Assembly (NCBI RefSeq): GCF_007489275.1
Contig: NZ_VLNR01000002.1
Location: 62,001-126,000, forward strand
Direction: 5' to 3'
Length of the DNA stretch: 64,000 bases
DNA from: Aquimarina algiphila
GTDB lineage: Bacteria; Bacteroidota; Bacteroidia; Flavobacteriales; Flavobacteriaceae
Part shown: one piece after another, positions 1 through 64,000 of the stretch
How the letters are laid out: each line of letters opens with the position of its first letter
Position numbering within the stretch: position 1 is the stretch's first letter
Notes under the pieces: generated by a model
What the model saw: the letters and a program-made list of their open reading frames with translations, nothing else
Databases searched by the model: none
What the model was told of the DNA's origin: nothing
Translations under genes and position numbers: made by a program

Positions 1-3000
1 CTTTTTTCTTACCTAATGAAACCTTATAATCATCTATATTCCCTTTGATCTTTAGATTGAGATACTTTATTTTTTTGTTAGGATCTATTTCTACAATCTC
101 GTCTTCTTGCTCTTCATTAATAGCAGCATCCTTTTTGTTTCCAAATATTTTTTGCCAGGCAGCTTTTCTGACAGTTTTCAAAGGAATACGTAAATAATAA
201 TCAATATTTTGATTATTATCATGTGTTCCAGACAATTCCATATGGCCCAAAGTAGATTCGATCGTCATAGAGGGAATATTAATTTTTCCTTTCTTGATAT
301 CCAAGCTGTTTTGTAAGGTATCAAACCGAATGTTTTGTAAGTTTTTAGCTCCCATATAATCTGAAAGGGCCAGCATTGGATCGTAATTTTTTAATCTTCC
401 ATTTAATACTTTTACGTCCATTTCTATAGTAGATTGATCCAGGTCTGGAACCATATCCGGGTATACTCTAATCTTACCTTTAATTCTGGAGGTGAGTTTC
501 CCTTGTAAATTTTCGGAAACAAGATGGTCTTGCCCAAAATTTTCGAATTTGAACAGCAATTTATCCAAATCAACATTATTCATAACTAAATCCGGCTGCA
601 TATAGATATGTTTTGGATCGCTACCATTAAAATATCCACTTAATCGAATATTTCCTCCTGCAGCATCCATATTTAAGGTATCTATATAAATGTAATGGTT
701 GAGTGTTGTTCTTAAATCTGCTTTGATGTTTTGAAGATCTATTCTATGGTAAATAAAGTGAGCGATATCTACTTTAAATTGCATATCCGTAAATGGCAAC
801 TCATATAAATTGAAGGCATCTGCATGTTCTTTTACATCTGCAGTCTTTGAAGTAACAACTTCTGTTGATTTTTTGGGACTTAAATCGAAATTGAAAAGCG
901 CATCAAAGTCGATATAATTTGCCTTTAATTCGAAATAATTATCTCTTTTCTTTATTTTCTGATCTTCTCCCAAATAATAATTTAAATCGAAATTAAAATT
1001 GGTGGTTCCTATTTCTCCATGAAAATCTTTTATCACCAAATGTTCCTCTTCATAATGTATGTTTCCTCTAAAATGGTCAAAGCGAAGTGGATGCAATTTC
1101 ATTTTTGTATCTAACTTATCTAAAGCCAGATCTATAGAATGTAATGCAGAATCTTTATAATGCATACTAGAGGCAAAGTGTAATGCCAAATCATCAAACG
1201 CTTCATGTCGATATTCTTTTGGAACATAATTTTCTCCCTTATAGGAAAAGACATCTTCCAGTCTTAACTTTTTAGAGGTGAGATTGATATCTAAATCTAC
1301 ATCTCCGTTAAGTTGGGGTTGCATCCAAAAAGCATAATCATGTATTAGCCCGTCAAAATGAAAATCACTATCATCTATATACCCTGTAAAATCTATTATT
1401 TCTAAGTCTTTGTCATTTATTAACATATCGGCATGAAAATCATGTAGTTTATGCGGATAATGTTCCAAGTCAGCATATAAACTATCGATAAAAAATTCAC
1501 CTTTGGGTAAAAACTCTGATTCTGTAAAATCTTTTGCAGAAGCTTTAAAAGAAAACCCCAAGCTTAGGTTTTTTATTTGTTCATCAAAACCGGTTTGGGT
1601 AGTATCTTGTTTTGAAAAACCTGTTAATTGGGCAATATCTAAGTACTTGGAGGAAATATCCAAATGAGCTTCTACAGGAATGTTAGTATGATGTATAATT
1701 GAAGGTAAGTCTGAAAAAAAACCACTTACTGATAGATCCGAATTTCCTATCAATAGTTCAAACTGGTTCAGTGTGGCTTTCTTGCCATCCATTACTAAAT
1801 GCACATTCAAATCGTGCAGGGGAGCAGGAAGTTCTTTGGCGACTAAACTCAAGTCTTTTACAATCAATTCTGTAAAGTACGCTTGATTGAGTTTTTGCAA
1901 TGCCTTTTCGGGGTTGTCAATATCAATAATATCGTGAAAATTCATTTTCAGCGAAACTTGTCCTGACGCATCTTGTACTTGCTCTAGTTCAAAAAAGTCT
2001 GCAATAAAATCGAGATTGAAATTCGAGTTTATTTGCATGTTCACTTCTGGAGATTCAAAATTCTTTACAAAAATAGAGCCTTCAAATTCTCCTTTTTCTA
2101 AAGAAGCAGTCATATCAGTTAGAGAAAATTCCATGGTACTTGCATCTCTATTTTCTCCGTTAGTGAAATGACCGTTGAAGCCCATATTATCTATTTTTTT
2201 TGCTTTTTTAGTATTTTCTAAAAAGGCTTTACCAGCTCCAAAATTGGCTTTGATAAAAGGTCTGTTTCCTTTGTTAGCGGGTCCCTGGATATTGGCATTA
2301 AAATAGATTTCGCCAGCATTTCTATATTTCTCTAATACCGGTATGACATCTGTTGGAGCAAAAGCAATCAACATATCAAAATTGGGCTTTGTTCCTTTTA
2401 TAGAAAGGTCAAGATCTACATCATTCTTTGTATCTATGGAACCTTCTAACTCAAAATCTCCATTTTCCATGACAATACTCGAAGGTTGTATGTCAAGAAT
2501 TCCTGTATATTCATTAAATACTACATCAGTACTTACTTCAAAATGTTTATTATGTATAAAGGTAGTGTCTCCATCTTTGATTACATTTAACTCAAAATGA
2601 GTATCTATATGCCCAGCAATGATACTATCTTTTTGGCTAAAACCACCTGTGCCAGCATACATGAATTTTTCGACATCTGTATTTGTGGCTTCATCTAAGG
2701 TATGGATATCAAGACTTTTAAATCTGATTTTTTTTAGATGAATATTGGTAGAAGGTGTTTCTGTTTCAGAAGTACTTGCTAAGGAATTTTGAATATTCGT
2801 CGTGTTATTTTCATGAATCACAATATTAAAAACGCCTTCTTCTATTACTAAAGACTGAATATCATAATTTCCTTTCACCATATCCCATAGATTAAAACCT
2901 ATATATATGTCTTTTACATCCATTATGACTGATGCAGTATCTTCTTTGGTTTCTAAAATTTTTACATCATATACTTTTATAGAGATGTATGGAAAGTTGC

Positions 3001-3187
3001 TAAAAAGAGATAATTCACTTTTGCCAACACTAATAAGTCCTTTGTGTTCTTTGTTTAGTTTTGCAATCTCCTCTTTTATAATTTCAGATTGGTTACTCTG
3101 AATATATAGCATTAGGCCTCCTACTGATAAAATAGGAACTAAAATCAGTACTAGTAAAATTCGTTTCCAGAATTTTTTAATTTTCAA
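1..3187 (-). CDS. AsmA-like protein, partial (C-terminus off the left edge)
   Basis: This minus-strand frame is open from a TTG at 3187 to the left edge (1062 visible codons) and has no stop inside the window. The N-terminus is a short basic stretch, then one hydrophobic segment (about residues 9-28), followed by a long periplasmic-type beta-rich region with many short D/N-rich strands. This layout is typical of Bacteroidota AsmA-like/DUF748-type proteins, which are inner-membrane-anchored and linked to outer-membrane biogenesis or lipid transport. I chose TTG because the first downstream ATG (3112) would cut into the membrane anchor. The family call rests on general appearance and the N-terminal anchor, not on a motif. 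It is most likely a host gene. Confidence 0.6.
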   Translation of the reverse strand, partial: MKIKKFWKRILLVLILVPILSVGGLMLYIQSNQSEIIKEEIAKLNKEHKGLISVGKSELSLFSNFPYISIKVYDVKILETKEDTASVIMDVKDIYIGFNLWDMVKGNYDIQSLVIEEGVFNIVIHENNTTNIQNSLASTSETETPSTNIHLKKIRFKSLDIHTLDEATNTDVEKFMYAGTGGFSQKDSIIAGHIDTHFELNVIKDGDTTFIHNKHFEVSTDVVFNEYTGILDIQPSSIVMENGDFELEGSIDTKNDVDLDLSIKGTKPNFDMLIAFAPTDVIPVLEKYRNAGEIYFNANIQGPANKGNRPFIKANFGAGKAFLENTKKAKKIDNMGFNGHFTNGENRDASTMEFSLTDMTASLEKGEFEGSIFVKNFESPEVNMQINSNFNLDFIADFFELEQVQDASGQVSLKMNFHDIIDIDNPEKALQKLNQAYFTELIVKDLSLVAKELPAPLHDLNVHLVMDGKKATLNQFELLIGNSDLSVSGFFSDLPSIIHHTNIPVEAHLDISSKYLDIAQLTGFSKQDTTQTGFDEQIKNLSLGFSFKASAKDFTESEFLPKGEFFIDSLYADLEHYPHKLHDFHADMLINDKDLEIIDFTGYIDDSDFHFDGLIHDYAFWMQPQLNGDVDLDINLTSKKLRLEDVFSYKGENYVPKEYRHEAFDDLALHFASSMHYKDSALHSIDLALDKLDTKMKLHPLRFDHFRGNIHYEEEHLVIKDFHGEIGTTNFNFDLNYYLGEDQKIKKRDNYFELKANYIDFDALFNFDLSPKKSTEVVTSKTADVKEHADAFNLYELPFTDMQFKVDIAHFIYHRIDLQNIKADLRTTLNHYIYIDTLNMDAAGGNIRLSGYFNGSDPKHIYMQPDLVMNNVDLDKLLFKFENFGQDHLVSENLQGKLTSRIKGKIRVYPDMVPDLDQSTIEMDVKVLNGRLKNYDPMLALSDYMGAKNLQNIRFDTLQNSLDIKKGKINIPSMTIESTLGHMELSGTHDNNQNIDYYLRIPLKTVRKAAWQKIFGNKKDAAINEEQEDEIVEIDPNKKIKYLNLKIKGNIDDYKVSLGKKK

Positions 3188-3444
3188 AGTAGATATCTTT
3201 AGGGTTAGAAAAGGTGTTTGACCTTAAAAGTAACGAATTAGTATGAAAAAATCTTATTTTAGAATACGATTTAGTTTTTGGGCCAACCGTATTTATTGAT
3301 TATATATTTTAAAGTTTTTAATAATTTAGAATATTTAAAGCCATTCTTCCTAACGACACCGATCTATACATTTAATTTAGAAAAATAAATATCTGTGTTT
3401 TTAGTTTTCAAACTTAATTTATAATTAGATGCCAATAAAAAGTT

Positions 3445-3621
3445 TTAGTCTGGAAATTCTGCTCCAGTTGAAAACGCTAAAAACAATAGAATCCAAGGAA
3501 GAAGGAACATTAGTAGAATAATTATTGAAAATATGATTACATATTTTTTTCTTTTTGTTATTTTATAAATTAACAATCCACCAAGAATGCCAATCATCAA
3601 AAAACCAATAATATATTCCAT
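3445..3621 (-). CDS. small two-TM membrane protein
   Basis: This 58-aa protein has two hydrophobic segments (about residues 3-20 and 27-50) separated by a KITKRKK basic loop, so it is probably an inner-membrane protein. A longer frame extends upstream to 3690, but that part overlaps the DUF2200 gene. The ATG at 3621 lies 11 nt after the DUF2200 stop, which fits a two-gene operon. Function is unknown. Confidence 0.5.
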   Translation of the reverse strand: MEYIIGFLMIGILGGLLIYKITKRKKYVIIFSIIILLMFLLPWILLFLAFSTGAEFPD

Positions 3622-3631
3622 TCTTTTGATA

Positions 3632-4009
3632 TTATTTCTTTTCTTCTCGCATAATTTTCTCCATTTTACGACCTCTTGCCAATTCATCAATCAGCTTTTC
3701 CATACGTCTACATTGTTTATACAATTCAAATTCATTCTCTATTTCTTCAATTCTATAACCACAAACGACTCCTTTAATTAAGTGCGCGTTTGGATTTATT
3801 TCGGCTTTTTGAAAAAATGTTCTAAAAGTTGCTTTTTCATCTATAAGTGCTTGTAAAGCATCTTGATCAAAACCAGTAAACCATTTAATTACTTGGTTGA
3901 GTTCTTCTTTTGTTCTACCATTTTTCTCTAATCTATTCAGGTATAATGGATAAATGGATGCAAATATCATATTGGCAACCTTTTCATTTTTTTCGGCTGT
4001 AACTTTCAT
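3632..4009 (-). CDS. DUF2200 family protein
   Basis: This 125-aa cytoplasmic protein matches the DUF2200 family over its whole length as I remember it: an N-terminal KVTAEKNEKVANMIFAS-type segment, a central GRTKEELNQVI and WFTGFD, then NPNAHLIKGVVCGYRIEEIE and a C-terminal RGRKMEKI. The family is small, widespread and of unknown biochemical function. It is followed by a small membrane protein gene on the same strand. It is a normal-length, intact host-like gene. Confidence 0.85.
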   Translation of the reverse strand: MKVTAEKNEKVANMIFASIYPLYLNRLEKNGRTKEELNQVIKWFTGFDQDALQALIDEKATFRTFFQKAEINPNAHLIKGVVCGYRIEEIENEFELYKQCRRMEKLIDELARGRKMEKIMREEKK

Positions 4010-4400
4010 TTTTATTGGATTTTTAACTAATTGATGTTACCGTGTTTGTGTATAATTTTATACTATGTTTTAGCAACTAATTTAACAAATACAAACCGAA
4101 TAGAGAATCCATGGGGATTTTAGTTAGTGCTAGCAATTAATTTTATGAGGTGTTGATATTCCTCGAGTGGGCAGAGTTTATTCAGCTAACGATTTCGTTT
4201 AGCTTTTAATTCTGCTCAAAGATTCATTCCGCAAAAATTGAGAAATTCGGGAGTGTGATTTTTCAATTTTTTGTTCATTGGTTACTAATTTTTCTTTATT
4301 GAAAGTACTACGCCACTCTAAAATAACCAGATCATCCACTTAGTTATTTAGCTGCTATGATCTTATATATATATGGTTGTAGTACGTTTTTTTATCGATA
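4010..4400 (-). other. intergenic stretch with no recognisable gene
   Basis: About 390 bp lie between two minus-strand genes. I see no frame with coding character, no tRNA and no clear hairpin with a T-run. It is AT-rich and may contain the promoter of the DUF2200 gene's neighbour or decayed sequence. Confidence 0.4.
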
Positions 4401-5066
4401 TTAATGCCCTTTTTTAGCAGATAGAACTCGATTATAACTTTTTTCAAGTAAATATGCTATTCGAGAATTATACTTTTTAATTTTCCTCATCATTTGATTG
4501 TATAAAGAAATTTTCTTTTCATTATGTTCGGGGTGTGTTTCGTCAAAAATAAACCAAAAAATACTTTCTATTTGCTCATCATTTAATTTGTTCATCTCAA
4601 TAGAAGCCTGTTCGGTATCTACAAGAAATCTTTTGTATATCTCAAAACCGTCTTGCATATAATCGGCTCCATATTTCCCTCCAATACAGATGTTAAAATA
4701 TTTTCTATAGTATTCTTTTTTGTCATTGTAATCCATAGAACTTAAATGTTTTACCCAAGGGTTTATGATATATGATTTTGGGATATAATTCTTTTTATGT
4801 TTATTTTCCTCATACTCAATTAACTTTTTAGAAGAATCTATATACATAGCATGACTCATTTCAGTATGATTGTTAGGTAATGATTGAAAAAATTGTTTTT
4901 CAAATTTTTTCTTTTCTTCTCTCTTACTTTTCAGGACTTTATTATAATAGTAATTTATAGAGTCGACTTTTGACTCTGAAATACTTAAATTAGAAAAATC
5001 AAATTTATATTGAGCAAAAGATTTTCCATAAAATAATAAAAATACAATGATTAAAATTTTCTTCAC
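4401..5066 (-). CDS. exported protein of unknown function
   Basis: This 221-aa protein begins at a GTG with a clear Sec signal peptide (KKILIIVFLLFYGKSFA, cleavage likely after the SFA), so it is periplasmic or secreted. The mature part is charged and mostly helical, with many K/E/Y residues and no cysteine pair or recognisable catalytic motif. There is no T9SS tail. I do not recognise the family. It stands alone on the minus strand between two other single genes and is probably a host gene. Confidence 0.6.
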   Translation of the reverse strand: MKKILIIVFLLFYGKSFAQYKFDFSNLSISESKVDSINYYYNKVLKSKREEKKKFEKQFFQSLPNNHTEMSHAMYIDSSKKLIEYEENKHKKNYIPKSYIINPWVKHLSSMDYNDKKEYYRKYFNICIGGKYGADYMQDGFEIYKRFLVDTEQASIEMNKLNDEQIESIFWFIFDETHPEHNEKKISLYNQMMRKIKKYNSRIAYLLEKSYNRVLSAKKGH

Positions 5067-5162
5067 TTCAATCTGTTTTTAATTTGCGACAACGTCCTAG
5101 TTATGATTAGTAAATGAATTAAAAGTAGTGAGCTTTTGATTAAGTACCAACCTACATATTAA

Positions 5163-6074
5163 TTATAGCCATTCAGCCTTAATTCCCATATTATTCAACT
5201 CCTCAATTACATTATCCTTTGCATAACATAATATTGCTTTTTTCAAATTAGGAAACTGCGTTGCATCTTCAGTGTTTTCTATATCCCAATAATCTTCCCA
5301 ACCTTCTCCGAATCTTAAAAGTTGCATATAAATATCATTTCCTCCATCTTGATAAATTTCTGTTATTTCAGTTGCCAATTTTTTAGGTACAGGCAAATTC
5401 TTAAAATATTCAGTTACTTCAGGTATTGGTTCGTATCCTTCTTCTTCTATATTGATTTCTCTTTGGTCGTATAATTCTACAAATTCATCCAAATCAAATT
5501 TAGGTTTCAAAAGTTCTTTATTATACATCAATTCTTGAATCACCGATAATTTAAAACCAAAATCACTAAATTCAATTTGTTCTTCCTCTAACTTCTCAAT
5601 GGTATACTTATCTTTTGTCGGTTTAGGCTTAACAAAACCCTTGTCAAAAATTTGATTGTAAGAAATATCAATTAGGCAAGGACTTTTTTTCCCAGTATAT
5701 GTAAAGTGCTTTACCTCATATTTTCGCATTGTGATATTTTCAAAACGACTTTTATTGATTTCAATCCCATCAACAACTATTTTACCTTTAAAAAATGGTT
5801 TTTGTTTAGATTTTGAACTTACTTCCATTGGATTATAGTCGGTATGCAGAGATAAGTGATTTGTTTGACCATTACCATGCGGATTTGTACTTATCCCTAT
5901 ATCTTTCCATTAAATTCCATTTCTCTTGATTTCTGTGGGTTCTCCAAAACATTTTTTAAGTTCTTTCCAATCCATTGGGAATTCAAGAACATTTTCGTCG
6001 ATAGAAAGTTGATCATTTTGGATGCGAATAATGATATCAGATGATTTATTTTTTAGATTGAATATTTTTATCAT
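5163..6074 (-). pseudogene. DUF6892-like gene interrupted by one in-frame TAA
   Basis: The minus-strand frame opens at ATG 6074, runs 54 codons (starting MIKIFNLKNK, ending TEIKRNGI), meets a single TAA at 5912-5910, then continues in exactly the same frame with no other stop to 5163. The downstream part contains an in-frame ATG at 5828 that could start a shorter 221-aa protein. That part carries a segment I associate with DUF6892-type proteins (FGFKLSVIQELMYNKELLKPKFDLDEF as key region; GGNDIYMQLLRFGEGWEDYWDIE as a second). The simplest reading is a formerly single two-domain gene with a point nonsense mutation just before the tryptophan of the WKDIGI segment. A sequencing error is the alternative. 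Confidence 0.6.
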
Positions 6075-6242
6075 TTTCTTTGGCAGTGCAGTCTATTTTA
6101 AATTGGTTATGACGTTATGGCTATGAGTAGTTTTGTAGTTGAGTACATAACTTTGCAAGTACAGACTAAGCTAAAAATCTACGAGCATTTTTCAAAATAG
6201 GCGAGAACAAGCAATTACTTATTGCTATTGTTGTCGATAGTT

Positions 6243-7064
6243 TTATTTTTTTAAATAATTCGTAATTTCTACATATTCTATGTCAGTTCTGTCCTCATAG
6301 AAGTCTTTTATTACAGCTCTGTGAGCGGCTCCTACTATAACTAAAACTCTATCATCTGGGGTAATCCATCGGTCAATATTAGTCATCATATAAATATTAC
6401 GTTCCCACCATTTGGATACGAATTTTGCTCCAATGTAGTTTGAGTCATTTACGAATTTTGCTGTTTGATTTAAGTATTGATCTTTATTTCTAATATCTTC
6501 TTTATCTGAGTTCCGGTAGATAAGATAATCCAGCATAGAATTTTTAGCTAAAAAATCAGATTCTTTTTTGTCTTGTGCTTTGATCGAAGCAATCATATTT
6601 TCATATCTTCTTTTATCATTATTTTCGGCAAATTCTATAAGTTCATCAAATGGTAAATCTAGCTTATAGTCTATAGAATAAACTCGATTATGATTTAACT
6701 CTTTTGCTAACCTAAATCCCAACTGCTCTATTTCATTAATAGTGAAATCACGATTATCATTTAGAGTTTCATTATACAAGCTATCTAAATACTTTGAATC
6801 AACAGAAGGATATTCGAGCATGATTTTAGTCGGTCTAAATTCTTTAAGTTTTTTAACAATATCTTTAATCTCGATTTGTCTTTTTTCAGATTCAAGACTT
6901 TCAAATTGAACAGAAGAGAAATCTGATGTTCCCGCAAAATGAAACACCCCTAAAATTGAGATTTTTGGCTTATCATTGACTTTTTGTTTCTCTTCTTTTT
7001 CCTTTGTTCTATTGCATCCTGTAAGAAGCAAAAAGCAAATTATAAAAGTTAAAAATGATTTCAT
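6243..7064 (-). CDS. DUF5694-type lipoprotein (TraB/GumN-like fold)
   Basis: This 273-aa protein starts with a lipoprotein signal peptide (LLLTGC, acylated Cys near residue 17). The mature part has the features of DUF5694 proteins: ILGVFHFAGTSD near the N-terminus, RPTKIMLEYP in the middle, and a C-terminal VLVIVGAAHRAVIKDF. The HF, E and AAH residues recall the TraB/GumN/EreA superfamily, whose members are thought to bind metals or act as hydrolases; no substrate is known. It is the last host-like gene before the integrase region. Confidence 0.75.
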   Translation of the reverse strand: MKSFLTFIICFLLLTGCNRTKEKEEKQKVNDKPKISILGVFHFAGTSDFSSVQFESLESEKRQIEIKDIVKKLKEFRPTKIMLEYPSVDSKYLDSLYNETLNDNRDFTINEIEQLGFRLAKELNHNRVYSIDYKLDLPFDELIEFAENNDKRRYENMIASIKAQDKKESDFLAKNSMLDYLIYRNSDKEDIRNKDQYLNQTAKFVNDSNYIGAKFVSKWWERNIYMMTNIDRWITPDDRVLVIVGAAHRAVIKDFYEDRTDIEYVEITNYLKK

Positions 7065-7190
7065 ACTATTTGTATTTTAGTTCTAATTACTACCAACGTC
7101 GAATATATGAATCAGAGCAAGGTAAATACCCCTGAATCAATCGATTTATCTGCACATTTTTATTTCTTGTTTAATTTATAATAAGATCAC

Positions 7191-7220
7191 TGTCTTAACT
7201 TGTCTAAACTTGTCTAAAAC
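7191..7220 (+). repeat. three tandem 10-bp repeats TGTCTWAAMY
   Basis: TGTCTTAACT, TGTCTAAACT and TGTCTAAAAC follow each other without gaps. A further copy TGTCTAAC sits at 7264-7271 and an inverted copy GTTTAAGACA at 7279-7288. One repeat per helical turn just upstream of an integrase gene fits integrase arm-type or excisionase binding sites; this role is inferred. Confidence 0.6.
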
Positions 7221-7303
7221 ACAGTGTTTATAAGGTTTCCTAAAGACCACTTACCGAAATTATTGTCTAACATAGTTGTTTAAGACACAACAAAACATTA
7301 ATT

Positions 7304-7327
7304 TTAAGGGACAAATTAAGGGACAAG
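7304..7327 (+). repeat. two tandem 12-bp repeats before the integrase
   Basis: TTAAGGGACAAA (7304-7315) is followed directly by TTAAGGGACAAG (7316-7327), 37 bp before the integrase start. This may be part of the attachment site or an autoregulatory site of the integrase promoter. No matching copy was noticed at the right side of the window. Confidence 0.5.
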
Positions 7328-7363
7328 TTCCCCGCCACTTTATTTAATTTAAAACAGTTTATT

Positions 7364-8719
7364 ATGTGTAATGTGTATTTTAGATATCGATCTAAAAAAG
7401 ATATCGGAAAACTTGACGTTAGATTTCGATATGAAGAGATAAATTACGAAAAACAAACAACAACTCCTATTATCGTTTCCCGTAAAAATTGGAATCAAAA
7501 AAAACAAAGAGTTAGAACATCTTCTAAATTCGTATACCCCGTTGAAAATACGAATATAGCAAAATTAAAAAAAGCAATTTACGATAAGTTTAATACCACA
7601 ATAAGTTTAAACGAAGGGTTTCACGATAATTGGTTATCTGATATTGTAGAAGATATTTTTAAGAGACCGGAACATGAGAAAAAGAACGTAGACCGAAAAA
7701 GGATATATTATGTAGATTTTGCAAAATATTGGTTAAAGCATCATGCAAAAAATCATGTTGGTAGAAACGGTAAGCTTATGAGTAAAGCAAACTTAGAAAA
7801 GTATATTGATTTCATCGATAAATTAGAAAAAAAGACCCCTAACATTGATTATGAAAATCTTAAAATTAAAGATATGGGTAACGCTTTTGTTGTGAAGTTT
7901 GTAAAGGAATTGTTTAAAAAATATGCAGCAAAATCGATTAGCTTAGACTACACTTATTTAAGATTTTTTCTTAGCAGGGCGGTAGAAGATAATATTGAGG
8001 TGGATAAATCATATTTGAAAAAAGTAGCTATAGAAGATAAAAAAGAGACTGTGATTATGCCATATTTAACCAGTGAAGAGGTTGAAACAATATACAGGCT
8101 TGAAATAGAGGACAAAGAACTTAGCCGTTTTAAAACTGCTTTTGTTATTGGTCTGGTTACAGGTTTACGAGTAAGTGATGTTACAGGTTATCACAAGCGT
8201 ATAAATGAAGAAACAGGAGAAAAAGAATATTCTTTAGAGAACCGACACATTGAAGGGAATCATATCCGCTATAAACCTTTAAAAACAAGAGGGGCAAAAG
8301 GCGGTATAGAGGTTTCTATTCCTATTCATCCTTTTTTAAAAGAAATATTAGAAGAACATAACGGCTTACCCGATAGAAGCGTAAAGTACTTATTAAAATT
8401 TAATAATGCGGTTAAAACCATTATAGAAATGGCGGGTATTACTAGAATTGTAAAAACCTCTCAAAAGAAGTTTCTTAAAGATGGTATATTTGAAGTCCCA
8501 ATATACAAAGAAGCAACGAGCCATATCATGCGACAAAGTGCCGCAACTAATTTATTTGGTAAAGTGCCAAAATCAGCGATTATGGCAATGATGGGATGGA
8601 CTAATGAAGATCAAATGTTAGAATATATTAAATTATCTGGTATTGAGAGAGTAAAAGGAATTAAAGAATTATATGACAATGGAAACGAGAGCGTCGAGAA
8701 TCTTAAAAGAAGTGCTTAA
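7364..8719 (+). CDS. tyrosine recombinase (phage integrase)
   Basis: This 451-aa protein carries out site-specific integration and excision of the element. Order: a short N-terminal arm-binding-type domain (about 1-60, with VYFRYR and a WNQKKQRV end), a SAM-like core-binding domain (about 110-225) and a C-terminal catalytic domain (about 235-430). Catalytic residues can be seen: R269 in TGLRVSD, H387 and R390 in HIMRQSA, W412 in MMGW, and the nucleophile Y421 in MLEYIKLS. Size and layout match Bacteroidota phage and conjugative-element integrases. It is divergent from the host genes and is preceded by tandem repeats. A small HTH gene overlaps its 3' end by 47 nt. Confidence 0.95.
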   Translation: MCNVYFRYRSKKDIGKLDVRFRYEEINYEKQTTTPIIVSRKNWNQKKQRVRTSSKFVYPVENTNIAKLKKAIYDKFNTTISLNEGFHDNWLSDIVEDIFKRPEHEKKNVDRKRIYYVDFAKYWLKHHAKNHVGRNGKLMSKANLEKYIDFIDKLEKKTPNIDYENLKIKDMGNAFVVKFVKELFKKYAAKSISLDYTYLRFFLSRAVEDNIEVDKSYLKKVAIEDKKETVIMPYLTSEEVETIYRLEIEDKELSRFKTAFVIGLVTGLRVSDVTGYHKRINEETGEKEYSLENRHIEGNHIRYKPLKTRGAKGGIEVSIPIHPFLKEILEEHNGLPDRSVKYLLKFNNAVKTIIEMAGITRIVKTSQKKFLKDGIFEVPIYKEATSHIMRQSAATNLFGKVPKSAIMAMMGWTNEDQMLEYIKLSGIERVKGIKELYDNGNESVENLKRSA

Positions 8720-9059
8720 ATATACTGGAGCGAGAACAATAAACGCTTTGGCTGAAATAATAGAAGTAAAGCGCGATAGGCTCTATAAAATAGAAAAAGG
8801 CGAAACCTCTGCTATAAGTGAAAATCTGATTAAAATAATAGTTAAACGTTATCCCGAAATAAATAGCCAATATTTACGGGGTAACGTTGATATTAACGAT
8901 ATGGTTTTATCAGATATTAAAGACATTAACGCGAGTCGTAATTTACTTATAAACGATATCCCTACAAAAGAAGATTTAATCATTTTAAATCAACAAAAGA
9001 TTCTTTCAAATCAAGAAGAGATTCTTGATCTTTTAAACAAAAAAAGCGGTGACTTATAG
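8673..9059 (+). CDS. small HTH protein overlapping the integrase 3' end
   Basis: This 128-aa protein has an N-terminal XRE-like helix-turn-helix region (about residues 8-60; NALAEIIEVKRDRLYKIEKGE is the recognition part) and a C-terminal glutamine/leucine helix that may dimerise. It starts at 8673 or at the second ATG two codons later, both inside the integrase gene in another frame, so the two are probably translationally coupled. A role in controlling integration or excision is inferred from the position only. A bidirectional terminator follows the stop. Confidence 0.7.
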   Translation: MTMETRASRILKEVLKYTGARTINALAEIIEVKRDRLYKIEKGETSAISENLIKIIVKRYPEINSQYLRGNVDINDMVLSDIKDINASRNLLINDIPTKEDLIILNQQKILSNQEEILDLLNKKSGDL

Positions 9060-9075
9060 TACACCGCTTTTTTTT
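9041..9075. terminator. bidirectional terminator
   Basis: An 11-bp perfect stem AAAAAGCGGTG / CACCGCTTTTT (9041-9051 and 9062-9072) with a 10-nt loop has a T-run on both strands. It sits between convergent genes ending at 9059 (+) and 9090 (-). Confidence 0.9.
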
Positions 9076-9089
9076 GCGTAATAACCGTT

Positions 9090-10163
9090 TTAAGCAACTT
9101 TCTTCTTATCCCTATCCTTTTTCTTTCCCATTTCGTGCTTTATCGCGTTATATTCTTCTTTCATGCTTTCAGGTATTCCTTCATAACGTTTGAAGTTTTT
9201 AATACCAAAAACAGTCGGAAATTTATCTAGATTCAATTTGTCAAAATTCCAAATATCTTCACCGTTTATAAATGCGTTCCATGCTAAAATCATACACGCC
9301 TCTTTTTCCCTTGTTGCTAATTTCTTAAAGGTGCTTTTATAATTTTCAATATATAACTCTCGTAAGGTTAGACAAGGATGACCACCATACACGTTTTTTT
9401 GATAACATAAAGCGTCAAAAAATCTATCTGCGTGGTCTTTATCAATTTGAACAAATATATTATAAAACTTAGCTAAAAAAGATTTTGGCAAACAATCACG
9501 CATAGCTTCTCTATATCTATTTCCTTTCACCATTAACAGATAGTACCATTCTTTTCTTTTTAGTGTTTCTTCTAATACATGAACATTAGACCGACTTAAT
9601 CTAGGATCAGGTGATCTATAGCTTTGCGCCCCTTTAGAACTCCCTTTTGTAAATCGTATAACTTGCTCAAATAAAATGATAGCAGGAATTTCGGTATAGT
9701 ACTTGATATTATTCATGCTCAAAATGTCTGAGATAGACCTTTTTTTACCTGTGTCAATTTTAAAGAGAGCATCTTTTGAACAATTAAACATAAAAGTCAT
9801 AGGAACAGCAATACCTAATTCAATTACAGCGTGTAAACGGTGCTGTCCGTCTATTAAATCGCCATTGATATTAAATTTAATTACATCGCCTGTATTCTCA
9901 TCCCATTCTCCCGTTTTCATTGCTAAAACAGCTTTTTGTATGTTCTGCTTTGATAAACTCCTATTGACCCTATTTCTTTTTAGAAATTTTTTAGCCATTT
10001 CAGGAGTAACCAGAAGAACTACAAGTTTTAAAGGTGATTTGAAACGGTTTTCAACATCGGCATAAGATAGTATTTCATCATATACTTTTTGTTGTTGATC
10101 TGTAAGAGGCACGGGCTTATAATCGACCTCTTGATTTTCTAATTTTACGTCTTGATTTTTCAT
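9090..10163 (-). CDS. ParB/DGQHR-domain protein
   Basis: This 357-aa protein contains the signature NGDLIDGQHRLHAV (residues 100-113) of the ParB/sulfiredoxin-like DGQHR fold, preceded by a region on which protein partners are usually bound (VNRSLSKQNIQKAVLAM). The C-terminal half is helical and ends in a K-rich tail (KKKDRDKKKVA). Members occur in phages and plasmids and are proposed to bind or modify DNA, hydrolyse nucleotides, or partition replicons; the precise job here is unknown. It is the last gene of the left minus-strand arm and is preceded by the operator-like palindrome at 10261, so it may be repressor controlled. Confidence 0.75.
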   Translation of the reverse strand: MKNQDVKLENQEVDYKPVPLTDQQQKVYDEILSYADVENRFKSPLKLVVLLVTPEMAKKFLKRNRVNRSLSKQNIQKAVLAMKTGEWDENTGDVIKFNINGDLIDGQHRLHAVIELGIAVPMTFMFNCSKDALFKIDTGKKRSISDILSMNNIKYYTEIPAIILFEQVIRFTKGSSKGAQSYRSPDPRLSRSNVHVLEETLKRKEWYYLLMVKGNRYREAMRDCLPKSFLAKFYNIFVQIDKDHADRFFDALCYQKNVYGGHPCLTLRELYIENYKSTFKKLATREKEACMILAWNAFINGEDIWNFDKLNLDKFPTVFGIKNFKRYEGIPESMKEEYNAIKHEMGKKKDRDKKKVA

Positions 10164-10260
10164 AAAGGTTAAAGTGGTTTTGTTAATATTTATTTTTAAC
10201 TAAGCCAATATATAATATTTTGCTTCACTTATAAAACATTTCTCTCTGTAATAGAGGCTT

Positions 10261-10277
10261 TTACGGGTTGACCGTAA
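10261..10277. promoter_or_regulatory. operator-like palindrome TTACGG-N5-CCGTAA
   Basis: TTACGGGTTGACCGTAA has two perfect 6-bp arms and a 5-bp centre. It shares both arms and spacing with the 19-bp palindrome in the repressor switch at 38830. It lies about 98 bp upstream of the ParB-like gene start and just beyond the stop of the small zinc protein. Confidence 0.6.
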
Positions 10278-10295
10278 TTAATTGTAAGTTTTTAC

Positions 10296-10430
10296 TTACG
10301 CCCTGTCGAATATATCAGCTCTTTTACAGTCCTCACTACAATACGTTTTCTCTGTGGGTAAGCCACAGAAGAGACATTCTTTTTCTGGCTGTTCTGGTGG
10401 CGTTTGCGTTTTCCATTCATCATAGGTCAT
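10296..10430 (-). CDS. 44-aa zinc-binding protein
   Basis: ATG 10430 to TAA 10296 encodes a 44-aa protein with CLFCG and CSEDC, a CxxC...CxxxC arrangement that probably binds one zinc ion. It is rich in acidic residues at the start and has no signal peptide. It overlaps the preceding gene by 11 nt, so the pair is likely co-translated. Such mini zinc-ribbon proteins are common in phage operons; function is unknown. Confidence 0.65.
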   Translation of the reverse strand: MTYDEWKTQTPPEQPEKECLFCGLPTEKTYCSEDCKRADIFDRA

Positions 10431-10653
10431 TTTGTTTGTTTATTCTAGGATAATATTTATCATAATAATGTTCATATAATTCAAAAATTTTTTCCCACCA
10501 TTTAGGTTGTTTACTGTTCGGGTTTTTAGGAAAAACCATTGTGCCTAATTCTTCTTTCCATCTTCCATTTTTCTTTTTAGCCACAATGATTTTATATCCT
10601 CGCATAGTGTGTTGAGGGTATATTTTAAGACCATGCTTAATACACCAACTCAT
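10420..10653 (-). CDS. conserved-type small phage protein
   Basis: This 77-aa basic, aromatic protein (MSWCIKHGLKIYP start, KKNGRWKEELG centre, ELYEHYYDKYYPR end) looks like a small conserved phage protein of Bacteroidota, although I cannot assign a function. I prefer the ATG at 10653, which follows an A-rich stretch. A GTG at 10683 overlapping the upstream stop (GTGA) would add ten residues and is the alternative. Confidence 0.6.
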   Translation of the reverse strand: MSWCIKHGLKIYPQHTMRGYKIIVAKKKNGRWKEELGTMVFPKNPNSKQPKWWEKIFELYEHYYDKYYPRINKQNDL

Positions 10654-10679
10654 TTTTTTATGACTGCTTTCGGCTGCCC

Positions 10680-11471
10680 TCACTCTTTACAAAAGATATT
10701 AAAGTTCAGTTCACCTAATTCTATGTATTGATTATTAGGCACTGTGAACCATCCCGCAACCCCGAGGTAATCTGGTCGGTTTTCAAGGACATTTGCATCT
10801 ACTCCGATTTGAAGCATTTTACCAATATCTTTTAACTGCAAGTCTACTGTTCCATCTACGCTTTTTATCCATCCTTCAAAGGAGGTGTAATAATTCCAGA
10901 GCGAACCATCAACATGAAAACATTGATGTGTTGTGTTGTCTTGTGGAGTATCTAACTTTCCAGTGAATTTAATTTCAATTTCATAGCGTTTATTGGTTTT
11001 GTTATTCTGAACATTTCCGCATAACAAAGCGGTTTTATCGTCCTCGTATTCTATGAAGTGTAACCCATTTTCAGAGAGAAAAACATCGGGTTTATGTTGG
11101 ATTGAAAGTTTAATAACAAAACGTGTTTGTACTCTTGCACATAGTTCCGTATTTATGACTTTGGTACAACGTTTTTCTTCGATGTATCTACAGTCGTAAA
11201 TATCTACAACATTATCCCCGTTTTGATCTGTCAAACCATCATAACAGTTTTCACCATCTGCTCCATCTTCTCCATCTGTTCCATCTTCTCCATCTTCTCC
11301 ATCGTTGCCATCTGTTCCATCGTTGCCATCTTCGCCATCCGTTCCATCTTCTCCGTCTTGTCCGTCTTGTCCGTCAAGTCCCTGAATAGTTGGTATTTCT
11401 TCGTTTTTTTCTACTGCTGTACACCCGAACCCCAAGGATAATACTAGCAAAATGATTAGTGCTTTTTTCAT
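10680..11471 (-). CDS. collagen-like repeat lipoprotein
   Basis: This 263-aa protein has a lipoprotein-type signal (LSLGFGC, Cys17). It is followed by 15 uninterrupted G-x-y triplets at residues 31-75 (GxD units, mostly GED, GTD, GND, GQD), then a cysteine-containing globular domain of about 180 residues. Collagen-like triplets can form trimeric stalks, so a trimeric, membrane-anchored, possibly surface protein is inferred. Here the Y position is almost always acidic and there is no proline, unlike animal collagen. It sits directly downstream of the OmpA-like gene (5 nt gap) and probably forms a cell-envelope pair with it. Confidence 0.7.
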   Translation of the reverse strand: MKKALIILLVLSLGFGCTAVEKNEEIPTIQGLDGQDGQDGEDGTDGEDGNDGTDGNDGEDGEDGTDGEDGADGENCYDGLTDQNGDNVVDIYDCRYIEEKRCTKVINTELCARVQTRFVIKLSIQHKPDVFLSENGLHFIEYEDDKTALLCGNVQNNKTNKRYEIEIKFTGKLDTPQDNTTHQCFHVDGSLWNYYTSFEGWIKSVDGTVDLQLKDIGKMLQIGVDANVLENRPDYLGVAGWFTVPNNQYIELGELNFNIFCKE

Positions 11472-11476
11472 GGTTA

Positions 11477-12463
11477 TTATTTTTTGATTGTTATGGTTAC
11501 GTTTTTATTTAAGTGTTGGTGGTTATGTACTTGGTCTACCCCGTAACCTGTAGATGTGTACTCTTTTTTTAGTTCTTCCTCAAGGAATAATTCTACCGAT
11601 TTTGCCCGTTTTTCACTAAGTTTTAAGTTTAGCTTTTTAGAGCCATGAGTACCACAAGCATAACCATTAATGGTCACGGAATAATTAGGATTATCCTTGA
11701 TGGTTTGGATTGCTTTTTTCAAGGTGTTTACTTGCCCTGTTTCTATATAGGTTTTCCCTTCTGAAAAGAAAATGTGATAGGTGTATTTTTTAGGTACTTC
11801 TTTTACACAATCATTGCAATTATAGTTATTAACAATTGCGGGTTTTTCTATGATCTCTTTAGTGAAGTGTTTTTCAATGATTCTAGGCTCTTTTTTCTCT
11901 TCTTTTGCCTCTGTTAAATTGATAGAAATACTAAGCCCTGCATAGTAGGTAAAACCGTTCGCACCTCTCGCATTTGTTGGTTGGTTAGGGAATCCAATAG
12001 GGGTTCTTAAAGAGTATAAATCTTTCCCTCCAACTTCTAACCCAAGGGAAACAATATTGTTAAGTCTAAAAGTGTTAAGAATCCCGTAATTCATTGTTAA
12101 TACATCTTGATCTTCATAGTGTGAAGCTCCTACGCCAATAAGGGGGTAAATCCTCCAAAATTTGTATGGTCTACCCGCTATGCTTTTTAGGTTAAATAAG
12201 ATATCTAAATCAAGCCCATAATATCCCGTATCATAGCCTGTATCATTATCTTTTAATGCTCCGGCACTTAGTACTAGCCTTGGTTTTATCCAATTATCAA
12301 ATTCATAAGCAAGTCCTACGGCTGCGTGTTCTGCTACCTCGCTTGTGCTTGCCTCGTCGTAATAAAAATTACCTCCGGCTCTTACTTCCAGAGAAAGTTG
12401 AGAATAACAAAATGCTGTTATCATCAAAAGCCCCATTGTTAAAATTTTTGTTTTCATTTTCAT
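11477..12463 (-). CDS. OmpA family outer-membrane protein
   Basis: This 328-aa protein starts with a signal peptide (GLLMITAFCYSQ), then a beta-barrel-like region (about 22-185) with alternating aromatic strands such as GVGASHYED and FTYYAGLSISINL. A linker with a NCNDC cysteine pair follows, then a C-terminal OmpA/MotB peptidoglycan-binding domain (about 230-328) including INGYACGTHGSKKLNLKLSEKRAKSVELFL as its key region. Such proteins tether the outer membrane to the cell wall. An OmpA-like protein inside a prophage replication arm is unusual; it might alter the lysogen surface or act in lysis. Five base pairs separate it from the collagen-like lipoprotein gene. Confidence 0.8.
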   Translation of the reverse strand: MKMKTKILTMGLLMITAFCYSQLSLEVRAGGNFYYDEASTSEVAEHAAVGLAYEFDNWIKPRLVLSAGALKDNDTGYDTGYYGLDLDILFNLKSIAGRPYKFWRIYPLIGVGASHYEDQDVLTMNYGILNTFRLNNIVSLGLEVGGKDLYSLRTPIGFPNQPTNARGANGFTYYAGLSISINLTEAKEEKKEPRIIEKHFTKEIIEKPAIVNNYNCNDCVKEVPKKYTYHIFFSEGKTYIETGQVNTLKKAIQTIKDNPNYSVTINGYACGTHGSKKLNLKLSEKRAKSVELFLEEELKKEYTSTGYGVDQVHNHQHLNKNVTITIKK

Positions 12464-12467
12464 TGAT

Positions 12468-13244
12468 TTATTTGTTAGTATTTACTCTGTTTTTAATCTC
12501 CCCCTGTATGATTTCGACGTAGTGTTCTAAATCTTTTCTTAACAACCAATTTTGCGCCACTTCTTCTAATTCTTCGACGGTTTTTGTTTTGCACAACTCC
12601 CTTAATTCATCCATAAAACCTTCTTCAAAATCAATAGATTTAGGCGGGTTTTTATGCAGTGTTTCAGACAAGGTTTGACTTAATTCTTTTTTTTTAGGCG
12701 TTTTAATGCCTTTAAACATCTCTTTAGCAACTTCTGGATCAATACCATCCTTGCTCATAGAAAATCCGTTAGAGCGTCCCTGTGACATCATAGAGCCTAT
12801 GTCAAGCCTCTCTGACCAGTAGCGATTTAACCAACTTAAAATTTTATCTGGCGAGAGACTTTCATAGAAATTTCCGTAAACACCTTCTTTGATATTTCTA
12901 AAAAAAAGCGTTAGATCAGTGATTTTTAAAGGATATTGACGACATATCCCTTCTGCGATAAAAGAAATTTGTGATTCTGTCAATAAATTTTTTACGCTGA
13001 TTGAGTTGTTTAAATCTGTGACCCAAAGCTCAACGTAAGAAATTGTAAAATCCTCACCATATTCTTTTTTAAAACTTCCAAGTGTTTTACTAGGTAGATT
13101 TATAGCGTCTTCGATGGTTTTTATTTTTAGTTTACCATGCTTAAAACAGTTGGCAGGGCTAAATAAGTCCAAGGTTTTTTTTAATTCTGTCTTGAAACTC
13201 TTGGCTGTAGATAGGCTTTTGTCTAGTTTGTTGCTCTTGTCCAT
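12468..13244 (-). CDS. phage replication-module protein of unknown function
   Basis: This 258-aa soluble protein has a central segment (ICRQYPLKITDLTLFFRNIK) that I recall from small Bacteroidota phage and plasmid proteins found after a replication initiator, possibly the DUF6633 type. The C-terminal third is helical and charged. No catalytic motif is visible. The ATG at 13244 overlaps the upstream gene by 86 nt. A TTG at 13169 would reduce this to 11 nt, so the start is uncertain. It is probably co-expressed with the DnaD-like gene and may assist replication (inference from position). Confidence 0.55.
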   Translation of the reverse strand: MDKSNKLDKSLSTAKSFKTELKKTLDLFSPANCFKHGKLKIKTIEDAINLPSKTLGSFKKEYGEDFTISYVELWVTDLNNSISVKNLLTESQISFIAEGICRQYPLKITDLTLFFRNIKEGVYGNFYESLSPDKILSWLNRYWSERLDIGSMMSQGRSNGFSMSKDGIDPEVAKEMFKGIKTPKKKELSQTLSETLHKNPPKSIDFEEGFMDELRELCKTKTVEELEEVAQNWLLRKDLEHYVEIIQGEIKNRVNTNK

Positions 13245-13974
13245 TTGTTCTAAATATTATTTCATCGTTCCAACTTTCGTTATTCAGGTAGGTTTCTGGA
13301 TTTTTTCGATATTGTTTTTCCGGTTGTGAGATTTTATATTTTTCTACGTGCTGCATTATTTTTAATTTTTCAGCATGAGAAATCATTTCCCATTTTTTTT
13401 TAATGTTTTTTTTCTTACCAACTTTTTTATCGTAACAATTCCAAAAATCTTCAAACGTTGGAAAAATTTCTACTTCGGCATAGGTTATATTCTTAAGTTC
13501 TTCTCTTTCTTTTTTTTCTTTTATTTCTTCTCTTTCTTTATTTCTTATATTCTTTAGTTGTTGCGATTTGTCTGCGATTTGTTTGCGATCTGTCTGCGAT
13601 TTGTTTGCGATCTGTCTGCGATCTGTCTGCGATTTATCTGTTAAGTTGCTTGTCATCAACTCTTCTTTAATTTGCATTTCTTCCCATTTGACAAGGGTTA
13701 TGAGCTGAAATTTGTTTGTTGTTTTCCTTGTTACTTCTCCGCTATCTTCTAGTTTTTTCATTGCGGTTCTGCATTGACTTACTGATAGTTTTATTTGTTT
13801 AGCGAGATTTGCCCAACTTAAAACCATCGACCCCGATTTAATTACAATACCACGCCATTTTTTATCTTCAAAATTGACGGAAAGTAAAAGATGAACTAAA
13901 AGGCGAGAAGTATTAGAATCGTCATACCACTCCCATTTTAAAAATGACCTATGTAATTTTACCCAACCACTCAT
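13159..13974 (-). CDS. DnaD-like replication protein
   Basis: This 271-aa protein starts MSGWVKLHRSFLKWEWY, a start typical of phage replisome-organiser proteins with an N-terminal winged helix. The winged-helix region (about 1-100) includes SWANLAKQIKLSVSQCRTAMKKLEDSGEV as key part. A linker contains a short repeat based on Q-T/I-x-D/N-x-x-Q (about 105-145). The C-terminal region with FWNCYDKKVGKKK and PETYLNNESWND resembles the DnaD/replication C-terminal motif with a YLN-x(2)-W end. I prefer ATG 13974 over the upstream GTG 14043, which would translate through a hairpin. Confidence 0.75.
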   Translation of the reverse strand: MSGWVKLHRSFLKWEWYDDSNTSRLLVHLLLSVNFEDKKWRGIVIKSGSMVLSWANLAKQIKLSVSQCRTAMKKLEDSGEVTRKTTNKFQLITLVKWEEMQIKEELMTSNLTDKSQTDRRQIANKSQTDRKQIADKSQQLKNIRNKEREEIKEKKEREELKNITYAEVEIFPTFEDFWNCYDKKVGKKKNIKKKWEMISHAEKLKIMQHVEKYKISQPEKQYRKNPETYLNNESWNDEIIFRTNGQEQQTRQKPIYSQEFQDRIKKNLGLI

Positions 13975-13990
13975 TTTTTTACTTATAAAA

Positions 13991-14059
13991 AGAGAGAAGC
14001 TAACCTTAAGATTTCTCCGGCTTGCGTCCAAGAGGTTAGCCACCGCATTGTTTCTCTCT
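13991..14059. repeat. long bulged inverted repeat upstream of the DnaD-like gene
   Basis: AGAGAGAA-GCTAACCT (13991-14006) pairs with AGGTTAGC (14033-14040) and, after an 11-nt bulge, TTCTCTCT (14052-14059), giving 16 bp of stem. It lies in the leader of the DnaD-like gene and just after the stop of the preceding gene, so an RNA-level control or processing site is possible. Confidence 0.5.
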
Positions 14060-14066
14060 TAAATTT

Positions 14067-14261
14067 TTACTCCGTTTCTAAAAACTTAATCACCTTAGTC
14101 CGCCCAATAAGCTTACTATGTTCTAATTCTAACTGTGCGGACTTTAGCATAGCGTTTGATGTTGCTACTAGGTTTTTACCTGTTGACACATCAATCTCCC
14201 CGTTTTTTACTCCTTCAAATACTTTTACCAACTCCTTTCTTAACTGTTGTACGTTTTTCAT
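14067..14261 (-). CDS. small helical phage protein
   Basis: This 64-aa protein (MKNVQQLRKELVKVFEGVKNG start) is predicted to be almost entirely helical. It resembles short accessory proteins often found in Bacteroidota phage replication operons. Its start overlaps the stop of the zinc protein gene by 4 nt (ATGA), which implies translational coupling. No known motif is visible. Confidence 0.6.
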   Translation of the reverse strand: MKNVQQLRKELVKVFEGVKNGEIDVSTGKNLVATSNAMLKSAQLELEHSKLIGRTKVIKFLETE

Positions 14262-14893
14262 TGTAGTTCCCTTTTTAGTAATATGTAAAACTTCTTTGCC
14301 TCGACAAATTCAGGATATTTCAATACGTCTCTTCTGGTTAAGCGACCTTTGCTATACATTACGATAGCGGTTACTGTATTTTTTGTATTGATGCTATACA
14401 TATGGTTTTGATATGCTTCACATTCTTTACATAAATACATTCTGTTATCTTCGGTCAATGACGTATATAAAAAGTCCAGAATAGACTTTTCTTTTTCGCA
14501 GACCAGACACCTTTTTTTTCTATCAAAAACATCTAAGCCATGATTTCTTTGATGATACCTTTCAAAATCTCTTTTTTTAGTTTTTTCCTTTTGATCTGGT
14601 TTACGACAATATTCAAGATGTTTGTCTTTTCTATTTTCCCTGTTTCTTTTTTGCGTTGCTCGCCCTTCTTCGGTTTTATTATATTGTTGATTACGTTTCT
14701 TTATTCTTTCAAAATTCTTTTTACGATATTCCTTATCGTATTCTCTTTTAATCGCTTTCTTTTTTTCTGTGGTAAATCGTCTACTTTCCCAATGGCATTG
14801 CTTGTTACAAAACATAGGTTTTCCCTCTCTTAATGCCCTGTTTATTGCTCCTTGAGTTTTGTTTACTTTTTTACCACAATGATTGCAATTCAT
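14258..14893 (-). CDS. zinc-finger phage protein, possible HNH-type nuclease
   Basis: This 211-aa protein has two cysteine clusters: CNHCGKKV with FCNKQC near the N-terminus (residues 3-33) and CLVCEKEK with YLCKEC in the C-terminal third. In between is a very basic K/R/N-rich helix (about 40-115). The pattern recalls zinc-binding DNA proteins and recombination-endonuclease-like HNH proteins, but no clear HNH catalytic set is visible. DNA binding is likely; nuclease function is only possible. Confidence 0.6.
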   Translation of the reverse strand: MNCNHCGKKVNKTQGAINRALREGKPMFCNKQCHWESRRFTTEKKKAIKREYDKEYRKKNFERIKKRNQQYNKTEEGRATQKRNRENRKDKHLEYCRKPDQKEKTKKRDFERYHQRNHGLDVFDRKKRCLVCEKEKSILDFLYTSLTEDNRMYLCKECEAYQNHMYSINTKNTVTAIVMYSKGRLTRRDVLKYPEFVEAKKFYILLKRELQ

Positions 14894-14988
14894 ATCCTTT
14901 TAAAAACAGGGGAGATAAGATAATTTTATTCCCCAAAATTATTTCTTCGCCTTATCTGTATTCCCCTGTTTCCTGCTTAAAAATTAAC

Positions 14989-15363
14989 CTAATCGTCAAA
15001 CGGCAAATCGTCGTTTTTTTCTTCTTTTTCTGCTGTTCTTTTATCCCCTAAAAAAGCAAAATCTGATACCTCTACTTTTGTGGTGTAATGGGTTACTCCA
15101 TTTTTTTCGTAACTACTGGTTTTGTTTTTACCCTCTATGTAAATTTTAGAACCCTTAGTAACATATTTATTAAGTATCTCCGCTATTTTCCCAAAAGCAG
15201 AGATTTTATGCCACTCCGTTTTTGTTACTCTTTCACCACTGGTTTTGTCTTTGTAGTTCTCACTTGTTGCCAGAGAGAAAGAACTAACCTCATTCCCACT
15301 TTTTGTAGTGTTTTTCTCTGGCGCATTTCCTACGTTCCCGATAAGCATTACTTTGTTTAACAT
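14989..15363 (-). CDS. ssb: single-stranded DNA-binding protein
   Basis: This 124-aa protein has an OB-fold SSB pattern: NKVMLIGNVGNAPE at the start, VSSFSLATSE, TEWHKISAFGKIAEILNKYVTKGSKIYIEG, and the acidic C-terminal tip DDLPFDD that recruits partner proteins. It protects single-stranded DNA in phage replication and in RecT-driven recombination. The TTG-initiated extension of five codons overlaps the upstream gene; ATG 15363 starts just after that gene's stop and is preferred. Confidence 0.95.
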   Translation of the reverse strand: MLNKVMLIGNVGNAPEKNTTKSGNEVSSFSLATSENYKDKTSGERVTKTEWHKISAFGKIAEILNKYVTKGSKIYIEGKNKTSSYEKNGVTHYTTKVEVSDFAFLGDKRTAEKEEKNDDLPFDD

Positions 15364-15367
15364 CCCT

Positions 15368-16123
15368 CTATTGTTCAAAGATTCTTAATTGCGGGTATTT
15401 GGCGTTTATTTCGCCTAGTTCAGCCTCTATAATGTTTCTGGCTTCCCTATCCACATATTGTTTAATATCCGGACTCACTAAAAGACAGGTTAAATCGTAA
15501 GGATCAATATCTATTTCAACCTCAAAAGTTTGTTCTGGTTGCCCTTCAAAAACCGCTAGTGTTATCATAAAACCTTTAGGTAGATTGCTTTTTACGGCTT
15601 GCGCTTTTAAGTCCGTTAAATTGCCCCTGTTATCACTTGTTAGTTCGATTTGTTTGTCAACGGTTGCCTTAAAGTTTTGAAGCTGGCTTACAAGCTCCAT
15701 TGCCTTTGTTTTGTCCTCAAACATATATTGATGCATCCTAATGAATTGCGCCAAGGTTTTAGGGTTATACTCTTTACTAGAATTTAAGCCCGTTAATTGT
15801 AGGTCTTGAGAGAGTTCTAATGTTCCTTTATACGTTTGGCAACTCTCATAAACCGCCCCATTGTTTTGAATGAAATCTATGCCTCTACGGTTGATGGAGT
15901 AGGTAACAAAAGAATTATCAAAATTTAAGTCCTCTTCTTTTGCTTTTAGAATGTGTTCTTTAGGTATGGTAATTTGCCCCTGTACATAAAAATCACACCT
16001 ATGTTTTAGCGGTGGTGCTTCTCCTGTTCGGATTTCTGTTACTCCTGAATTTGGGGTAATCTGATAATTTCCAGTTGTTCCGTCGTAGTTTAAAAAACTG
16101 TTGCCTAATGTTGATACGCTCAT
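15368..16123 (-). CDS. YfdQ/DUF2303-like protein
   Basis: This 251-aa soluble protein follows the layout I recall for YfdQ/DUF2303 phage proteins. It has a strand-rich N-terminal half (HRCDFYVQGQITIP), a helical centre (LAQFIRMHQYMFEDK), a GNLTDLKAQAVKSNLP segment, and a C-terminal FMITLAVFEGQPEQTFEVEI strand pair plus a last helix. Function of that family is unknown. It lies between RecT and SSB, so a recombination-accessory role is suggested. The similarity is my reading and is uncertain. Confidence 0.5.
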   Translation of the reverse strand: MSVSTLGNSFLNYDGTTGNYQITPNSGVTEIRTGEAPPLKHRCDFYVQGQITIPKEHILKAKEEDLNFDNSFVTYSINRRGIDFIQNNGAVYESCQTYKGTLELSQDLQLTGLNSSKEYNPKTLAQFIRMHQYMFEDKTKAMELVSQLQNFKATVDKQIELTSDNRGNLTDLKAQAVKSNLPKGFMITLAVFEGQPEQTFEVEIDIDPYDLTCLLVSPDIKQYVDREARNIIEAELGEINAKYPQLRIFEQ

Positions 16124-16539
16124 TATATTGATTTTTGGTGTGTGATTAGATGCAATTGTCTTTCATTTTGTCTAAGTGGTCGCTGACGGATCAGCACACC
16201 CTTCCCATTGAAGTATGCCATTTGCCCTTCTTCTTGGTAGTCTATTAAGTACAAGGGTTCGGTAACTTCTTTAACACCTGTGCGTAATAAAGCTAATTGC
16301 TCTTTTGTCTCGTCTGAAATAGGCTTCTTTTCGCTATTAAGTTCCTCTGTGAATTTCTTTCGCTTTTCTTCCAGAACCGCAAGCTTAATCGAATTTTGTG
16401 CGTGTTGTTCTTTGAGTTCTAACAATTCCTCTTCTGATAAAGAAATGGAATAGGTGTGTTCTTCATTAGTTAATGCATTATCCCGAAGCATAATTTTTCG
16501 TTCATCTTCGGCATAGTCCTGAAATAAATGTTGATCCAT
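16123..16539 (-). CDS. hypothetical protein in the RecT operon
   Basis: This 138-aa protein has a strongly acidic coiled-coil-like centre (ISLSEEELLELKEQHAQNS onward) and a C-terminal strand region (MAYFNGKGVLIRQRP). It overlaps the next gene by one base (TAATG), so it is co-translated with the YfdQ-like gene. I do not recognise it. Confidence 0.55.
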   Translation of the reverse strand: MDQHLFQDYAEDERKIMLRDNALTNEEHTYSISLSEEELLELKEQHAQNSIKLAVLEEKRKKFTEELNSEKKPISDETKEQLALLRTGVKEVTEPLYLIDYQEEGQMAYFNGKGVLIRQRPLRQNERQLHLITHQKSI

Positions 16540-16550
16540 GTGATTTATGT

Positions 16551-17015
16551 TTAAAAATTAATTACTAAACTTCTTGATCCATATTTTTTAATTTGCACTT
16601 TTGGTATTTCAATTCCCTCACTATCGTAAATCGTATCTTTGGATTTATAAGACACCCTTAAAAGCTCCTTACGATCTGCTAACTTTTCTTTAAGTTCCTT
16701 GTATACTTCGTCCTGTTCATAGTCTAAAAGGTCGCCTGTATTACGTGAAGAAAATTGTACTCCTTGCATTGATACCATTTTGTCAATATCCTCAACTTCC
16801 TTGCTTTGTTTGAGTTCTTCAAAAAGGGCTGTAACTACCTCTTTTAAGCGAACTACATTTGTTAATGCTTCTATTACGCCAACCTCTCCGGCTTCAATGA
16901 TTTTTTGTGCGGCAACCCGTCCGGTATTTTGAGCGTCTTTCTTGGTGAAACCTGAATCATAACCCAAGTTACCGGACTGTACCACCTCTAAGAAAATGTC
17001 CTTACTTTTTCCCAT
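16551..17015 (-). CDS. hypothetical protein next to RecT
   Basis: This 154-aa protein is soluble, with a helical centre (KKDAQNTGRVAAQKIIEAGEVG as key part) and a C-terminal strand region ending KKYGSRSLVINF. It lies 4 nt after the RecT stop and in the same operon. No nuclease motif was seen, so it is not an obvious RecE/YqaJ partner. Confidence 0.55.
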   Translation of the reverse strand: MGKSKDIFLEVVQSGNLGYDSGFTKKDAQNTGRVAAQKIIEAGEVGVIEALTNVVRLKEVVTALFEELKQSKEVEDIDKMVSMQGVQFSSRNTGDLLDYEQDEVYKELKEKLADRKELLRVSYKSKDTIYDSEGIEIPKVQIKKYGSRSLVINF

Positions 17016-17019
17016 CTGT

Positions 17020-17904
17020 TTAACCTTCTATTTCTTGTAATTGGTTTTGCAATGCCGTTTTATGCTCTGGTGACATTGTTTTGTACTTTGTACCATACCG
17101 TGTAAGGGTCGCTTTTATCCCCTGCGGGGTACTCTTCATTGCCTTATTAAATTGTTCTTCTGTAAGGAATACGATTTCAGGCTCTTTGATTTCTTTAGGT
17201 GCGCTTTCTACGGGTTCATTATCTACATACCTGTATGAACCTTCTTCTTCCTGTACTGCTTGATCCGCTAAGTGTGCGGTTTGCATTTGGACACTCATAA
17301 TTCCCCACTTGGAGATTGTATTTTTAATCACAGTTTTCTTTGCCATTGCATCAAACTGTTTCGTCCAAGGTGAATTTTTATCTCCGTAAGATGTACTGTA
17401 TTTTTTTGCGTGATCGATCACTTTTTGTTTGCTCCAAAAAACAGTTTTTTCCATACCGTTGTGAAGCCTAAAATAAGCCGCATATCCAACTACTTCGCCC
17501 TTACCTACAAGATTGAAATTCGCTACAATTTCCTCGGTTAACGCATTGTGCGCAGTGAATTGATTTTCGTATACCTCTGTAACATTTAGTTTTTTGTATT
17601 GCCCCGATCTAATGGCGAGTTGAACAAAACCTTTCCATCCTACTTGAAACTGTGCTTTTCCTTTATACGCCACAACCCACGCAAAACCTAAACTTGGATT
17701 TATGGGAAGGTCTAGGATTGCGGCTGTGGCTACTGCGTGGAGGACTGTTTGCGGATCAGCCGAACTAAGGTATTTGTCTGAATTGACAACCTGTAATGCG
17801 GATGATATATAACTTTGTGCTTTTTCGCCTAGTATAGACTTAAATTGATCTTGGATTGAGTCCTGCATGAAGAGAGTAGTAGCAGGGGTTAATGAATTAG
17901 CCAT
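17020..17904 (-). CDS. recT: RecT single-strand annealing protein
   Basis: This 294-aa protein matches the RecT family: ADPQTVLHAVATAAILDLPINPSLGFAWVV with the GxAW-type core, KAQFQVGWKGFVQLAIRSGQYKKLNV, VYENQ, and a WTKQFDAMAKKTVIKNTISKWG segment are the diagnostic blocks. It anneals complementary single strands during phage replication or recombination, normally with a 5'-3' exonuclease. No exonuclease of the RecE or YqaJ type is recognisable in this operon, which is odd. The C-terminal 60 residues are a variable tail. Confidence 0.92.
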   Translation of the reverse strand: MANSLTPATTLFMQDSIQDQFKSILGEKAQSYISSALQVVNSDKYLSSADPQTVLHAVATAAILDLPINPSLGFAWVVAYKGKAQFQVGWKGFVQLAIRSGQYKKLNVTEVYENQFTAHNALTEEIVANFNLVGKGEVVGYAAYFRLHNGMEKTVFWSKQKVIDHAKKYSTSYGDKNSPWTKQFDAMAKKTVIKNTISKWGIMSVQMQTAHLADQAVQEEEGSYRYVDNEPVESAPKEIKEPEIVFLTEEQFNKAMKSTPQGIKATLTRYGTKYKTMSPEHKTALQNQLQEIEG

Positions 17905-17909
17905 ATTGA

Positions 17910-18149
17910 TTAGTTTACTATGATTATATCCGTTTTAAATATGTCTGTGATAATTTGTGTAGCCGTAGGGACGGTTTCCTTATCTATGTACCAGTAGAGT
18001 TCTTTTTGATAGTCTGCCAAGATGTAACACTCCTTTGTTTGTTCGTCTGTGGCATCGATCTGGTTTTTAGCATAGCCTAAAGCTTCTAATACTTCAACCG
18101 TGTGATCGAGGTTTGACTTGATTAAGCAAAATTTGTTTTTTAAATCCAT
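17910..18149 (-). CDS. small hypothetical protein upstream of recT
   Basis: This 79-aa protein (MDLKNKFCLIKSNLDHTVEV start, TQIITDIFKTDIIIVN end) is soluble and mixed alpha/beta. Its start shares one base with the preceding stop (TAATG), implying coupling with the HTH gene. It has no recognised family. Confidence 0.55.
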   Translation of the reverse strand: MDLKNKFCLIKSNLDHTVEVLEALGYAKNQIDATDEQTKECYILADYQKELYWYIDKETVPTATQIITDIFKTDIIIVN

Positions 18150-18448
18150 TATGCGTGTCCTTTATATGACAGGTAACTATCAAGTTGTGCCTTGGTTATA
18201 ATGTATTTACGTCCTGCTTTTTTACATTCTAAATAGCCCTCTCGAATATGAAGTCGTAGTGTTTCAGTATGGACACCTAGCATTTTAGAAACCTGTTTAA
18301 CGGTAAAGATTTCTTCCCCTTGTTCTTTGGTGATATGTGCTAGGATTCTATCAATTTTAGAACCTATATTTCTGTGAATTGATTTTTCTACAAGAGCCTG
18401 TAAGTCAGACTCTTCCATCCCTATTAAGTGGATTTGAGTTTCCTTCAT
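18149..18448 (-). CDS. excisionase-type HTH DNA-binding protein
   Basis: This 99-aa protein has a C-terminal MerR/AlpA-like winged helix (residues 48-95): FTVKQVSKMLGVHTETLRLHIREG, then GRKYIITKAQLDSYL. Such proteins act as excisionases or as small regulators. It is the first gene of the recombination operon. It lies about 65 bp downstream of four iteron-like repeats, to which it might bind (inference). Confidence 0.8.
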   Translation of the reverse strand: MKETQIHLIGMEESDLQALVEKSIHRNIGSKIDRILAHITKEQGEEIFTVKQVSKMLGVHTETLRLHIREGYLECKKAGRKYIITKAQLDSYLSYKGHA

Positions 18449-18866
18449 TTTAAAAAAATTATATACGGTTTGAGAAGCTAGATAATAGCCTCATTTAAAA
18501 TCTTGATTGTGCGCTCGAATTGAGCCGGATTCTTTAGGTGATTTCTGACGTATGTCTGCTCGAAGTAGAGCCGAATTCTTTAAAATATTGTACGCGAAGT
18601 ACTGCTCGAATTGAGCCGGATTCTTTGGTAATCTAAATGTAATTTTGCTCGAATTGAGCCGGATTCTTTAAATAGTAACTTACAAGAGATTCGCTTTTGG
18701 GAATACTTAAGCTGAATTATGTGTAAGCTTGTGTTTTAGAGGGATACCAAATTAAACTATTTTTTTGATATAACAACGGTTTTATTCGTTTTTTTTAAAC
18801 ATAGTTATTAAAATACGTGTGTTTCGTACAAAAACATAACACTCACAGGTATTGGGAAACATTGGG
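18449..18866. other. non-coding region with iterons, between ejection gene and recombination operon
   Basis: This 418-bp gap carries four regularly spaced repeats (18513-18670) and an AT-rich remainder. I found no gene in it. It must contain the promoter of the minus-strand HTH-recT operon and could be a replication origin. Confidence 0.6.
18513..18670. repeat. four iteron-like direct repeats, about 45 bp apart
   Basis: Copies start at 18513, 18558, 18604 and 18647. The shared unit begins GCTCGAATTGAGCCGGATTC and ends TTTA or TTTG; the second copy differs slightly and is one base longer. Spacing is 45, 46 and 43 bp, about four helical turns, so all copies face the same side of the helix. Each unit contains GCTC-N5/6-GAGC. 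Confidence 0.85.
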
Positions 18867-21800
18867 TTAATTTCCCTCTCTTCTTTCTTTCACTGCTTTA
18901 GTTAAGGCTCTGGTTTTTTGAGATTCTTTAGCCCTAACTTTTTCCATTTTCTCTTCAACATCTTCTGTGGTTTCTAACCACCCGTTTGTTTTGTATCGAG
19001 AATACATGAGCCAATTTCTAAAATCATCCATTTCTTTTTCACCTGTGGCATACTGGTAATTTAGATACGTAAATTTCTTTACATTGCTGTAAGGCAGACC
19101 TGTAAGCATTTCTATTCCGATACCCAATGCATCGACCAGTTGTTCGGGGTCTTCTGTTTTATAAAACTTTTTGCCCTTGCTATATACTTTGTTTATTTTA
19201 CTACCAAAAGATAACGGGCTAAATTCAAACGGTTTTTCTTTATATTGGTTGTAGGCGTGTTGTACCATCGGTGCTATAATAGGCATTGACCACAACGTTG
19301 CACTTAACGGGTTTCCTTTTATTATTGCTTCCTCTATATCATCCTCTTCAAAATCCAACGCCCCTTGTACTAAAGGGAATAAAGCAGGAAGCACTACACC
19401 GTAAACAATTAAATTTCTTCCATCCTCCCATGTTGCCTTACCTCTTTGTATATTTCTTACAGAGTCCCTTATTTTTTGGAAATACTGTATTTGTGAACTC
19501 ATATAGGTAGTAAACAAGTTCCCTGCCTTGTTTCTTTGATAGGCTGAAAGGTTTTCTATAGAACTAGATTGTTGGGTACTGTCTGTAAAGTTTTCAAAAT
19601 CCCTCAACGCCATTTCTCGCGCTTTTTTCGGACTGTGTTTTTTAGAGTATTGTTTTGTTTTTGCATTTACATATCCTACGCCTCCTAAGATAATTCCCGC
19701 AGCATCACCATACCGAGTTAAGAGCATGAGTTTAGATGCTAAATTTGATTTTTTAGATAGTACTTGCTCGTAATCCCTAGCCATTTGTGCGGTAACATCA
19801 CGATTATAGCCCCTCTCTAAACGCTCCTTCATAAAAGGGGTGTTCATTATATCTTTATACGTCTTAAAGTTCTTTATAGGAGAACTAAAAGTTCCTGCTG
19901 TCCATGCTCTAAATCCTGCCCCTGTCATATAAGCGGGGAATGACGCTATTTGAGACATTGCAGAAGGTAGGTTTAAGGCTAACGAAGCGGTTACTGCCTT
20001 GTTTTTAATATTGATGATAGCGGTTAATAGATCATTGGCTTTTGCACCATCGTTAGCAATATCAACGATATGCTGATCTACGAGTTTCATAAACTCTTTT
20101 CCTTGTCTTTGTACAACGGCTCTACGTACTTTTTCGTTTTTAAAAACATCACTTAATTGACGTACTGCGGGTTCAAACGTAGTGAACTGTATCATGTTAT
20201 TAACATATCGATATAGCACGCTTTCTGCTCCAGACTCAAACCCTAACGGTTTTCTGTGGTTTGTTCTGGCAATTACATTGGGTGACATTGCCGAGGCTGT
20301 TGTGAAATCTACATCATCAACGGATATTTCTTTTGTTTGGTTCTCTAAAACTTCGGTAGGGCTATACATTTCTGTTATAGGCATATCTACCCCAAACATT
20401 TTTTTATACGTTGGGTTAACTTTTTTGTACATATTAGGGTAAAATTCTTCCACCAGAAAATCACCGTATTTCTGTATTTCGGGATTCTTATTTATAATCC
20501 CTTGAACCGCTTCTATTGCTGCATCACTAAAACCGTTATCGTTCTTTAGTTTTTCTAAAGTGGTAGGGTTCTTTGTATACATATATAATTGCAAAAACTG
20601 ACCGAGTGTTTTATCATTTAGGTTTATACTTTTTTGAATAGTATTCCCTTGGCGATCTTTAATGCTTCCTTTAAAAATACCTAAGTCGTTTTTTTTGTCT
20701 CGTTGGTTTAATTTCTTAGATATGCTTTTGTAGTTTTTGCCTAAGACTTTTTTCTTTCCGTCCAATAATTCTTTATAGACTTCTTGATTCATTTTGTCTT
20801 TGCTTCTCCTTGCTGATTGCACTAAATCAGCCAATCTTTTTAACTTATTATCCTTAGAATAATCCAATTGAGCCATAAGCCCTCTAAAACCTTCCATTTT
20901 ATTGAACACACCTTTTGTTTTACCAACGACATTGTTAAGCATATAAGACATAAACTTATCTGTCTTTTCTGTAGGGGATAAGCCTTTTTTAGTGTAGTCT
21001 CTTTTGTTTGTTCTTTGCGTTAAAACATCTTGAGAGTCCACCAACGCTTCGTCTTTTAAAATCGCTTGCGTTGTGTCTTCACGGTTTTTTGTTTTTTCGG
21101 CTAGATCTTTTTTAGCCTTTTCGTTAAATTTGGCTTTTCCTTCAAGCAATAAGGCTTGAAGGTTATTATAAGAATCCTCTAATAACTCCGTTGCTTTTAG
21201 TTTGGTGTCTATGTAATCAATAGTCCCTTTAGGTGTTTTCTTGGTAAGGTTATTTAAGTCGTTACCCCGTACGATCTGCAATGCCGTATTTAGGTCTGTA
21301 ATCAAATCTAAAGAGCTATCTAAGTTTTCCGTAGTGGTATTTGCCTCTGCATCCCTTATGTCCTGCAAAATATCATCGGGGGTTTTTTGTATGTTTTTTA
21401 AAATTTTACCAAATCTTTTTCGTACATCTTCCGATACTTTTTTGGCTTTAAGCTTTTTGTTCTCCGTTTTTAAGAAGGTTTGAGGCTCTTTAAGCATCTT
21501 CTTTAAGTCTTTAGCTACGGCTTTATGTCCTAGTAAAGACAACTCTGAGTCAATGGCTAATAATGCCTTATTTACTTGCGCCATTGTATTAGCCTTTGCA
21601 AGCTTAGAGTTAAGATTTGTAAGATTTGTTTTAGTGGCAACGCCTATTTTTTGATTATCCAGAACGCTTTTTATATGGGCTAACGCTTCTTTTTTGGCTT
21701 CTAGAACATCGGTCTTTTCTGTTTTGAAACGTTCTTTTAGTCTACCTTTTTCTTTTCTTCCTTGGGCTAACCCTTGTTTTCTTCCTATGGCTTTCCCTTC

Positions 21801-24800
21801 TTTTAAAGATTCTTGACGTATAACTTTAAACGGGTCTAAGAGTTGCTTTTGAATATCAATTGCGGCTTTTTGATCTTTTGCATCAAGATTTTTGTAGTAG
21901 TCAGTGCTTTTGATGTAGTTCACACCCGCACTAACAATGTCCGCAGAAGTTTTGGCGGTCTTTACTGCGGCTTGCATTGCTAAGATTGTTCCTTTAGCTA
22001 AAGGAACGAACATATTCATTCCTAAGTTTTCTTTTCCGAACTTATCTACATTCTTGTACATTTCGGCAAGGAAAGCGTCTACTTGATTTAATTTAAAGGC
22101 TTCGGCAAGGTCTACGGCTTCGGTTGCCTGTGGTTTGGCTTGGTTAGCCTTTGACGTTTTTGAGTTAGCCTGTTTTTTACCTTGGTTAGCCTGTTCCGTT
22201 TTTTTGGCAGCCTGTGGTTTGGCTTCGCTTATTTTTGGTTGGCTTTGGCTTGCTTCTGATTGGCTAGGTCTAGCACCTTCTTTTTGAACTGCGGGTCTTG
22301 ATCCATCTGGCGCAATAGTTCCGCTTTTGCTCCCAACTCCTGTAGGGGCGTTTCCAGTTGTTTCGGCTGCGTTTGCTTGTTCTCTTTCATTTAGCAAAGA
22401 TAGTATTTCATTTGTATCTAAATAATCTATAACAGAAGCGTTTTCATTTTTAGCAATTTGCTGTTCTAATGCTTTCTGTATGTATTTATCGGTTGCGGGT
22501 AGTCCTGTAAGGTTTGTAAAGGCTTGTTTTAATGGATCAACTTTTTCCTTTCTTACATTGGTATATACTTCTTGCGCACCGTTAGGGTTATTAACAATAA
22601 AGTCAACAATATCCTGTTCGGTGATCTCTGTCCCGCTATCTTCGCTCATTTCTTGCGCCAAGTCGTCAAGCTGTCTGCCCTCTGTATCGCTCAAGTAACT
22701 TTTACCGATACTACGGGTACGTAGGTTCTTATCTCCAAAGTTGTTAAAACTTTTTCCTGACACTTTACTAATATTTTCAGCAATGATCCGGTCTTTGTTT
22801 CCTACGTTTTCCTCTAAAAAGGCTCTATTATTTACCTGCTGCAAAACACTTGCTATCTCTGCGGGATTCTTAGAGTTTTCCGCAACGGAAATAGAGTAAT
22901 CTTGGTTTTGTGAAGGTGGCGCAATATCTCCCTGCGTATAATCCACAGTTTCCGCATACTTATCTCTAAGTTTACGGTGTGTTGGTCTGGAAACTGGTTT
23001 TCCGTTATTGTCGGTAAAACTTATTTCTGCGCCCTCTTCACGTTTAGGTGTGTATTTTTTAGCATTATTCGCCTCACTTAATACAATTTCTTTCGGGGGT
23101 TGTACTTCGGGCTGCGTTTGCTGCTGCTCTTGGACTTGGGTTTGCTCATTGGTCGGTGCTTTTGGCTCGACTGTCTGTTGATCTTGGACTGCTTCATCTG
23201 TCTTTGGTGTTACGGGTTCATTTAATATTTGTTCTTTTTTCTCTGACTTCTCAACGAATTCTTTGTTTTTACTGTCTAGAACAATCTCTTTTGTTTGTGG
23301 TGACATAGATTGATCTTCTTGAATTTCTTGTGCTGTCTGTGTTAATTCTCTAATCTGCTTATCGATATCTAAAACTTCCTGAATTTTTTCAGGGGTCATA
23401 GATTCAACTTTATTTATTGCGGCATTTAATACCTCTACATTCCCCTTAGTTAAGGACTCTAGTTTTTTATCAATCTCTTTAACAGCCGTAGGGGATAAGT
23501 CTGGATTGCTATCTCTTTCCTTTTTTAGTTGCTCAATTTCTTTGATGTTATTATCCATCGTTTTTTTAGTGATAGCATTACCAAAGGTTTGTAATCCTTT
23601 ACCTACTGCCATAGGTGCGGCTGTCATTGCAACACCTCCAATAAAACCTCCACTTGCCATTGAATCGGTCACTCCGTCCCAAACACTTTTATCTGTTTGA
23701 TCTAAATAATGAATATCAATAAGGTTTTGAGCTAATTGGTTTGCCCCTTCTGAAAAACCCTCTTTTGCAAAATTATATCCTGTTTTAGTTACGAATTCTT
23801 TTGTGAATTGTTTAAATCCTTGCTGTGCAAACTCTTTTGATCCTTCACCTAGAATACTTTTAAACATTCTTTTTCCTATCCCAAAGGTAATACGCTCACT
23901 AGCGGCTTCAATTCCTCCAAAAGCCAAGGCTGCGGCATTTAATTGAAACTTAGAATAATTAGTTTCCCCTGTTTTATTAGAGTCCATTAATTCCCCTCTT
24001 TTTTGCCCTGCGGCACTTGAGCCAACGGTAACTAATCCGGCTGTCCCGCCTGTAGCTCCAATAACGGCAATGTTAGGAAGTTGCGTTGCTAACTGCTGTA
24101 GTCCCCAGACTACGGCATCCCCTTTGTCTTCAATCTCTGAAACGCTTAATTGTGGTCTAATGGTCTGCTCAAAAAGTTTTTCTCCTTCTCGTAAGTCGTC
24201 TACCATTTCCCTAGCTTCCTGAACAAGTTTTTCGTTTCTAAGTGGTTGTACGGCATCAGGAATTATGTCATCTAATAAAAATGCGGCTTCTCCTAATCCA
24301 CTTATCACTTTAGACATTCCAAGAGTTGCCATATCGGTTAAACTTTCAAGCATACCGTAGTTACGTTTTAGGTAACTAATCTCTTCCTGAAAAGAGCCTA
24401 AATCGTCGCTGTTATTATCAAACTCAACTACATTGTTTTTTAGCTGTTTTACAATATCGTCATACTCCGTTTTTATCCCTTGCCAGTTGTCTAGCCATTC
24501 CTGGGGGACTTCTCCGTTTTCTGCTTTCCTTTTGTCGTATATCCCTTGATATTGCTGACCTTTTTGAATTAAGCTTTTTGCTTTTTCCCCTAAGATTTTG
24601 TTTTCTTTTACTAAATTTTGATTTTCTACGTCTAAATTCACAAAGTTATCTACGGCAAAATTATTGAGTTTTAATTTTTGATCTTCTGGTAAATTTTCAA
24701 GGTATTCAACACGCATACGTTTTCTATCTTCTGGTGTTTCTCCTTTAGAAAATGAAGCGGTATATTGATCGTATAGATTTGCTACATCTTGATCTACAGG

Positions 24801-25190
24801 AACGGTTTCACCTTTACGATTTAGTAATACGGTTGGTATCTCCGGCATTGCAAATTCTGGATCAGTTCCTTGTTGTTGTGTACCCGAAGAATCGGGTAGC
24901 ATAGGAGGTCTGAAATTCGAGTCCGAACTTTGATCTTGAGAAGTAGAAGGAGAGTCTTGTTTTGGCTCGTCTTTTTTTTTTAACATAAGATCATTAAACT
25001 CTTCTTGGCTCTTAGAGAAACTATCTCCTAATTCTCCCTTTAGGGCAGTATACACTTTATCAGAATAACCGTCTTGTGTATCTAAGGCGGTATTAAATTC
25101 TTGTTCGGATTTAGAAAAACTATCTCCTAACTCACCTTTTAAGGCGGTGTACACTTTTTTTCTATATTTTGGGTCTGTTGCTGCTTCCAT
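18867..25190 (-). CDS. giant virion/ejection protein (T7 gp16 position)
   Basis: This 2107-aa protein is the last of four genes in T7 gene 13-16 order, so it is inferred to be the large internal virion protein ejected with the DNA. The N-terminus has a tandem repeat of about 26 residues (VYTALKGELGDSFSKS occurs at about 20 and 54), then a low-complexity Q/P/S segment. The middle has hydrophobic glycine/alanine stretches (AVIGATGGTAGLV; GGFIGGVAMTAAP) and a very long Q/K/A-rich linker. The C-terminal third has coiled-coil and amphipathic helical parts (LALNLPSAMSQIASFPAYMTG, YFQKIRDSVRNIQRG). It resembles large polyvalent phage proteins. I did not see a clear lytic transglycosylase motif. Confidence 0.65.
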   Translation of the reverse strand: MEAATDPKYRKKVYTALKGELGDSFSKSEQEFNTALDTQDGYSDKVYTALKGELGDSFSKSQEEFNDLMLKKKDEPKQDSPSTSQDQSSDSNFRPPMLPDSSGTQQQGTDPEFAMPEIPTVLLNRKGETVPVDQDVANLYDQYTASFSKGETPEDRKRMRVEYLENLPEDQKLKLNNFAVDNFVNLDVENQNLVKENKILGEKAKSLIQKGQQYQGIYDKRKAENGEVPQEWLDNWQGIKTEYDDIVKQLKNNVVEFDNNSDDLGSFQEEISYLKRNYGMLESLTDMATLGMSKVISGLGEAAFLLDDIIPDAVQPLRNEKLVQEAREMVDDLREGEKLFEQTIRPQLSVSEIEDKGDAVVWGLQQLATQLPNIAVIGATGGTAGLVTVGSSAAGQKRGELMDSNKTGETNYSKFQLNAAALAFGGIEAASERITFGIGKRMFKSILGEGSKEFAQQGFKQFTKEFVTKTGYNFAKEGFSEGANQLAQNLIDIHYLDQTDKSVWDGVTDSMASGGFIGGVAMTAAPMAVGKGLQTFGNAITKKTMDNNIKEIEQLKKERDSNPDLSPTAVKEIDKKLESLTKGNVEVLNAAINKVESMTPEKIQEVLDIDKQIRELTQTAQEIQEDQSMSPQTKEIVLDSKNKEFVEKSEKKEQILNEPVTPKTDEAVQDQQTVEPKAPTNEQTQVQEQQQTQPEVQPPKEIVLSEANNAKKYTPKREEGAEISFTDNNGKPVSRPTHRKLRDKYAETVDYTQGDIAPPSQNQDYSISVAENSKNPAEIASVLQQVNNRAFLEENVGNKDRIIAENISKVSGKSFNNFGDKNLRTRSIGKSYLSDTEGRQLDDLAQEMSEDSGTEITEQDIVDFIVNNPNGAQEVYTNVRKEKVDPLKQAFTNLTGLPATDKYIQKALEQQIAKNENASVIDYLDTNEILSLLNEREQANAAETTGNAPTGVGSKSGTIAPDGSRPAVQKEGARPSQSEASQSQPKISEAKPQAAKKTEQANQGKKQANSKTSKANQAKPQATEAVDLAEAFKLNQVDAFLAEMYKNVDKFGKENLGMNMFVPLAKGTILAMQAAVKTAKTSADIVSAGVNYIKSTDYYKNLDAKDQKAAIDIQKQLLDPFKVIRQESLKEGKAIGRKQGLAQGRKEKGRLKERFKTEKTDVLEAKKEALAHIKSVLDNQKIGVATKTNLTNLNSKLAKANTMAQVNKALLAIDSELSLLGHKAVAKDLKKMLKEPQTFLKTENKKLKAKKVSEDVRKRFGKILKNIQKTPDDILQDIRDAEANTTTENLDSSLDLITDLNTALQIVRGNDLNNLTKKTPKGTIDYIDTKLKATELLEDSYNNLQALLLEGKAKFNEKAKKDLAEKTKNREDTTQAILKDEALVDSQDVLTQRTNKRDYTKKGLSPTEKTDKFMSYMLNNVVGKTKGVFNKMEGFRGLMAQLDYSKDNKLKRLADLVQSARRSKDKMNQEVYKELLDGKKKVLGKNYKSISKKLNQRDKKNDLGIFKGSIKDRQGNTIQKSINLNDKTLGQFLQLYMYTKNPTTLEKLKNDNGFSDAAIEAVQGIINKNPEIQKYGDFLVEEFYPNMYKKVNPTYKKMFGVDMPITEMYSPTEVLENQTKEISVDDVDFTTASAMSPNVIARTNHRKPLGFESGAESVLYRYVNNMIQFTTFEPAVRQLSDVFKNEKVRRAVVQRQGKEFMKLVDQHIVDIANDGAKANDLLTAIINIKNKAVTASLALNLPSAMSQIASFPAYMTGAGFRAWTAGTFSSPIKNFKTYKDIMNTPFMKERLERGYNRDVTAQMARDYEQVLSKKSNLASKLMLLTRYGDAAGIILGGVGYVNAKTKQYSKKHSPKKAREMALRDFENFTDSTQQSSSIENLSAYQRNKAGNLFTTYMSSQIQYFQKIRDSVRNIQRGKATWEDGRNLIVYGVVLPALFPLVQGALDFEEDDIEEAIIKGNPLSATLWSMPIIAPMVQHAYNQYKEKPFEFSPLSFGSKINKVYSKGKKFYKTEDPEQLVDALGIGIEMLTGLPYSNVKKFTYLNYQYATGEKEMDDFRNWLMYSRYKTNGWLETTEDVEEKMEKVRAKESQKTRALTKAVKERREGN

Positions 25191-26689
25191 TAGATACCGT
25201 AATCGTTGCCAGTTTCTTTTTTATTCTTTTTCGCTGATTTAGCTTGTTGTTCTTCTTTATTTTTTTCCACCAAATTCATCAATGTCCCGTCTAAGTCTTC
25301 AAGATCATCGTAATAACCCTCTGTTCCTTCTTTTCTCATTCGTCTTGAATAGTCACTAATTTCGTTTTTGTCACGAATAAGTCTTTCTCTTGTTTGTGGA
25401 ACTTCTAGTTTTTTACCTTTTTCATCAGCCAATATTTCTTCTTGGATGGTCATTTCTATATCACCATTAGGATCACGGGATATTTGTTTAACAATTGATT
25501 TTCCTTTACCTACTTCTTTAATGTCTATCGGGATATTTAAACTAAAGTTATAAACCCCCGGCTCTTGTCCTTCTGCCTGTTCTGCTCCGGGTGACTTCAA
25601 AGGGTTGCCTTTTTCATCGGTCTTTAATCTAATCTGACCTAAAGGCACTTTATCTTTATTCTCTTTGGCTTTATTGGCTCGTTTCTTTTCGTTTGCATTT
25701 ATCCGTCCTGTTAAGCCTCTTTGGTCTATTGTGTTTTCATCTCCCAAGTTTTTGGTGGCTTTTATCATTTCAGCATATTCATCCGTTAACATTTGTCTTT
25801 CTTCATCGTCAATAACTTCAACATCCTCTTCCGATAATCTAAGGTTTTGCCTAGCAAAAGAATACCCAAATTGAGATAAGCCCCCTGCTTCCTCACCAAA
25901 GAGTTGACTAGCCGCATAATCTTTTAGTCTATCGTCGCTAATGTCTCTATCTTTACTTGTTCTAAAACCTGTTTGAGAAACATTTTCCTGTACTGCAAAG
26001 TTTTTTGCGTCTTCTGTTAATTTTTCAGCTAAATTAAAGGCTCTATGTGGGGTCGGTCTTTTCTTTCCACTCATCCAATCAGAATAACTAATATATTCAG
26101 GAATACCGTCACTTTCTGCGTTTTTAAAAGCAAGTACTAACTCCCCTGTATCATCTATAGTCATATCTACCTCTTTGTTTTCCGAGAACATAGTTTGCAG
26201 CTTGTTACTAAAATTTTCATCCTTGATAATCTTTCCGTTGGCAACCCCTGTATTGTAAGCGGTTATTTCTTTAGTAACATTGTCAGAAAAACTATGCATC
26301 ATTTCAGGTAATTTTGCTAATTGATCTAATTTTAACTGTAGGTTTCTTCTCTCTTCTGGGTTTAAATTTGGATCATCTAATTTTACTGCGGTTTCTCCTA
26401 AGACTTGCTTTGCTCTGGAAAGGGCATTAAAGTTTATTTCGTTAAGGCTTTTAGATTTGGTGTCCCACATCTTTAAACCTCCCTCGATCTTTGCTAGTTT
26501 AGCCTCTTTTGCTTTTGCTTCGGCTCTTTTTTCTTGTCGTTTTTTTTCGTCTAAAGCTGCTTTTCGCCCTTCTCTTGCGTCATTTCTACGTGCGGCAATG
26601 CCTCCCCAATATTGGGCTGCCTGACTAATGCCATCATCTAATCTTCTTAATCTTTGATATGCTGCGCCTCCACCTCCTGCTTTTGCCAT
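25190..26689 (-). CDS. coiled-coil virion protein (T7 gp15 position)
   Basis: This 499-aa highly charged, helical protein starts MAKAGGGGAAYQRLRRLDDG and has a K/E/A-rich coiled-coil stretch at about 50-90 and a lysine-rich tail. Its stop shares one base with the start of the giant gene. By position it corresponds to T7 gene 15 (an ejection protein), although it is shorter and shows no recognisable motif. Confidence 0.55.
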   Translation of the reverse strand: MAKAGGGGAAYQRLRRLDDGISQAAQYWGGIAARRNDAREGRKAALDEKKRQEKRAEAKAKEAKLAKIEGGLKMWDTKSKSLNEINFNALSRAKQVLGETAVKLDDPNLNPEERRNLQLKLDQLAKLPEMMHSFSDNVTKEITAYNTGVANGKIIKDENFSNKLQTMFSENKEVDMTIDDTGELVLAFKNAESDGIPEYISYSDWMSGKKRPTPHRAFNLAEKLTEDAKNFAVQENVSQTGFRTSKDRDISDDRLKDYAASQLFGEEAGGLSQFGYSFARQNLRLSEEDVEVIDDEERQMLTDEYAEMIKATKNLGDENTIDQRGLTGRINANEKKRANKAKENKDKVPLGQIRLKTDEKGNPLKSPGAEQAEGQEPGVYNFSLNIPIDIKEVGKGKSIVKQISRDPNGDIEMTIQEEILADEKGKKLEVPQTRERLIRDKNEISDYSRRMRKEGTEGYYDDLEDLDGTLMNLVEKNKEEQQAKSAKKNKKETGNDYGI

Positions 26690-26707
26690 TTTTCTTGTTT
26701 TTTTATA

Positions 26708-27364
26708 TTACCCCCATCTAGAATTACTATATCTATTTCCTGACATAACACTACCCATTCCTGCGGCACTATTATATTGTGAACCACCACCACCGCCCAT
26801 CATGCCGCCGCCACCGCCGCCCATCATGCCGCCTAACATACCACCGCCCATAAACGAAGACATAAGGCTCATGCCGTGTTCTGATTGTTGGTTTCCTATG
26901 TTCATAAGATCAGCATAAGATTGATATCTCATAGACCTTCCTACATCTAACATCTGACCGTAACCTTGCAACTCTTCTGCTTGTCTTTTTTCCTGCATCC
27001 CTCGTATTCTGGTTTGATCTTGTGCGGCTGAAAAGTTGATTGCCTTTTGTTGCTCGTCTAAGTTCGCACCGATTTGACGGTTCATTGTTGTGCTGTTTTG
27101 GGTTAAGCCTCCAATGCCTCCTAAAACACCTCTTGCTCCAGAGCCGCCTAACATATTCATTGCCTGTGCATTAAATCGGGCGTTTTCTTCTCTTTGTAAA
27201 TCTGCCGATCTGGTACTTACTTGCAAGTCATTAAAAGGGTTGTTGAGTTCTTGCCACTCAAAATTATCAATGGCTGCCTGTGCTTCACCTTGCATCCTTT
27301 TTCCTTCTTTCCCTTTCTTAATTGCTCCAACCGCACCAACGGCATTTCCAACACTTGCTGCCAT
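26708..27364 (-). CDS. Gly/Met-rich virion protein (T7 gp14 position)
   Basis: This 218-aa protein has an N-terminal alanine/glycine hydrophobic start (AASVGNAVGAVGAIKKG), a glutamine-rich helical centre, and a C-terminal GGGMLGGMMGGGGGG-type tail (about 170-195). Size, hydrophobic character and gene order fit T7 gp14, the small ejection protein that helps form a pore. There is no sequence-level proof of homology. Confidence 0.55.
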   Translation of the reverse strand: MAASVGNAVGAVGAIKKGKEGKRMQGEAQAAIDNFEWQELNNPFNDLQVSTRSADLQREENARFNAQAMNMLGGSGARGVLGGIGGLTQNSTTMNRQIGANLDEQQKAINFSAAQDQTRIRGMQEKRQAEELQGYGQMLDVGRSMRYQSYADLMNIGNQQSEHGMSLMSSFMGGGMLGGMMGGGGGGMMGGGGGSQYNSAAGMGSVMSGNRYSNSRWG

Positions 27365-27366
27365 AA

Positions 27367-27759
27367 CTATAAGTTTAAAAAATAATAATTCGTTTTTTCT
27401 AAAAATTCAAACCCCGATTTCTCTAAACTTTTCATTAATCCAGAGATATTACAGGTAATTATGAACCGTTTATACCCTTGATATTTCATGCACGTTTTTA
27501 CTACGTCCATCAAATACGGAATAACCGTTAATCGATCTTTTCTGGATGCCTCTGGATTGATTGTTATAAATCCGAGGTAACAAAAATCTGCATCTGAAAC
27601 AAATACAGGAATTGCTAATACATCTTTATTATCATCATATGCTATAAAAATTCTACTAGGTAGAGCCGAAGAGGGTAATACAGGGAAATTGTGCGCTTTC
27701 CACCATTTCACTAATTCTACATAATAGGTGTCCCTTGTCTCTAATCTCCATTTATACAT
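27367..27759 (-). CDS. GNAT-fold-like protein (T7 gp13 position)
   Basis: This 130-aa protein reads like an acyltransferase-fold protein: a central strand pair with FCYLGFITINPEASRKDR, a helix (IPYLMDVVKTCMKYQGYKRF), and a C-terminal SLEKSGFEFLEKTNYYFLNL with the characteristic last strand. T7 gp13 is the small protein preceding gp14, and I recall its family as GNAT-like, so the synteny supports this. Eight bases overlap the upstream tail gene. Enzymatic activity is unproven. Confidence 0.55.
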   Translation of the reverse strand: MYKWRLETRDTYYVELVKWWKAHNFPVLPSSALPSRIFIAYDDNKDVLAIPVFVSDADFCYLGFITINPEASRKDRLTVIPYLMDVVKTCMKYQGYKRFIITCNISGLMKSLEKSGFEFLEKTNYYFLNL

Positions 27760-30700
27760 ATGATTTTACTGTGTTTGTAGAAACGGCAAATAATTCAGCC
27801 ATTTCTGTATCTGTATTTTCTAATTCTACCTCTAAATAATACCCCCGCATTGATCCTGACTCTACACGGCTATTTTTAGTAGCAAAACAATATAATCCTA
27901 CACTTAAAAGCGCAATAGAAGGGGCTGCAAGACCAATAATATTATCAGAAATGCTTAACACCTCTCCAACCAATGCGTTTACGCCCCCAACTATTGCGTA
28001 TAAATTATCCCCAACGCTTACATACGATGGTATCTCATTAAATTCTATTTCTTGATTGCTAATTAAATTAGCAATGTTTCCGATTCCATTAGCGGATAAT
28101 CCGGTAAAGTCTTCTACATCTTCATTTCTACGGGTATACGCATAATATCTACTCTCTCTTTTAAAATACTCGTCAACTGTTATCGTGCTTTGGGTGTAGT
28201 TGGTTTTTAATGTTGCAGACCACGGACTGTTTGACTGTGTAACCAGTGTTTTAAATATCTTGTCGTCTGCTGCTGCTTCATTAAAAATGAGCGAAACTTT
28301 AGAGGTGTATTGTGTTCCGTAAAAATTGTTTCGCGGTACGCTTTCACTGTTATGGATATACAAATCTCCATTTTTAAAAGAGTACAAATGATTGTTCATA
28401 CTAATCATAAGTTCTGGCACAAAACTGTAAAAGCTCGTCCATCCTTTTTGTGCTTCACTAAACCCTATTGTCATGTATTCGTTTCCATCGGTAATAACCA
28501 AAAGATACTCGTCAAAATAAGGGTTATAAGCCGCTTGGTATATCTCATAAACATTGTTTCTAAATAAATCTTTAAAAAAATCATTAAGCCCGAAAACCGA
28601 AATTTCATTAACCCCGTCAATACTTAATCTTAAAGGCGATCCTCTTTTAGAATCTACGCAATACACCCTATTGCCAAAAAAAGCAAAACTTTCAGGGTTT
28701 TTGGAGATGCCATACTCGCCTGTATAAGCAATGTACGCCCCAAAAACATTGTTAACAGAAATTAAATCAAAAGAACCGTCCTCTTTAAAAGTTGCGTCTT
28801 TTTGATACAGTAATTGCCCTAATTTATCCTCTTGCATAACCAGAATATTATCATCTCTAAAAAACAATTTCTGTATACTCCCGTATTTTTTTTCTAAATC
28901 AATAAAGTTTACTAAAGAGAGGTTAAAAACGTTTAATTCGTTTTTAGTTGTAGAGTCACTAAAGACACCGCTATGAGTAATAGAAACAGGTCTGTATACT
29001 CTGGTGTATTCTATTGTAGAAACCGCACTAGGTCTACTATCAATCCCTAGTTTTTTCTGGTTAAATTCGTCTCTTATTTTATAACTTTCTACTCCGCTTC
29101 CTTGAATAAAAGCGTTAAAAAAAGTCAACTCTGATACCGCAGGCAAAGAAGAGGTTTGATTTCTTACATTTCCTTGGTGTCGATTGTTAATAATTTCAAA
29201 TGTATCTGGTGTTTCATAAAAAACAGGAGTCTCTATAATATCGGGTTCTGTTTCAAAAATAACCGATCCCTGTGCTAAAGAAATCTCTATCTGACAACTT
29301 AATTTTGATCTTTCTGTGCTTGTCCCTGTCTCATTTCCCGTAACCCTCATTATTAAAGCGTTATTTGGGGAATCAATAGGTATTGGTGTACCAAAAATCA
29401 CCTGAAAATCAATATCTCTCAAAAATTCAAAAGAAAACAATGCCCCGTCTAAATCTCCAACTTCAGTATCAAACCATTCCTGAAAATTATCATATGTATT
29501 TTGTGCTATAAAATTCCTTTCGTACAATTCGTTATACCCGTCACTTTCATAGTTTCTAAATCTTAATAAAATACGTGATCCTGCGCCTATTTGGTAGTCC
29601 ACATATTTACTTGTAGCAGAATCAAAATACCCTACTAAAGTCCTTTGCGAAAACCCCATATAAACGGTAGGTCGACCTGAACTAACTTTCCTTCCTTGGT
29701 CGTATTGAAAGAATAAATTTTGATTATAATTTATATTAACATTTACAGGTTTTATTTTTGCATATAAGCCGGGTTCTTCTATAATAGCATTATCGTTTTC
29801 GTCTGTATTATCTGCAATAAAATCGGTTTCTTTTGTAACTAGCTCTATAATCCTAAACTTAGAAAGTTCATCAACAAAACCGTCAAGATCAGATTTAATA
29901 ATAAGTCGATCCCCTTCTTTTACTTTATTGACATTTGCCCCTTCTATCTTAAGCCATCTAAACAGACCTTCTTCATAAAACTTGTTTACGTAAACAACAT
30001 CATAATCAAAACTATTTTGTTTAATAACGAACTTATATTTTGTAGCCCAACTAGGCGGCTTATGATTTAGTGTAACTTCTATTTGGTTTTGTTTTTCTGC
30101 TAGACGGTGAGGAACGTAAACTGTATTTGTTTTAGAGGTTAGGGCTGTGGTTGACCTATTTGCATCGTCATAGTACACCACGGCAATTTCGTAGTCCCTA
30201 TTTGTCTTTACTGTTGGAGAAACTGTAGAAAGCCCATAGAACGCTCGGCTACTACTTTGAATAAAGTTCCAAAACGAATATACATCACTAAAATCACTAT
30301 CGTTAGGATCAAGAGGGGTGTTATCTACCTCATATATAACATATGGGGCTATCACACTAAAGCCTGTAGTATCTACCTCTGTAATTACAAAATCAGAAAT
30401 ACTTTTAACCGTGCTATTTGCAGGCGGGTCTTCATCTATGTAATTTAACCTAAACCTGTTCGTCCATATTGTTGTTATAAAGTTTGTAAACTCCACACTA
30501 TTTACAAGAGCAGGAATATTGGCGTAGTTTTTATTTAAAATGAACTGAAAGAAATCATCAAAACGGCTTGCAGCGTTTGTGTCTTCTTCGTTTTTAACCT
30601 CAAAAGCCAATACTCTTTTCTCTTTTAACTGAACCCCAACAAGGTTGTACCGTATTTTTGCGTTTTGAATAGTTGGACTTCCCCCAACTCCATATGTATG

Positions 30701-31816
30701 TGCTGAAGTAGAAACAGGTATAAGGTTGCCCGATAGGTCTTTTGACACTATATTAAGGCTGTAATCCATCTTTATTTTTTGACCTCCGCTATCGTTTAAC
30801 TCGTACCCTTCGTAATAATTATAATACCCTATCCTGTTCCCTAGTAGTTCCTGTCCCATTGCTTCAACGGGAATATTATCAAATAATCGCCCAAGTTCTT
30901 GAGATGGAAGGGCGGCATAGGTCTTGTTATTTGCGAAAACAAAACTTTGCTCTGTATTATTTCCCCATCCCTCTAAAGCCTTGTCAAAAGACTCTATGAT
31001 GTATACAGTATTACTCTCATCTTCTTTATACAAGATTTCAACACCAACAACTCTTTCACTTCCCGTATTAATGGTGATCTCAACCGCATTAAAAGCGTTT
31101 AACATCCCTTCATTTTCTAAGGTGTCATAGTTTATTCTTGATCTACTAGGAAGAAAAGGGGTTTCGCTAAAGAATGAAATTGCAGAATACATTTCATCTA
31201 AGTATTTATAGCGATATGCGAATTTGAAAAATCGATCTTCAAAGTAATTTTCTTCTGACGTATCGGTAAAGGTTAAGGTTACTCTAGGCGCAAAACGTGG
31301 CGGTTTTTTAATCACTGAAATATCATCTTCAATAAAGCCGCTTCTACTATAACCTTTTGCTCTTTCTATATTTATCATTCTAGGGGGAAGACCTTCCTGA
31401 ACCCAAAACAAAAGATTTCCTATGTTTTCATCAGCAAAAACAATATCCATGTTGTTTATTCTTTTGCCGTTGTTAAACCTCAAAATGTTGTTGGGGGAGT
31501 CTTCTAAGACATACCGAGAACTATTGGTCTTTAAATCGTATTCTACAATCCCCTCAAGAGTGTCAGATACAACAACCCAATAGATTTTTTCATTTACATC
31601 ATCCTTAGTCCCGCCTATAGACCTACCGTTTACTAAATTCAAGTTAATGAGCTGGAGATTTCCTAAAACATTTTCTATTGCCCCAACGTCTGAACCTTCA
31701 GAATTACCAACACGTATATTGGTAGCTTTACGATATTGACCATTAGGCAATAAACGTTCGTCTACATCTTGGTTCATTTTACCCTGAACAAATACACGTT
31801 CTAGTCTCTGCATCAT
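27752..31816 (-). CDS. large tail hub/stabilisation-type protein
   Basis: This 1354-aa protein starts MMQRLERVFVQGKMNQDVDERLLPNGQYRKATN; the part VDERLLPNGQYRKATNIRVGNSEGSDVGAIENVLGN is a signature I associate with the stabilisation/tail-nozzle proteins of crAss-like and other Bacteroidota podoviruses. The rest is beta-rich with many short repeated strands. In T7 the equivalent position is gp12, the tail nozzle. Its start overlaps the connector gene stop by 4 nt (ATGA). It is intact and large for the group. Confidence 0.7.
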   Translation of the reverse strand: MMQRLERVFVQGKMNQDVDERLLPNGQYRKATNIRVGNSEGSDVGAIENVLGNLQLINLNLVNGRSIGGTKDDVNEKIYWVVVSDTLEGIVEYDLKTNSSRYVLEDSPNNILRFNNGKRINNMDIVFADENIGNLLFWVQEGLPPRMINIERAKGYSRSGFIEDDISVIKKPPRFAPRVTLTFTDTSEENYFEDRFFKFAYRYKYLDEMYSAISFFSETPFLPSRSRINYDTLENEGMLNAFNAVEITINTGSERVVGVEILYKEDESNTVYIIESFDKALEGWGNNTEQSFVFANNKTYAALPSQELGRLFDNIPVEAMGQELLGNRIGYYNYYEGYELNDSGGQKIKMDYSLNIVSKDLSGNLIPVSTSAHTYGVGGSPTIQNAKIRYNLVGVQLKEKRVLAFEVKNEEDTNAASRFDDFFQFILNKNYANIPALVNSVEFTNFITTIWTNRFRLNYIDEDPPANSTVKSISDFVITEVDTTGFSVIAPYVIYEVDNTPLDPNDSDFSDVYSFWNFIQSSSRAFYGLSTVSPTVKTNRDYEIAVVYYDDANRSTTALTSKTNTVYVPHRLAEKQNQIEVTLNHKPPSWATKYKFVIKQNSFDYDVVYVNKFYEEGLFRWLKIEGANVNKVKEGDRLIIKSDLDGFVDELSKFRIIELVTKETDFIADNTDENDNAIIEEPGLYAKIKPVNVNINYNQNLFFQYDQGRKVSSGRPTVYMGFSQRTLVGYFDSATSKYVDYQIGAGSRILLRFRNYESDGYNELYERNFIAQNTYDNFQEWFDTEVGDLDGALFSFEFLRDIDFQVIFGTPIPIDSPNNALIMRVTGNETGTSTERSKLSCQIEISLAQGSVIFETEPDIIETPVFYETPDTFEIINNRHQGNVRNQTSSLPAVSELTFFNAFIQGSGVESYKIRDEFNQKKLGIDSRPSAVSTIEYTRVYRPVSITHSGVFSDSTTKNELNVFNLSLVNFIDLEKKYGSIQKLFFRDDNILVMQEDKLGQLLYQKDATFKEDGSFDLISVNNVFGAYIAYTGEYGISKNPESFAFFGNRVYCVDSKRGSPLRLSIDGVNEISVFGLNDFFKDLFRNNVYEIYQAAYNPYFDEYLLVITDGNEYMTIGFSEAQKGWTSFYSFVPELMISMNNHLYSFKNGDLYIHNSESVPRNNFYGTQYTSKVSLIFNEAAADDKIFKTLVTQSNSPWSATLKTNYTQSTITVDEYFKRESRYYAYTRRNEDVEDFTGLSANGIGNIANLISNQEIEFNEIPSYVSVGDNLYAIVGGVNALVGEVLSISDNIIGLAAPSIALLSVGLYCFATKNSRVESGSMRGYYLEVELENTDTEMAELFAVSTNTVKSYV

Positions 31817-32688
31817 GTTTTAACAGGTTTAAAGGCTGACCTCATTACTCTCATTATTCTTTGAGGGTCTAGGTTCAACATTAGTACTTTTGCTATATGC
31901 TTGTTGGTTTTGTATTCTCTTTTTGCTCTTTCCTTTTCGTTATATGGTACATTTCTTTTTCGCCTAATCGCTGCATAATAAATGTAATTTTCTAAGGGTT
32001 CTTTGTAGTACTTGTGTATTGTAATTGGTTGGTTTTTTACTGCTTTTTCATTAAGCCCGTCAGATAGGTATTGTAAAACAATATCCCTTCCGGCAAGGTT
32101 GCTGCTAAAAGAGATAACCCCTCGTCGTTGGTCAATGTCAAATTCCCCATGACGAGTAAACTTTGAGGTGTCCGCATTTATATTATAATCATGGGCGTAA
32201 TGATCGTGTCTTAAATATTCCGCATATCTATTTCCAAATTCATAAATTTTATGCCCTCTCCTAAAAGTGTTATTTCCGTCTACGTTTATGGGCGCACCTT
32301 CACTATCAAAAATAATATCGTATTCATGGTCTTGTAAGTATGCTTTTCCCATGTGTATACTTGGATTGTAGTCTAATGTTTCAAGGTGAAAATCTTCACT
32401 AATTACAGATACCTTTAAATAATCCACGTAGTCTTGAGGTAATATGAATTGCAAATCATCACCTATGTTAATCTCTAGTTCTATAACATCACCCTGACCA
32501 CTAAAAGCCATATCTCGAAGTCCTGCAACTGCATACTTCTTTAGCAAAAACCGATCTACATTTTTTAAATAACTATCGGTGTCCGCTTGTGACTCTAAAA
32601 CCAAAGAATCTAACACCTCTGTTAATGGGAAAAACTGATACGATCCGTAATTATTTGGGTCGCTATAATATTCTTGTCCTGTTTGCAT
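31813..32688 (-). CDS. head-tail connector / tail tubular protein
   Basis: This 291-aa protein contains FLLKKYAVAGLRDMAFSGQGDVIELEINIGDDLQFILPQDYVDYLKV (about 47-93), a strand-helix arrangement common to ring proteins of Bacteroidota podoviruses. The C-terminal part has a helix with NVPYNEKERAKREYKTNKHIAKVL. It sits where T7 gp11 would be, directly before the nozzle-type gene. The assembly role is inferred from position. Confidence 0.65.
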   Translation of the reverse strand: MQTGQEYYSDPNNYGSYQFFPLTEVLDSLVLESQADTDSYLKNVDRFLLKKYAVAGLRDMAFSGQGDVIELEINIGDDLQFILPQDYVDYLKVSVISEDFHLETLDYNPSIHMGKAYLQDHEYDIIFDSEGAPINVDGNNTFRRGHKIYEFGNRYAEYLRHDHYAHDYNINADTSKFTRHGEFDIDQRRGVISFSSNLAGRDIVLQYLSDGLNEKAVKNQPITIHKYYKEPLENYIYYAAIRRKRNVPYNEKERAKREYKTNKHIAKVLMLNLDPQRIMRVMRSAFKPVKT

Positions 32689-32690
32689 AA

Positions 32691-33404
32691 TTATGAGGCA
32701 TTTTCTTGTTGATATTTTTGGTTTTCTTCTGCCGCCATATAAGCCGTTAGGTCAGGTTCTTTCAGGTTGATGCCTAGTTTTACGAGTACTCTTCTTATTA
32801 AGGCTTCCTCTTCGCTTGGATGCATATCTACATCCTGAAAATCGGACGCACTAGGATTATATAATTCAGAGTTATTAACTATGGTATACGTCCATTTTGG
32901 CACTAAGGGACTTCTTAGAAAACAAACCTTTAAGGGATCGTAAGTACTGTTTATTGGGTCTAACAAGTCGGGTAGTATCTGTAAGTTATTTCCCTTTCTT
33001 AAATAAACAGGGCAGGATCTGTCCGGTATTATGTCTGTTTGATTTTTGACCAGATAAAATATTCGGCTGTTTTTTGCGCTTTCTATCTCAATCTCTTCTA
33101 AGAAAACACCGTCAAGATATCTAAGGTTTTCAGGTAGGGTATATACCCCGTCTAAAGTTGTTATTTCCTGTTCGGACAAATAGTATTGTATCTTTTCCCT
33201 TAAATAGTCCGGTACGTCTGCAAAGTCAGTATTAGTAAGCCCTCTATTAGATCGGGTTAATAATCTATTAAGTTCAAAAAAGTATTCTTCGTACCTCTCT
33301 AACATTGCATTATATAAGGCAATATTATATTCTTGAGGCGTAACATTTCCCCTCAACTCATTGTTAGAAATTACCAGTATAGTTTTATAAATATTATCTA
33401 TCAT
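32691..33404 (-). CDS. adaptor/connector protein
   Basis: This 237-aa protein starts with a helical region (NELRGNVTPQEYNIALYNAMLERYEEYFFELNRLL as key region) typical of podovirus adaptor proteins that begin INxIxxxI... and bear a ring of helices. The C-terminal half has strands plus a helical tail (DFQDVDMHPSEEEALIRRVLVKLGI). It is placed between capsid genes and the tail tubular gene, so a role in joining portal and tail is likely. Confidence 0.6.
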   Translation of the reverse strand: MIDNIYKTILVISNNELRGNVTPQEYNIALYNAMLERYEEYFFELNRLLTRSNRGLTNTDFADVPDYLREKIQYYLSEQEITTLDGVYTLPENLRYLDGVFLEEIEIESAKNSRIFYLVKNQTDIIPDRSCPVYLRKGNNLQILPDLLDPINSTYDPLKVCFLRSPLVPKWTYTIVNNSELYNPSASDFQDVDMHPSEEEALIRRVLVKLGINLKEPDLTAYMAAEENQKYQQENAS

Positions 33405-33425
33405 AATCAGTAATTATTATCAATC

Positions 33426-33453
33426 AAAAAAACCCCCTTATCACAGGGGTTTT
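33426..33453 (-). terminator. intrinsic terminator in the structural operon
   Basis: On the minus strand AAAACCCC (33453-33446) pairs with GGGGTTTT (33436-33429) around a 9-nt loop, followed by a T-run. It lies after the 265-aa gene stop (33495) and before the adaptor gene start (33404), so it probably attenuates expression between capsid and connector genes. Confidence 0.8.
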
Positions 33454-33494
33454 AAGGGAAAAACAAAAAATCGAAACCAGTCAATTTTAATCTT

Positions 33495-34292
33495 CTAAGC
33501 TGTTTTACGGCTCACTGTCTTTTTTGCTTTGCTTCTTACGGGTCTTGACGCAGTAGAGAGTCTTTGAATTCTCTTATTGATCTCAAGAAAAAGATCATTG
33601 CCTTTATCGTCAACGATGTAATCAACAACCGTGGCTACTTGTTTTTTACCTAGTGTGATAGGCATAACAATTTCCCGCGTATCTCCCCAAACAACATTTG
33701 TTTTACTTGGGTCTACAGAGAGAATGTTATTACTAAAAGCAAGCATCACGTAATATGCTGTTTCTGTTTTAGGATCACGCAAAGCTTTTAATACCCTGTC
33801 AGGGTCTTTTTGCGCTTGTTTATAACAGATTAGTTTTTTCTTGGAAGGTGTAAAATATGCTGCATTTACCGTACTGCTTGTCAAGGCTTGTGCTAACGCA
33901 GAATAATCTTCTAATTCTCCTAAAAGCGTCTTAACTTCGTCAACTTTTTCTAATGCTGCTAACTCTGCCACTGCTTCCGCTTCTGGATCATCAAGTTTAA
34001 AAACTGTGTTGTATTCGGGATGATTTTCTAAATACTCTATAAGTATTGAGTCGCTTTTGTTTACGCTTAGTTTGCCCTCTTCAAACCACAACTGTTTTAC
34101 TTTTGGCTCGATCTCTTTTGGGTAATCTTCTTTCCAAATAGAGTGTCCCCCCATAACATAAATCATTTGACGTAACCCAATGCTTTTACCGTCTACAATT
34201 CGATTTTTAAAAACATTATTTGTTCTAAGCTGCCAACTAATAGGTTGTTTTTTGCTTTTTAAAACATAATATCTTACTGCTTCATTTTCCAT
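33495..34292 (-). CDS. capsid-adjacent protein of unknown role
   Basis: This 265-aa protein starts MENEAVRYYVLKSKKQPISWQLRTN and has a helical, alanine-rich middle and a basic C-terminus (RSKAKKTVSRKTA). It sits immediately after the major capsid gene with terminators on both sides, so it is likely made as a separate, adjustable product: a head-decoration, head-vertex or completion protein. I do not recognise the family. Confidence 0.55.
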   Translation of the reverse strand: MENEAVRYYVLKSKKQPISWQLRTNNVFKNRIVDGKSIGLRQMIYVMGGHSIWKEDYPKEIEPKVKQLWFEEGKLSVNKSDSILIEYLENHPEYNTVFKLDDPEAEAVAELAALEKVDEVKTLLGELEDYSALAQALTSSTVNAAYFTPSKKKLICYKQAQKDPDRVLKALRDPKTETAYYVMLAFSNNILSVDPSKTNVVWGDTREIVMPITLGKKQVATVVDYIVDDKGNDLFLEINKRIQRLSTASRPVRSKAKKTVSRKTA

Positions 34293-34303
34293 GTTTATAT
34301 ATT

Positions 34304-34334
34304 AAAAAGGGGAAGGGTTTAAAGTTTCCCCTTT
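34304..34334 (-). terminator. terminator after the major capsid gene
   Basis: On the minus strand AAAGGGGAA pairs with TTCCCCTTT around a 11-nt loop, followed by a short T-run. It sits within the 51-nt gap between the capsid stop (34344) and the next start (34292). Such placement lets capsid protein be made in excess. Confidence 0.7.
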
Positions 34335-34343
34335 GTGTGTTGC

Positions 34344-35669
34344 TTATCGTTTTACTACGATAAATTCATTAGCCCCAACAACTTGGTTTGTTTGTTCAGA
34401 GATATATTGAACTTCCATTTTGTCCTCTCTGATTTCAGTACCAGGTAATCCAAATATTTTAGTTCGGATTTGTCTGTTTACGTCCCCTTGTTGTCTGTAT
34501 CTAATACAGATATATGGCGCTGCTTCTTTCGATCCTGTCTCGTTGGTAACTTCTCTTTCTCCCGCAGGCACAAATAATGCGGCTACGTTAGTTTGCAGGA
34601 AGTTTGCGCCCCCCATAACTGTAGGATCATTTAATAGTTTCCAATCTGTTAAGTGGAAAGAAATACCGTTTCGGCTAAAAGATTCAAAGTCTAAATGAAT
34701 CGCAAGGTCTTTGGAGTTGTTAAACACCCCGTAGTTTGCGCCAGTATCAGCATATCTATTTACTGCTCCTAAGATGTTACTCATTAGGATTCTTTGGTCT
34801 TGGTCACACCATCCTGTATATGAAGTCGCGTCGCCTTGTCTTCTAATACGCTTAGTATATGCATCGATTTCGTCAAGGGTTCTTATGTAGTCATTTCCTA
34901 CATTTCCTCGTTCCTCTACAATCGGAACAATACCATTCATCCCGCCTAATCCTGCGGTGTCTGCTGCTGAACCTGACTCTGCTCTTTTACTAAAGATGTG
35001 CGTTAATTCTTGTTTGTTCTGGAATTTAATACGGTTACGTTCCAGTTCGTAACTATACCACATATCTTGCCCTTCAGGGGTAGAAAGCCACGTGGCATGA
35101 GCCATGTCACTCTCCGCAACATCGTAGAATTCTTTGATTATGTGTGTGTAGTTCGTATAAATGTCTGGATCGTAAGTATACCCTTGGGTAAACCCTGCTG
35201 TCCCTTTTCCCCACTCACTTGAGAAAATAGAAATGTTTACGTTTCCAGTAAAAGAAAACGCTCCTGCCTCTCTGTTGGCAACAACAAATTCCGAAGTACT
35301 ATTTACGGCTGTTACAACCCCTTGTGCTTCGGTTGTTCCATCAGAGATTAAAATAGCGTCATTCACCCTTATGTTACTTGCTGCTCCACCAGAAGTAGTA
35401 AACGTACTTCCTGCTACAGTAACATCGGTTAAAAAATTCATTAAACGGGATTGCTCACCGTGTAATACAACATCAGAGTTATAGGCTTTTTCTGCTCCAA
35501 CGATTTTACAGAAACCAGTAATTAAACCGTTACCGTATCGTGGGTGCAAACCCAAAACTTTGTTTGGTTCGTATTGTGTCGCATAATCATATTGCGATAT
35601 ATAATTGAAGGATGTACGCAAGACTCCACTAGGAGACGTTACGACACCCGGATTTGGTAATAATGCCAT
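34344..35669 (-). CDS. major capsid protein
   Basis: This 441-aa protein starts MALLPNPGVVTSPSGVLRT and reads like a HK97-fold capsid protein of Bacteroidota podoviruses: an N-terminal arm, a beta-rich insertion domain (SGGAASNIRVNDAILISDGTTEAQGVV), a spine region (DMWYSYELERNRIKFQNKQELTHIF), a helical A-domain and a C-terminal VQYISEQTNQVVGANEFIVVK strand. It follows the scaffold-type gene and is followed by a terminator, which is usual for this gene. No single motif proves the fold. Confidence 0.75.
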   Translation of the reverse strand: MALLPNPGVVTSPSGVLRTSFNYISQYDYATQYEPNKVLGLHPRYGNGLITGFCKIVGAEKAYNSDVVLHGEQSRLMNFLTDVTVAGSTFTTSGGAASNIRVNDAILISDGTTEAQGVVTAVNSTSEFVVANREAGAFSFTGNVNISIFSSEWGKGTAGFTQGYTYDPDIYTNYTHIIKEFYDVAESDMAHATWLSTPEGQDMWYSYELERNRIKFQNKQELTHIFSKRAESGSAADTAGLGGMNGIVPIVEERGNVGNDYIRTLDEIDAYTKRIRRQGDATSYTGWCDQDQRILMSNILGAVNRYADTGANYGVFNNSKDLAIHLDFESFSRNGISFHLTDWKLLNDPTVMGGANFLQTNVAALFVPAGEREVTNETGSKEAAPYICIRYRQQGDVNRQIRTKIFGLPGTEIREDKMEVQYISEQTNQVVGANEFIVVKR

Positions 35670-35681
35670 CGTGTTTTAATT

Positions 35682-36902
35682 TTACGGGTTAAATGGAAAT
35701 TTAACAGAGAACCCGCCACTTGGACGAACTCCCACCTCTCCGTAACCATTCTTCGCTTTTGGCTCTGTTGGTTTTGGATTGGTTGTAAAATCGATGTTTC
35801 GTTCTTCTTTTAATACACTATTCACACCTAAACTATAGGCTTGTTGAACCATGCTTTTTTGTACTTTTTCCCAATTTTTCGGATTCCCAAAAAACAAAGC
35901 CTGATTAAGTTCTTTGTGTTTTAATCCTCCCTCTTCGTTTATGTATGGTAACAGCAACTTATCTAAGTCATTTGACCCTGCCAACATTTCTTGTTTGTCT
36001 GGATCGGTAAAATCATAGTTAAGTTTATGTGTCTTATTACCTGTTGCATCGGATATTACTAAATCAATTTCCACTCCCTTTAATTCACTAACCGCTTGGC
36101 TGCTTGATTGTAGATACTCTTCTCTTAGTTTTTGATGTTCTTCCTTAGAAATTTGCTGACCACCAATAGTAATAGTCTCACCATTCGGTTGAGATTTTTC
36201 AGTAGGTTTTTCAGTTTTCTCTAAAGGAGTAAGGTATTTTTCTTGCTCTGCTTTTAATTCATTCTTAAAAGTATTCGCAAGTACTTTTAAACGTAGTTTA
36301 TCTTTATGTTCTAAGTCGTCAAGGTCTTCTGTATCAACCCCAAGTTCTTGAGATAATAATATTCTTAAATCTTCTGTGTTTAGATTGATGCCTTTATTAT
36401 CATTTTTGATCTTATCAAAGGCTAATTGCATATCACTTTTATTATCGTGATTTTCATTTAGTTTGATCCAATCCTGCATCCCGCGACCAGTTTCCTTTTT
36501 GAAGTTTAAAAACTTCTGTGTCTCTTCGTCATATTCGGGTTGCACTTCCTTTACAACTTCTTTTTCAATTTCTTTTGTTAAAGATTGGTTGTACTCTTCA
36601 ATTGTTTTAAAAGAGGTGTTGCTTTTTTTGTTTAGGAAGTTTAATATTTCGGCTTCTTTATCTACTACAGGCGTAGGACTTCCTACATCGTTGTTTTCTT
36701 GTTCTGGTTTTTGCTCTGGTTCTGCCTGTGGTTCAGGTGTTGGAGTTTCTTCTTGCTGTGGTTCTGGCGTTGGTGGAGGTGTTGGCTCTGACTCATTAGT
36801 CGGCTCTGATTGTGGTGTGTCTGCAACTTTTTCAGGAGTAATTACCCCGTCAAAATCTCCAGTTTCCATTTTATCAAAATCATATGATACTCCAATAGCC
36901 AT
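35682..36902 (-). CDS. scaffolding protein
   Basis: This 406-aa protein is very acidic and helical, with a P/E/Q-rich N-terminal stretch (PTPEPQAEPEQKPEQ) and a helical centre with many K/E pairs, ending in a G-rich basic tail (NGYGEVGVRPSGGF). The position directly before the major capsid gene and the composition are typical for phage scaffolding proteins, which guide procapsid assembly and leave or are cleaved before packaging. It is the first gene after a consensus promoter at 36927-36957. Confidence 0.7.
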   Translation of the reverse strand: MAIGVSYDFDKMETGDFDGVITPEKVADTPQSEPTNESEPTPPPTPEPQQEETPTPEPQAEPEQKPEQENNDVGSPTPVVDKEAEILNFLNKKSNTSFKTIEEYNQSLTKEIEKEVVKEVQPEYDEETQKFLNFKKETGRGMQDWIKLNENHDNKSDMQLAFDKIKNDNKGINLNTEDLRILLSQELGVDTEDLDDLEHKDKLRLKVLANTFKNELKAEQEKYLTPLEKTEKPTEKSQPNGETITIGGQQISKEEHQKLREEYLQSSSQAVSELKGVEIDLVISDATGNKTHKLNYDFTDPDKQEMLAGSNDLDKLLLPYINEEGGLKHKELNQALFFGNPKNWEKVQKSMVQQAYSLGVNSVLKEERNIDFTTNPKPTEPKAKNGYGEVGVRPSGGFSVKFPFNP

Positions 36903-36926
36903 AAGTTTATCTTATATAATGTCTTA

Positions 36927-36957
36927 CAAATATAGATAAAATCTATTGTAATTCAAA
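36927..36957 (-). promoter_or_regulatory. Bacteroidota-type promoter of the capsid operon
   Basis: On the minus strand TTTG (36957-36954), a 19-nt spacer and TATATTTG (36934-36927) match the Bacteroidota consensus -33 TTTG / -7 TAnnTTTG. The -7 is about 25 nt upstream of the scaffold ATG. This shows that the capsid-to-ejection gene block can be transcribed on its own. Confidence 0.8.
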
Positions 36958-37008
36958 TACTCATAGATTATTCTTATATACATAAAGGTATCGGGTGATC
37001 AAAATGAA

Positions 37009-37047
37009 TTATGGTTTTCCGTAAAGAAAATTACGGTATAACCTTAC
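37009..37047. promoter_or_regulatory. two degenerate operator copies between divergent genes
   Basis: TTATGGTTTTCCGTAA (37009-37024) and TTACGGTATAACCTTAC (37031-37047) resemble the TTACGG-N5-CCGTAA palindrome of the repressor switch; in addition CCGTAA (37019) faces TTACGG (37031) across a 6-bp gap. They lie between the capsid promoter and the plus-strand small lipoprotein gene. Confidence 0.5.
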
Positions 37048-37262
37048 AAAAAATGAGGGTTTTTTGCATTTTAATTTATTGTATTACAGACATTTAACAA
37101 TTTATTTTTTTAATTATTCATTTCAAAAAACTGAAATCTGACGTTTTGCAGGTTAATATTTTGTTAAAAATGTGGAAAAAACCACCAAATTTGCCAAAAA
37201 AATCGGCGAAATTACACCTAAAATAGGAGAAATACTATGGTGTTTTTACAGAAATATTTCTA

Positions 37263-37270
37263 TAGTTTTG
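37263..37270 (+). promoter_or_regulatory. possible -7 element for the small lipoprotein operon
   Basis: TAGTTTTG matches TAnnTTTG and lies about 70 nt upstream of the ATG at 37342. The -33 element is weak. The rest of the gap 37048-37341 is AT-rich with no gene I can support. Confidence 0.4.
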
Positions 37271-37341
37271 CTTGTAAATCAATGCTTTGGAAGTATTGAA
37301 TATGAAACATAAAGAATCCTTAAATTTTAAAAATTTAAACT

Positions 37342-37509
37342 ATGAGAAATTTGCCAATTTATTTAAAAGCTATTTTCCTATTTTTAACCATCACTATTTT
37401 AACAAGCTGTGAATCTGAATCTCTAAATGAAGAAATAGGAATAAATGAACAAGATACATTCCAAATTGACAAAGACGAACTACAACACCCAGACGACAGG
37501 GGAAACTAA
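37342..37509 (+). CDS. 55-aa lipoprotein
   Basis: ATG 37342 to TAA 37509 encodes a 55-aa protein with a lipoprotein signal (AIFLFLTITILTSC, Cys23) and a short acidic mature part of about 33 residues ending in DKDELQHPDDRGN. It is too short to be a structural protein. The membrane-protein ORF downstream starts inside it in another frame (65-nt overlap), so the two are likely translationally linked. I recognise the shape, a short acidic lipoprotein, from Bacteroidota genomes, but not the family. Confidence 0.6.
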   Translation: MRNLPIYLKAIFLFLTITILTSCESESLNEEIGINEQDTFQIDKDELQHPDDRGN

Positions 37510-38080
37510 TATTATAATAATTATACTTACTATAGGTGCAATAGTAGCTGCTATTGCACCTTTTTTACATATTTTATGTTCAAAAGAATCTAAAATAGAA
37601 CTTTTTGGATTTAGAAATGCAAGAATGTTTTTCTATGCAATTGGTTTGCCCGTCACACTTTTAATTAGTTCAATTATACTATCCTATATTTCCAACTTTA
37701 TTGGAATCAAAAAAATAAATCAAGCAGTCAGGAGTATTGCTTTTATTTTTCTTTCAGTCTCTTTCTACTATATCGTATGGACATTTTGGGCTAAAGCGGA
37801 TTTTCCACCAATAGTATACTATGGTATGATAATCTTAATTGCTTGCTCATTTGGTTTTTGTATGAATAAATTTCTTAGATATATATCCACCAGTACGAAG
37901 AGACTATTAGAGATATCAAACAAAATTCCTAATCTAGATTTACGAATAAAAACAGTTAATGATATTGCTAATATAATGCCAGATGATAATGAAGACTTAG
38001 TTACCTATAAAACAATGGTTGATGTAACTGGCGACAATTTAAAAGAAACAATTACAGAAATTAAAAAAGACCTGAATTAA
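37445..38080 (+). CDS. multi-pass inner-membrane protein
   Basis: This 211-aa protein has four hydrophobic segments (about 22-45, 62-82, 90-112, 123-142) and a cytoplasmic C-terminal region of about 65 residues (KTVNDIANIMPDDNEDLVTYKTMVDVTGDNL as key region). The start overlaps the small lipoprotein gene; AGGA lies just upstream of ATG 37445. Its stop shares a base with the next start (TAATG). Located beside the repressor gene, it may be expressed in the lysogen and act in superinfection exclusion (inference). Confidence 0.6.
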   Translation: MNKIHSKLTKTNYNTQTTGETNIIIIILTIGAIVAAIAPFLHILCSKESKIELFGFRNARMFFYAIGLPVTLLISSIILSYISNFIGIKKINQAVRSIAFIFLSVSFYYIVWTFWAKADFPPIVYYGMIILIACSFGFCMNKFLRYISTSTKRLLEISNKIPNLDLRIKTVNDIANIMPDDNEDLVTYKTMVDVTGDNLKETITEIKKDLN

Positions 38081-38289
38081 TGGCGAGCAAGAATAATCAA
38101 AATAACTTGTCAAGAAAAGAACTTCTTAGAAAACTAAAACGTGAATTTGAAGAATCTGAAACCCTTCAATGGTTTATTGAAGTTGAAATTAAGAGGTTAA
38201 CTTCGAAAGGTAGCAACTATGAAGAAATAAAAAAACTAGCAAAACTTTCAGAAGAACAAATTTTTAAATCGAAAAAGAAAAAAGAATGA
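38080..38289 (+). CDS. 69-aa charged helical protein
   Basis: This 69-aa lysine/glutamate-rich protein (RKELLRKLKREFEESETLQWF start; KSKKKKE end) is predicted all helical. It follows the membrane protein through a TAATG junction and forms the end of a three-gene operon that converges on the repressor gene 4 nt away. Function is unknown. Confidence 0.55.
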   Translation: MASKNNQNNLSRKELLRKLKREFEESETLQWFIEVEIKRLTSKGSNYEEIKKLAKLSEEQIFKSKKKKE

Positions 38290-38293
38290 GAAA

Positions 38294-38746
38294 TCAAGAA
38301 ACATCGTTGTTTTCCTTTAGACCTGTAAGATAACTAGAAATTATGTCATAAAATTTATCATCTTTTATGAGTTCTAGTAATTTTTGAGAAGCAAACGTAT
38401 TGATCTCTTTACCAATTATATACTTAAATGCGCTCTGTATCTCTTCATCAACAGTTATTAAACGAATTAATTTATCCTTTAATTTTTCGTCGACATCATT
38501 TTCTTGTAGTATTACTTCTTTTGGCTTACTGATCGTCGTAGAATCAGAAACTTTTAGTTCACCTTTTATAAGCCAGTTAAGATTTACATCAGGGTAATAT
38601 GATATAAATTTTAATATGTTATCTTCTGTTATACCGCTCTTACTATCCAATACGCCCCTAGTAATACCAGTCTCTTTGTAAAACTTGTATTTTGTTATAC
38701 CCTTGGCGGCAATATACTCAAGCATCCTTTTCTTTATAGACGACAT
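38294..38746 (-). CDS. phage repressor, XRE-type
   Basis: This 150-aa protein has an N-terminal helix-turn-helix (about residues 1-60) of the kind found in Bacteroidota phage and mobile-element repressors: IKKRMLEYIAAKGITKYKFYKETGI, LDSKSGITEDNILKFISYYPDVNLNWLIKGE are the diagnostic blocks. The C-terminal half is helical and likely for oligomerisation. No LexA-type catalytic Ser-Lys domain is visible, so induction would not be by RecA-driven self-cleavage. It diverges from early plus-strand genes across a perfect palindrome and is the best candidate for the lysogeny master regulator. Confidence 0.85.
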   Translation of the reverse strand: MSSIKKRMLEYIAAKGITKYKFYKETGITRGVLDSKSGITEDNILKFISYYPDVNLNWLIKGELKVSDSTTISKPKEVILQENDVDEKLKDKLIRLITVDEEIQSAFKYIIGKEINTFASQKLLELIKDDKFYDIISSYLTGLKENNDVS

Positions 38747-38815
38747 TTTTTGTTCTTTTTATAGTATAAACAGATTATTTTGCTTATATTTGGTATATTA
38801 ACCAATATATTATAA

Positions 38816-38823
38816 CAAACATA
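38816..38823 (-). promoter_or_regulatory. -7 element of the repressor promoter
   Basis: TATGTTTG on the minus strand fits TAnnTTTG, about 70 nt upstream of the repressor ATG. The region of the -33 element is covered by the 38830-38848 operator, consistent with autoregulation. Confidence 0.55.
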
Positions 38824-38829
38824 CAACAT

Positions 38830-38848
38830 ATTACGGTTAAACCGTAAT
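38830..38848. promoter_or_regulatory. perfect 19-bp operator in the lysis-lysogeny switch
   Basis: ATTACGGTTAAACCGTAAT has 9-bp perfect arms around one central base. It lies between the repressor start (38746) and the divergent early gene (38898), 50 bp upstream of the latter. Degenerate relatives occur at 10261 and 37009-37047. Confidence 0.8.
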
Positions 38849-38897
38849 TTATTACTCATATTTAACAGTATCTACTAACAAATTTAACTAAAGAGTT

Positions 38898-39176
38898 ATG
38901 CTAAAAAAAGAAATATACAATAAAAATCGGGTATTATCTCCTTTTTACACTTCAACCATGTCATACGAGAATGATATTTTTGATCTTTTGCGTATCGACC
39001 CTAATCATTTTGAAGAATGTGTAAGAAACCATAAAACCTATGCGCTTTTATTAAGAAACTGGATTAAGGAGTGTTCGGAACAAAACACCCCTACTAATAA
39101 GGTTGCAAAAAATATAGTACAGTCAGGAGTATTATACTATATGGGATTAACACCTACCTTAAAATTTAGAACTTGA
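38898..39176 (+). CDS. early gene opposite the repressor
   Basis: This 92-aa protein is soluble and mostly helical (DLLRIDPNHFEECVRNHKTYALLLRNWIKECSEQ as core). It occupies the place of a cro-like or antirepressor gene in other temperate phages, but I do not see a helix-turn-helix. A 14-bp sequence at its end (TAGAACTTGATATA) is repeated in front of the next gene. Confidence 0.6.
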   Translation: MLKKEIYNKNRVLSPFYTSTMSYENDIFDLLRIDPNHFEECVRNHKTYALLLRNWIKECSEQNTPTNKVAKNIVQSGVLYYMGLTPTLKFRT

Positions 39177-39240
39177 TATAATAATCCTATCATAAAGCTA
39201 CTCACGGCTTAACGACAAAAACAATCGTCATATCATTTTT

Positions 39241-39285
39241 GAAGTATTGAATATACTATACACTCACATCTAGTATACATACTTC
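39241..39285. repeat. long interrupted inverted repeat upstream of an HTH gene
   Basis: GAAGTAT (39241-39247) and TATACTA (39252-39258) face TAGTATA (39271-39277) and ATACTTC (39279-39285). The pair sits in the 135-bp gap between two early genes and is bracketed by the direct repeat TAGAACTTGATATA (39167-39180 and 39288-39301). A regulator-binding site or RNA hairpin is likely. Confidence 0.55.
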
Positions 39286-39311
39286 TATAGAACTTGATAT
39301 ACATATAGGAT

Positions 39312-39542
39312 ATGAACAGATTAAATACAAGACAGCGAGTAGAAAGCTGGCTAAATACCTTTGGTCACTTGTTTAATAAAAATGCGCTTGAACGAGAAGT
39401 AAATATATCTAAAGGAATTTTACAAAAACACTTAAAATATGGCAGGAAGATAACCAACGAGGACATTATAGAGTTAAGAAAATTAATGAAAGAATTTAAT
39501 GACTTTTTTAAAAGAGTTGAGCACTCTAAAAAAAACCAATAA
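39312..39542 (+). CDS. small HTH-like early protein
   Basis: This 76-aa protein carries a possible helix-turn-helix (LEREVNISKGILQKHLKYGRKITNEDIIELRKLM) and a C-terminal helix; it could be a second regulator of the early region. The long inverted repeat in front of it may be its own operator. Confidence 0.6.
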   Translation: MNRLNTRQRVESWLNTFGHLFNKNALEREVNISKGILQKHLKYGRKITNEDIIELRKLMKEFNDFFKRVEHSKKNQ

Positions 39543-39651
39543 ATCCTATTATATAATCTTATAAAGGAAGGCAGGAGTAATACCTACATAAGTGAGTTTG
39601 TGTATAACCCCAATTTAATTGCTCCTGTGTCCTTTTTAATTTAACTCTTAT

Positions 39652-39828
39652 ATGCTACCAGACCATTTAGACGAAATACCTCCAGAGTTTCTTTTTGCCA
39701 ACTTAAAGGATTTAAACATAGATATAGGCGAATTTATGTATCAGCTTTTAAACGATAATCCAGAAGCCATAAAAATTTATATTAACATATATATAAAACA
39801 TAATACTAGTAAGCCCCCAGAGTCTTAA
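39652..39828 (+). CDS. 58-aa acidic protein
   Basis: ATG 39652 to TAA 39828 encodes a small acidic, helical protein (MLPDHLDEIPPEFLFANLKD start, KHNTSKPPES end). It follows the HTH gene by 110 nt on the same strand. No family is recognised. Confidence 0.5.
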   Translation: MLPDHLDEIPPEFLFANLKDLNIDIGEFMYQLLNDNPEAIKIYINIYIKHNTSKPPES

Positions 39829-40174
39829 CCGAACTCTAAATTTCATAAAACCTACTTATGCATTTTGGTATAAAAGGACATTTCCAGATTGTTCGTTTTA
39901 AAAAGCGTTACAGATATCTGTAAGGATTTTATTTAAAGTTGTTTTACTTTTACAATGAAAAACAACTTGTGTTTAATAACCTAAAAACCAAACCTATGAA
40001 ACAATACCAAATTACCCCTAAGTAGAATCGCATAATACCCCTTTTAAGACAATTAAATTATAGCGCTGTAATTATTGTTTTAAACTCTAAGGCTTTTCTA
40101 CTTTATCAAACCCAATATATTACTTCGGGCTTGATATTTTTTAACATAAATAGTAACCATTAAATTGACTCAAA
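39829..40174 (+). other. gap before the toxin cassette
   Basis: This 346-bp stretch separates the regulatory genes from the cargo cassette. I see one terminator-like hairpin (40105-40142) and a nine-codon ORF at 39996 but no real gene. The promoter of the cassette must lie here; no clear TAnnTTTG was found. Confidence 0.5.
40105..40142 (+). terminator. terminator between early genes and cargo cassette
   Basis: ATCAAACCC pairs with GGGCTTGAT (one mismatch) around a 13-nt loop and is followed by a run of T. It would insulate the Sel1 gene, 33 nt further on, from upstream transcription. Confidence 0.6.
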
Positions 40175-41620
40175 ATGAACAAATCATTTGTATGGGGCTT
40201 GCTATGCATTGCCCTGACCTATGCGCAGACTTCTTTTGCGCAGGACTGTACTGAAAAAGTCGCAGTCGCCAAAGATTATTTACCTGTTTTAGAATTCCTA
40301 ACAACAGAGCACAAAAAAGATTTAAAGGAAAGCATTATTCAATGCGCTAACAACGGAAACGAAGAGGCGCAATACACTATTGCAGTCCTTAATCTTTCAA
40401 TTAACCCAAGTGAAGGGCAACAAAAACTTTCTTTTACAACTATTAAGCAAAGGGCTGAAAGTGGAGATACTTCCGCGTTTGGAAAACTTGCTATGTTGTA
40501 TAAAAAAGGAATAGGAACAGACGTGAATTTAACTGAATCATATAAGTGGTTTGATAGAGCCGCAGGAGATGGCGATTCGTTTTCTACGTATGCATTAGGT
40601 TATTTTCAAATGAAAGGTCTTGGAGAGGCAAGACAAGACTATTCAGGCGCACAAGATTGGTTTCAATCTGGAGATGAACCAATGGCTGAACTTTGGTTTT
40701 ATGTTATGCGATATTTTGGCTATGGCATTTCAGCAAACAAACCACAAGCAATTAACGCTCTTAATGCGTTGAATACCCCTGAAAGCAATACATTGGCTCA
40801 TTATTTAAGAAACCAATACGTTGAACCCTCTTCCCTGTCAAGTATAGAGGATTTTGTTATAAAAAACATGGATAACCCATTGTATAACAATCCTACAGGA
40901 ACAGCTTACGACACTAGCACCGACTTAAAAAATGAGTACACAGGGAAGTTAGTTGAAATGGACTGGAAAAAACAAACACCAACCAGAGTAATAAACGAGT
41001 TCAAATTAAAAATCTTAGATAGAGAATCATACTATCCCAGATACTCTATAACCATAGGAACAACAACTAAGACAGGTGCATTAAAAATTAATTCAGGAAG
41101 CCTACAATTAGAAAATCTTACTTTTCCTATTGAGGAATTATACAGAACAAATCCAGACAGGGATTTTGTAACGCTTAAACTTGGAGGAATAGACTTGAGT
41201 TACGTTAAAAGCACACCTACAGAACCAAGTGAAGCCAAAGAAGTGGGACGTTTACACGCCTCTATTGTAGAGTACGATGACGAACCCGCACCACCTATAT
41301 TCTTATTCCTCGATGCAGTAGATAAAGAACCAGAAGTACCGACACCACCAACACCTCCCGCAGTTGCAGAAATCACAAGTGTTTCACCTAATCCAACAAG
41401 AGGTAGAATTACGGTTCATTATTCAAAACCGGAAATAGCGGACTCATATTTAGTTTTAGATCAAGGAGCGAGAGAACTTGCAGTTTCAAAAATAAACACT
41501 AAAACAGGAGATTTTCAACATTCGTTTGACGACCTACTCTTCTATCCTTCAGGAGTTTATTACGTGAGGCTTTTTATAAATGGCAGAGCTGTAGACACTA
41601 AACAAGTTGTTAAACAATAA
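40175..41620 (+). CDS. Sel1-repeat protein with T9SS sorting domain
   Basis: This 481-aa protein has a signal peptide (LLCIALTYAQTSFAQ) and at least two Sel1/TPR-like repeats (SGDTSAFGKLAMLYKKGIG, DGDSFSTYALGYFQMKGLGEA; about 95-170). After a beta-rich middle comes a P-rich linker (PEVPTPPTPPAV) and a C-terminal type A T9SS sorting domain of about 84 residues from residue 398, with SVSPNPTRGRITV and PSGVYYVRLFINGRAVDTKQVVKQ as key parts. It should be exported across the outer membrane by the host type IX system and may be attached to the surface. It is the first gene of the cargo cassette, 12 nt upstream of the toxin gene. Confidence 0.85.
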   Translation: MNKSFVWGLLCIALTYAQTSFAQDCTEKVAVAKDYLPVLEFLTTEHKKDLKESIIQCANNGNEEAQYTIAVLNLSINPSEGQQKLSFTTIKQRAESGDTSAFGKLAMLYKKGIGTDVNLTESYKWFDRAAGDGDSFSTYALGYFQMKGLGEARQDYSGAQDWFQSGDEPMAELWFYVMRYFGYGISANKPQAINALNALNTPESNTLAHYLRNQYVEPSSLSSIEDFVIKNMDNPLYNNPTGTAYDTSTDLKNEYTGKLVEMDWKKQTPTRVINEFKLKILDRESYYPRYSITIGTTTKTGALKINSGSLQLENLTFPIEELYRTNPDRDFVTLKLGGIDLSYVKSTPTEPSEAKEVGRLHASIVEYDDEPAPPIFLFLDAVDKEPEVPTPPTPPAVAEITSVSPNPTRGRITVHYSKPEIADSYLVLDQGARELAVSKINTKTGDFQHSFDDLLFYPSGVYYVRLFINGRAVDTKQVVKQ

Positions 41621-41632
41621 AACTATCCTATT

Positions 41633-44092
41633 ATGAAATCTATATATAAAATTTTGATAATAGGTATAGTGTTCCTATTATCAGCTAACAGTCACGCTCA
41701 ATTTGAATCAAAAACAGATATTACAGATTTTGATGAATACGAAGCTAAAGCAGGTCTAAACGCCTGTTATTGTGATTCAGAATTAGCTTACAATTTACTT
41801 CTACAACGATTAGACCAATTAGAAGGTCAAAGAAAACAGGAGTGGTTAGAAGGGCAACAGGTAAGGCTTAAAAATGAAATTGACCGAAGACTCAACGAAA
41901 CACATCCTAATTATGCAGAAGCGGAAAAACAGCTTTTAAAAAGACATTACAAAGGCGATAATGATGCAATTATAAATCCATTAGCAGAACAAGCTAGCAA
42001 AAACTCTTTTGAGGACAAGAGAAAAGTTCAACAAAGAAGAGTTGAATATAATGTTTTAACTCATAGAGACGATGTAAGCGATATATTAGCTGATTATACT
42101 TTTGGTGATTTAACAAGCAAAGGGGTTAAGATCAAGGGTATGACACGCAGTCAAATTTTTGATAGAAGAAGAGAAATTCTTGATGAAATAAACCACACCT
42201 ATAAACCCTCTGCAAATGCATCGTCTAAATTTTGGGATGGACTTAAAAAAGTTATTGACCAAGAATATATTTTAAACCGAATGGCTGAATTAGCCAAAGC
42301 ACGTTATGACTCTTATAGCGTAGAGAACAGAGTAAAAGTAATAACAAAACTACTTGTAGAGCGAAATTTCGGTAATGGATGGGGAGCATATAATGAGGTG
42401 CCCTTGGTTTATAACACTAATGAGCATAACTATAGAGATTTAGCCCTTATTAGAGCCGATCAATTAGGAAATGTACAAAGCATCCCTCCAACAGAGCCAA
42501 CAGGTGCAGAGTCAATAGCAGCTCACGCTTTAACTAATATTAGCCCAAGCGTTTTTGCTAACCTATACCAAAACGAGAAGTATAAAGACATAACAAGTGA
42601 AATAAACAAGTTCTTTAACAGATCAAACTATCACTTTGCTTCAATACGATCATTACGTAATGTAATAAACTTTCAAGAAAGCTTATTGCCACGAGTAAAC
42701 GCAAGTGATGTAAGTAGCTATGGGATACCTCCAGTATATCAGTCTGCTTCAAACACAGAATTAGCAATGTCGTTTCGTGCAGATCGTGACGCACCAAATT
42801 ACCACACATGGAGAGGAGTTGGAAACGTATTAGCAGAAATGTACGAAACCGACTTTTTACCAAACAGCTTGCAACAAGAAGGGTTTATAATAGCAAAGAT
42901 TTTTAATAGTAATGGTATTAGTGTTCCTGATTGGGTTACAAACCAAGCCCTTGGAGAAATATTTGATTTTAACAAAACTCCATATGGCGGTAAACCCGGG
43001 TCTAATTTTTATTATCGTTTTGAAGTTATATTTAAACCCTCTATTGGTATACAGCTTTGGAATCAAAGTATAAATATAAATAACTTATTTGATGATCCTA
43101 TACATATCGAAGGGGCTTCGGCACTAGCTAGAGGTGAATCTTTTAATTTTGCTTTTAGAAAAAAAGTATATGCTTTTTCTAATGCCTTAAATCTTAATAC
43201 AAGTCAAAGAGATTGGCTAATTGATGATAAAAACAGGAAAGAATTTGATATTTTATATGACTTTTTTGAAAATAATGGATACAATGTTGATAATGTAGAT
43301 TTTGGTAGGCAGTCAATAGTAACATTTATGAATGAAAACATGATACTTCCTGTAATTTCTTTCGATCAAAATTTTCCAAGATCAACTTACATGAAAGAGA
43401 TTGTCAGAATGAATAAATGGATCAGACTTTTCGGTAATCGAGAATTAGGACAATTTATTGAAGCTATAACACCAAACCTTCCAAGCCTGACAAATCAAGA
43501 ATTGTATAATTTATATAGCTTTACTTGGGAAGCACATAAAGACCTTAAATTAGCATATTATAGAATTCCAATTGAAACAGTTGTGGTCTTCCAACCATTT
43601 GTAGAACTTATTCTTTTTGATACAGGAATTGGGGTAGCGATTGCATTATTAGAAAAACTCCCCGCAGCAATTAGATCGGCAGAGATACTAGCAATAATTA
43701 ATCGTTTAAGATCAGCGTCTCAATTTGGAGAATTAAAACACGCCAAAACATTTGGAATTAACACATACAATTCATTAGTTAGCACATTTAAAGCTTTGGG
43801 GTTGTCAAGGTTAAAAATGGGGGTTCAATTTCATCATTTATTTGAACAACGATTTGTGACACAATTAAAAGCATTACTAGGAGCAAATACAGGGAAATGG
43901 GAAAGTGTAGTTTTAACAGTAGAAGAACACCAAAAAATTACCCAAGCATGGAGAAGAATAATTGGGTATAATGGACAAGCAGTAGGAACAAGTGGAAAAG
44001 TCACAGCTACAGCAACACTAGCAGACATTCAAGCAGCAGCTAAAGAAGTATATAAAAATTATCCAGAAATATTAAAAGCACTAGGACTATGA
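41633..44092 (+). CDS. secreted polymorphic-toxin-like protein with HNH-type C-terminus
   Basis: This 819-aa protein has a signal peptide (ILIIGIVFLLSANSHAQ), a long N-terminal region of no known family (about 25-640), and a hydrophobic stretch at about 640-690 (VVVFQPFVELILFDTGIGVAIALLEKLPAAI). Its last 90 residues look like a toxin nuclease: GVQFHHLFEQRF (His734, His735), SVVLTVEEHQKITQAWRRIIGY (His766), and a final helix ending YKNYPEILKALGL. This H-H...E-H...W arrangement recalls HNH/endonuclease-VII-like toxin tips at the C-termini of Rhs and contact-dependent toxins. There is no T9SS tail on this protein, so the partner gene may help its export. The stop overlaps the next start by 4 nt. 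Confidence 0.75.
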   Translation: MKSIYKILIIGIVFLLSANSHAQFESKTDITDFDEYEAKAGLNACYCDSELAYNLLLQRLDQLEGQRKQEWLEGQQVRLKNEIDRRLNETHPNYAEAEKQLLKRHYKGDNDAIINPLAEQASKNSFEDKRKVQQRRVEYNVLTHRDDVSDILADYTFGDLTSKGVKIKGMTRSQIFDRRREILDEINHTYKPSANASSKFWDGLKKVIDQEYILNRMAELAKARYDSYSVENRVKVITKLLVERNFGNGWGAYNEVPLVYNTNEHNYRDLALIRADQLGNVQSIPPTEPTGAESIAAHALTNISPSVFANLYQNEKYKDITSEINKFFNRSNYHFASIRSLRNVINFQESLLPRVNASDVSSYGIPPVYQSASNTELAMSFRADRDAPNYHTWRGVGNVLAEMYETDFLPNSLQQEGFIIAKIFNSNGISVPDWVTNQALGEIFDFNKTPYGGKPGSNFYYRFEVIFKPSIGIQLWNQSININNLFDDPIHIEGASALARGESFNFAFRKKVYAFSNALNLNTSQRDWLIDDKNRKEFDILYDFFENNGYNVDNVDFGRQSIVTFMNENMILPVISFDQNFPRSTYMKEIVRMNKWIRLFGNRELGQFIEAITPNLPSLTNQELYNLYSFTWEAHKDLKLAYYRIPIETVVVFQPFVELILFDTGIGVAIALLEKLPAAIRSAEILAIINRLRSASQFGELKHAKTFGINTYNSLVSTFKALGLSRLKMGVQFHHLFEQRFVTQLKALLGANTGKWESVVLTVEEHQKITQAWRRIIGYNGQAVGTSGKVTATATLADIQAAAKEVYKNYPEILKALGL

Positions 44093-44940
44093 TAAAAAAA
44101 CACAGCATATTTGCGAATTGGAGAAAAAAAGATGTTGACTTTTTAGCAAATCTTGGAATCACAATTGAAGAAGGTTATTTTTCTTTTCTTATTGAAGAGG
44201 GGTCTGTTTACAACGAAATAATAAAGCATTACACTGAAAATAAAGGTTTTTTTGTAAACAGAACACCTAAAGAATTTTCAAGCAAATTTGCTGTGGTTGA
44301 GTTTTCTATGGAAGAATTGGACAATTCAAAGTATTTCGTTTTACAAAACATAGGAAAACCAAAAGGGTATCCCTTTCCTAAAAACAACTTTGACAAAATG
44401 ACCGAAGAAACATATACAAATTATTGTAAAAAATGTGAATCTAATCGTCAACAAAAAGCTCCTTTTAAAATAGAAAAAGAGCCTAAATTGTCTAAAAACC
44501 AAGTAAACTTTTCTTTCCATACAATTTTTGATGAAATGTTTTTTAATATAGATTTTTTCCAAGAGGTTTTAAAACCTCTTGGATTAAAATCTAAAGAAGT
44601 TTTAATTGGGAACACAGGTGTTCCTTCTAAAAATGTTGTTCAGCTCATAATTCCAGAAGCAGAAAGCTCTTTGTTATTAGATAATTCTGTATATGATATA
44701 AATACCTCCTGTGAAATTTGTGATACAAAAAAATATACTCAACAAATTTTAGGATTCATGCCTTCATTTAAAACGGACTTTGATTTCTTAATATGCAAAA
44801 CGAAAGAATTTTTTGGAGAAACAGAAACCCGTCAGGCTATGAGGCGAATAATCATATCTAAAGAATTTTGTGACATATTAGTTAAACATAAGATAATTCA
44901 TTATAACACAAATGAAATTTACCCAATAACTAATAAATAA
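44089..44940 (+). CDS. candidate immunity protein
   Basis: This 283-aa protein has no signal peptide and is therefore cytoplasmic, where a nuclease toxin would have to be blocked. It starts with an ATGA overlap of the toxin stop, the classic coupling of toxin and immunity genes. Two CxxC pairs (CKKC near 113, CEIC near 208) suggest a zinc site. The sequence is otherwise unfamiliar to me; polymorphic-toxin immunity families are diverse. The call rests on position and topology. Confidence 0.6.
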   Translation: MIKKHSIFANWRKKDVDFLANLGITIEEGYFSFLIEEGSVYNEIIKHYTENKGFFVNRTPKEFSSKFAVVEFSMEELDNSKYFVLQNIGKPKGYPFPKNNFDKMTEETYTNYCKKCESNRQQKAPFKIEKEPKLSKNQVNFSFHTIFDEMFFNIDFFQEVLKPLGLKSKEVLIGNTGVPSKNVVQLIIPEAESSLLLDNSVYDINTSCEICDTKKYTQQILGFMPSFKTDFDFLICKTKEFFGETETRQAMRRIIISKEFCDILVKHKIIHYNTNEIYPITNK

Positions 44941-45005
44941 ATATTATAAAAAACCATATTCGAAGAACAATAAGAAAACTCTTATATAACCTAAACAAAT
45001 AACAA

Positions 45006-45560
45006 ATGAAAAAAACAATTCTATTATTAAGTATTATAACCGCAATGGTAATGTTTGGATGTAAATCTGATGATGAAGAAGTGCCAGAAAAATTTGATCA
45101 TTTTGATTATACTCAAGAAGAAAAAAACGCAGAAATTGAAAAGATAAGGAACTACATTAAAGACAACAGCATTGAAGGAATGACAGAAACCGAGGATGGT
45201 ATGTTTTATCGTATCGAAAAAAAAGGAGAAGGACTAACTGGTGAAAATTTTCAAGATGTAACTGTTTCTTTTGAGATAAAAATTACAAGTACAGGAGAAA
45301 TTGGCTTTGGACATGGTGATAAAGATATCTATCCTAATGGTGCAATATGGGATTTTTTTGGTTTTGAAGGTCTTTATGAAGGAATAGAAGACAGTATTGA
45401 ACTAATCAATGAAGGAGGTGAGATTTTTTCGATTATTCCTCCTTATATGCATATTGGCAAAAATGACCCTAATACTGGAGAAGATATATTTGAAGAACAA
45501 TACGATGAAATTGTGACTCTTAAACTAGAATTAAAGCATCTTATACGATATAGAAATTAG
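45006..45560 (+). CDS. FKBP-like lipoprotein
   Basis: This 184-aa protein has a lipoprotein signal (MVMFGC), and the mature N-terminus CKSDDEE resembles the Bacteroidota lipoprotein surface-export signal of Lys plus acidic residues. The rest follows the pattern of FKBP-type peptidyl-prolyl isomerases: a helix IEKIRNYIKDNSIEG, TEDGMFYRIEKKGEG, strands VTVSFEIKITSTGE, IELINEGGEIFSIIPPYMHIG and a last strand TLKLELKHL. Some active-site aromatics look altered. It ends the cassette and could fold, anchor or protect against the toxin. Confidence 0.65.
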   Translation: MKKTILLLSIITAMVMFGCKSDDEEVPEKFDHFDYTQEEKNAEIEKIRNYIKDNSIEGMTETEDGMFYRIEKKGEGLTGENFQDVTVSFEIKITSTGEIGFGHGDKDIYPNGAIWDFFGFEGLYEGIEDSIELINEGGEIFSIIPPYMHIGKNDPNTGEDIFEEQYDEIVTLKLELKHLIRYRN

Positions 45561-45681
45561 CATCTCTCTAAATATACTTAACAAAGAGGATGACCAATGG
45601 ACTTTAGCAGACAAAAAATCTCTTGGAATGTATTAAGACAAACCACAAAACCCCATATAGTTGAATAGTCCCAACTATATT

Positions 45682-45719
45682 AAAGGCGGGGTTAACTCCC
45701 CCTAGTTCCCCGCCTTTTT
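45682..45719 (+). terminator. strong terminator of the cargo cassette
   Basis: AAAGGCGGGG (45682-45691) pairs with CCCCGCCTTT (45708-45717), followed by a T-run. It lies 120 nt after the FKBP-like gene on the plus strand. Confidence 0.9.
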
Positions 45720-45781
45720 ATTCCTTTAACAAGAGTTAATTACCCCCTCAACCTTTGCGTATAGACAATCTATACGCTACT

Positions 45782-45813
45782 AAAAAGGGAAGTTGTTGTG
45801 TACTTCCCTTTTT
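45782..45813. terminator. terminator of the portal operon
   Basis: A perfect 12-bp stem AAAAAGGGAAGT / ACTTCCCTTTTT with an 8-nt loop and T-runs on both strands sits 1 nt beyond the portal stop. It closes the terminase-portal transcription unit so that the capsid genes depend on their own promoter. Confidence 0.9.
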
Positions 45814-45814
45814 T

Positions 45815-48253
45815 CTATTGCTGCGGTGTTGTTCTTGGTTGAAGAGACTGTGCGGCATCCTTTATATTAAATCTGTTTTCAAAATTGATAGGCGCAGAAT
45901 TTTCTTGTTGTCTTTGAGAGATCATTTTACTCATGTTTGTATCAATCAAATCCTGCCTTTTGTCTTTACGATCTTCCTTGTACATTGTCTCTTGTTCTCG
46001 ACCTAAAGACTTTAATTTTTCTACAAAAATCTCAACTTGATATTCGCGTTCTTCTTTGGCTTGGTTGACTTTGTTTAGTTCTGCCTGTTTCATAACCTCA
46101 ATCATTGCCTTTTCCTTTTCTAGTTGAACGGCTAATTGTGTCTCAAACTGCATGGTTTCTCGCTTGGCTTGTTCCGCTTGCATTGCTGCTTGTGCATTGC
46201 TTTGCGATTGGGCTTGTATTTGTCGCATTTGTTCTTCCTCTTTCTCCTTCATGCTCTTTTTTCTGCGATAGGTCAAATATGTTTCTGCCTGTTTGATATT
46301 CATTAGCGCAATACGTTCGGCTTTGATCTTATCGTCTACAGTTATAGAACCTTCTTGTAGGGCTATTCCCATACTTTCCTTAAACTCCTGCATTTCTACT
46401 TCGGTAGGTAGCATTTGTATGATAAAACCGAACTCATGCAAATGGCGATCTTCCAAGGCTCTTACGGCTTCAAGGTTTTGAGAACCTACGGCATTAGTGT
46501 ATACATCTTTTAGGTCTTTGCCAAACCGGAAAATATCACCAAGGCGTGTACTAATGGTTTCACAGGTTTTTTTAGTGATCTCCATAGAAGCGTCAACGAT
46601 CCCCTGTGTAGCGGTATTAGATTGCAGGATTTGCATTTGTTGTACTCCTACAAGGGTATCGCTTGGTGTACTCCCGTCACGGGCTGCATTTACTCCTGTT
46701 AAGTCTCGGATAATATTATAGTAGTGTAGCCAAGCTCGTACTAATTGCTCAAGCTTTGTGGACTGCGCACTTGTTGGGGTTCTAAGGGCAGCACGATCTT
46801 TTATCCCTTCGTCGCCTAAATCCGCACGGGTACTAAAGACGATACCTTTAGAGTTAAACAGGTTTAAAGCATCTTCCCACGTAAGCTTTTTCCCGCTTTT
46901 CGTGCTTAGTTCTGCCAGCATATCAATATCAATTTCTACACCGTCTGGGCGTAACTCTGCGATAAGTTGCTGCGTCTTTAAGTGTATACGTTGCATCTGT
47001 CCGTCAATAGGCTCGATAGTGTCTACAAAAGAGTTTAGTCTATTGTTATAAATATTGCTAGATCGTGCAATAAAACAAGGCATTGCACGGTTGTTTTTGT
47101 CTCTGGCAAGGATTTCACTTTCTTTATATCCGTAGATATAATCAGAACCCATAATAAAATTCCCCTCGTACCATGTGTCTAGTGTTTTGGCAACACGTTC
47201 ATTCTCGCTACGTTTAGAGGTATATGTAGATTCACGTTTAACCATTGTGAAACTACCATGTTTGTTTTTGCGCTTTTTATAGGTTATGTTTTTAGAGGTT
47301 CTAAAAGTGAAGCGTAGCACGTTGATTTTGTAATTTAAAACCTCGTTTATTTTTACTCTCCTAAAGTCTAAAATAGTTTGCCCTTGGTTCGTGTTTTGGG
47401 TTGCGTATTTCTCTGCTATTTTTCTAAGTGTCGCCTCGTCATAACCAGACTCTTGTTGTATTTGGCTCAAGGTTATGGTATCTACTTCAGCAAAATAATG
47501 AGCGTCACTAAAATCTTTCTTACGCACGTAGGAGTGTATGAAGTTTTCTATGTCTACATACTTGACAACAACCCCGTTATATTTATCGGTATAGACACGT
47601 ACAACGCCCAAAGCATTTTCTACGATATCCTTATCCACCATTTCCTTAATTAACTTCCAGTTGTTTGTGCTTTTTACGTATTTAATTAGCAGTTCTTCGG
47701 CTATCTCTATTTTAGGCTTAAAGGCTAACTCGGTATGCATTTCGATATCCTCATTATCCTCTGGGATATATCCTTCATCCCTTAGATCGATCCCTAACAT
47801 TTGGTTTGCCTTTTCTAGCATAGGGGCGGCAACCATTTTCTTTTTTAAACCTTCTTTAAATTTCTTTTTCTCTAAGGCTGCGGTGCTGTCTATTGCGGAA
47901 ATATCAAGGCGGTACAAATCTTCACGAATACCGTTAGCCACGATATCCACGAACTTACCCGCAATATTAAGGGGCGACCAATCCATGTTCATGTAGTTTA
48001 AATCCCCTTGATTTCTTGCGGCTATATTTTTATCACGGTCAATACTTTGTTTCCCTCTGGAGAACAAGCGATTTTGCACAATACGTTCCCTACGGTTTTT
48101 GTAATCCGCACCGTTACTAATCATGCCCCCGTTAAACCACTCTAAAGAGATTGCTTTAGCCGCCTGTAGCCCGTATGCGTCCCCTTTTTTTTCTTCGTCG
48201 GATGCTAACGGGTCAGGGAAATAATCCCTTTTCATTTTTGTTTCCATGTCCAT
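45815..48253 (-). CDS. portal protein
   Basis: This 812-aa protein resembles portals of crAss-like and related Bacteroidota podoviruses: NMDWSPLNIAGKFVDIVANGIRED is the key block (about 88-111), with a long central domain and a C-terminal Q/E/K-rich coiled coil (about 690-780; EKEEEQMRQIQAQSQSNAQAAMQAE region). It forms the dodecameric ring for DNA entry and exit at the capsid vertex. It follows the large terminase by 3 nt. A terminator follows at once. Large size fits the group. Confidence 0.8.
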   Translation of the reverse strand: MDMETKMKRDYFPDPLASDEEKKGDAYGLQAAKAISLEWFNGGMISNGADYKNRRERIVQNRLFSRGKQSIDRDKNIAARNQGDLNYMNMDWSPLNIAGKFVDIVANGIREDLYRLDISAIDSTAALEKKKFKEGLKKKMVAAPMLEKANQMLGIDLRDEGYIPEDNEDIEMHTELAFKPKIEIAEELLIKYVKSTNNWKLIKEMVDKDIVENALGVVRVYTDKYNGVVVKYVDIENFIHSYVRKKDFSDAHYFAEVDTITLSQIQQESGYDEATLRKIAEKYATQNTNQGQTILDFRRVKINEVLNYKINVLRFTFRTSKNITYKKRKNKHGSFTMVKRESTYTSKRSENERVAKTLDTWYEGNFIMGSDYIYGYKESEILARDKNNRAMPCFIARSSNIYNNRLNSFVDTIEPIDGQMQRIHLKTQQLIAELRPDGVEIDIDMLAELSTKSGKKLTWEDALNLFNSKGIVFSTRADLGDEGIKDRAALRTPTSAQSTKLEQLVRAWLHYYNIIRDLTGVNAARDGSTPSDTLVGVQQMQILQSNTATQGIVDASMEITKKTCETISTRLGDIFRFGKDLKDVYTNAVGSQNLEAVRALEDRHLHEFGFIIQMLPTEVEMQEFKESMGIALQEGSITVDDKIKAERIALMNIKQAETYLTYRRKKSMKEKEEEQMRQIQAQSQSNAQAAMQAEQAKRETMQFETQLAVQLEKEKAMIEVMKQAELNKVNQAKEEREYQVEIFVEKLKSLGREQETMYKEDRKDKRQDLIDTNMSKMISQRQQENSAPINFENRFNIKDAAQSLQPRTTPQQ

Positions 48254-48256
48254 AGC

Positions 48257-50449
48257 CTATGCCTTTAATACGCTTACAGTTCCCTTGTTATTCCAAGTAG
48301 AAAGCTGTAACACTCGTTTTTTTACTACTCTTGTTGGTGCTGCGGTCAATTTTTGGTTTGCTAATAATGCTAGGCTTGAACTTATATATGCATCGTATTT
48401 TGTTCTCTTCTCTGGGTCTACATCTTTCCAGTGGGTTAAGGTTCTGGAAAAAGGCATTGTTCCCATTTCCCCTGTGGGTCTATAGGTGTTTGTTCTGGCA
48501 ACTCCTACATAATCGTTAATGTGAGATTCAACCGCATAAAACTGTGCGTCTGCAATTTTATTTCCTTGTGCGGGGACACCTCCGAACTCTTTTTCCGTAG
48601 GGCTTAATTCATTCCATTTTAGTCCTGGTCTATTCATGGAGAATCCTCTGTAACCTCTATTGTATAAGACAGTTAGGAATTTCTCATTTGATAATTCTAT
48701 CAAAGTTGGCATGGAAAAGTAGCGCATTGCAAGTATCATGTCCTCGAAAAAATGCTCGACTTTTGCGGGTCGATCTATGTATTCTAAAACAAACTGATTG
48801 CATGGCGCACCCACCATATTGTATTTTGTATAAAGGTGAATAGAGCCTTTAGAACCTCTTTTGTCAACGGTCTGACTTCTATTGTATGGATCACAACCAA
48901 AAGCCCCTACGTGTTCCGCTTTAGGGTGTCTGGAATATACCCCGCGAACGGTCTTCCACTCAAATTGATTTCTAATCTCTTTGGGGGGATGCCACGTAAG
49001 AAAAAACCGTCCATTCTTATCAGGATTCCACTGTGCCTCGCTGTCCTTAATGCCGTCTTTCCAATAAAAATTTCCTCGTTGTACATAGTCTTTTGGTAAC
49101 TCTTTTTCGTTATGATCTAGTTGCTCGTAGATTTTCATTATATCAAATCGACAATCCCCTGCTTCATCTCTAAAGGCGTGTTCTTCTTTCCTTGGGAATT
49201 GCCGTAAATGTTCGTTATAGTCAATTGCGTTGCTCTCTAAGGCTTGCAGTTCATTATCTAAATATGTATTTGATCCACAGGTAACTTTTTCCCCAAACTC
49301 ATTATAAAGAAATGTCTCTGGATCATTAGGAATACTAAACCCATATTGATCGAAAAACCCTTCATATCCATATTGTGCGGGAATGAATAAATGATATAAT
49401 CCTGAAACCGTTTGACCGTTTTTTGTTCTTTGGGTAGGATCAGAATCATAGTATATATTTTTGAATTCTAAACCTCCCTTGCTCATAGCGTTAACGGTTG
49501 ATCCCACTAAACTTTTTCCCACAATACGGCTACCTAAACGGTGCGAGGTTTTTATAATACTCCAGTACCGATCAAAAGGCGTTTCTTTAGGGAATTTTCC
49601 GGCTTCATCGATTGCGGATCGTAACACCCGTTCCCCATCCATTGCGTTTAATACCGTTGAGTAGTATTTAATTGTAGTGTCTAGTCCTTCGTTCATTTTC
49701 TTTGTTGAGGACGAACTACGTTTACGGGTGGGTTCTGATAAGATCAATTCTTTTTTCGGGGTGGTTGTACCGTCCCAAACAGGTTGAAAAAATGGAGGTA
49801 ATTTTTTAAAGGCTCGGATTAGTCGCCCAAACATCGAACGGGCATCTTCTCCGGTTTTAGAAATAATTCCACACAGTCCGTTTTCGGTTCTGGTGGCTAT
49901 TTCCAATTGTTCCCCGATACATAATGCTGTCCATCCCCAACGTCTATTTTTTACATAACAGATCCCGTAACATCTTTGGTCTGCTTTACAAGCCTCCCAA
50001 TACAACATAAGTTCATTTTGTATCACTCTAAAAGTAGGATAACCTTCATCGAGTTTTACCCAATTCAAAAAGAAATACATTGTACCTGTAATGTATTGTG
50101 TTTTGCCTCCAATATTTATAAAAAGCCCGTTATCTCTACGATGCCATTGTCGCTCTATATACGACTCATATGCTTTATCAAATTGGGTTTCTTCCGTTAA
50201 TCCTTTAGGTAGCGGGTCACGTTGCCATTTTTGGTTATGAGGTGCAAGATCATGGTTGAGTATTTCCTTTTTTAAAGGGGTGGCGGGTAGTGCAATTTTA
50301 ATAGAATTGATGGTAATTATTTTCCCTATTGTCCCATCTTTGCTAATCACAACAATATCGTATTCAGGCTCATATCCATATTTCCAAGACTTCGCTTTAT
50401 TGCGCATACGCACTGTAGTTCGTGGAACTATAGTGTTGTCTTTTTCCAT
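48257..50449 (-). CDS. terminase large subunit
   Basis: This packaging motor of about 730 aa has an N-terminal ATPase: a Walker A-like YVKNRRWGWTA, Walker B VLRSAIDEAGKF (Asp-Glu), and a coupling segment SLVGSTVNAMSKGG. The C-terminal RNase H-type nuclease has EHVGAFGCDPYNR with the first Asp, and further acidic residues towards IADAQFYAVESHINDY. I chose ATG 50449; a TTG at 50497 in the same frame would add 16 residues but overlaps the upstream gene by 31 nt. The unusual Walker A resembles crAss-like and other Bacteroidota terminases. Confidence 0.85.
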   Translation of the reverse strand: MEKDNTIVPRTTVRMRNKAKSWKYGYEPEYDIVVISKDGTIGKIITINSIKIALPATPLKKEILNHDLAPHNQKWQRDPLPKGLTEETQFDKAYESYIERQWHRRDNGLFINIGGKTQYITGTMYFFLNWVKLDEGYPTFRVIQNELMLYWEACKADQRCYGICYVKNRRWGWTALCIGEQLEIATRTENGLCGIISKTGEDARSMFGRLIRAFKKLPPFFQPVWDGTTTPKKELILSEPTRKRSSSSTKKMNEGLDTTIKYYSTVLNAMDGERVLRSAIDEAGKFPKETPFDRYWSIIKTSHRLGSRIVGKSLVGSTVNAMSKGGLEFKNIYYDSDPTQRTKNGQTVSGLYHLFIPAQYGYEGFFDQYGFSIPNDPETFLYNEFGEKVTCGSNTYLDNELQALESNAIDYNEHLRQFPRKEEHAFRDEAGDCRFDIMKIYEQLDHNEKELPKDYVQRGNFYWKDGIKDSEAQWNPDKNGRFFLTWHPPKEIRNQFEWKTVRGVYSRHPKAEHVGAFGCDPYNRSQTVDKRGSKGSIHLYTKYNMVGAPCNQFVLEYIDRPAKVEHFFEDMILAMRYFSMPTLIELSNEKFLTVLYNRGYRGFSMNRPGLKWNELSPTEKEFGGVPAQGNKIADAQFYAVESHINDYVGVARTNTYRPTGEMGTMPFSRTLTHWKDVDPEKRTKYDAYISSSLALLANQKLTAAPTRVVKKRVLQLSTWNNKGTVSVLKA

Positions 50450-50466
50450 ATGTCCTAAATAGTTAA

Positions 50467-50994
50467 TCACCCTAATTTTGCTTTTCGTTTTGTCCAATTC
50501 ATAATGACTGTTTCATCCTTAGAATCGTCCTCGCTTTCTCCTATTAATATTTTCTCTAATTCATCTACTTTTTTAGAAGCCCATACTGCGTGTTCTGCGG
50601 CTAGTCTTCTCGATACAAGTGCGGATTTCATCCCGCTTTCTTTTAGTTTTTTACTTATGGTTTTATCGACGATATCTAAATTATTGTCTACCATTCCTTT
50701 TAATTCTTTGATTAGGCGGGGGATCACTTTTGTTAAATATGTGAGATCAGAAAAAGCGTCTTTTTCTTCGTCCCCTCCCAATTCAAATTTCATTCGCCCT
50801 ATTTCTTTGGCTGACCATATCACATCTTCGACGGCTAATTTTCTTGATTCTAAAGCCGCCTTTAACTCGTTTTCTTTGGTGGCAGGATCAATGTTTTTAC
50901 TGACCACTTCCAAACTATTTTCTAGCATGGTTTTTAGTTTCGCCACTAGATCGGGTAAGGTTTCTTTGTAATATGATTTGCGTTTTGTTTTCAT
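50467..50994 (-). CDS. duplicated helical protein, terminase small-subunit candidate
   Basis: This 175-aa protein is built from two copies of a helical unit: residues 15-70 (LVAKLKTMLENSLEVVSKN ... SRKLAVEDVIWSAKEIGRM) and 93-150 (LIKELKGMVDNNLDIVDKT ... SRRLAAEHAVWASKKVDEL). It has no signal peptide. Position directly before the large terminase makes it the best candidate for the DNA-recognising small terminase subunit; there is no clear HTH to confirm it. Its start overlaps the GroES-like gene by 4 nt (ATGA). Confidence 0.55.
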   Translation of the reverse strand: MKTKRKSYYKETLPDLVAKLKTMLENSLEVVSKNIDPATKENELKAALESRKLAVEDVIWSAKEIGRMKFELGGDEEKDAFSDLTYLTKVIPRLIKELKGMVDNNLDIVDKTISKKLKESGMKSALVSRRLAAEHAVWASKKVDELEKILIGESEDDSKDETVIMNWTKRKAKLG

Positions 50995-51614
50995 GTCACT
51001 ACAGCTAACAAATCCCTATTATCCATACAATAGTATACCTCACCATCTAGTCTAAATTCATAATCTCCAAAGTCCACGAAAAAAACCTTATCGCCTTTTT
51101 TTACTCCTTGCTCTTTTAGTTCATCATTTAGATATTTCACATGACCATATTGTTGTATATATCCGTGTGTATTTGATTCTATTTTTGTGTTATAAAAGTT
51201 ATCCGGTAAGGAGAATCCTTTTATTTGGTAATCTTCTTTCTTTGCCTTTATGGGTTGCACTAAAACATGAATATGATTGCATTGCCATTCATCTTGTGGC
51301 GTTGCTCTGTACATTACAATGAGATCGTTCTCAATCCGGTAATGTCCTTTTTCCTTATCCATTAAATAAATAGGGTCTGTTTTAACCCCTTTATATACTT
51401 GGTACATCAGTACGGTATGGACGACTAAAACCTCATAGCCCACTTTTATTTTAGTGACATAATCCCTTGGCACTGCAATTACTTTTCCTATACGATTGGT
51501 ATGTCTTGTCTTATCAAAAGACGGGTCTATATCCAAGGTTAATGTCCCATAGGTTACTTTATCTTTGAGTGGTTTTTTTATCTCAACGGTGAATTCATTT
51601 AAGGCTTTTAGCAT
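50991..51614 (-). CDS. GroES-like protein with a large insertion
   Basis: This 207-aa protein has the ends of a GroES/Cpn10 barrel. The N-terminal part has FTVEIKKPLKDKV, YGTLTLDID, GKVIAVP and IKVGYEVLVVHTV (about 7-68). The C-terminal part has GVKKGDKVFFVDFGDYEFRLDGEVYYCMDNRDLLAVV, which is typical Cpn10. Between them is an insertion of roughly 90 residues that might replace the mobile loop or add a new one. Phage co-chaperonins such as T4 gp31 replace host GroES to fold capsid protein. It lies next to terminase genes and is one of two GroES-like genes here. Confidence 0.6.
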   Translation of the reverse strand: MLKALNEFTVEIKKPLKDKVTYGTLTLDIDPSFDKTRHTNRIGKVIAVPRDYVTKIKVGYEVLVVHTVLMYQVYKGVKTDPIYLMDKEKGHYRIENDLIVMYRATPQDEWQCNHIHVLVQPIKAKKEDYQIKGFSLPDNFYNTKIESNTHGYIQQYGHVKYLNDELKEQGVKKGDKVFFVDFGDYEFRLDGEVYYCMDNRDLLAVVT

Positions 51615-51775
51615 TTGGATTCTTTGTTTTTTTGCCCTTCAAACCAGTTCCAAAAATCTGCGTGTGTTACTTGTCTTTTATTTTCAAGATTCACTAAATT
51701 ATTTTCCCTTGAGTTTGATAACATATAGTTTCCAAAAGCGGTTAATTGTTCGATTGTAAAAGTTTCTGTTTCCAT
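51608..51775 (-). CDS. 55-aa small phage protein
   Basis: ATG 51775 to TAA 51608 encodes 55 aa (FTIEQLTAFGNYMLS start, HADFWNWFEGQKNK end). It overlaps the GroES-like gene by 7 nt. The HADFWNW pattern resembles short accessory proteins of Bacteroidota phages; function is unknown. Confidence 0.6.
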   Translation of the reverse strand: METETFTIEQLTAFGNYMLSNSRENNLVNLENKRQVTHADFWNWFEGQKNKESKC

Positions 51776-51785
51776 ATTTTTTGTT

Positions 51786-53852
51786 TTAAAAAGTTGAAGC
51801 TGTCATATATGTTCCTGAAATCCGTATTTGACCACCACCACCAACGAAACTAACAGCACTATAAAGAGAGCCTGAATTACTGTTTAATGCGTTTTTAATT
51901 AGTATTTGGATCGTTGTGTCATCTGAATCATCGATAATCCCTCTCATGTTGTAGTAGTTGACATTTCCCCCTGTGATTTGTGGTTGAGAAATTTCGGCAT
52001 CGTAGAGGCAACTGTATGGCAGTCCTTGAATAACTAATTGACCTGTAGGAACACCTACATTACCCACCTGTATTAGATACATGGTGAAATACACTAGAGA
52101 GCCAATTTTTAGATACCTAGCGTGTTGCAGTGTATAATTGTATGTTGCTCCACCGCCTAAATCTGCTATTACAGGGTTAAAAGTTCCCCGTTCTTCAGTT
52201 AAGCCTCCAATAAGGGCTAGTCTTCCGTCTAAATATCCTTTATCTATTAATGATCGGTCTTCGTAATCTGCGGAGTAATCCGCACCGTATTTGATCCCAC
52301 CATAATTACTATAATCAAAATATGTTGCTCCTGAAACATTGTTTATTTCTAAATGGGACTCGGTAGGGGAAACGCCCCCAAAGTCACCTGTTCCAAGCGT
52401 TAAGGATTCGCCCCCGTTTATGGTTATTCCTTTGCCTAACGGTTTGCTGTTTGTGCCTATGGTAATCCTTTTGTTTAATTGACCAGTAGAAGCCCTTTTT
52501 TGTAAATCAACATTACCAACGGTATTGACCTCGAAATTGACCTCTAAATCTGATCGAAATTGTGTTGTGCTGATCATACTGCCATGAGCAATACTTTTAT
52601 ACTCTCCAAAATCTTCGTTCCAAACCACATAATTCGGGTTATCAGAACCATCATTAAAAGCGTCTTTAATTCGGTATATTTTATTAATATCTCCAGTAGC
52701 GGGTAAGTCCGTAGTAAAATCTACCAGAACTAAAGCAGAAGATGAAGCCGCAAAAAGGTTTTCTACAAATTCCTTGTCTACTAGCGACCTATCGGTATAG
52801 GCAAGTGAATAATCTGCGTCATATCTAATTCCTCCAGTATTGGTGTTGTCTAAGATCACTGCGCCTGTGTCTCTCATTGTAATGGAAATCCCTTCACTTA
52901 ATAGTTTACCGCCACCTTTTAAGGTCATTGAGCCACCTTCTAAAACTGTTGATGAGTCAGTAGGCGAAAATGGGTTCATCGTGAGCCTACTATAGTCTGT
53001 GGTAGTTCCGTCACCATCCCTTAAAATCCTGACACTTCCCTGACCTCCTGTAACCACAACGGCATTATCTTCGTAGTTCATTACTACGTTACCATATGTT
53101 TTTCCGTTTAGTAAACTCAAGTAATCAGACCGTATCGTGTCCCAATGTAAAAACGTATTAGAATAATCGGCAGGGTCTTGTATTACATATATTTTTGTAG
53201 GATCACCAGTAGCGGGTAAGTTCCCGAAACTATCTAAAAAAACAAGTTCTGTACCCGGATTGCTTTGTTGTAAAGTACCGTCAAGACTACTAAAAGAGAG
53301 AACATTATTTATTACAGGCGTTCCTATTGATGGTGAGTTAACCCGTATAGTTGTATCGGTTAAATAAATAGTGGATTCATCAGTGCCGAGTTTAGCGATA
53401 AGACCTAAACTTTTTACATTTGCCTCTAGTTTTTTTTCTCCCCCTGCACCAGAACCCGCATTTAGTTCTATGAAATTAGGCTTAAAGGAAATGCTAAAAC
53501 TATCCCCGTCTATTATGTGTGAGTTTACAACATCAAAAGAATCTGGGGCTAAAGAAAAGACACCGAAAGTTGTAGGGCTACTTATGTTATATAACAAACT
53601 TGCATTATTCGCACCATCATCATTTATACTTGCAATAATCTCTTTATTGATATCTCCTAACTCAATATTTTGGTTATCTATTTTAACCCCTCCGTCTATT
53701 GCGGTAAGATCAGTACCCCCTGCGGTTGGTGCTAAAGCAATAATATCACGAATAGGAAAATTCTTGGTTTGGTTGCTTTGTTCTGCATCCGTTCCTAAGA
53801 CAAAATCATCTATGGTTACTTTATCGTCTTTTTCAAATTCTTCTACTCTCAT
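51786..53852 (-). CDS. tail fibre/receptor-binding protein A
   Basis: This 688-aa protein has an N-terminal anchor of 41 residues that is 36/41 identical to the anchor of the next gene (both MRVE-DFEKDD type, with DFVLGTDAEQ and RDIIALA). The middle is beta-rich and contains two copies of a motif DYSxxYxDRSLVDK. The C-terminal domain of about 130 residues starts near GTFNPVIADLGGGATYNYTLQ, with GLPYS and VSFVGGGGQIRISGTYM. These features are those of trimeric fibre proteins of Bacteroidota phages. It is the last fibre gene before the small accessory gene. Confidence 0.7.
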   Translation of the reverse strand: MRVEEFEKDDKVTIDDFVLGTDAEQSNQTKNFPIRDIIALAPTAGGTDLTAIDGGVKIDNQNIELGDINKEIIASINDDGANNASLLYNISSPTTFGVFSLAPDSFDVVNSHIIDGDSFSISFKPNFIELNAGSGAGGEKKLEANVKSLGLIAKLGTDESTIYLTDTTIRVNSPSIGTPVINNVLSFSSLDGTLQQSNPGTELVFLDSFGNLPATGDPTKIYVIQDPADYSNTFLHWDTIRSDYLSLLNGKTYGNVVMNYEDNAVVVTGGQGSVRILRDGDGTTTDYSRLTMNPFSPTDSSTVLEGGSMTLKGGGKLLSEGISITMRDTGAVILDNTNTGGIRYDADYSLAYTDRSLVDKEFVENLFAASSSALVLVDFTTDLPATGDINKIYRIKDAFNDGSDNPNYVVWNEDFGEYKSIAHGSMISTTQFRSDLEVNFEVNTVGNVDLQKRASTGQLNKRITIGTNSKPLGKGITINGGESLTLGTGDFGGVSPTESHLEINNVSGATYFDYSNYGGIKYGADYSADYEDRSLIDKGYLDGRLALIGGLTEERGTFNPVIADLGGGATYNYTLQHARYLKIGSLVYFTMYLIQVGNVGVPTGQLVIQGLPYSCLYDAEISQPQITGGNVNYYNMRGIIDDSDDTTIQILIKNALNSNSGSLYSAVSFVGGGGQIRISGTYMTASTF

Positions 53853-53863
53853 AGCGGTTTGTT

Positions 53864-55255
53864 TTAGTCATTAGTTAGATAGGTTGCTGATAATTGTATT
53901 CTTTGATCTGATCCCGAAAAGGTTATTGCTGCATAGTTTCTTCCTGTTTGTGGAAGACCACTGTTTGCGGGTTTGATTTGAAATCTAAATTGATCGGTTG
54001 TCCCTCCCGATCTCACAAAAACGCCTTTTATAATATCAAAATCAACTGAGGGTGAAGCGGCTCTAAAGTCGGTTACAATCACTGTTCCATCTCCAGAGAC
54101 TTCAAAAGGCATCCCTTGTATTGCTAAAATCCCTGTAGGAATATTGGTTGTGGTTATAGAAGAGATAAGCAACTCTAAATAAACAAGCTTTCCAATTCTG
54201 TAATAGGTAGCGGATTGAGTAAAGGCATATGTCGCGCCACCTCCGAAATCTAGTAATTCAGCCGTCCATACGCCCTCACTAGCGACTCCTGACAAACCAG
54301 TAACAAAAGCTCTATCCACTAATGACCTGTCGGTATAGTTAGAAGAGTAGTCACTTGCATATCTAAGCCCTCCGGTATTGGTGTTGTCTCGAAGAATTGC
54401 GCCCGTTTGACTCATTGTAATGGAAGCACCTTCAGAAATCAAACTCCCGCCTCCTTGTAAAAACAATGTCCCGCCTTTTAAGCTTACTCCATTGTTTGCT
54501 CCTGAACTTATTTCTAATTCACCGAAATTTGCTGCTGTTCCGTCGCCTTCTCTGGCTACCCTAAATTGTCCGGTAGTCCCTACTATTTCATAAAAATAAT
54601 CTTCAAATAAAATTTCTACTGAATTCTGTGTTTTTCCGTTGGATATACTTGTGTATTCACCAATACCACTATCGAAATGATAAAATGCTTCGTAATCTTC
54701 GTTAGGGTCTTGTATTAAGTATATTTTTGAAGAGTCCCCATTTGAAGGTAAAGACGCATAACTATTGAGGATAACTATGTCCCCACCTGATCCTGAACTT
54801 GGTGTGCTTTGCCCGATAGTTCCGGTTGCATCTATAAAGGATAAAACGTTGCCTGCAACTGGTGTTCCTATAAAGTGGGAGTTAATTTTTATTCCTGTTA
54901 CATCAACATTTATCGAGTTTTTATTTGCTGTTGCTCCATCCTCAAGGAGTATTCCACTGGTAGAGATTGAGAACAATTGCATTGCTTTTGCGCCTCTTCC
55001 TTCAATTCTAAAAGTGTTCCCTGCGCCTATAGCAAGGGTAGTGTCTTGTGCTGTTGTTCCTCCAATCTCAATATTATTCCCATCTAAAATAACACCTCCC
55101 GTACCATCTGCGGTAAGGTCAATTCCTTCTGAAGCTAAAGCAATAATATCACGAATAGCAAAGTTTTTGGTTTGGTTGGTCTGCTCTGCATCCGTTCCAA
55201 GCACAAAGTCGTTTATCGTTACATTGTCGTCTTTTTCAAAATCTTCTACTCGCAT
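53864..55255 (-). CDS. tail fibre/receptor-binding protein B
   Basis: This 463-aa protein is a paralogue of fibre A: same N-terminal anchor, one copy of the DYSxNYTDRSLVD motif, and a related C-terminal domain (GVWTAELLDFGGGATYAFTQS, GMPFE, ITFSGSDQRIQLSATYL). It differs in the middle, which is shorter. A and B could form a branched fibre or alternative tips. It lies 12 nt upstream of gene A in the same operon. Confidence 0.7.
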   Translation of the reverse strand: MRVEDFEKDDNVTINDFVLGTDAEQTNQTKNFAIRDIIALASEGIDLTADGTGGVILDGNNIEIGGTTAQDTTLAIGAGNTFRIEGRGAKAMQLFSISTSGILLEDGATANKNSINVDVTGIKINSHFIGTPVAGNVLSFIDATGTIGQSTPSSGSGGDIVILNSYASLPSNGDSSKIYLIQDPNEDYEAFYHFDSGIGEYTSISNGKTQNSVEILFEDYFYEIVGTTGQFRVAREGDGTAANFGELEISSGANNGVSLKGGTLFLQGGGSLISEGASITMSQTGAILRDNTNTGGLRYASDYSSNYTDRSLVDRAFVTGLSGVASEGVWTAELLDFGGGATYAFTQSATYYRIGKLVYLELLISSITTTNIPTGILAIQGMPFEVSGDGTVIVTDFRAASPSVDFDIIKGVFVRSGGTTDQFRFQIKPANSGLPQTGRNYAAITFSGSDQRIQLSATYLTND

Positions 55256-55274
55256 AATGGTTTATTTTTATGAA

Positions 55275-56534
55275 TCAAACTCCTATAGTTTGATCGTATA
55301 CGCTTTTAATTTCTACCTCTGTCAATAGCCTTTTCCATACGAAAAAATATCGTAGAGAACCGTCCATGCTTTCTGCATCATTATTGTTAACTGCTCCAAT
55401 CAAAAAATCCCTGGTCGAAGTCCCAACGGTTACGGCTGAAGTTTCATTAAGTCTTTCGGTTAGGTTTTGATACACAATCGTTTTATCATTGGTGTTATCA
55501 CGTTGCAGGGTTATCATTGTTTCATCTATGGGCGGTGCTTCTGTATAGTTTTTAAACACCCTACCATCGTGAAAAAAGAGTCTACCGGATTTAAAACTAA
55601 GTCCCATCTGACCTAAAGAGCCTGAAATGTTACCAAGCCAATCACCGGTATTTGCTCCTGTTCCACAAATAGCAATTATAGTGTAGTCTGTAGCGGGTTG
55701 TGGAAAATTTAAATCTCCGACTATTCCAAAATCTAAAAAGTCCCCGTTTCCTTGGAATCTTATTTGTCTTCTTCCTCCTGCTTCTTCAATAACTGGCTGT
55801 CTATTAATGTCTGTCTGCTCTGCAAATGGGGCGGTGCTTCCTGAAATTATATTTCTCCATTGCTCAACACTTTCCCCAATTAAGGCGGCACTTCCTGTAG
55901 TGGTATATGCGGACTCTGGGGTAAGAGCAACTAAAGCGTCTGCGGGTAATGCCAATTCGTCTGCGGGGGCGTGTCTGTATACTCGTTCTATCTTATAAAC
56001 AATATCAAAAACTCCCGCCTCCCCGTCACAGGTAAGGTAAAATGTACCTCCATTAGTTAAAAAGGTTTCACTGGTATAGAAATCTAAATCTTCGGTAACG
56101 GCTGTTACTACGGTTGCACCTCTGGCAAGTCTAATGGTTCTCGTCCATATCGTGCCGACTGCCCCGCCTATATCTAGTTCTAAGGTTAGGTTTCTATTGT
56201 TTAATGTTGGGTTGACATTAAATCTAACCCGTACCCTGTAGGTGTCTAACTCGTTGTCAGGCATGAATTTATTTGCTACTAGCCAATCCGTACTTCCAGA
56301 AGGGGCGGCTGTATTAACAACATTTGCCCCGTTGTTTTCTAATACGGTTCTTGCTCCTGTAACAAGATTTAAAGGTATACCGCTTGTATATTGGTCGTCG
56401 GCATATTGAACCCACCCTAAAAATGCTTTTTCTACTTTCCTCTTGTTAAGCCGTTGTACATTTGCCGTGTTGTTATCTATTTCCGAAGTAAGATCGACAA
56501 TTGTGTTTTCTAGATATTCTGTTAACCTTGGCAT
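55275..56534 (-). CDS. LamG-type tail fibre protein
   Basis: This 419-aa protein starts with a helical coiled-coil segment (TEYLENTIVDLTSEIDNNTANVQRLNKRK), typical of fibre trimerisation or attachment. It ends with a concanavalin/LamG-like carbohydrate-binding domain of about 190 residues (FQGNGDFLDFGIVGDL, DYTIIAICGTG, RLFFHDGR, DFLIGAVNNNDAESMDGSLRYFFVWKRLL, EVEIKSVYDQ as key regions). A role in receptor binding is likely. Confidence 0.7.
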   Translation of the reverse strand: MPRLTEYLENTIVDLTSEIDNNTANVQRLNKRKVEKAFLGWVQYADDQYTSGIPLNLVTGARTVLENNGANVVNTAAPSGSTDWLVANKFMPDNELDTYRVRVRFNVNPTLNNRNLTLELDIGGAVGTIWTRTIRLARGATVVTAVTEDLDFYTSETFLTNGGTFYLTCDGEAGVFDIVYKIERVYRHAPADELALPADALVALTPESAYTTTGSAALIGESVEQWRNIISGSTAPFAEQTDINRQPVIEEAGGRRQIRFQGNGDFLDFGIVGDLNFPQPATDYTIIAICGTGANTGDWLGNISGSLGQMGLSFKSGRLFFHDGRVFKNYTEAPPIDETMITLQRDNTNDKTIVYQNLTERLNETSAVTVGTSTRDFLIGAVNNNDAESMDGSLRYFFVWKRLLTEVEIKSVYDQTIGV

Positions 56535-56540
56535 AATTTT

Positions 56541-56726
56541 TTATTTTTCATTTGCATTTTTTCCGATCAAATACCCAAGCATTGTAGTGATTAGGTAGTC
56601 AATTCTTAGTTTGTCATTTTCTGGCATCCCATCATGTGTAATCCCTCCTATAAAAGCCAAGAGTACCCCTACAATGATGCATCCTAAAAAGGCGTAAGTA
56701 ATGATATGATTAGGGTCGTTTTTCAT
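56541..56726 (-). CDS. small membrane protein, holin candidate
   Basis: This 61-aa protein has one clear membrane helix (HIITYAFLGCIIVGVLLAFIGGI) and a second, less hydrophobic one (YLITTMLGYLIGK), with a charged C-terminus. Size and position between tail fibre genes fit a holin or pinholin. No endolysin gene is nearby, so the assignment is tentative. Confidence 0.5.
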   Translation of the reverse strand: MKNDPNHIITYAFLGCIIVGVLLAFIGGITHDGMPENDKLRIDYLITTMLGYLIGKNANEK

Positions 56727-59700
56727 TACCAGTATATTTCTACAGAAAAGCCGTCATTAACTGCTGTACCCGCTTGTAATACATCTACAATAATATTCCC
56801 TATACTAACACCATAGTTACAAGTCATTTGTTGCCCCGCAGTATGTTTAGGTGTTGCTATTACAGAAGTAGCATCGTCAAATAAAACAGTTCCCGCATTA
56901 ATTGAATACTGACCTGTAGTAACTCTGGTCGTAGTAACAGCACCTAAATAAGTACCGTGTCTACCCGTTATATTACCCGATCCATCTATAGTTAATATTA
57001 GGGTGTTACCCGTAGAGGTATTATCGTCATGGTTAATTACCGTTTTTCCTCCTTCAACCGCCCAAACGTTACCTCTAGGGAATCCGGTTTCAGTAAATGT
57101 GACTTCTTTTTGAGGAAGCACTTCGTATTCACTTACACCACCAAATAATTGATGGTCGTCGTCTAGCCCTTTTACGATACATGGTTCTGTAGAGCCGTTT
57201 ACAATAGTAAAGGTGTTTCCGAAATCATATAAGCCTTTGGGAACACGCAATATTATTGCAGAATTGACATTAGGAACATTGTAGCGTAAACCAGTAGTAA
57301 TCGCTTTTTTGTCCAGAGTAACATCGAGATCGGATGTATCCATTGTGTACATTGTTACTGACTGTATCGACATATCATTAACAGCGTTTCCGGGCGGTAT
57401 ATAAAAGAAAGTTCCTCTATCTGTAGTACCACCACCACCATAAGTAACTTCACCTATTTTACTACCTTCTAAGTGTATCTCTGCTACATCACTATTAGGT
57501 GGGCAAATCATACTTATTGTATGCATTACATCTCTATCAATATCAAATGTTGTGTTACCTCCAGTATTAATCATAGTGATCTGTAGTTGACCTGTAGTAA
57601 CGGTAACATTAAACTCAAAACGTCCATTACTACCCCAAGAAGTATTATTAGGCTCAATATCAGCCCATATTTGCCCGTCATGAGTAGCACCAAACATCAT
57701 CCTAAAGTCAACACGAAAACCGTTGGCTCTGGCAGTGTCCCACAGTGCTTGTGTATTATTAGGTGCTTTTGCGGTTACTGTACCTCCTGTTTGAGTTATT
57801 CTGATAACTTCTGGAAATCCTTGGTGGTTAAGAGTATTTACCCATCTTACCATATTAGAGCCTGTCCATCCAGAGTCAGCAAGGGTATTTCCTTCTGCAA
57901 AAAAGAATTGTCCTGTGTCTACAGAACTAAAGTTAATACGGGTAGTATTGAAATACGCCCAATCTTCACCGTCATAAATTATGGGTCTATTATCCGCTAA
58001 CCCATTTAAAGCAATTGTACCCTCTGGGTGGTTTGCGCTAGTTGTTGGAATTATACGAGGGGGTAAGAATCCACGCATAGGACTATCTAGCTGTAGCACG
58101 GTGTTTGCTTCTAACGCAGGCTCATCTACAAAAACTGTCAGACTGTAGTTAAACAAATAAACAGTTTGAGACGTACCCGTAGACCTTTTTCTTAAAATTA
58201 CTTGCGTATCACCATTACCAGAGGTAAACTCAAAGACAAACGTATTTACATCTCCTACATCGTTATTAGATGCGGGGATATCAAAAGACATTAATTGATT
58301 GTTGTTTGTGTCTACTATCTCATAATCTTGAGTCGTACCCCCTGAAGAGGTTGCCGTCCCAAAGGTCATAGTAAATTGAATCCGTTGGAATAAACAATTA
58401 GCAAATGTAATCGCCAAACCACGAGTTCCCGAACTTGTAGTAAATCTTAGCCCTCTATGCGCAGCATCAAACCCTGTCATGGTTGCTACATTTGTGCCGC
58501 CATTATCTATAGCACTTAACGTAATACTAGAGCTTGGGTTTAATGTGGTATCATCAGAGGTAAGCCTTTTTTCTGCTATCAAGTTTGTCCAATAGGTGGC
58601 ATCAAAAAGCCAATCTGTAGAAGTAGGCGCAGTCCATGAGCCATATTCCCCCGCACTTAGTCTAGTTCCTATTTTAGAAAATCTACCTATTACTGTTGCT
58701 TCTGCGTGTAGGTCTACTGTTTCATTTTCAAAATCAATCCATGCGATTTCATTAGCGTGCGCACCGATACTTTTTGTTGCTATACCTCCTGTAGAACCTT
58801 GGATTACACCTTGATCTCTCCAGTTTACCGTATCTATTGATACCACTATTTCTTGATTAGCGGTGTCGGTATGTAAAGTTCCTGCTCCAAATACTGTACC
58901 CGCTTCATAATTAACAAGAAGGTTAGAAGACATAGTGCCGTTCCAAGTTCTCCCTGAATCAAAATTCATTTGAAACATTAAAGCAGAGTTCACATCTGTC
59001 TGATCTGCTCTAACAAATCTAAACTGCGTATCTGCCAGAGATACATTACCCTCTTCTATAACCTGACTCAATGTTATAGAATCATTACTATTAGGATCGT
59101 CTACACCTCTTATGACTGTTCCTAAAACAGAGAAAGTAATCACAGCGTTAGTTGTAGGACTCGTTAGAAATAAATCTAAGTCAATATGGGAAACATCTGG
59201 CGCAGTTACCGCAGACCAAGTAATTAAATTGTACCACCCTGTATTTGAGCCTCCTAAATTGGTTAGTGTTGCAAAGTCAGGATTAAAGCCTAAAGCATTT
59301 ACTAGATTATAATTACTATTATAAATTATAAGGGCATCATCACTAACAGCCTTATAAATCATTTGATTAATCCCTGTGGTTGGATAGGTTGTTGTTGTCG
59401 ATCCGTCTGTATTTCCTAACCAGTGATACCCTAGTGCAACCCCATGAGAAAGGGCGTGTATTTCTCCGCTATAGGTAATTGTAAAGTTGTCCGCATTTGT
59501 AATTTTGGTGATAACCCCGTCGGCTAAAGTAGATTCATTTGAGGCGTTTGCCTGTGTCCAAGTCCCTGAACTTTGTAAGTATAAGGGGGCATAAAGATCA
59601 GTAGCGGTAAACCCATGCGCGACTTGCGTTATATTTTCACTTAGGTTAGTTTCCATATGTTCCCAAGCCCCATCCTTGAAAATGTAGTGCGCTCTTTGGT

Positions 59701-60316
59701 TTGCGGAATAGACCATATCCCCATTTACTGCGGTAACAAAAACGTATGATGCAGAGTCCCACCGAGCAAAGTTATTTTCTTGTCCTACCCATGCGCCTGT
59801 TGCTAAACCGCCAAGCCCTGCAACAATATAACGCCCGTCTGTTACAGGGGTTGTTGGAGGTGTTACTAGCGATACATCAACAACTTTTTCGTAGTTCTGT
59901 TGTTCCCTGTTATCAACAATGGTTTGTCCGATAGATTGACTTACTACTACATCGTATCTATTGGTCGCGACTTGATTTATTTGTAGAATAGCATTACTAA
60001 TATCAATTTCTAACGCCCCTGTGGTATATGTCCCTTTGTTTTGTGGGGTTTGAAATTCGCTCGTAGCATCACCAATAGTAACAATGTTGTTTGCTAAAGT
60101 TTCAATACTACTATCTGAATTGGTAAAATGCCAAAATCCTTCGGACTCATCATTTAGTGTTAAGGCAACTACGCCCGATATCCCTTTTAGGTCGTATGTT
60201 CCAGAACGTAAATCTGTAGCACTAACACTAATTACTTCGACTGTTTCTCTGTCGAAAATGTCCTGAAATCCTTTGGATAGCAGGGCATTGTACTGTATTT
60301 TCTTTTTTTTTCCCAT
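56726..60316 (-). CDS. large tail fibre protein
   Basis: This 1196-aa protein is beta-rich and poor in cysteine, with a basic start (MGKKKKIQYNALLSKGFQDIFD), a region of ligand-type strands and many T/N/G-rich turns. It contains HGVALGYHWLGNTDG and repeated DNxxITxTYSGEIxALSHG-like strands that recall prophage tail domains. A C-terminal part with YGVSIGNIIVDVLQAG ends in a YWN-type finish. It is the largest tail protein and overlaps its neighbours by one base on each side. It probably recognises the host surface. Confidence 0.65.
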   Translation of the reverse strand: MGKKKKIQYNALLSKGFQDIFDRETVEVISVSATDLRSGTYDLKGISGVVALTLNDESEGFWHFTNSDSSIETLANNIVTIGDATSEFQTPQNKGTYTTGALEIDISNAILQINQVATNRYDVVVSQSIGQTIVDNREQQNYEKVVDVSLVTPPTTPVTDGRYIVAGLGGLATGAWVGQENNFARWDSASYVFVTAVNGDMVYSANQRAHYIFKDGAWEHMETNLSENITQVAHGFTATDLYAPLYLQSSGTWTQANASNESTLADGVITKITNADNFTITYSGEIHALSHGVALGYHWLGNTDGSTTTTYPTTGINQMIYKAVSDDALIIYNSNYNLVNALGFNPDFATLTNLGGSNTGWYNLITWSAVTAPDVSHIDLDLFLTSPTTNAVITFSVLGTVIRGVDDPNSNDSITLSQVIEEGNVSLADTQFRFVRADQTDVNSALMFQMNFDSGRTWNGTMSSNLLVNYEAGTVFGAGTLHTDTANQEIVVSIDTVNWRDQGVIQGSTGGIATKSIGAHANEIAWIDFENETVDLHAEATVIGRFSKIGTRLSAGEYGSWTAPTSTDWLFDATYWTNLIAEKRLTSDDTTLNPSSSITLSAIDNGGTNVATMTGFDAAHRGLRFTTSSGTRGLAITFANCLFQRIQFTMTFGTATSSGGTTQDYEIVDTNNNQLMSFDIPASNNDVGDVNTFVFEFTSGNGDTQVILRKRSTGTSQTVYLFNYSLTVFVDEPALEANTVLQLDSPMRGFLPPRIIPTTSANHPEGTIALNGLADNRPIIYDGEDWAYFNTTRINFSSVDTGQFFFAEGNTLADSGWTGSNMVRWVNTLNHQGFPEVIRITQTGGTVTAKAPNNTQALWDTARANGFRVDFRMMFGATHDGQIWADIEPNNTSWGSNGRFEFNVTVTTGQLQITMINTGGNTTFDIDRDVMHTISMICPPNSDVAEIHLEGSKIGEVTYGGGGTTDRGTFFYIPPGNAVNDMSIQSVTMYTMDTSDLDVTLDKKAITTGLRYNVPNVNSAIILRVPKGLYDFGNTFTIVNGSTEPCIVKGLDDDHQLFGGVSEYEVLPQKEVTFTETGFPRGNVWAVEGGKTVINHDDNTSTGNTLILTIDGSGNITGRHGTYLGAVTTTRVTTGQYSINAGTVLFDDATSVIATPKHTAGQQMTCNYGVSIGNIIVDVLQAGTAVNDGFSVEIYW

Positions 60317-60849
60317 TATGAAAGTTGTCCGGGGTTAACAGGGTAAAAGTTTCCGGCACTGCCCGCCCAAACAATAGTTTCCACTATAGTTGCCCCTGCG
60401 CCTAATGTTGCCGAGGAATGGGTGATTGTGCTTGGTCGTTGGTCTTCTGTGCCTATGTCTAACCATGCGATTGTGGGGATATAATCATCTTGACTTCTTA
60501 GTAAGTCAATAATGCTTGTTCTAAGGGTTAGGGTTCGTAGCAAGGCAATCATTTCGTTTTGTTTTGCTTCCGAAGCATCACCACCGCCACCGCCACCGCC
60601 ACCGCCTACCGAACCTGTGCTTGAGAACATCATAGCTCGTAAGGTGTCTTCTGTATAGGGTACGTTAAGTGCGTCTGCGGTAAGATTGACTGCTATTCGA
60701 TAGTAACTGTAAGCGTTATCGTTGTATTTTAATACTAGAAAACCATCTCCAACCGATGCGGTTACGTCTCTAGCAGGCTTCATAAAATCATAGCTAAAAT
60801 CTTCATTTTGAACCACTAGATAATTATTATCAATGTATACTCTTTTCAT
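60316..60849 (-). CDS. tail-associated protein with poly-Gly linker
   Basis: This 177-aa protein has a beta-rich N-terminal half (VYIDNNYLVVQNEDFSYDF; DGFLVLKYNDNAYSYYRIAVN), a run of nine glycines (about 84-92, coded by a tandem of similar codons), a helix (ASEAKQNEMIALLRTLTLRTSI) and a C-terminal beta domain. It is the first gene of the tail-terminase operon, directly after a consensus promoter. Exact role is unknown; it is likely a virion protein at the base of the fibres. Confidence 0.6.
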   Translation of the reverse strand: MKRVYIDNNYLVVQNEDFSYDFMKPARDVTASVGDGFLVLKYNDNAYSYYRIAVNLTADALNVPYTEDTLRAMMFSSTGSVGGGGGGGGGDASEAKQNEMIALLRTLTLRTSIIDLLRSQDDYIPTIAWLDIGTEDQRPSTITHSSATLGAGATIVETIVWAGSAGNFYPVNPGQLS

Positions 60850-60890
60850 GATAAAGAAAACTTATTATTAATAAAATCTATGGAGATAAA

Positions 60891-60921
60891 CAAAGTTATA
60901 GTTTTTATTTATAATAAACAA
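60891..60921 (-). promoter_or_regulatory. Bacteroidota-type promoter of the tail-terminase operon
   Basis: On the minus strand TTG (60921-60919), 20 nt, then TAACTTTG (60898-60891) fits TTG-N20-TAnnTTTG. The -7 lies about 40 nt upstream of the ATG at 60849. This would drive fibres, GroES-like, terminase and portal as one unit up to the terminator at 45.8 kb. Confidence 0.75.
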
Positions 60922-60925
60922 TTTG

Positions 60926-60933
60926 TAGTTTTG
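60926..60933 (+). promoter_or_regulatory. possible -7 element of the divergent winged-helix gene
   Basis: TAGTTTTG fits TAnnTTTG and ends five bases before the ATG at 60938, so the transcript would be nearly leaderless. It lies close to the -33 region of the minus-strand late promoter; divergent control is possible. Confidence 0.45.
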
Positions 60934-60937
60934 TGAG

Positions 60938-61522
60938 ATGGATAACATAAAAAAGGATACTAAAGAACCGTTCCCTATTCGGGTTCACCCTGACACACAA
61001 GAGGCGTTAAAGAAGCGTGGTATATACTTGGGAAGAAACCCGCACAAAAGGAAATACAACCATTCTGTCTTTCATTTGAACGATCATTATAATTTTTTAG
61101 AATATCTTCTTGTGGTTCGTATACACCTCCAAAAGAAGTATAATATTAGTTGGAGGCGTTTAGAGTTTTTACTTTACCTGTTTCCTAAACAATTTTTCAC
61201 TTACTATGACTTTGTAGAATTCCCTGCGCCCTATAATATGAGGCGTATTAAAGAGATGACTCAAGACGGTTTTGTAGAGAAGTTTGAAAACCGAAAAAAG
61301 AAGGGTCAGGGCATGACTATTTATTGTTTAACCCGTCGGGGAAAACAGATTGTTACAGACTTCTATCAGTATTTATCTGGAGAGAAAAAGCTACCACTAG
61401 GAAAACTCTACAGTCCTTTAATGGCTGAAAAACCGAACATTCAAAGAACGCTCAAGATGCAAAAGATGATTAAAAAACTAGCAACTCAAGATGGTTTGCG
61501 TTTTAAGATAGAAGAGGACTAG
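60938..61522 (+). CDS. winged-helix regulator-like protein
   Basis: This 194-aa basic protein has a MarR-like winged-helix region (about 68-150): FFTYYDFVEFPAPYNMRRIKEMTQDGFVEKFENRKKKGQGMTIYCLTRRGKQIV as its key part. It is the only plus-strand gene in the right arm, transcribed away from the late tail promoter and overlapping the end of the RepL-like gene by 4 nt (CTAG, stop to stop). Its position makes it a candidate late-gene activator or repressor. Confidence 0.65.
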   Translation: MDNIKKDTKEPFPIRVHPDTQEALKKRGIYLGRNPHKRKYNHSVFHLNDHYNFLEYLLVVRIHLQKKYNISWRRLEFLLYLFPKQFFTYYDFVEFPAPYNMRRIKEMTQDGFVEKFENRKKKGQGMTIYCLTRRGKQIVTDFYQYLSGEKKLPLGKLYSPLMAEKPNIQRTLKMQKMIKKLATQDGLRFKIEED

Positions 61523-61992
61523 CGTTTACTGCGGTAGTTGTCAACCAATTTTTGATAGGGTTTTTCTTTTTCTTCACGGATCATTGTAGCGCGATCCTCT
61601 TCCGTTGTTTTACAGAAATAGACGGGATTTATTCTATACACCCCACGTTTTGTTTTGCTTACAAGGTCGTGTTTTGCGAGTTCTATAAAGGCTTTATTTA
61701 TGGTGTTATCTGAAAACGAACGCTTACTATAGGCAGCCGCTTTATTCATGTTTTTCTTAAACAAAGCATTGTTTGAAACGTAGTTATTTCTATCCATATT
61801 TTCGAGACAAAAATCTAATACACTTCTTGCGCCTCTGCTAAGATCGAGCAGTATTGTAACCGCAGACTCGTAGGTTTTTACGTGGTCTTTTTGTGCCTGA
61901 AAAACAAACCATGATACCATTCCAATACGTCTTTCTTTTGAAAGTTCTTTATCGTAGGATAAATACCGTATTAGAGAGGTTGATTTATTCAT
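61519..61992 (-). CDS. RepL-like winged-helix protein
   Basis: This 157-aa protein contains SVLDFCLENMDRNNYVSNN, SKRSFSDNTINKAFIELAKHDLVSKTKRGVYRINPVYFCK, a winged-helix arrangement like the RepL/Rep family plasmid and phage replication initiators. I start it at ATG 61992 (a TTG upstream would overlap further). It overlaps the GroES gene stop by 8 nt. A role in phage replication or in gene control is likely. Confidence 0.65.
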   Translation of the reverse strand: MNKSTSLIRYLSYDKELSKERRIGMVSWFVFQAQKDHVKTYESAVTILLDLSRGARSVLDFCLENMDRNNYVSNNALFKKNMNKAAAYSKRSFSDNTINKAFIELAKHDLVSKTKRGVYRINPVYFCKTTEEDRATMIREEKEKPYQKLVDNYRSKR

Positions 61993-62272
61993 CTTCTTCA
62001 ACCGCAAAACATTGCATTTCTTTTAATAACAGGTGTTGTTTGCTGTCTTTAATAACGGGTATTCCCGATCCTTCATAGAAGCGTACTTTTTCACCTACTT
62101 TCAACTTCATGGTATAAAATGGCGTTCCTTTCCCAACGACTTTAACTGTTCCCGATTTTATTTTTCTGCCAGAAATAGGAATTATGATACCGCCTTTTGT
62201 TTTGTTTTCCATTGGGGCTAGTTCCACCAGTACAATATCTCTTAGGGTTACTATTTCTTTTTTCTCTGTCAT
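61985..62272 (-). CDS. GroES-like co-chaperonin
   Basis: This 95-aa protein reads as a normal-length GroES/Cpn10: RDIVLVELAPMENKTKGGIIIPISG (including the region of the mobile loop), SGTVKVVGKGTP, LKVGEKVRFYEGSGIPV, LLLKEMQCFAVEE. The loop carries GGIIIP, close to the host IVL-type loop that binds GroEL. It probably competes with or replaces host GroES in folding phage proteins, as T4 gp31 does. It lies in the right-end operon, far from the 207-aa GroES-like gene. Confidence 0.8.
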   Translation of the reverse strand: MTEKKEIVTLRDIVLVELAPMENKTKGGIIIPISGRKIKSGTVKVVGKGTPFYTMKLKVGEKVRFYEGSGIPVIKDSKQHLLLKEMQCFAVEEDE

Positions 62273-62283
62273 GGCTTGTTTAT

Positions 62284-62625
62284 TTATAACCGCCTACTGA
62301 TAAGCCTCCTTTCGTAGTGAACACCTATACATTTGCCTTGCGATTCATTGATTTGGTCTACTTCAGTTTTGTCATCATCGATATGGATATCAAAGCCCGA
62401 TAAATACCCGCTTTTTGCTTCGTAGTTGGTAAACTGAATATTTTTTTCTATTCCTAGTTCTCTTGCTACATTTAGTAAATCTTCGTGTACGATATGGACG
62501 GCATTACGCCTCAAGGTTCTTGAGGTGGTTATCCAAACTTCGCTTCCAAGGTCGATATGTTTCTTTGCCAAGTCTTGCATTTCTTCGTATTCTAAAACGC
62601 TATCGTAATCAAAGCTTATTTTCAT
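62284..62625 (-). CDS. HAD-like phosphatase
   Basis: This 113-aa protein shows HAD-superfamily motifs: FDYDSVL at the N-terminus (Asp6 and Asp8 as nucleophile and acid), ITTSR as motif II, a lysine in YEAKSGYL, and DIHIDDDKTE as motif IV. It is short for the family, like other phage HAD enzymes, which may act on nucleotides or nucleic-acid ends. It overlaps the next small gene by 17 nt. Confidence 0.75.
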   Translation of the reverse strand: MKISFDYDSVLEYEEMQDLAKKHIDLGSEVWITTSRTLRRNAVHIVHEDLLNVARELGIEKNIQFTNYEAKSGYLSGFDIHIDDDKTEVDQINESQGKCIGVHYERRLISRRL

Positions 62626-62812
62626 TTTCTTCTGTTTTGGAAGCCGCTATGTATGCGATTTCAGATAGGTTAATAAAAAAGATTGGATTGTCGTTTTCGT
62701 CGGAAAATATCTGGAATGTTTTAGCCTCACCTTTTATTATTTTTTCTTTTAAAATTTTCGCAATAGCTACACTGATTTCTACGCGATCCCGATTTTTAAA
62801 TACTATTGTCAT
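62609..62812 (-). CDS. 67-aa conserved-type phage protein
   Basis: This small protein has a strand start (TIVFKNRDRVEISVAIAK) and a strand-helix end (NPIFFINLSEIAYIAASK). It has the look of short proteins found before HAD genes in Bacteroidota phages, function unknown. Confidence 0.6.
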   Translation of the reverse strand: MTIVFKNRDRVEISVAIAKILKEKIIKGEAKTFQIFSDENDNPIFFINLSEIAYIAASKTEENENKL

Positions 62813-62844
62813 GTTTTTTATTTATGTTATGGATAAAGGGGGTT

Positions 62845-62985
62845 TTAGTTTTCTTTAGGATCATAAGTGTGCATCATCATTAAATCAATCGTTACATCAT
62901 CCTTACATTGTTCACATACGTAATGTGATCTGGCTTTTTTTATGTATTCGGCTTCACAGCACAATGTTTTATACTTTTCTCTCAT
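62845..62985 (-). CDS. 46-aa zinc-binding protein
   Basis: ATG 62985 to TAA 62845 encodes a protein with CCEAEYIKKARSHYVCEQC: two cysteine groups that could hold one zinc ion. It overlaps the RusA gene by 4 nt (ATGA), so it is probably co-translated. Function is unknown. Confidence 0.65.
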   Translation of the reverse strand: MREKYKTLCCEAEYIKKARSHYVCEQCKDDVTIDLMMMHTYDPKEN

Positions 62986-63425
62986 AACACATTTATCGTT
63001 ACTTCAGTTCGGGGAACAAGCCCGTATATTTTAGTACTACTCACTTTGCATATTCTGGCATCATCCGTAAAAACGATCCCACCCATAGCATCAAACAGCC
63101 CTTTCATTAGATTATCGGTAAGGTCTGGTTTTGTTATTTTATAAATAATCCCGCCCTCTTTTAAGAATGCTAGTTTTTTCTTTGTCCATGATTTCAGGGG
63201 AGGGAATACAAACGTTACTTTTACCCCAATTGCGTTGTCATAAGGAATGTGGTTTAGAGGTAGTTGAGATTTCACGTCGTATGCAATATTCCTTTCATTT
63301 TGCACCACTTCTTTTTTTTGATATGAGGACACAAAACTTTTTCCATTTCTCCCTTTGGCAATTCTAAATCGTGCCGATTGTTTTGCTTGTGGAGTTCCTA
63401 GAATTTTAAAAGATATTTCGCTCAT
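62982..63425 (-). CDS. rusA: RusA-type Holliday junction resolvase
   Basis: This 147-aa protein shows the RusA pattern: an N-terminal GTPQAKQSARFR, a central TKPDLTDNLMKGLFDAMGGIVFTDDARI with the catalytic acidic residues (Asp in PDLTDN, the DD pair), and a C-terminal PRTEV. It resolves branched DNA during phage recombination and packaging. It is the first gene of the right minus-strand operon and is preceded by a hairpin with a U-run. Confidence 0.9.
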   Translation of the reverse strand: MSEISFKILGTPQAKQSARFRIAKGRNGKSFVSSYQKKEVVQNERNIAYDVKSQLPLNHIPYDNAIGVKVTFVFPPLKSWTKKKLAFLKEGGIIYKITKPDLTDNLMKGLFDAMGGIVFTDDARICKVSSTKIYGLVPRTEVTINVL

Positions 63426-63437
63426 ATATATAAAAAA

Positions 63438-63463
63438 ATAAACCCCCGATAAAGAGGGTTTAT
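63438..63463 (-). terminator. leader hairpin with U-run before rusA
   Basis: On the minus strand ATAAACCC pairs with GGGTTTAT around a 10-nt loop, followed at once by a T-run and the rusA start about 12 nt later. It would act as an intrinsic terminator or attenuator in the rusA leader. Confidence 0.55.
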
Positions 63464-63565
63464 GAAATTCAAGACTTTAGGTCATTAGCTAACCTACACA
63501 GAAACCACTCTGTTTTTTTTAAATTTTAACAAAATAAATTTGCTTTAAACATACTTACACCAGTA

Positions 63566-63573
63566 CAAATATA
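63566..63573 (-). promoter_or_regulatory. -7 element of the right-end operon
   Basis: TATATTTG on the minus strand fits TAnnTTTG, 140 nt upstream of the rusA ATG. No good -33 is present; the twin palindromes at 63591-63629 cover that position. Confidence 0.6.
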
Positions 63574-63590
63574 CAAAAAAGATACATTTT

Positions 63591-63629
63591 ATCCACTTAA
63601 AGTGGATAATATATCCACTTTAAGTGGAT
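63591..63629. promoter_or_regulatory. twin palindromic operators at the right end
   Basis: ATCCACTTAAAGTGGAT (63591-63607) and ATCCACTTTAAGTGGAT (63613-63629) are each near-perfect inverted repeats, with centres 22 bp apart (two helical turns). They overlap the -33 region of the right-end promoter; a dimeric regulator could bind both. A possible third half-site follows at about 63634. Confidence 0.75.
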
Positions 63630-63856
63630 GTATTATCCATTAACTATTTTACAAAATATTGTAAATGAATTATTTAAGTCAAAAAAAACCCATATAGACA
63701 AATTTATTTGACTTTTTTTTTGTTTTTATATGCTATAATTTTTTTTTCATTATATTTATTTGAATATCAGCAGTTTATAATTTTAACATAAAAAAACATT
63801 ATTTTAATTAAGAAAATTTTATATATCTTAGACTCGAAATTTATTGACGACTCTAC

Positions 63857-64000
63857 ATGAAACCGCTAAATGCCTTTAAACTAATTACTTTCATTACTGT
63901 TCTAGTGATACTTTGTTTTTTGGATCATTCTTTTTCTTTTCTTGTTTTCATTATTTTCATAGCCTTAAACCTATCATTTACCCTTGCTTTGCGTTGGTTT
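63857..64000 (+). CDS. partial membrane protein (runs off the right edge)
   Basis: An ATG at 63857 opens a frame of 48 codons to the edge, starting MKPLNAFKLITFITVLVILC, with two hydrophobic segments. About 430 bp of non-coding sequence containing the operators separate it from rusA. It could be a phage gene on the other arm or a host gene beyond the right attachment site. Confidence 0.45.
   Translation, partial: MKPLNAFKLITFITVLVILCFLDHSFSFLVFIIFIALNLSFTLALRWF

Follow-up and report, generated by a model that had tools for sequence, protein, structure and literature searches.

The window analysed here, the whole 64,000-nucleotide stretch, is part of a 7.0-Mb genome of Aquimarina algiphila in 271 contigs (G000:C112:62001-126000), and a prophage was found inside it. 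A 68.7-kb record of IMG/VR (IMGVR_UViG_2897748404_000006) holds identical copies of both proteins described below; from the offsets, it would start at about window position 8673 and end beyond the right end of the window. An integrase-like gene lies at window 7364. The terminase and portal proteins are 48% and 43% identical to those of Cellulophaga phage phi46:3, which its own record places in Pachyviridae, Bacelvirus, and by sequence the prophage appears to be Pachyviridae-like. In the original prediction an OmpA-family protein and a lipoprotein were said to adjoin in the replication/recombination arm of a phage, and both open reading frames were indeed recovered there, with RecT, SSB and DnaD-like genes upstream on the same strand. 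The features of the arm are as follows.

10420..10683, minus strand: next gene of the operon, with a weak PHROG 5945 match, overlapping the lipoprotein stop
10680..11471, minus strand: collagen-like lipoprotein, 263 aa, ATG start, with lipobox LGFGC, acidic stalk and C-terminal head
10680..11237, minus strand: head region of the lipoprotein, residues 79-263 (homology to secreted-protein modules of the host genus)
11247..11381, minus strand: 15 acidic G-x-y triplets, residues 31-75
11477..12463, minus strand: OmpA-family protein, 328 aa, ATG start (ORF, PF00691, AlphaFold2 model, Foldseek)
11573..11770, minus strand: core of the OmpA C-domain, residues 232-297, with Cys270 at the Asp position and Arg286 kept (Pfam, alignment)
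11918..12403, minus strand: predicted 8-strand outer-membrane barrel, residues 21-182 (AlphaFold2 model)
12468..13244, minus strand: upstream gene of the operon, PHROG 35728, its stop 4 bp before the OmpA start
13159..14043, minus strand: DnaD-like helicase loader or replication initiator, same operon
17020..17904, minus strand: RecT-like annealing protein, same operon
18449..18866, no strand: region presumed to be the early promoter/operator, with four 24-nt repeats

Read leftward from the repeat region, the arm carries an excisionase-like gene, RecT, three genes of no known function, SSB, a Lar/endonuclease-like gene and the DnaD-like loader, followed by the PHROG 35728 gene, OmpA, the lipoprotein, the gene with the weak PHROG 5945 match and a PHROG 5931 gene. 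OmpA and the lipoprotein are part of one leftward operon with RecT, SSB and the DnaD-like gene, in which 4 bp separate the upstream stop from the OmpA start and 5 bp the OmpA stop from the lipoprotein start, and the lipoprotein stop is overlapped by the start of the following gene (GTGA). The pair is not set apart from the other genes of the arm by GC content (OmpA 35.5%, lipoprotein 38.1%, remaining genes 31.8-38.1%). The four 24-nt repeats, which contain GCTCGAATTGAGC or a variant of it, lie 43-46 nt apart at window 18513-18670, upstream of the excisionase-like gene, and look like an iterated operator. About 7.6 copies of an 11-bp unit were seen within the DnaD-like initiator gene (window 13558-13640) and may be replication-origin iterons, like those in lambda O.

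Other cargo was noted in the same prophage. A module on the opposite strand of the late region (window 40175-45560, plus strand) encodes a Sel1 protein, which scores narrowly below the cut-off for a T9SS sorting domain, and a secreted-looking 819-aa protein, the end of which resembles a nuclease by eye. The module also holds a putative immunity gene and the gene of a GldI/FKBP-like lipoprotein whose export-like signal is acidic, and it may be secreted toxin cargo. To the right of the window, close to where the prophage should end on that side, a 140-aa ORF (L094:12979-13401, contig C112) has a lipobox with SSDDD after it, which fits well the lipoprotein export signal considered below.

The OmpA-family protein matches PF00691 at 37.5 bits (cut-off 27.2) and consists of a signal peptide (by eye), an 8-strand beta-barrel, a linker with CNDC and a C-terminal OmpA domain. 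In an AlphaFold2 model built from four sequences (pLDDT 64, pTM 0.45) eight barrel strands are followed by a loose linker and the OmpA C-domain. A Foldseek search of the PDB placed E. coli OmpA at the top, then OprF, a Thermus OMP, NspA and Ail. Probability was 1.00 to OmpA, OprF, NspA, Ail and OmpX, with target TM-scores of about 0.5-0.6 for these five, for a model with a whole-model pLDDT of 64; over the list as a whole TM-scores were modest, about 0.3 by query and 0.3-0.6 by target. In the search against proteins of solved structure, only OmpA-domain relatives were obtained (10 sequences at E 0.01). The term porin, used in the original prediction, was an overstatement: the model is that of a small barrel of OmpA/OmpX size with an OmpA C-domain, and the predicted fold is not that of a classical porin. 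Residues 221-297 also match PHROG 7897 (E 1.6e-6), the phage OmpA family to which the phi17:2 type belongs, but an unspecific model that matches 55 of 56 bacterial genomes as well. When 188 genomes, the own genome included, were searched with the protein, 89 matched at 1e-5, and among the matches listed all but the own one begin at residue 186 or later, that is, they cover the C-domain only. Whole-length relatives (21-31% identical) were found in three MAGs (L027, L028 and L029), and the surroundings in L027 and L029 appear chromosomal by eye.

The description of the second protein as a lipoprotein with 15 acidic G-x-y triplets proved accurate. It matches the PF01391 collagen family at 36.5 bits (cut-off 27.2), and its glycine run stays in register for exactly 15 triplets, or 45 residues, 20 of which are acidic, with no lysine or arginine and no proline. 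The lipobox LGFGC, with the cysteine at residue 17, was read from the sequence and with a home-made pattern that also matches the N-termini of the window OmpA (..ITAFC) and of the OmpA of phage phi14:2, both of which are by eye ordinary signal peptides. In Capnocytophaga canimorsus an acidic signal was reported to drive surface export of lipoproteins, and two other Bacteroidota have related motifs (PMC5080379). In the SusD-like proteins of the own genome an acidic residue stands at +2 to +4 after the cysteine in 11 of 11 cases; the first acidic residue of the phage lipoprotein is at +5, and this signal was not found in it. For a signal defined in species outside this genus (PMC5080379), its absence would count against a simple surface display of the lipoprotein.

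The head of the lipoprotein, about 185 aa, has matches in 30 of the 188 genomes (own included), 29 of them in its own genus. In other genomes the matches reach E values down to 2e-20 and, the own gene apart, fall in open frames between 415 and 2115 aa long, with 25-40% identity in host-genus modules and an alignment that spans most of the head. Ten fetched stretches yielded eleven proteins with the module; a T9SS-like C-terminus was recognised by eye in ten, and the eleventh is cut at a contig end. Since it matches these large host-genus proteins, the head is a host-type module of apparently secreted proteins. The architecture differs, as the host-genus proteins are long and five of the eleven have two or three copies, whereas the phage protein combines a single module with a lipobox and a stalk. 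A predicted model of the head alone (pLDDT 31) was set aside, and the solved-structure search with the head returned nothing usable.

Searches of INPHARED with either protein gave no match at E 1e-3. In a search of viral models (BFVD) the top match of the window OmpA was R9ZWT8, the OmpA protein of Cellulophaga phage phi17:2 (TM 0.41), and it was through structure search only that these relatives surfaced. In a single BLASTP comparison the two proteins are 26% identical over residues 1-296 (E 6e-10). The phi17:2 protein is 98% identical to that of phi4:1 and 47% to that of phi14:2, a phage classed in Crassvirales, showing the same gene in all three. An IMG/VR scan with two patterns from the phi17:2/phi14:2 OmpA returned phi4:1 and phi14:2 only. 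The OmpA proteins of phi17:2 (gp171), phi4:1 and phi14:2 (g002) are the nearest phage relatives found, and they resemble the window OmpA in length and layout. Like the window gene, that of phi17:2 lies near replication genes, being close to exonuclease, replication-initiation and ribonucleotide reductase genes. The neighbours differ: a Band-7/SPFH protein with a lipobox (gp169, two genes before gp171; L156:31187-33070) in phi17:2, an 85-aa protein with a signal-like N-terminus preceding g002 in phi14:2, and the collagen-like lipoprotein in the window. No collagen-like lipoprotein was found in phi17:2 or in the two examined phi14:2 stretches, and no collagen-like partner of OmpA was observed in phi4:1. 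Since phage OmpA genes are already annotated in public records, the window OmpA adds a member to an established family; its partner, a collagen-like lipoprotein whose head is of host type, is new. In the open literature searched we found no report of such a pair, nor of a phage OmpA in exclusion.

The suggestion to look for the pair in other phages led to one further virus. IMG/VR scans with OmpA and both flanking genes returned the same prophage only. The lipoprotein matched 16 loci, this phage and 15 others, and an OmpA gene is present in one of the latter (L040); the other 14 were set aside, as their matches are driven by the collagen run. PF00691 was detected in 2 of 47 viral records (the own phage, the 15 lipoprotein loci and 31 RecT relatives), namely this phage and L040. 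In L040 (IMGVR_UViG_3300031576_000007, 112 kb) an OmpA gene lies directly upstream of a collagen-plus-DUF7151 lipoprotein on one strand, the gene order being that of the window. Unlike in the window pair, the OmpA domain is N-terminal and the lipoprotein head is DUF7151. The ORFs of 16.6 kb of L040 gave no match at 1e-3 to the phi17:2 genome, phi46:3, the window or the phi14:2 stretches, so no kinship with the window phage was detected and the two viruses are apparently unrelated by sequence. A host OmpA query retrieved 35 INPHARED records, some of them bacterial-looking by size and gene names (e.g. Acinetobacter phage MD-2021a). Six were opened, Microcystis phage MaAM05 and phage G being judged from their gene tables; the four unannotated ones have no collagen-like neighbour (by eye, ORFs of at least 70 aa, first 260 residues). 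In the MaAM05 record (L137) pomA and fliM adjoin the annotated ompA, which resembles a flagellar stator gene, and the record looks bacterial. In three metagenomic phage records (LR756500, LR756501 and LR756511; L134, L135 and L136) the OmpA-domain ORF has by eye an ABC-transporter permease-like gene in its vicinity, joined in two of the records by an ATPase-like gene.

A terminase search at 1e-20 across 385 genomes (own included) gave a sole other match, 68% identical, in genome G019 of the same genus. This terminase (L141, G019:C1:829919-832141) is reported with two in-frame stops and lies near a contig end; the prophage is probably decaying. The gene next to the window lipoprotein on its downstream side has a homologue in G019 (49% over 75 aa), which there directly follows a 614-aa replication gene and overlaps its end; by eye this replication gene is primase/helicase-like. 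The fetched stretches of this prophage contain neither an OmpA domain nor a lipoprotein-head match. The absence of both genes from the related prophage suggests that the pair is an accessory (moron-like) envelope cassette. An insertion of the pair is likely, although only the downstream neighbour is common to the two prophages and the upstream ones are different. No OmpA domain was found in phi46:3 (whole), ctfjg026 (50 of 60.9 kb) or elemoE 6-9C (50 of 60 kb), and in genome G044 the two stretches that carry a homologue of PHROG 35728 had neither an OmpA domain nor a lipoprotein-head match.

It was originally suggested that the two proteins could modify the surface of the lysogen. In lysogenic conversion the pair would be expressed in the lysogen and build a new adhesive or protective surface from the host-type module, which we regard as possible but rather doubtful. 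The integrase-like gene at 7364 and the kinship of the head with modules of the host genus's large secreted proteins agree with it, and lambda offers a precedent in lom and bor, a prophage-borne small outer-membrane barrel and a lipoprotein; the likeness is one of description, and the lambda genes lie apart whereas those of the window adjoin. What weakens this suggestion is that it needs expression in the lysogen, yet the genes are in an early operon and two simple scans gave no convincing promoter of their own. The Bacteroidota -33/-7 consensus pattern had no minus-strand match between window 6000 and 20000, with a -7-only match at 14941, upstream within the operon. A sigma-70 scan gave 37 sites in the arm where shuffles gave 39.4; three of the 37 are on the minus strand inside OmpA, for a pattern at chance frequency. 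Because the pair has no convincing promoter of its own, early lytic expression appears more likely than lysogen-only expression. Conversion is further weakened by the related OmpA genes of two phages: the annotation table of phi17:2 shows no integrase, and phi14:2 is assigned to the crAss-like phages, for which an inability to form lysogens has been described (PMC8375218). The missing export signal of the lipoprotein also speaks against it.

A role in lysis by linking the outer membrane and the wall had also been proposed, and this we disfavour because the wall-binding pair of the window OmpA is without its Asp. In Acinetobacter baumannii OmpA, D271 and R286 were reported to be critical for association with DAP, on the basis of the D271A and R286A mutants (PMC6572160). 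We aligned 41 OmpA domains, four from phages (window, phi17:2, phi14:2 and L040) and 37 from hosts, the latter being the best search matches and hence no random sample. The Arg is kept in all 41 rows, and the Asp in 37 of 37 host rows and, unlike in the window, in the L040 protein. In three of the four phage proteins the Asp is absent, with Cys in the window (Cys270, beside the kept Arg286) and Ser in phi17:2 and phi14:2; this loss, as read from the alignment, is a new point common to the three. It would suit a different role in lysis, in which an OmpA unable to bind the wall would compete with the host's own OmpA and loosen the envelope at the time of lysis. Such weakening of the outer membrane seems improbable to us, as the pair is in the early and not the late region, has no inner-membrane partner, and the L040 OmpA keeps its Asp. 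Compared with spanins, in which an inner-membrane and an outer-membrane partner are encoded in the lysis cassette, the pair lies in a replication operon and neither protein seems to resemble an inner-membrane spanin.

Accidental capture of host genes, with no phage function, was to be expected if the same pair stood in core chromosomal positions. No host copy of the pair was found in the 188 genomes (own included), where the listed non-own OmpA matches are C-domain only and the non-own head matches lie in frames of at least 415 aa. The occurrence of the exact pair in one phage only and its absence from the related G019 prophage would fit a capture, but the reading frames are intact, the operon spacing is tight and the pairing recurs once (L040), and we consider a functionless passenger quite unlikely. 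That the pair holds up the outer membrane of an infected cell until it lyses, as OmpA and stalked outer-membrane lipoproteins act as envelope spacers, is very unlikely, for the lost wall-binding Asp argues against a tether even if the stalk would measure about 13 nm (computed) when extended as a collagen helix.

We therefore favour, with a probability of roughly 0.4, early envelope remodelling by a temperate podovirus, most likely superinfection exclusion or receptor masking; the exclusion of other phages, also raised in the original prediction, is our best single guess. The pair would be made early in infection, OmpA would insert in the outer membrane of the host and the lipoprotein would be anchored next to it in the same membrane. 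Together they would alter or cover the surface, or act on a receptor from the periplasmic side like Llp of phage T5, so that further phages, sister particles included, could no longer adsorb or inject and progeny would be spared loss on cells already occupied. The head, from a family of host secreted modules, might serve as a mask or as a contact to a host surface protein, and OmpA without its wall-binding Asp would sit in the membrane and not take over the wall tether of the host. This reading is supported by the operon position with RecT, SSB and the DnaD-like gene, with its 4-5 bp spacing and GTGA overlap; by the absence of the pair from the G019 prophage; by the OmpA proteins of the same length in phi17:2, phi4:1 and phi14:2; by the recurrence of OmpA with a collagen-like lipoprotein in L040; by the head shared with host-genus modules; and by the loss of the Asp in three of four phage proteins. 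Precedent is given by T5 Llp, described as a periplasmic lipoprotein of the outer membrane whose action on an outer-membrane protein excludes superinfection, and many superinfection-excluding proteins are reported to be made early (PMC9586334). Both Llp and, as proposed, the window protein are phage-encoded outer-membrane lipoproteins, likened by description; the latter differs in its collagen-like stalk, large head and own outer-membrane protein partner. Against exclusion we count the PADLOC matches, which are weak for OmpA (E 0.0018 and 0.0055) and nil for the lipoprotein, the missing surface-export signal, the recurrence in one other virus only, the lack of a collagen-like partner in phi17:2, phi4:1 and phi14:2, the different upstream neighbour in G019, and promoter-like matches that allow lysogen expression.

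A broader and much more speculative view, which we think improbable, is that Bacteroidota phages repeatedly carry a two-part outer-membrane device, an OmpA without the wall Asp together with a lipoprotein, for early takeover of the cell, with a host-derived module as camouflage or hook. To our knowledge the alteration of the envelope by Bacteroidota phages, crAss-like relatives such as phi14:2 included, has been little explored. A family of phage OmpA proteins in which the wall-binding Asp is lost, and which stands beside a lipoprotein in two phages, offers a concrete two-gene target. If the pair is an exclusion system, it would be one made of a barrel and a stalked lipoprotein that bears a module common to the secreted proteins of its host.
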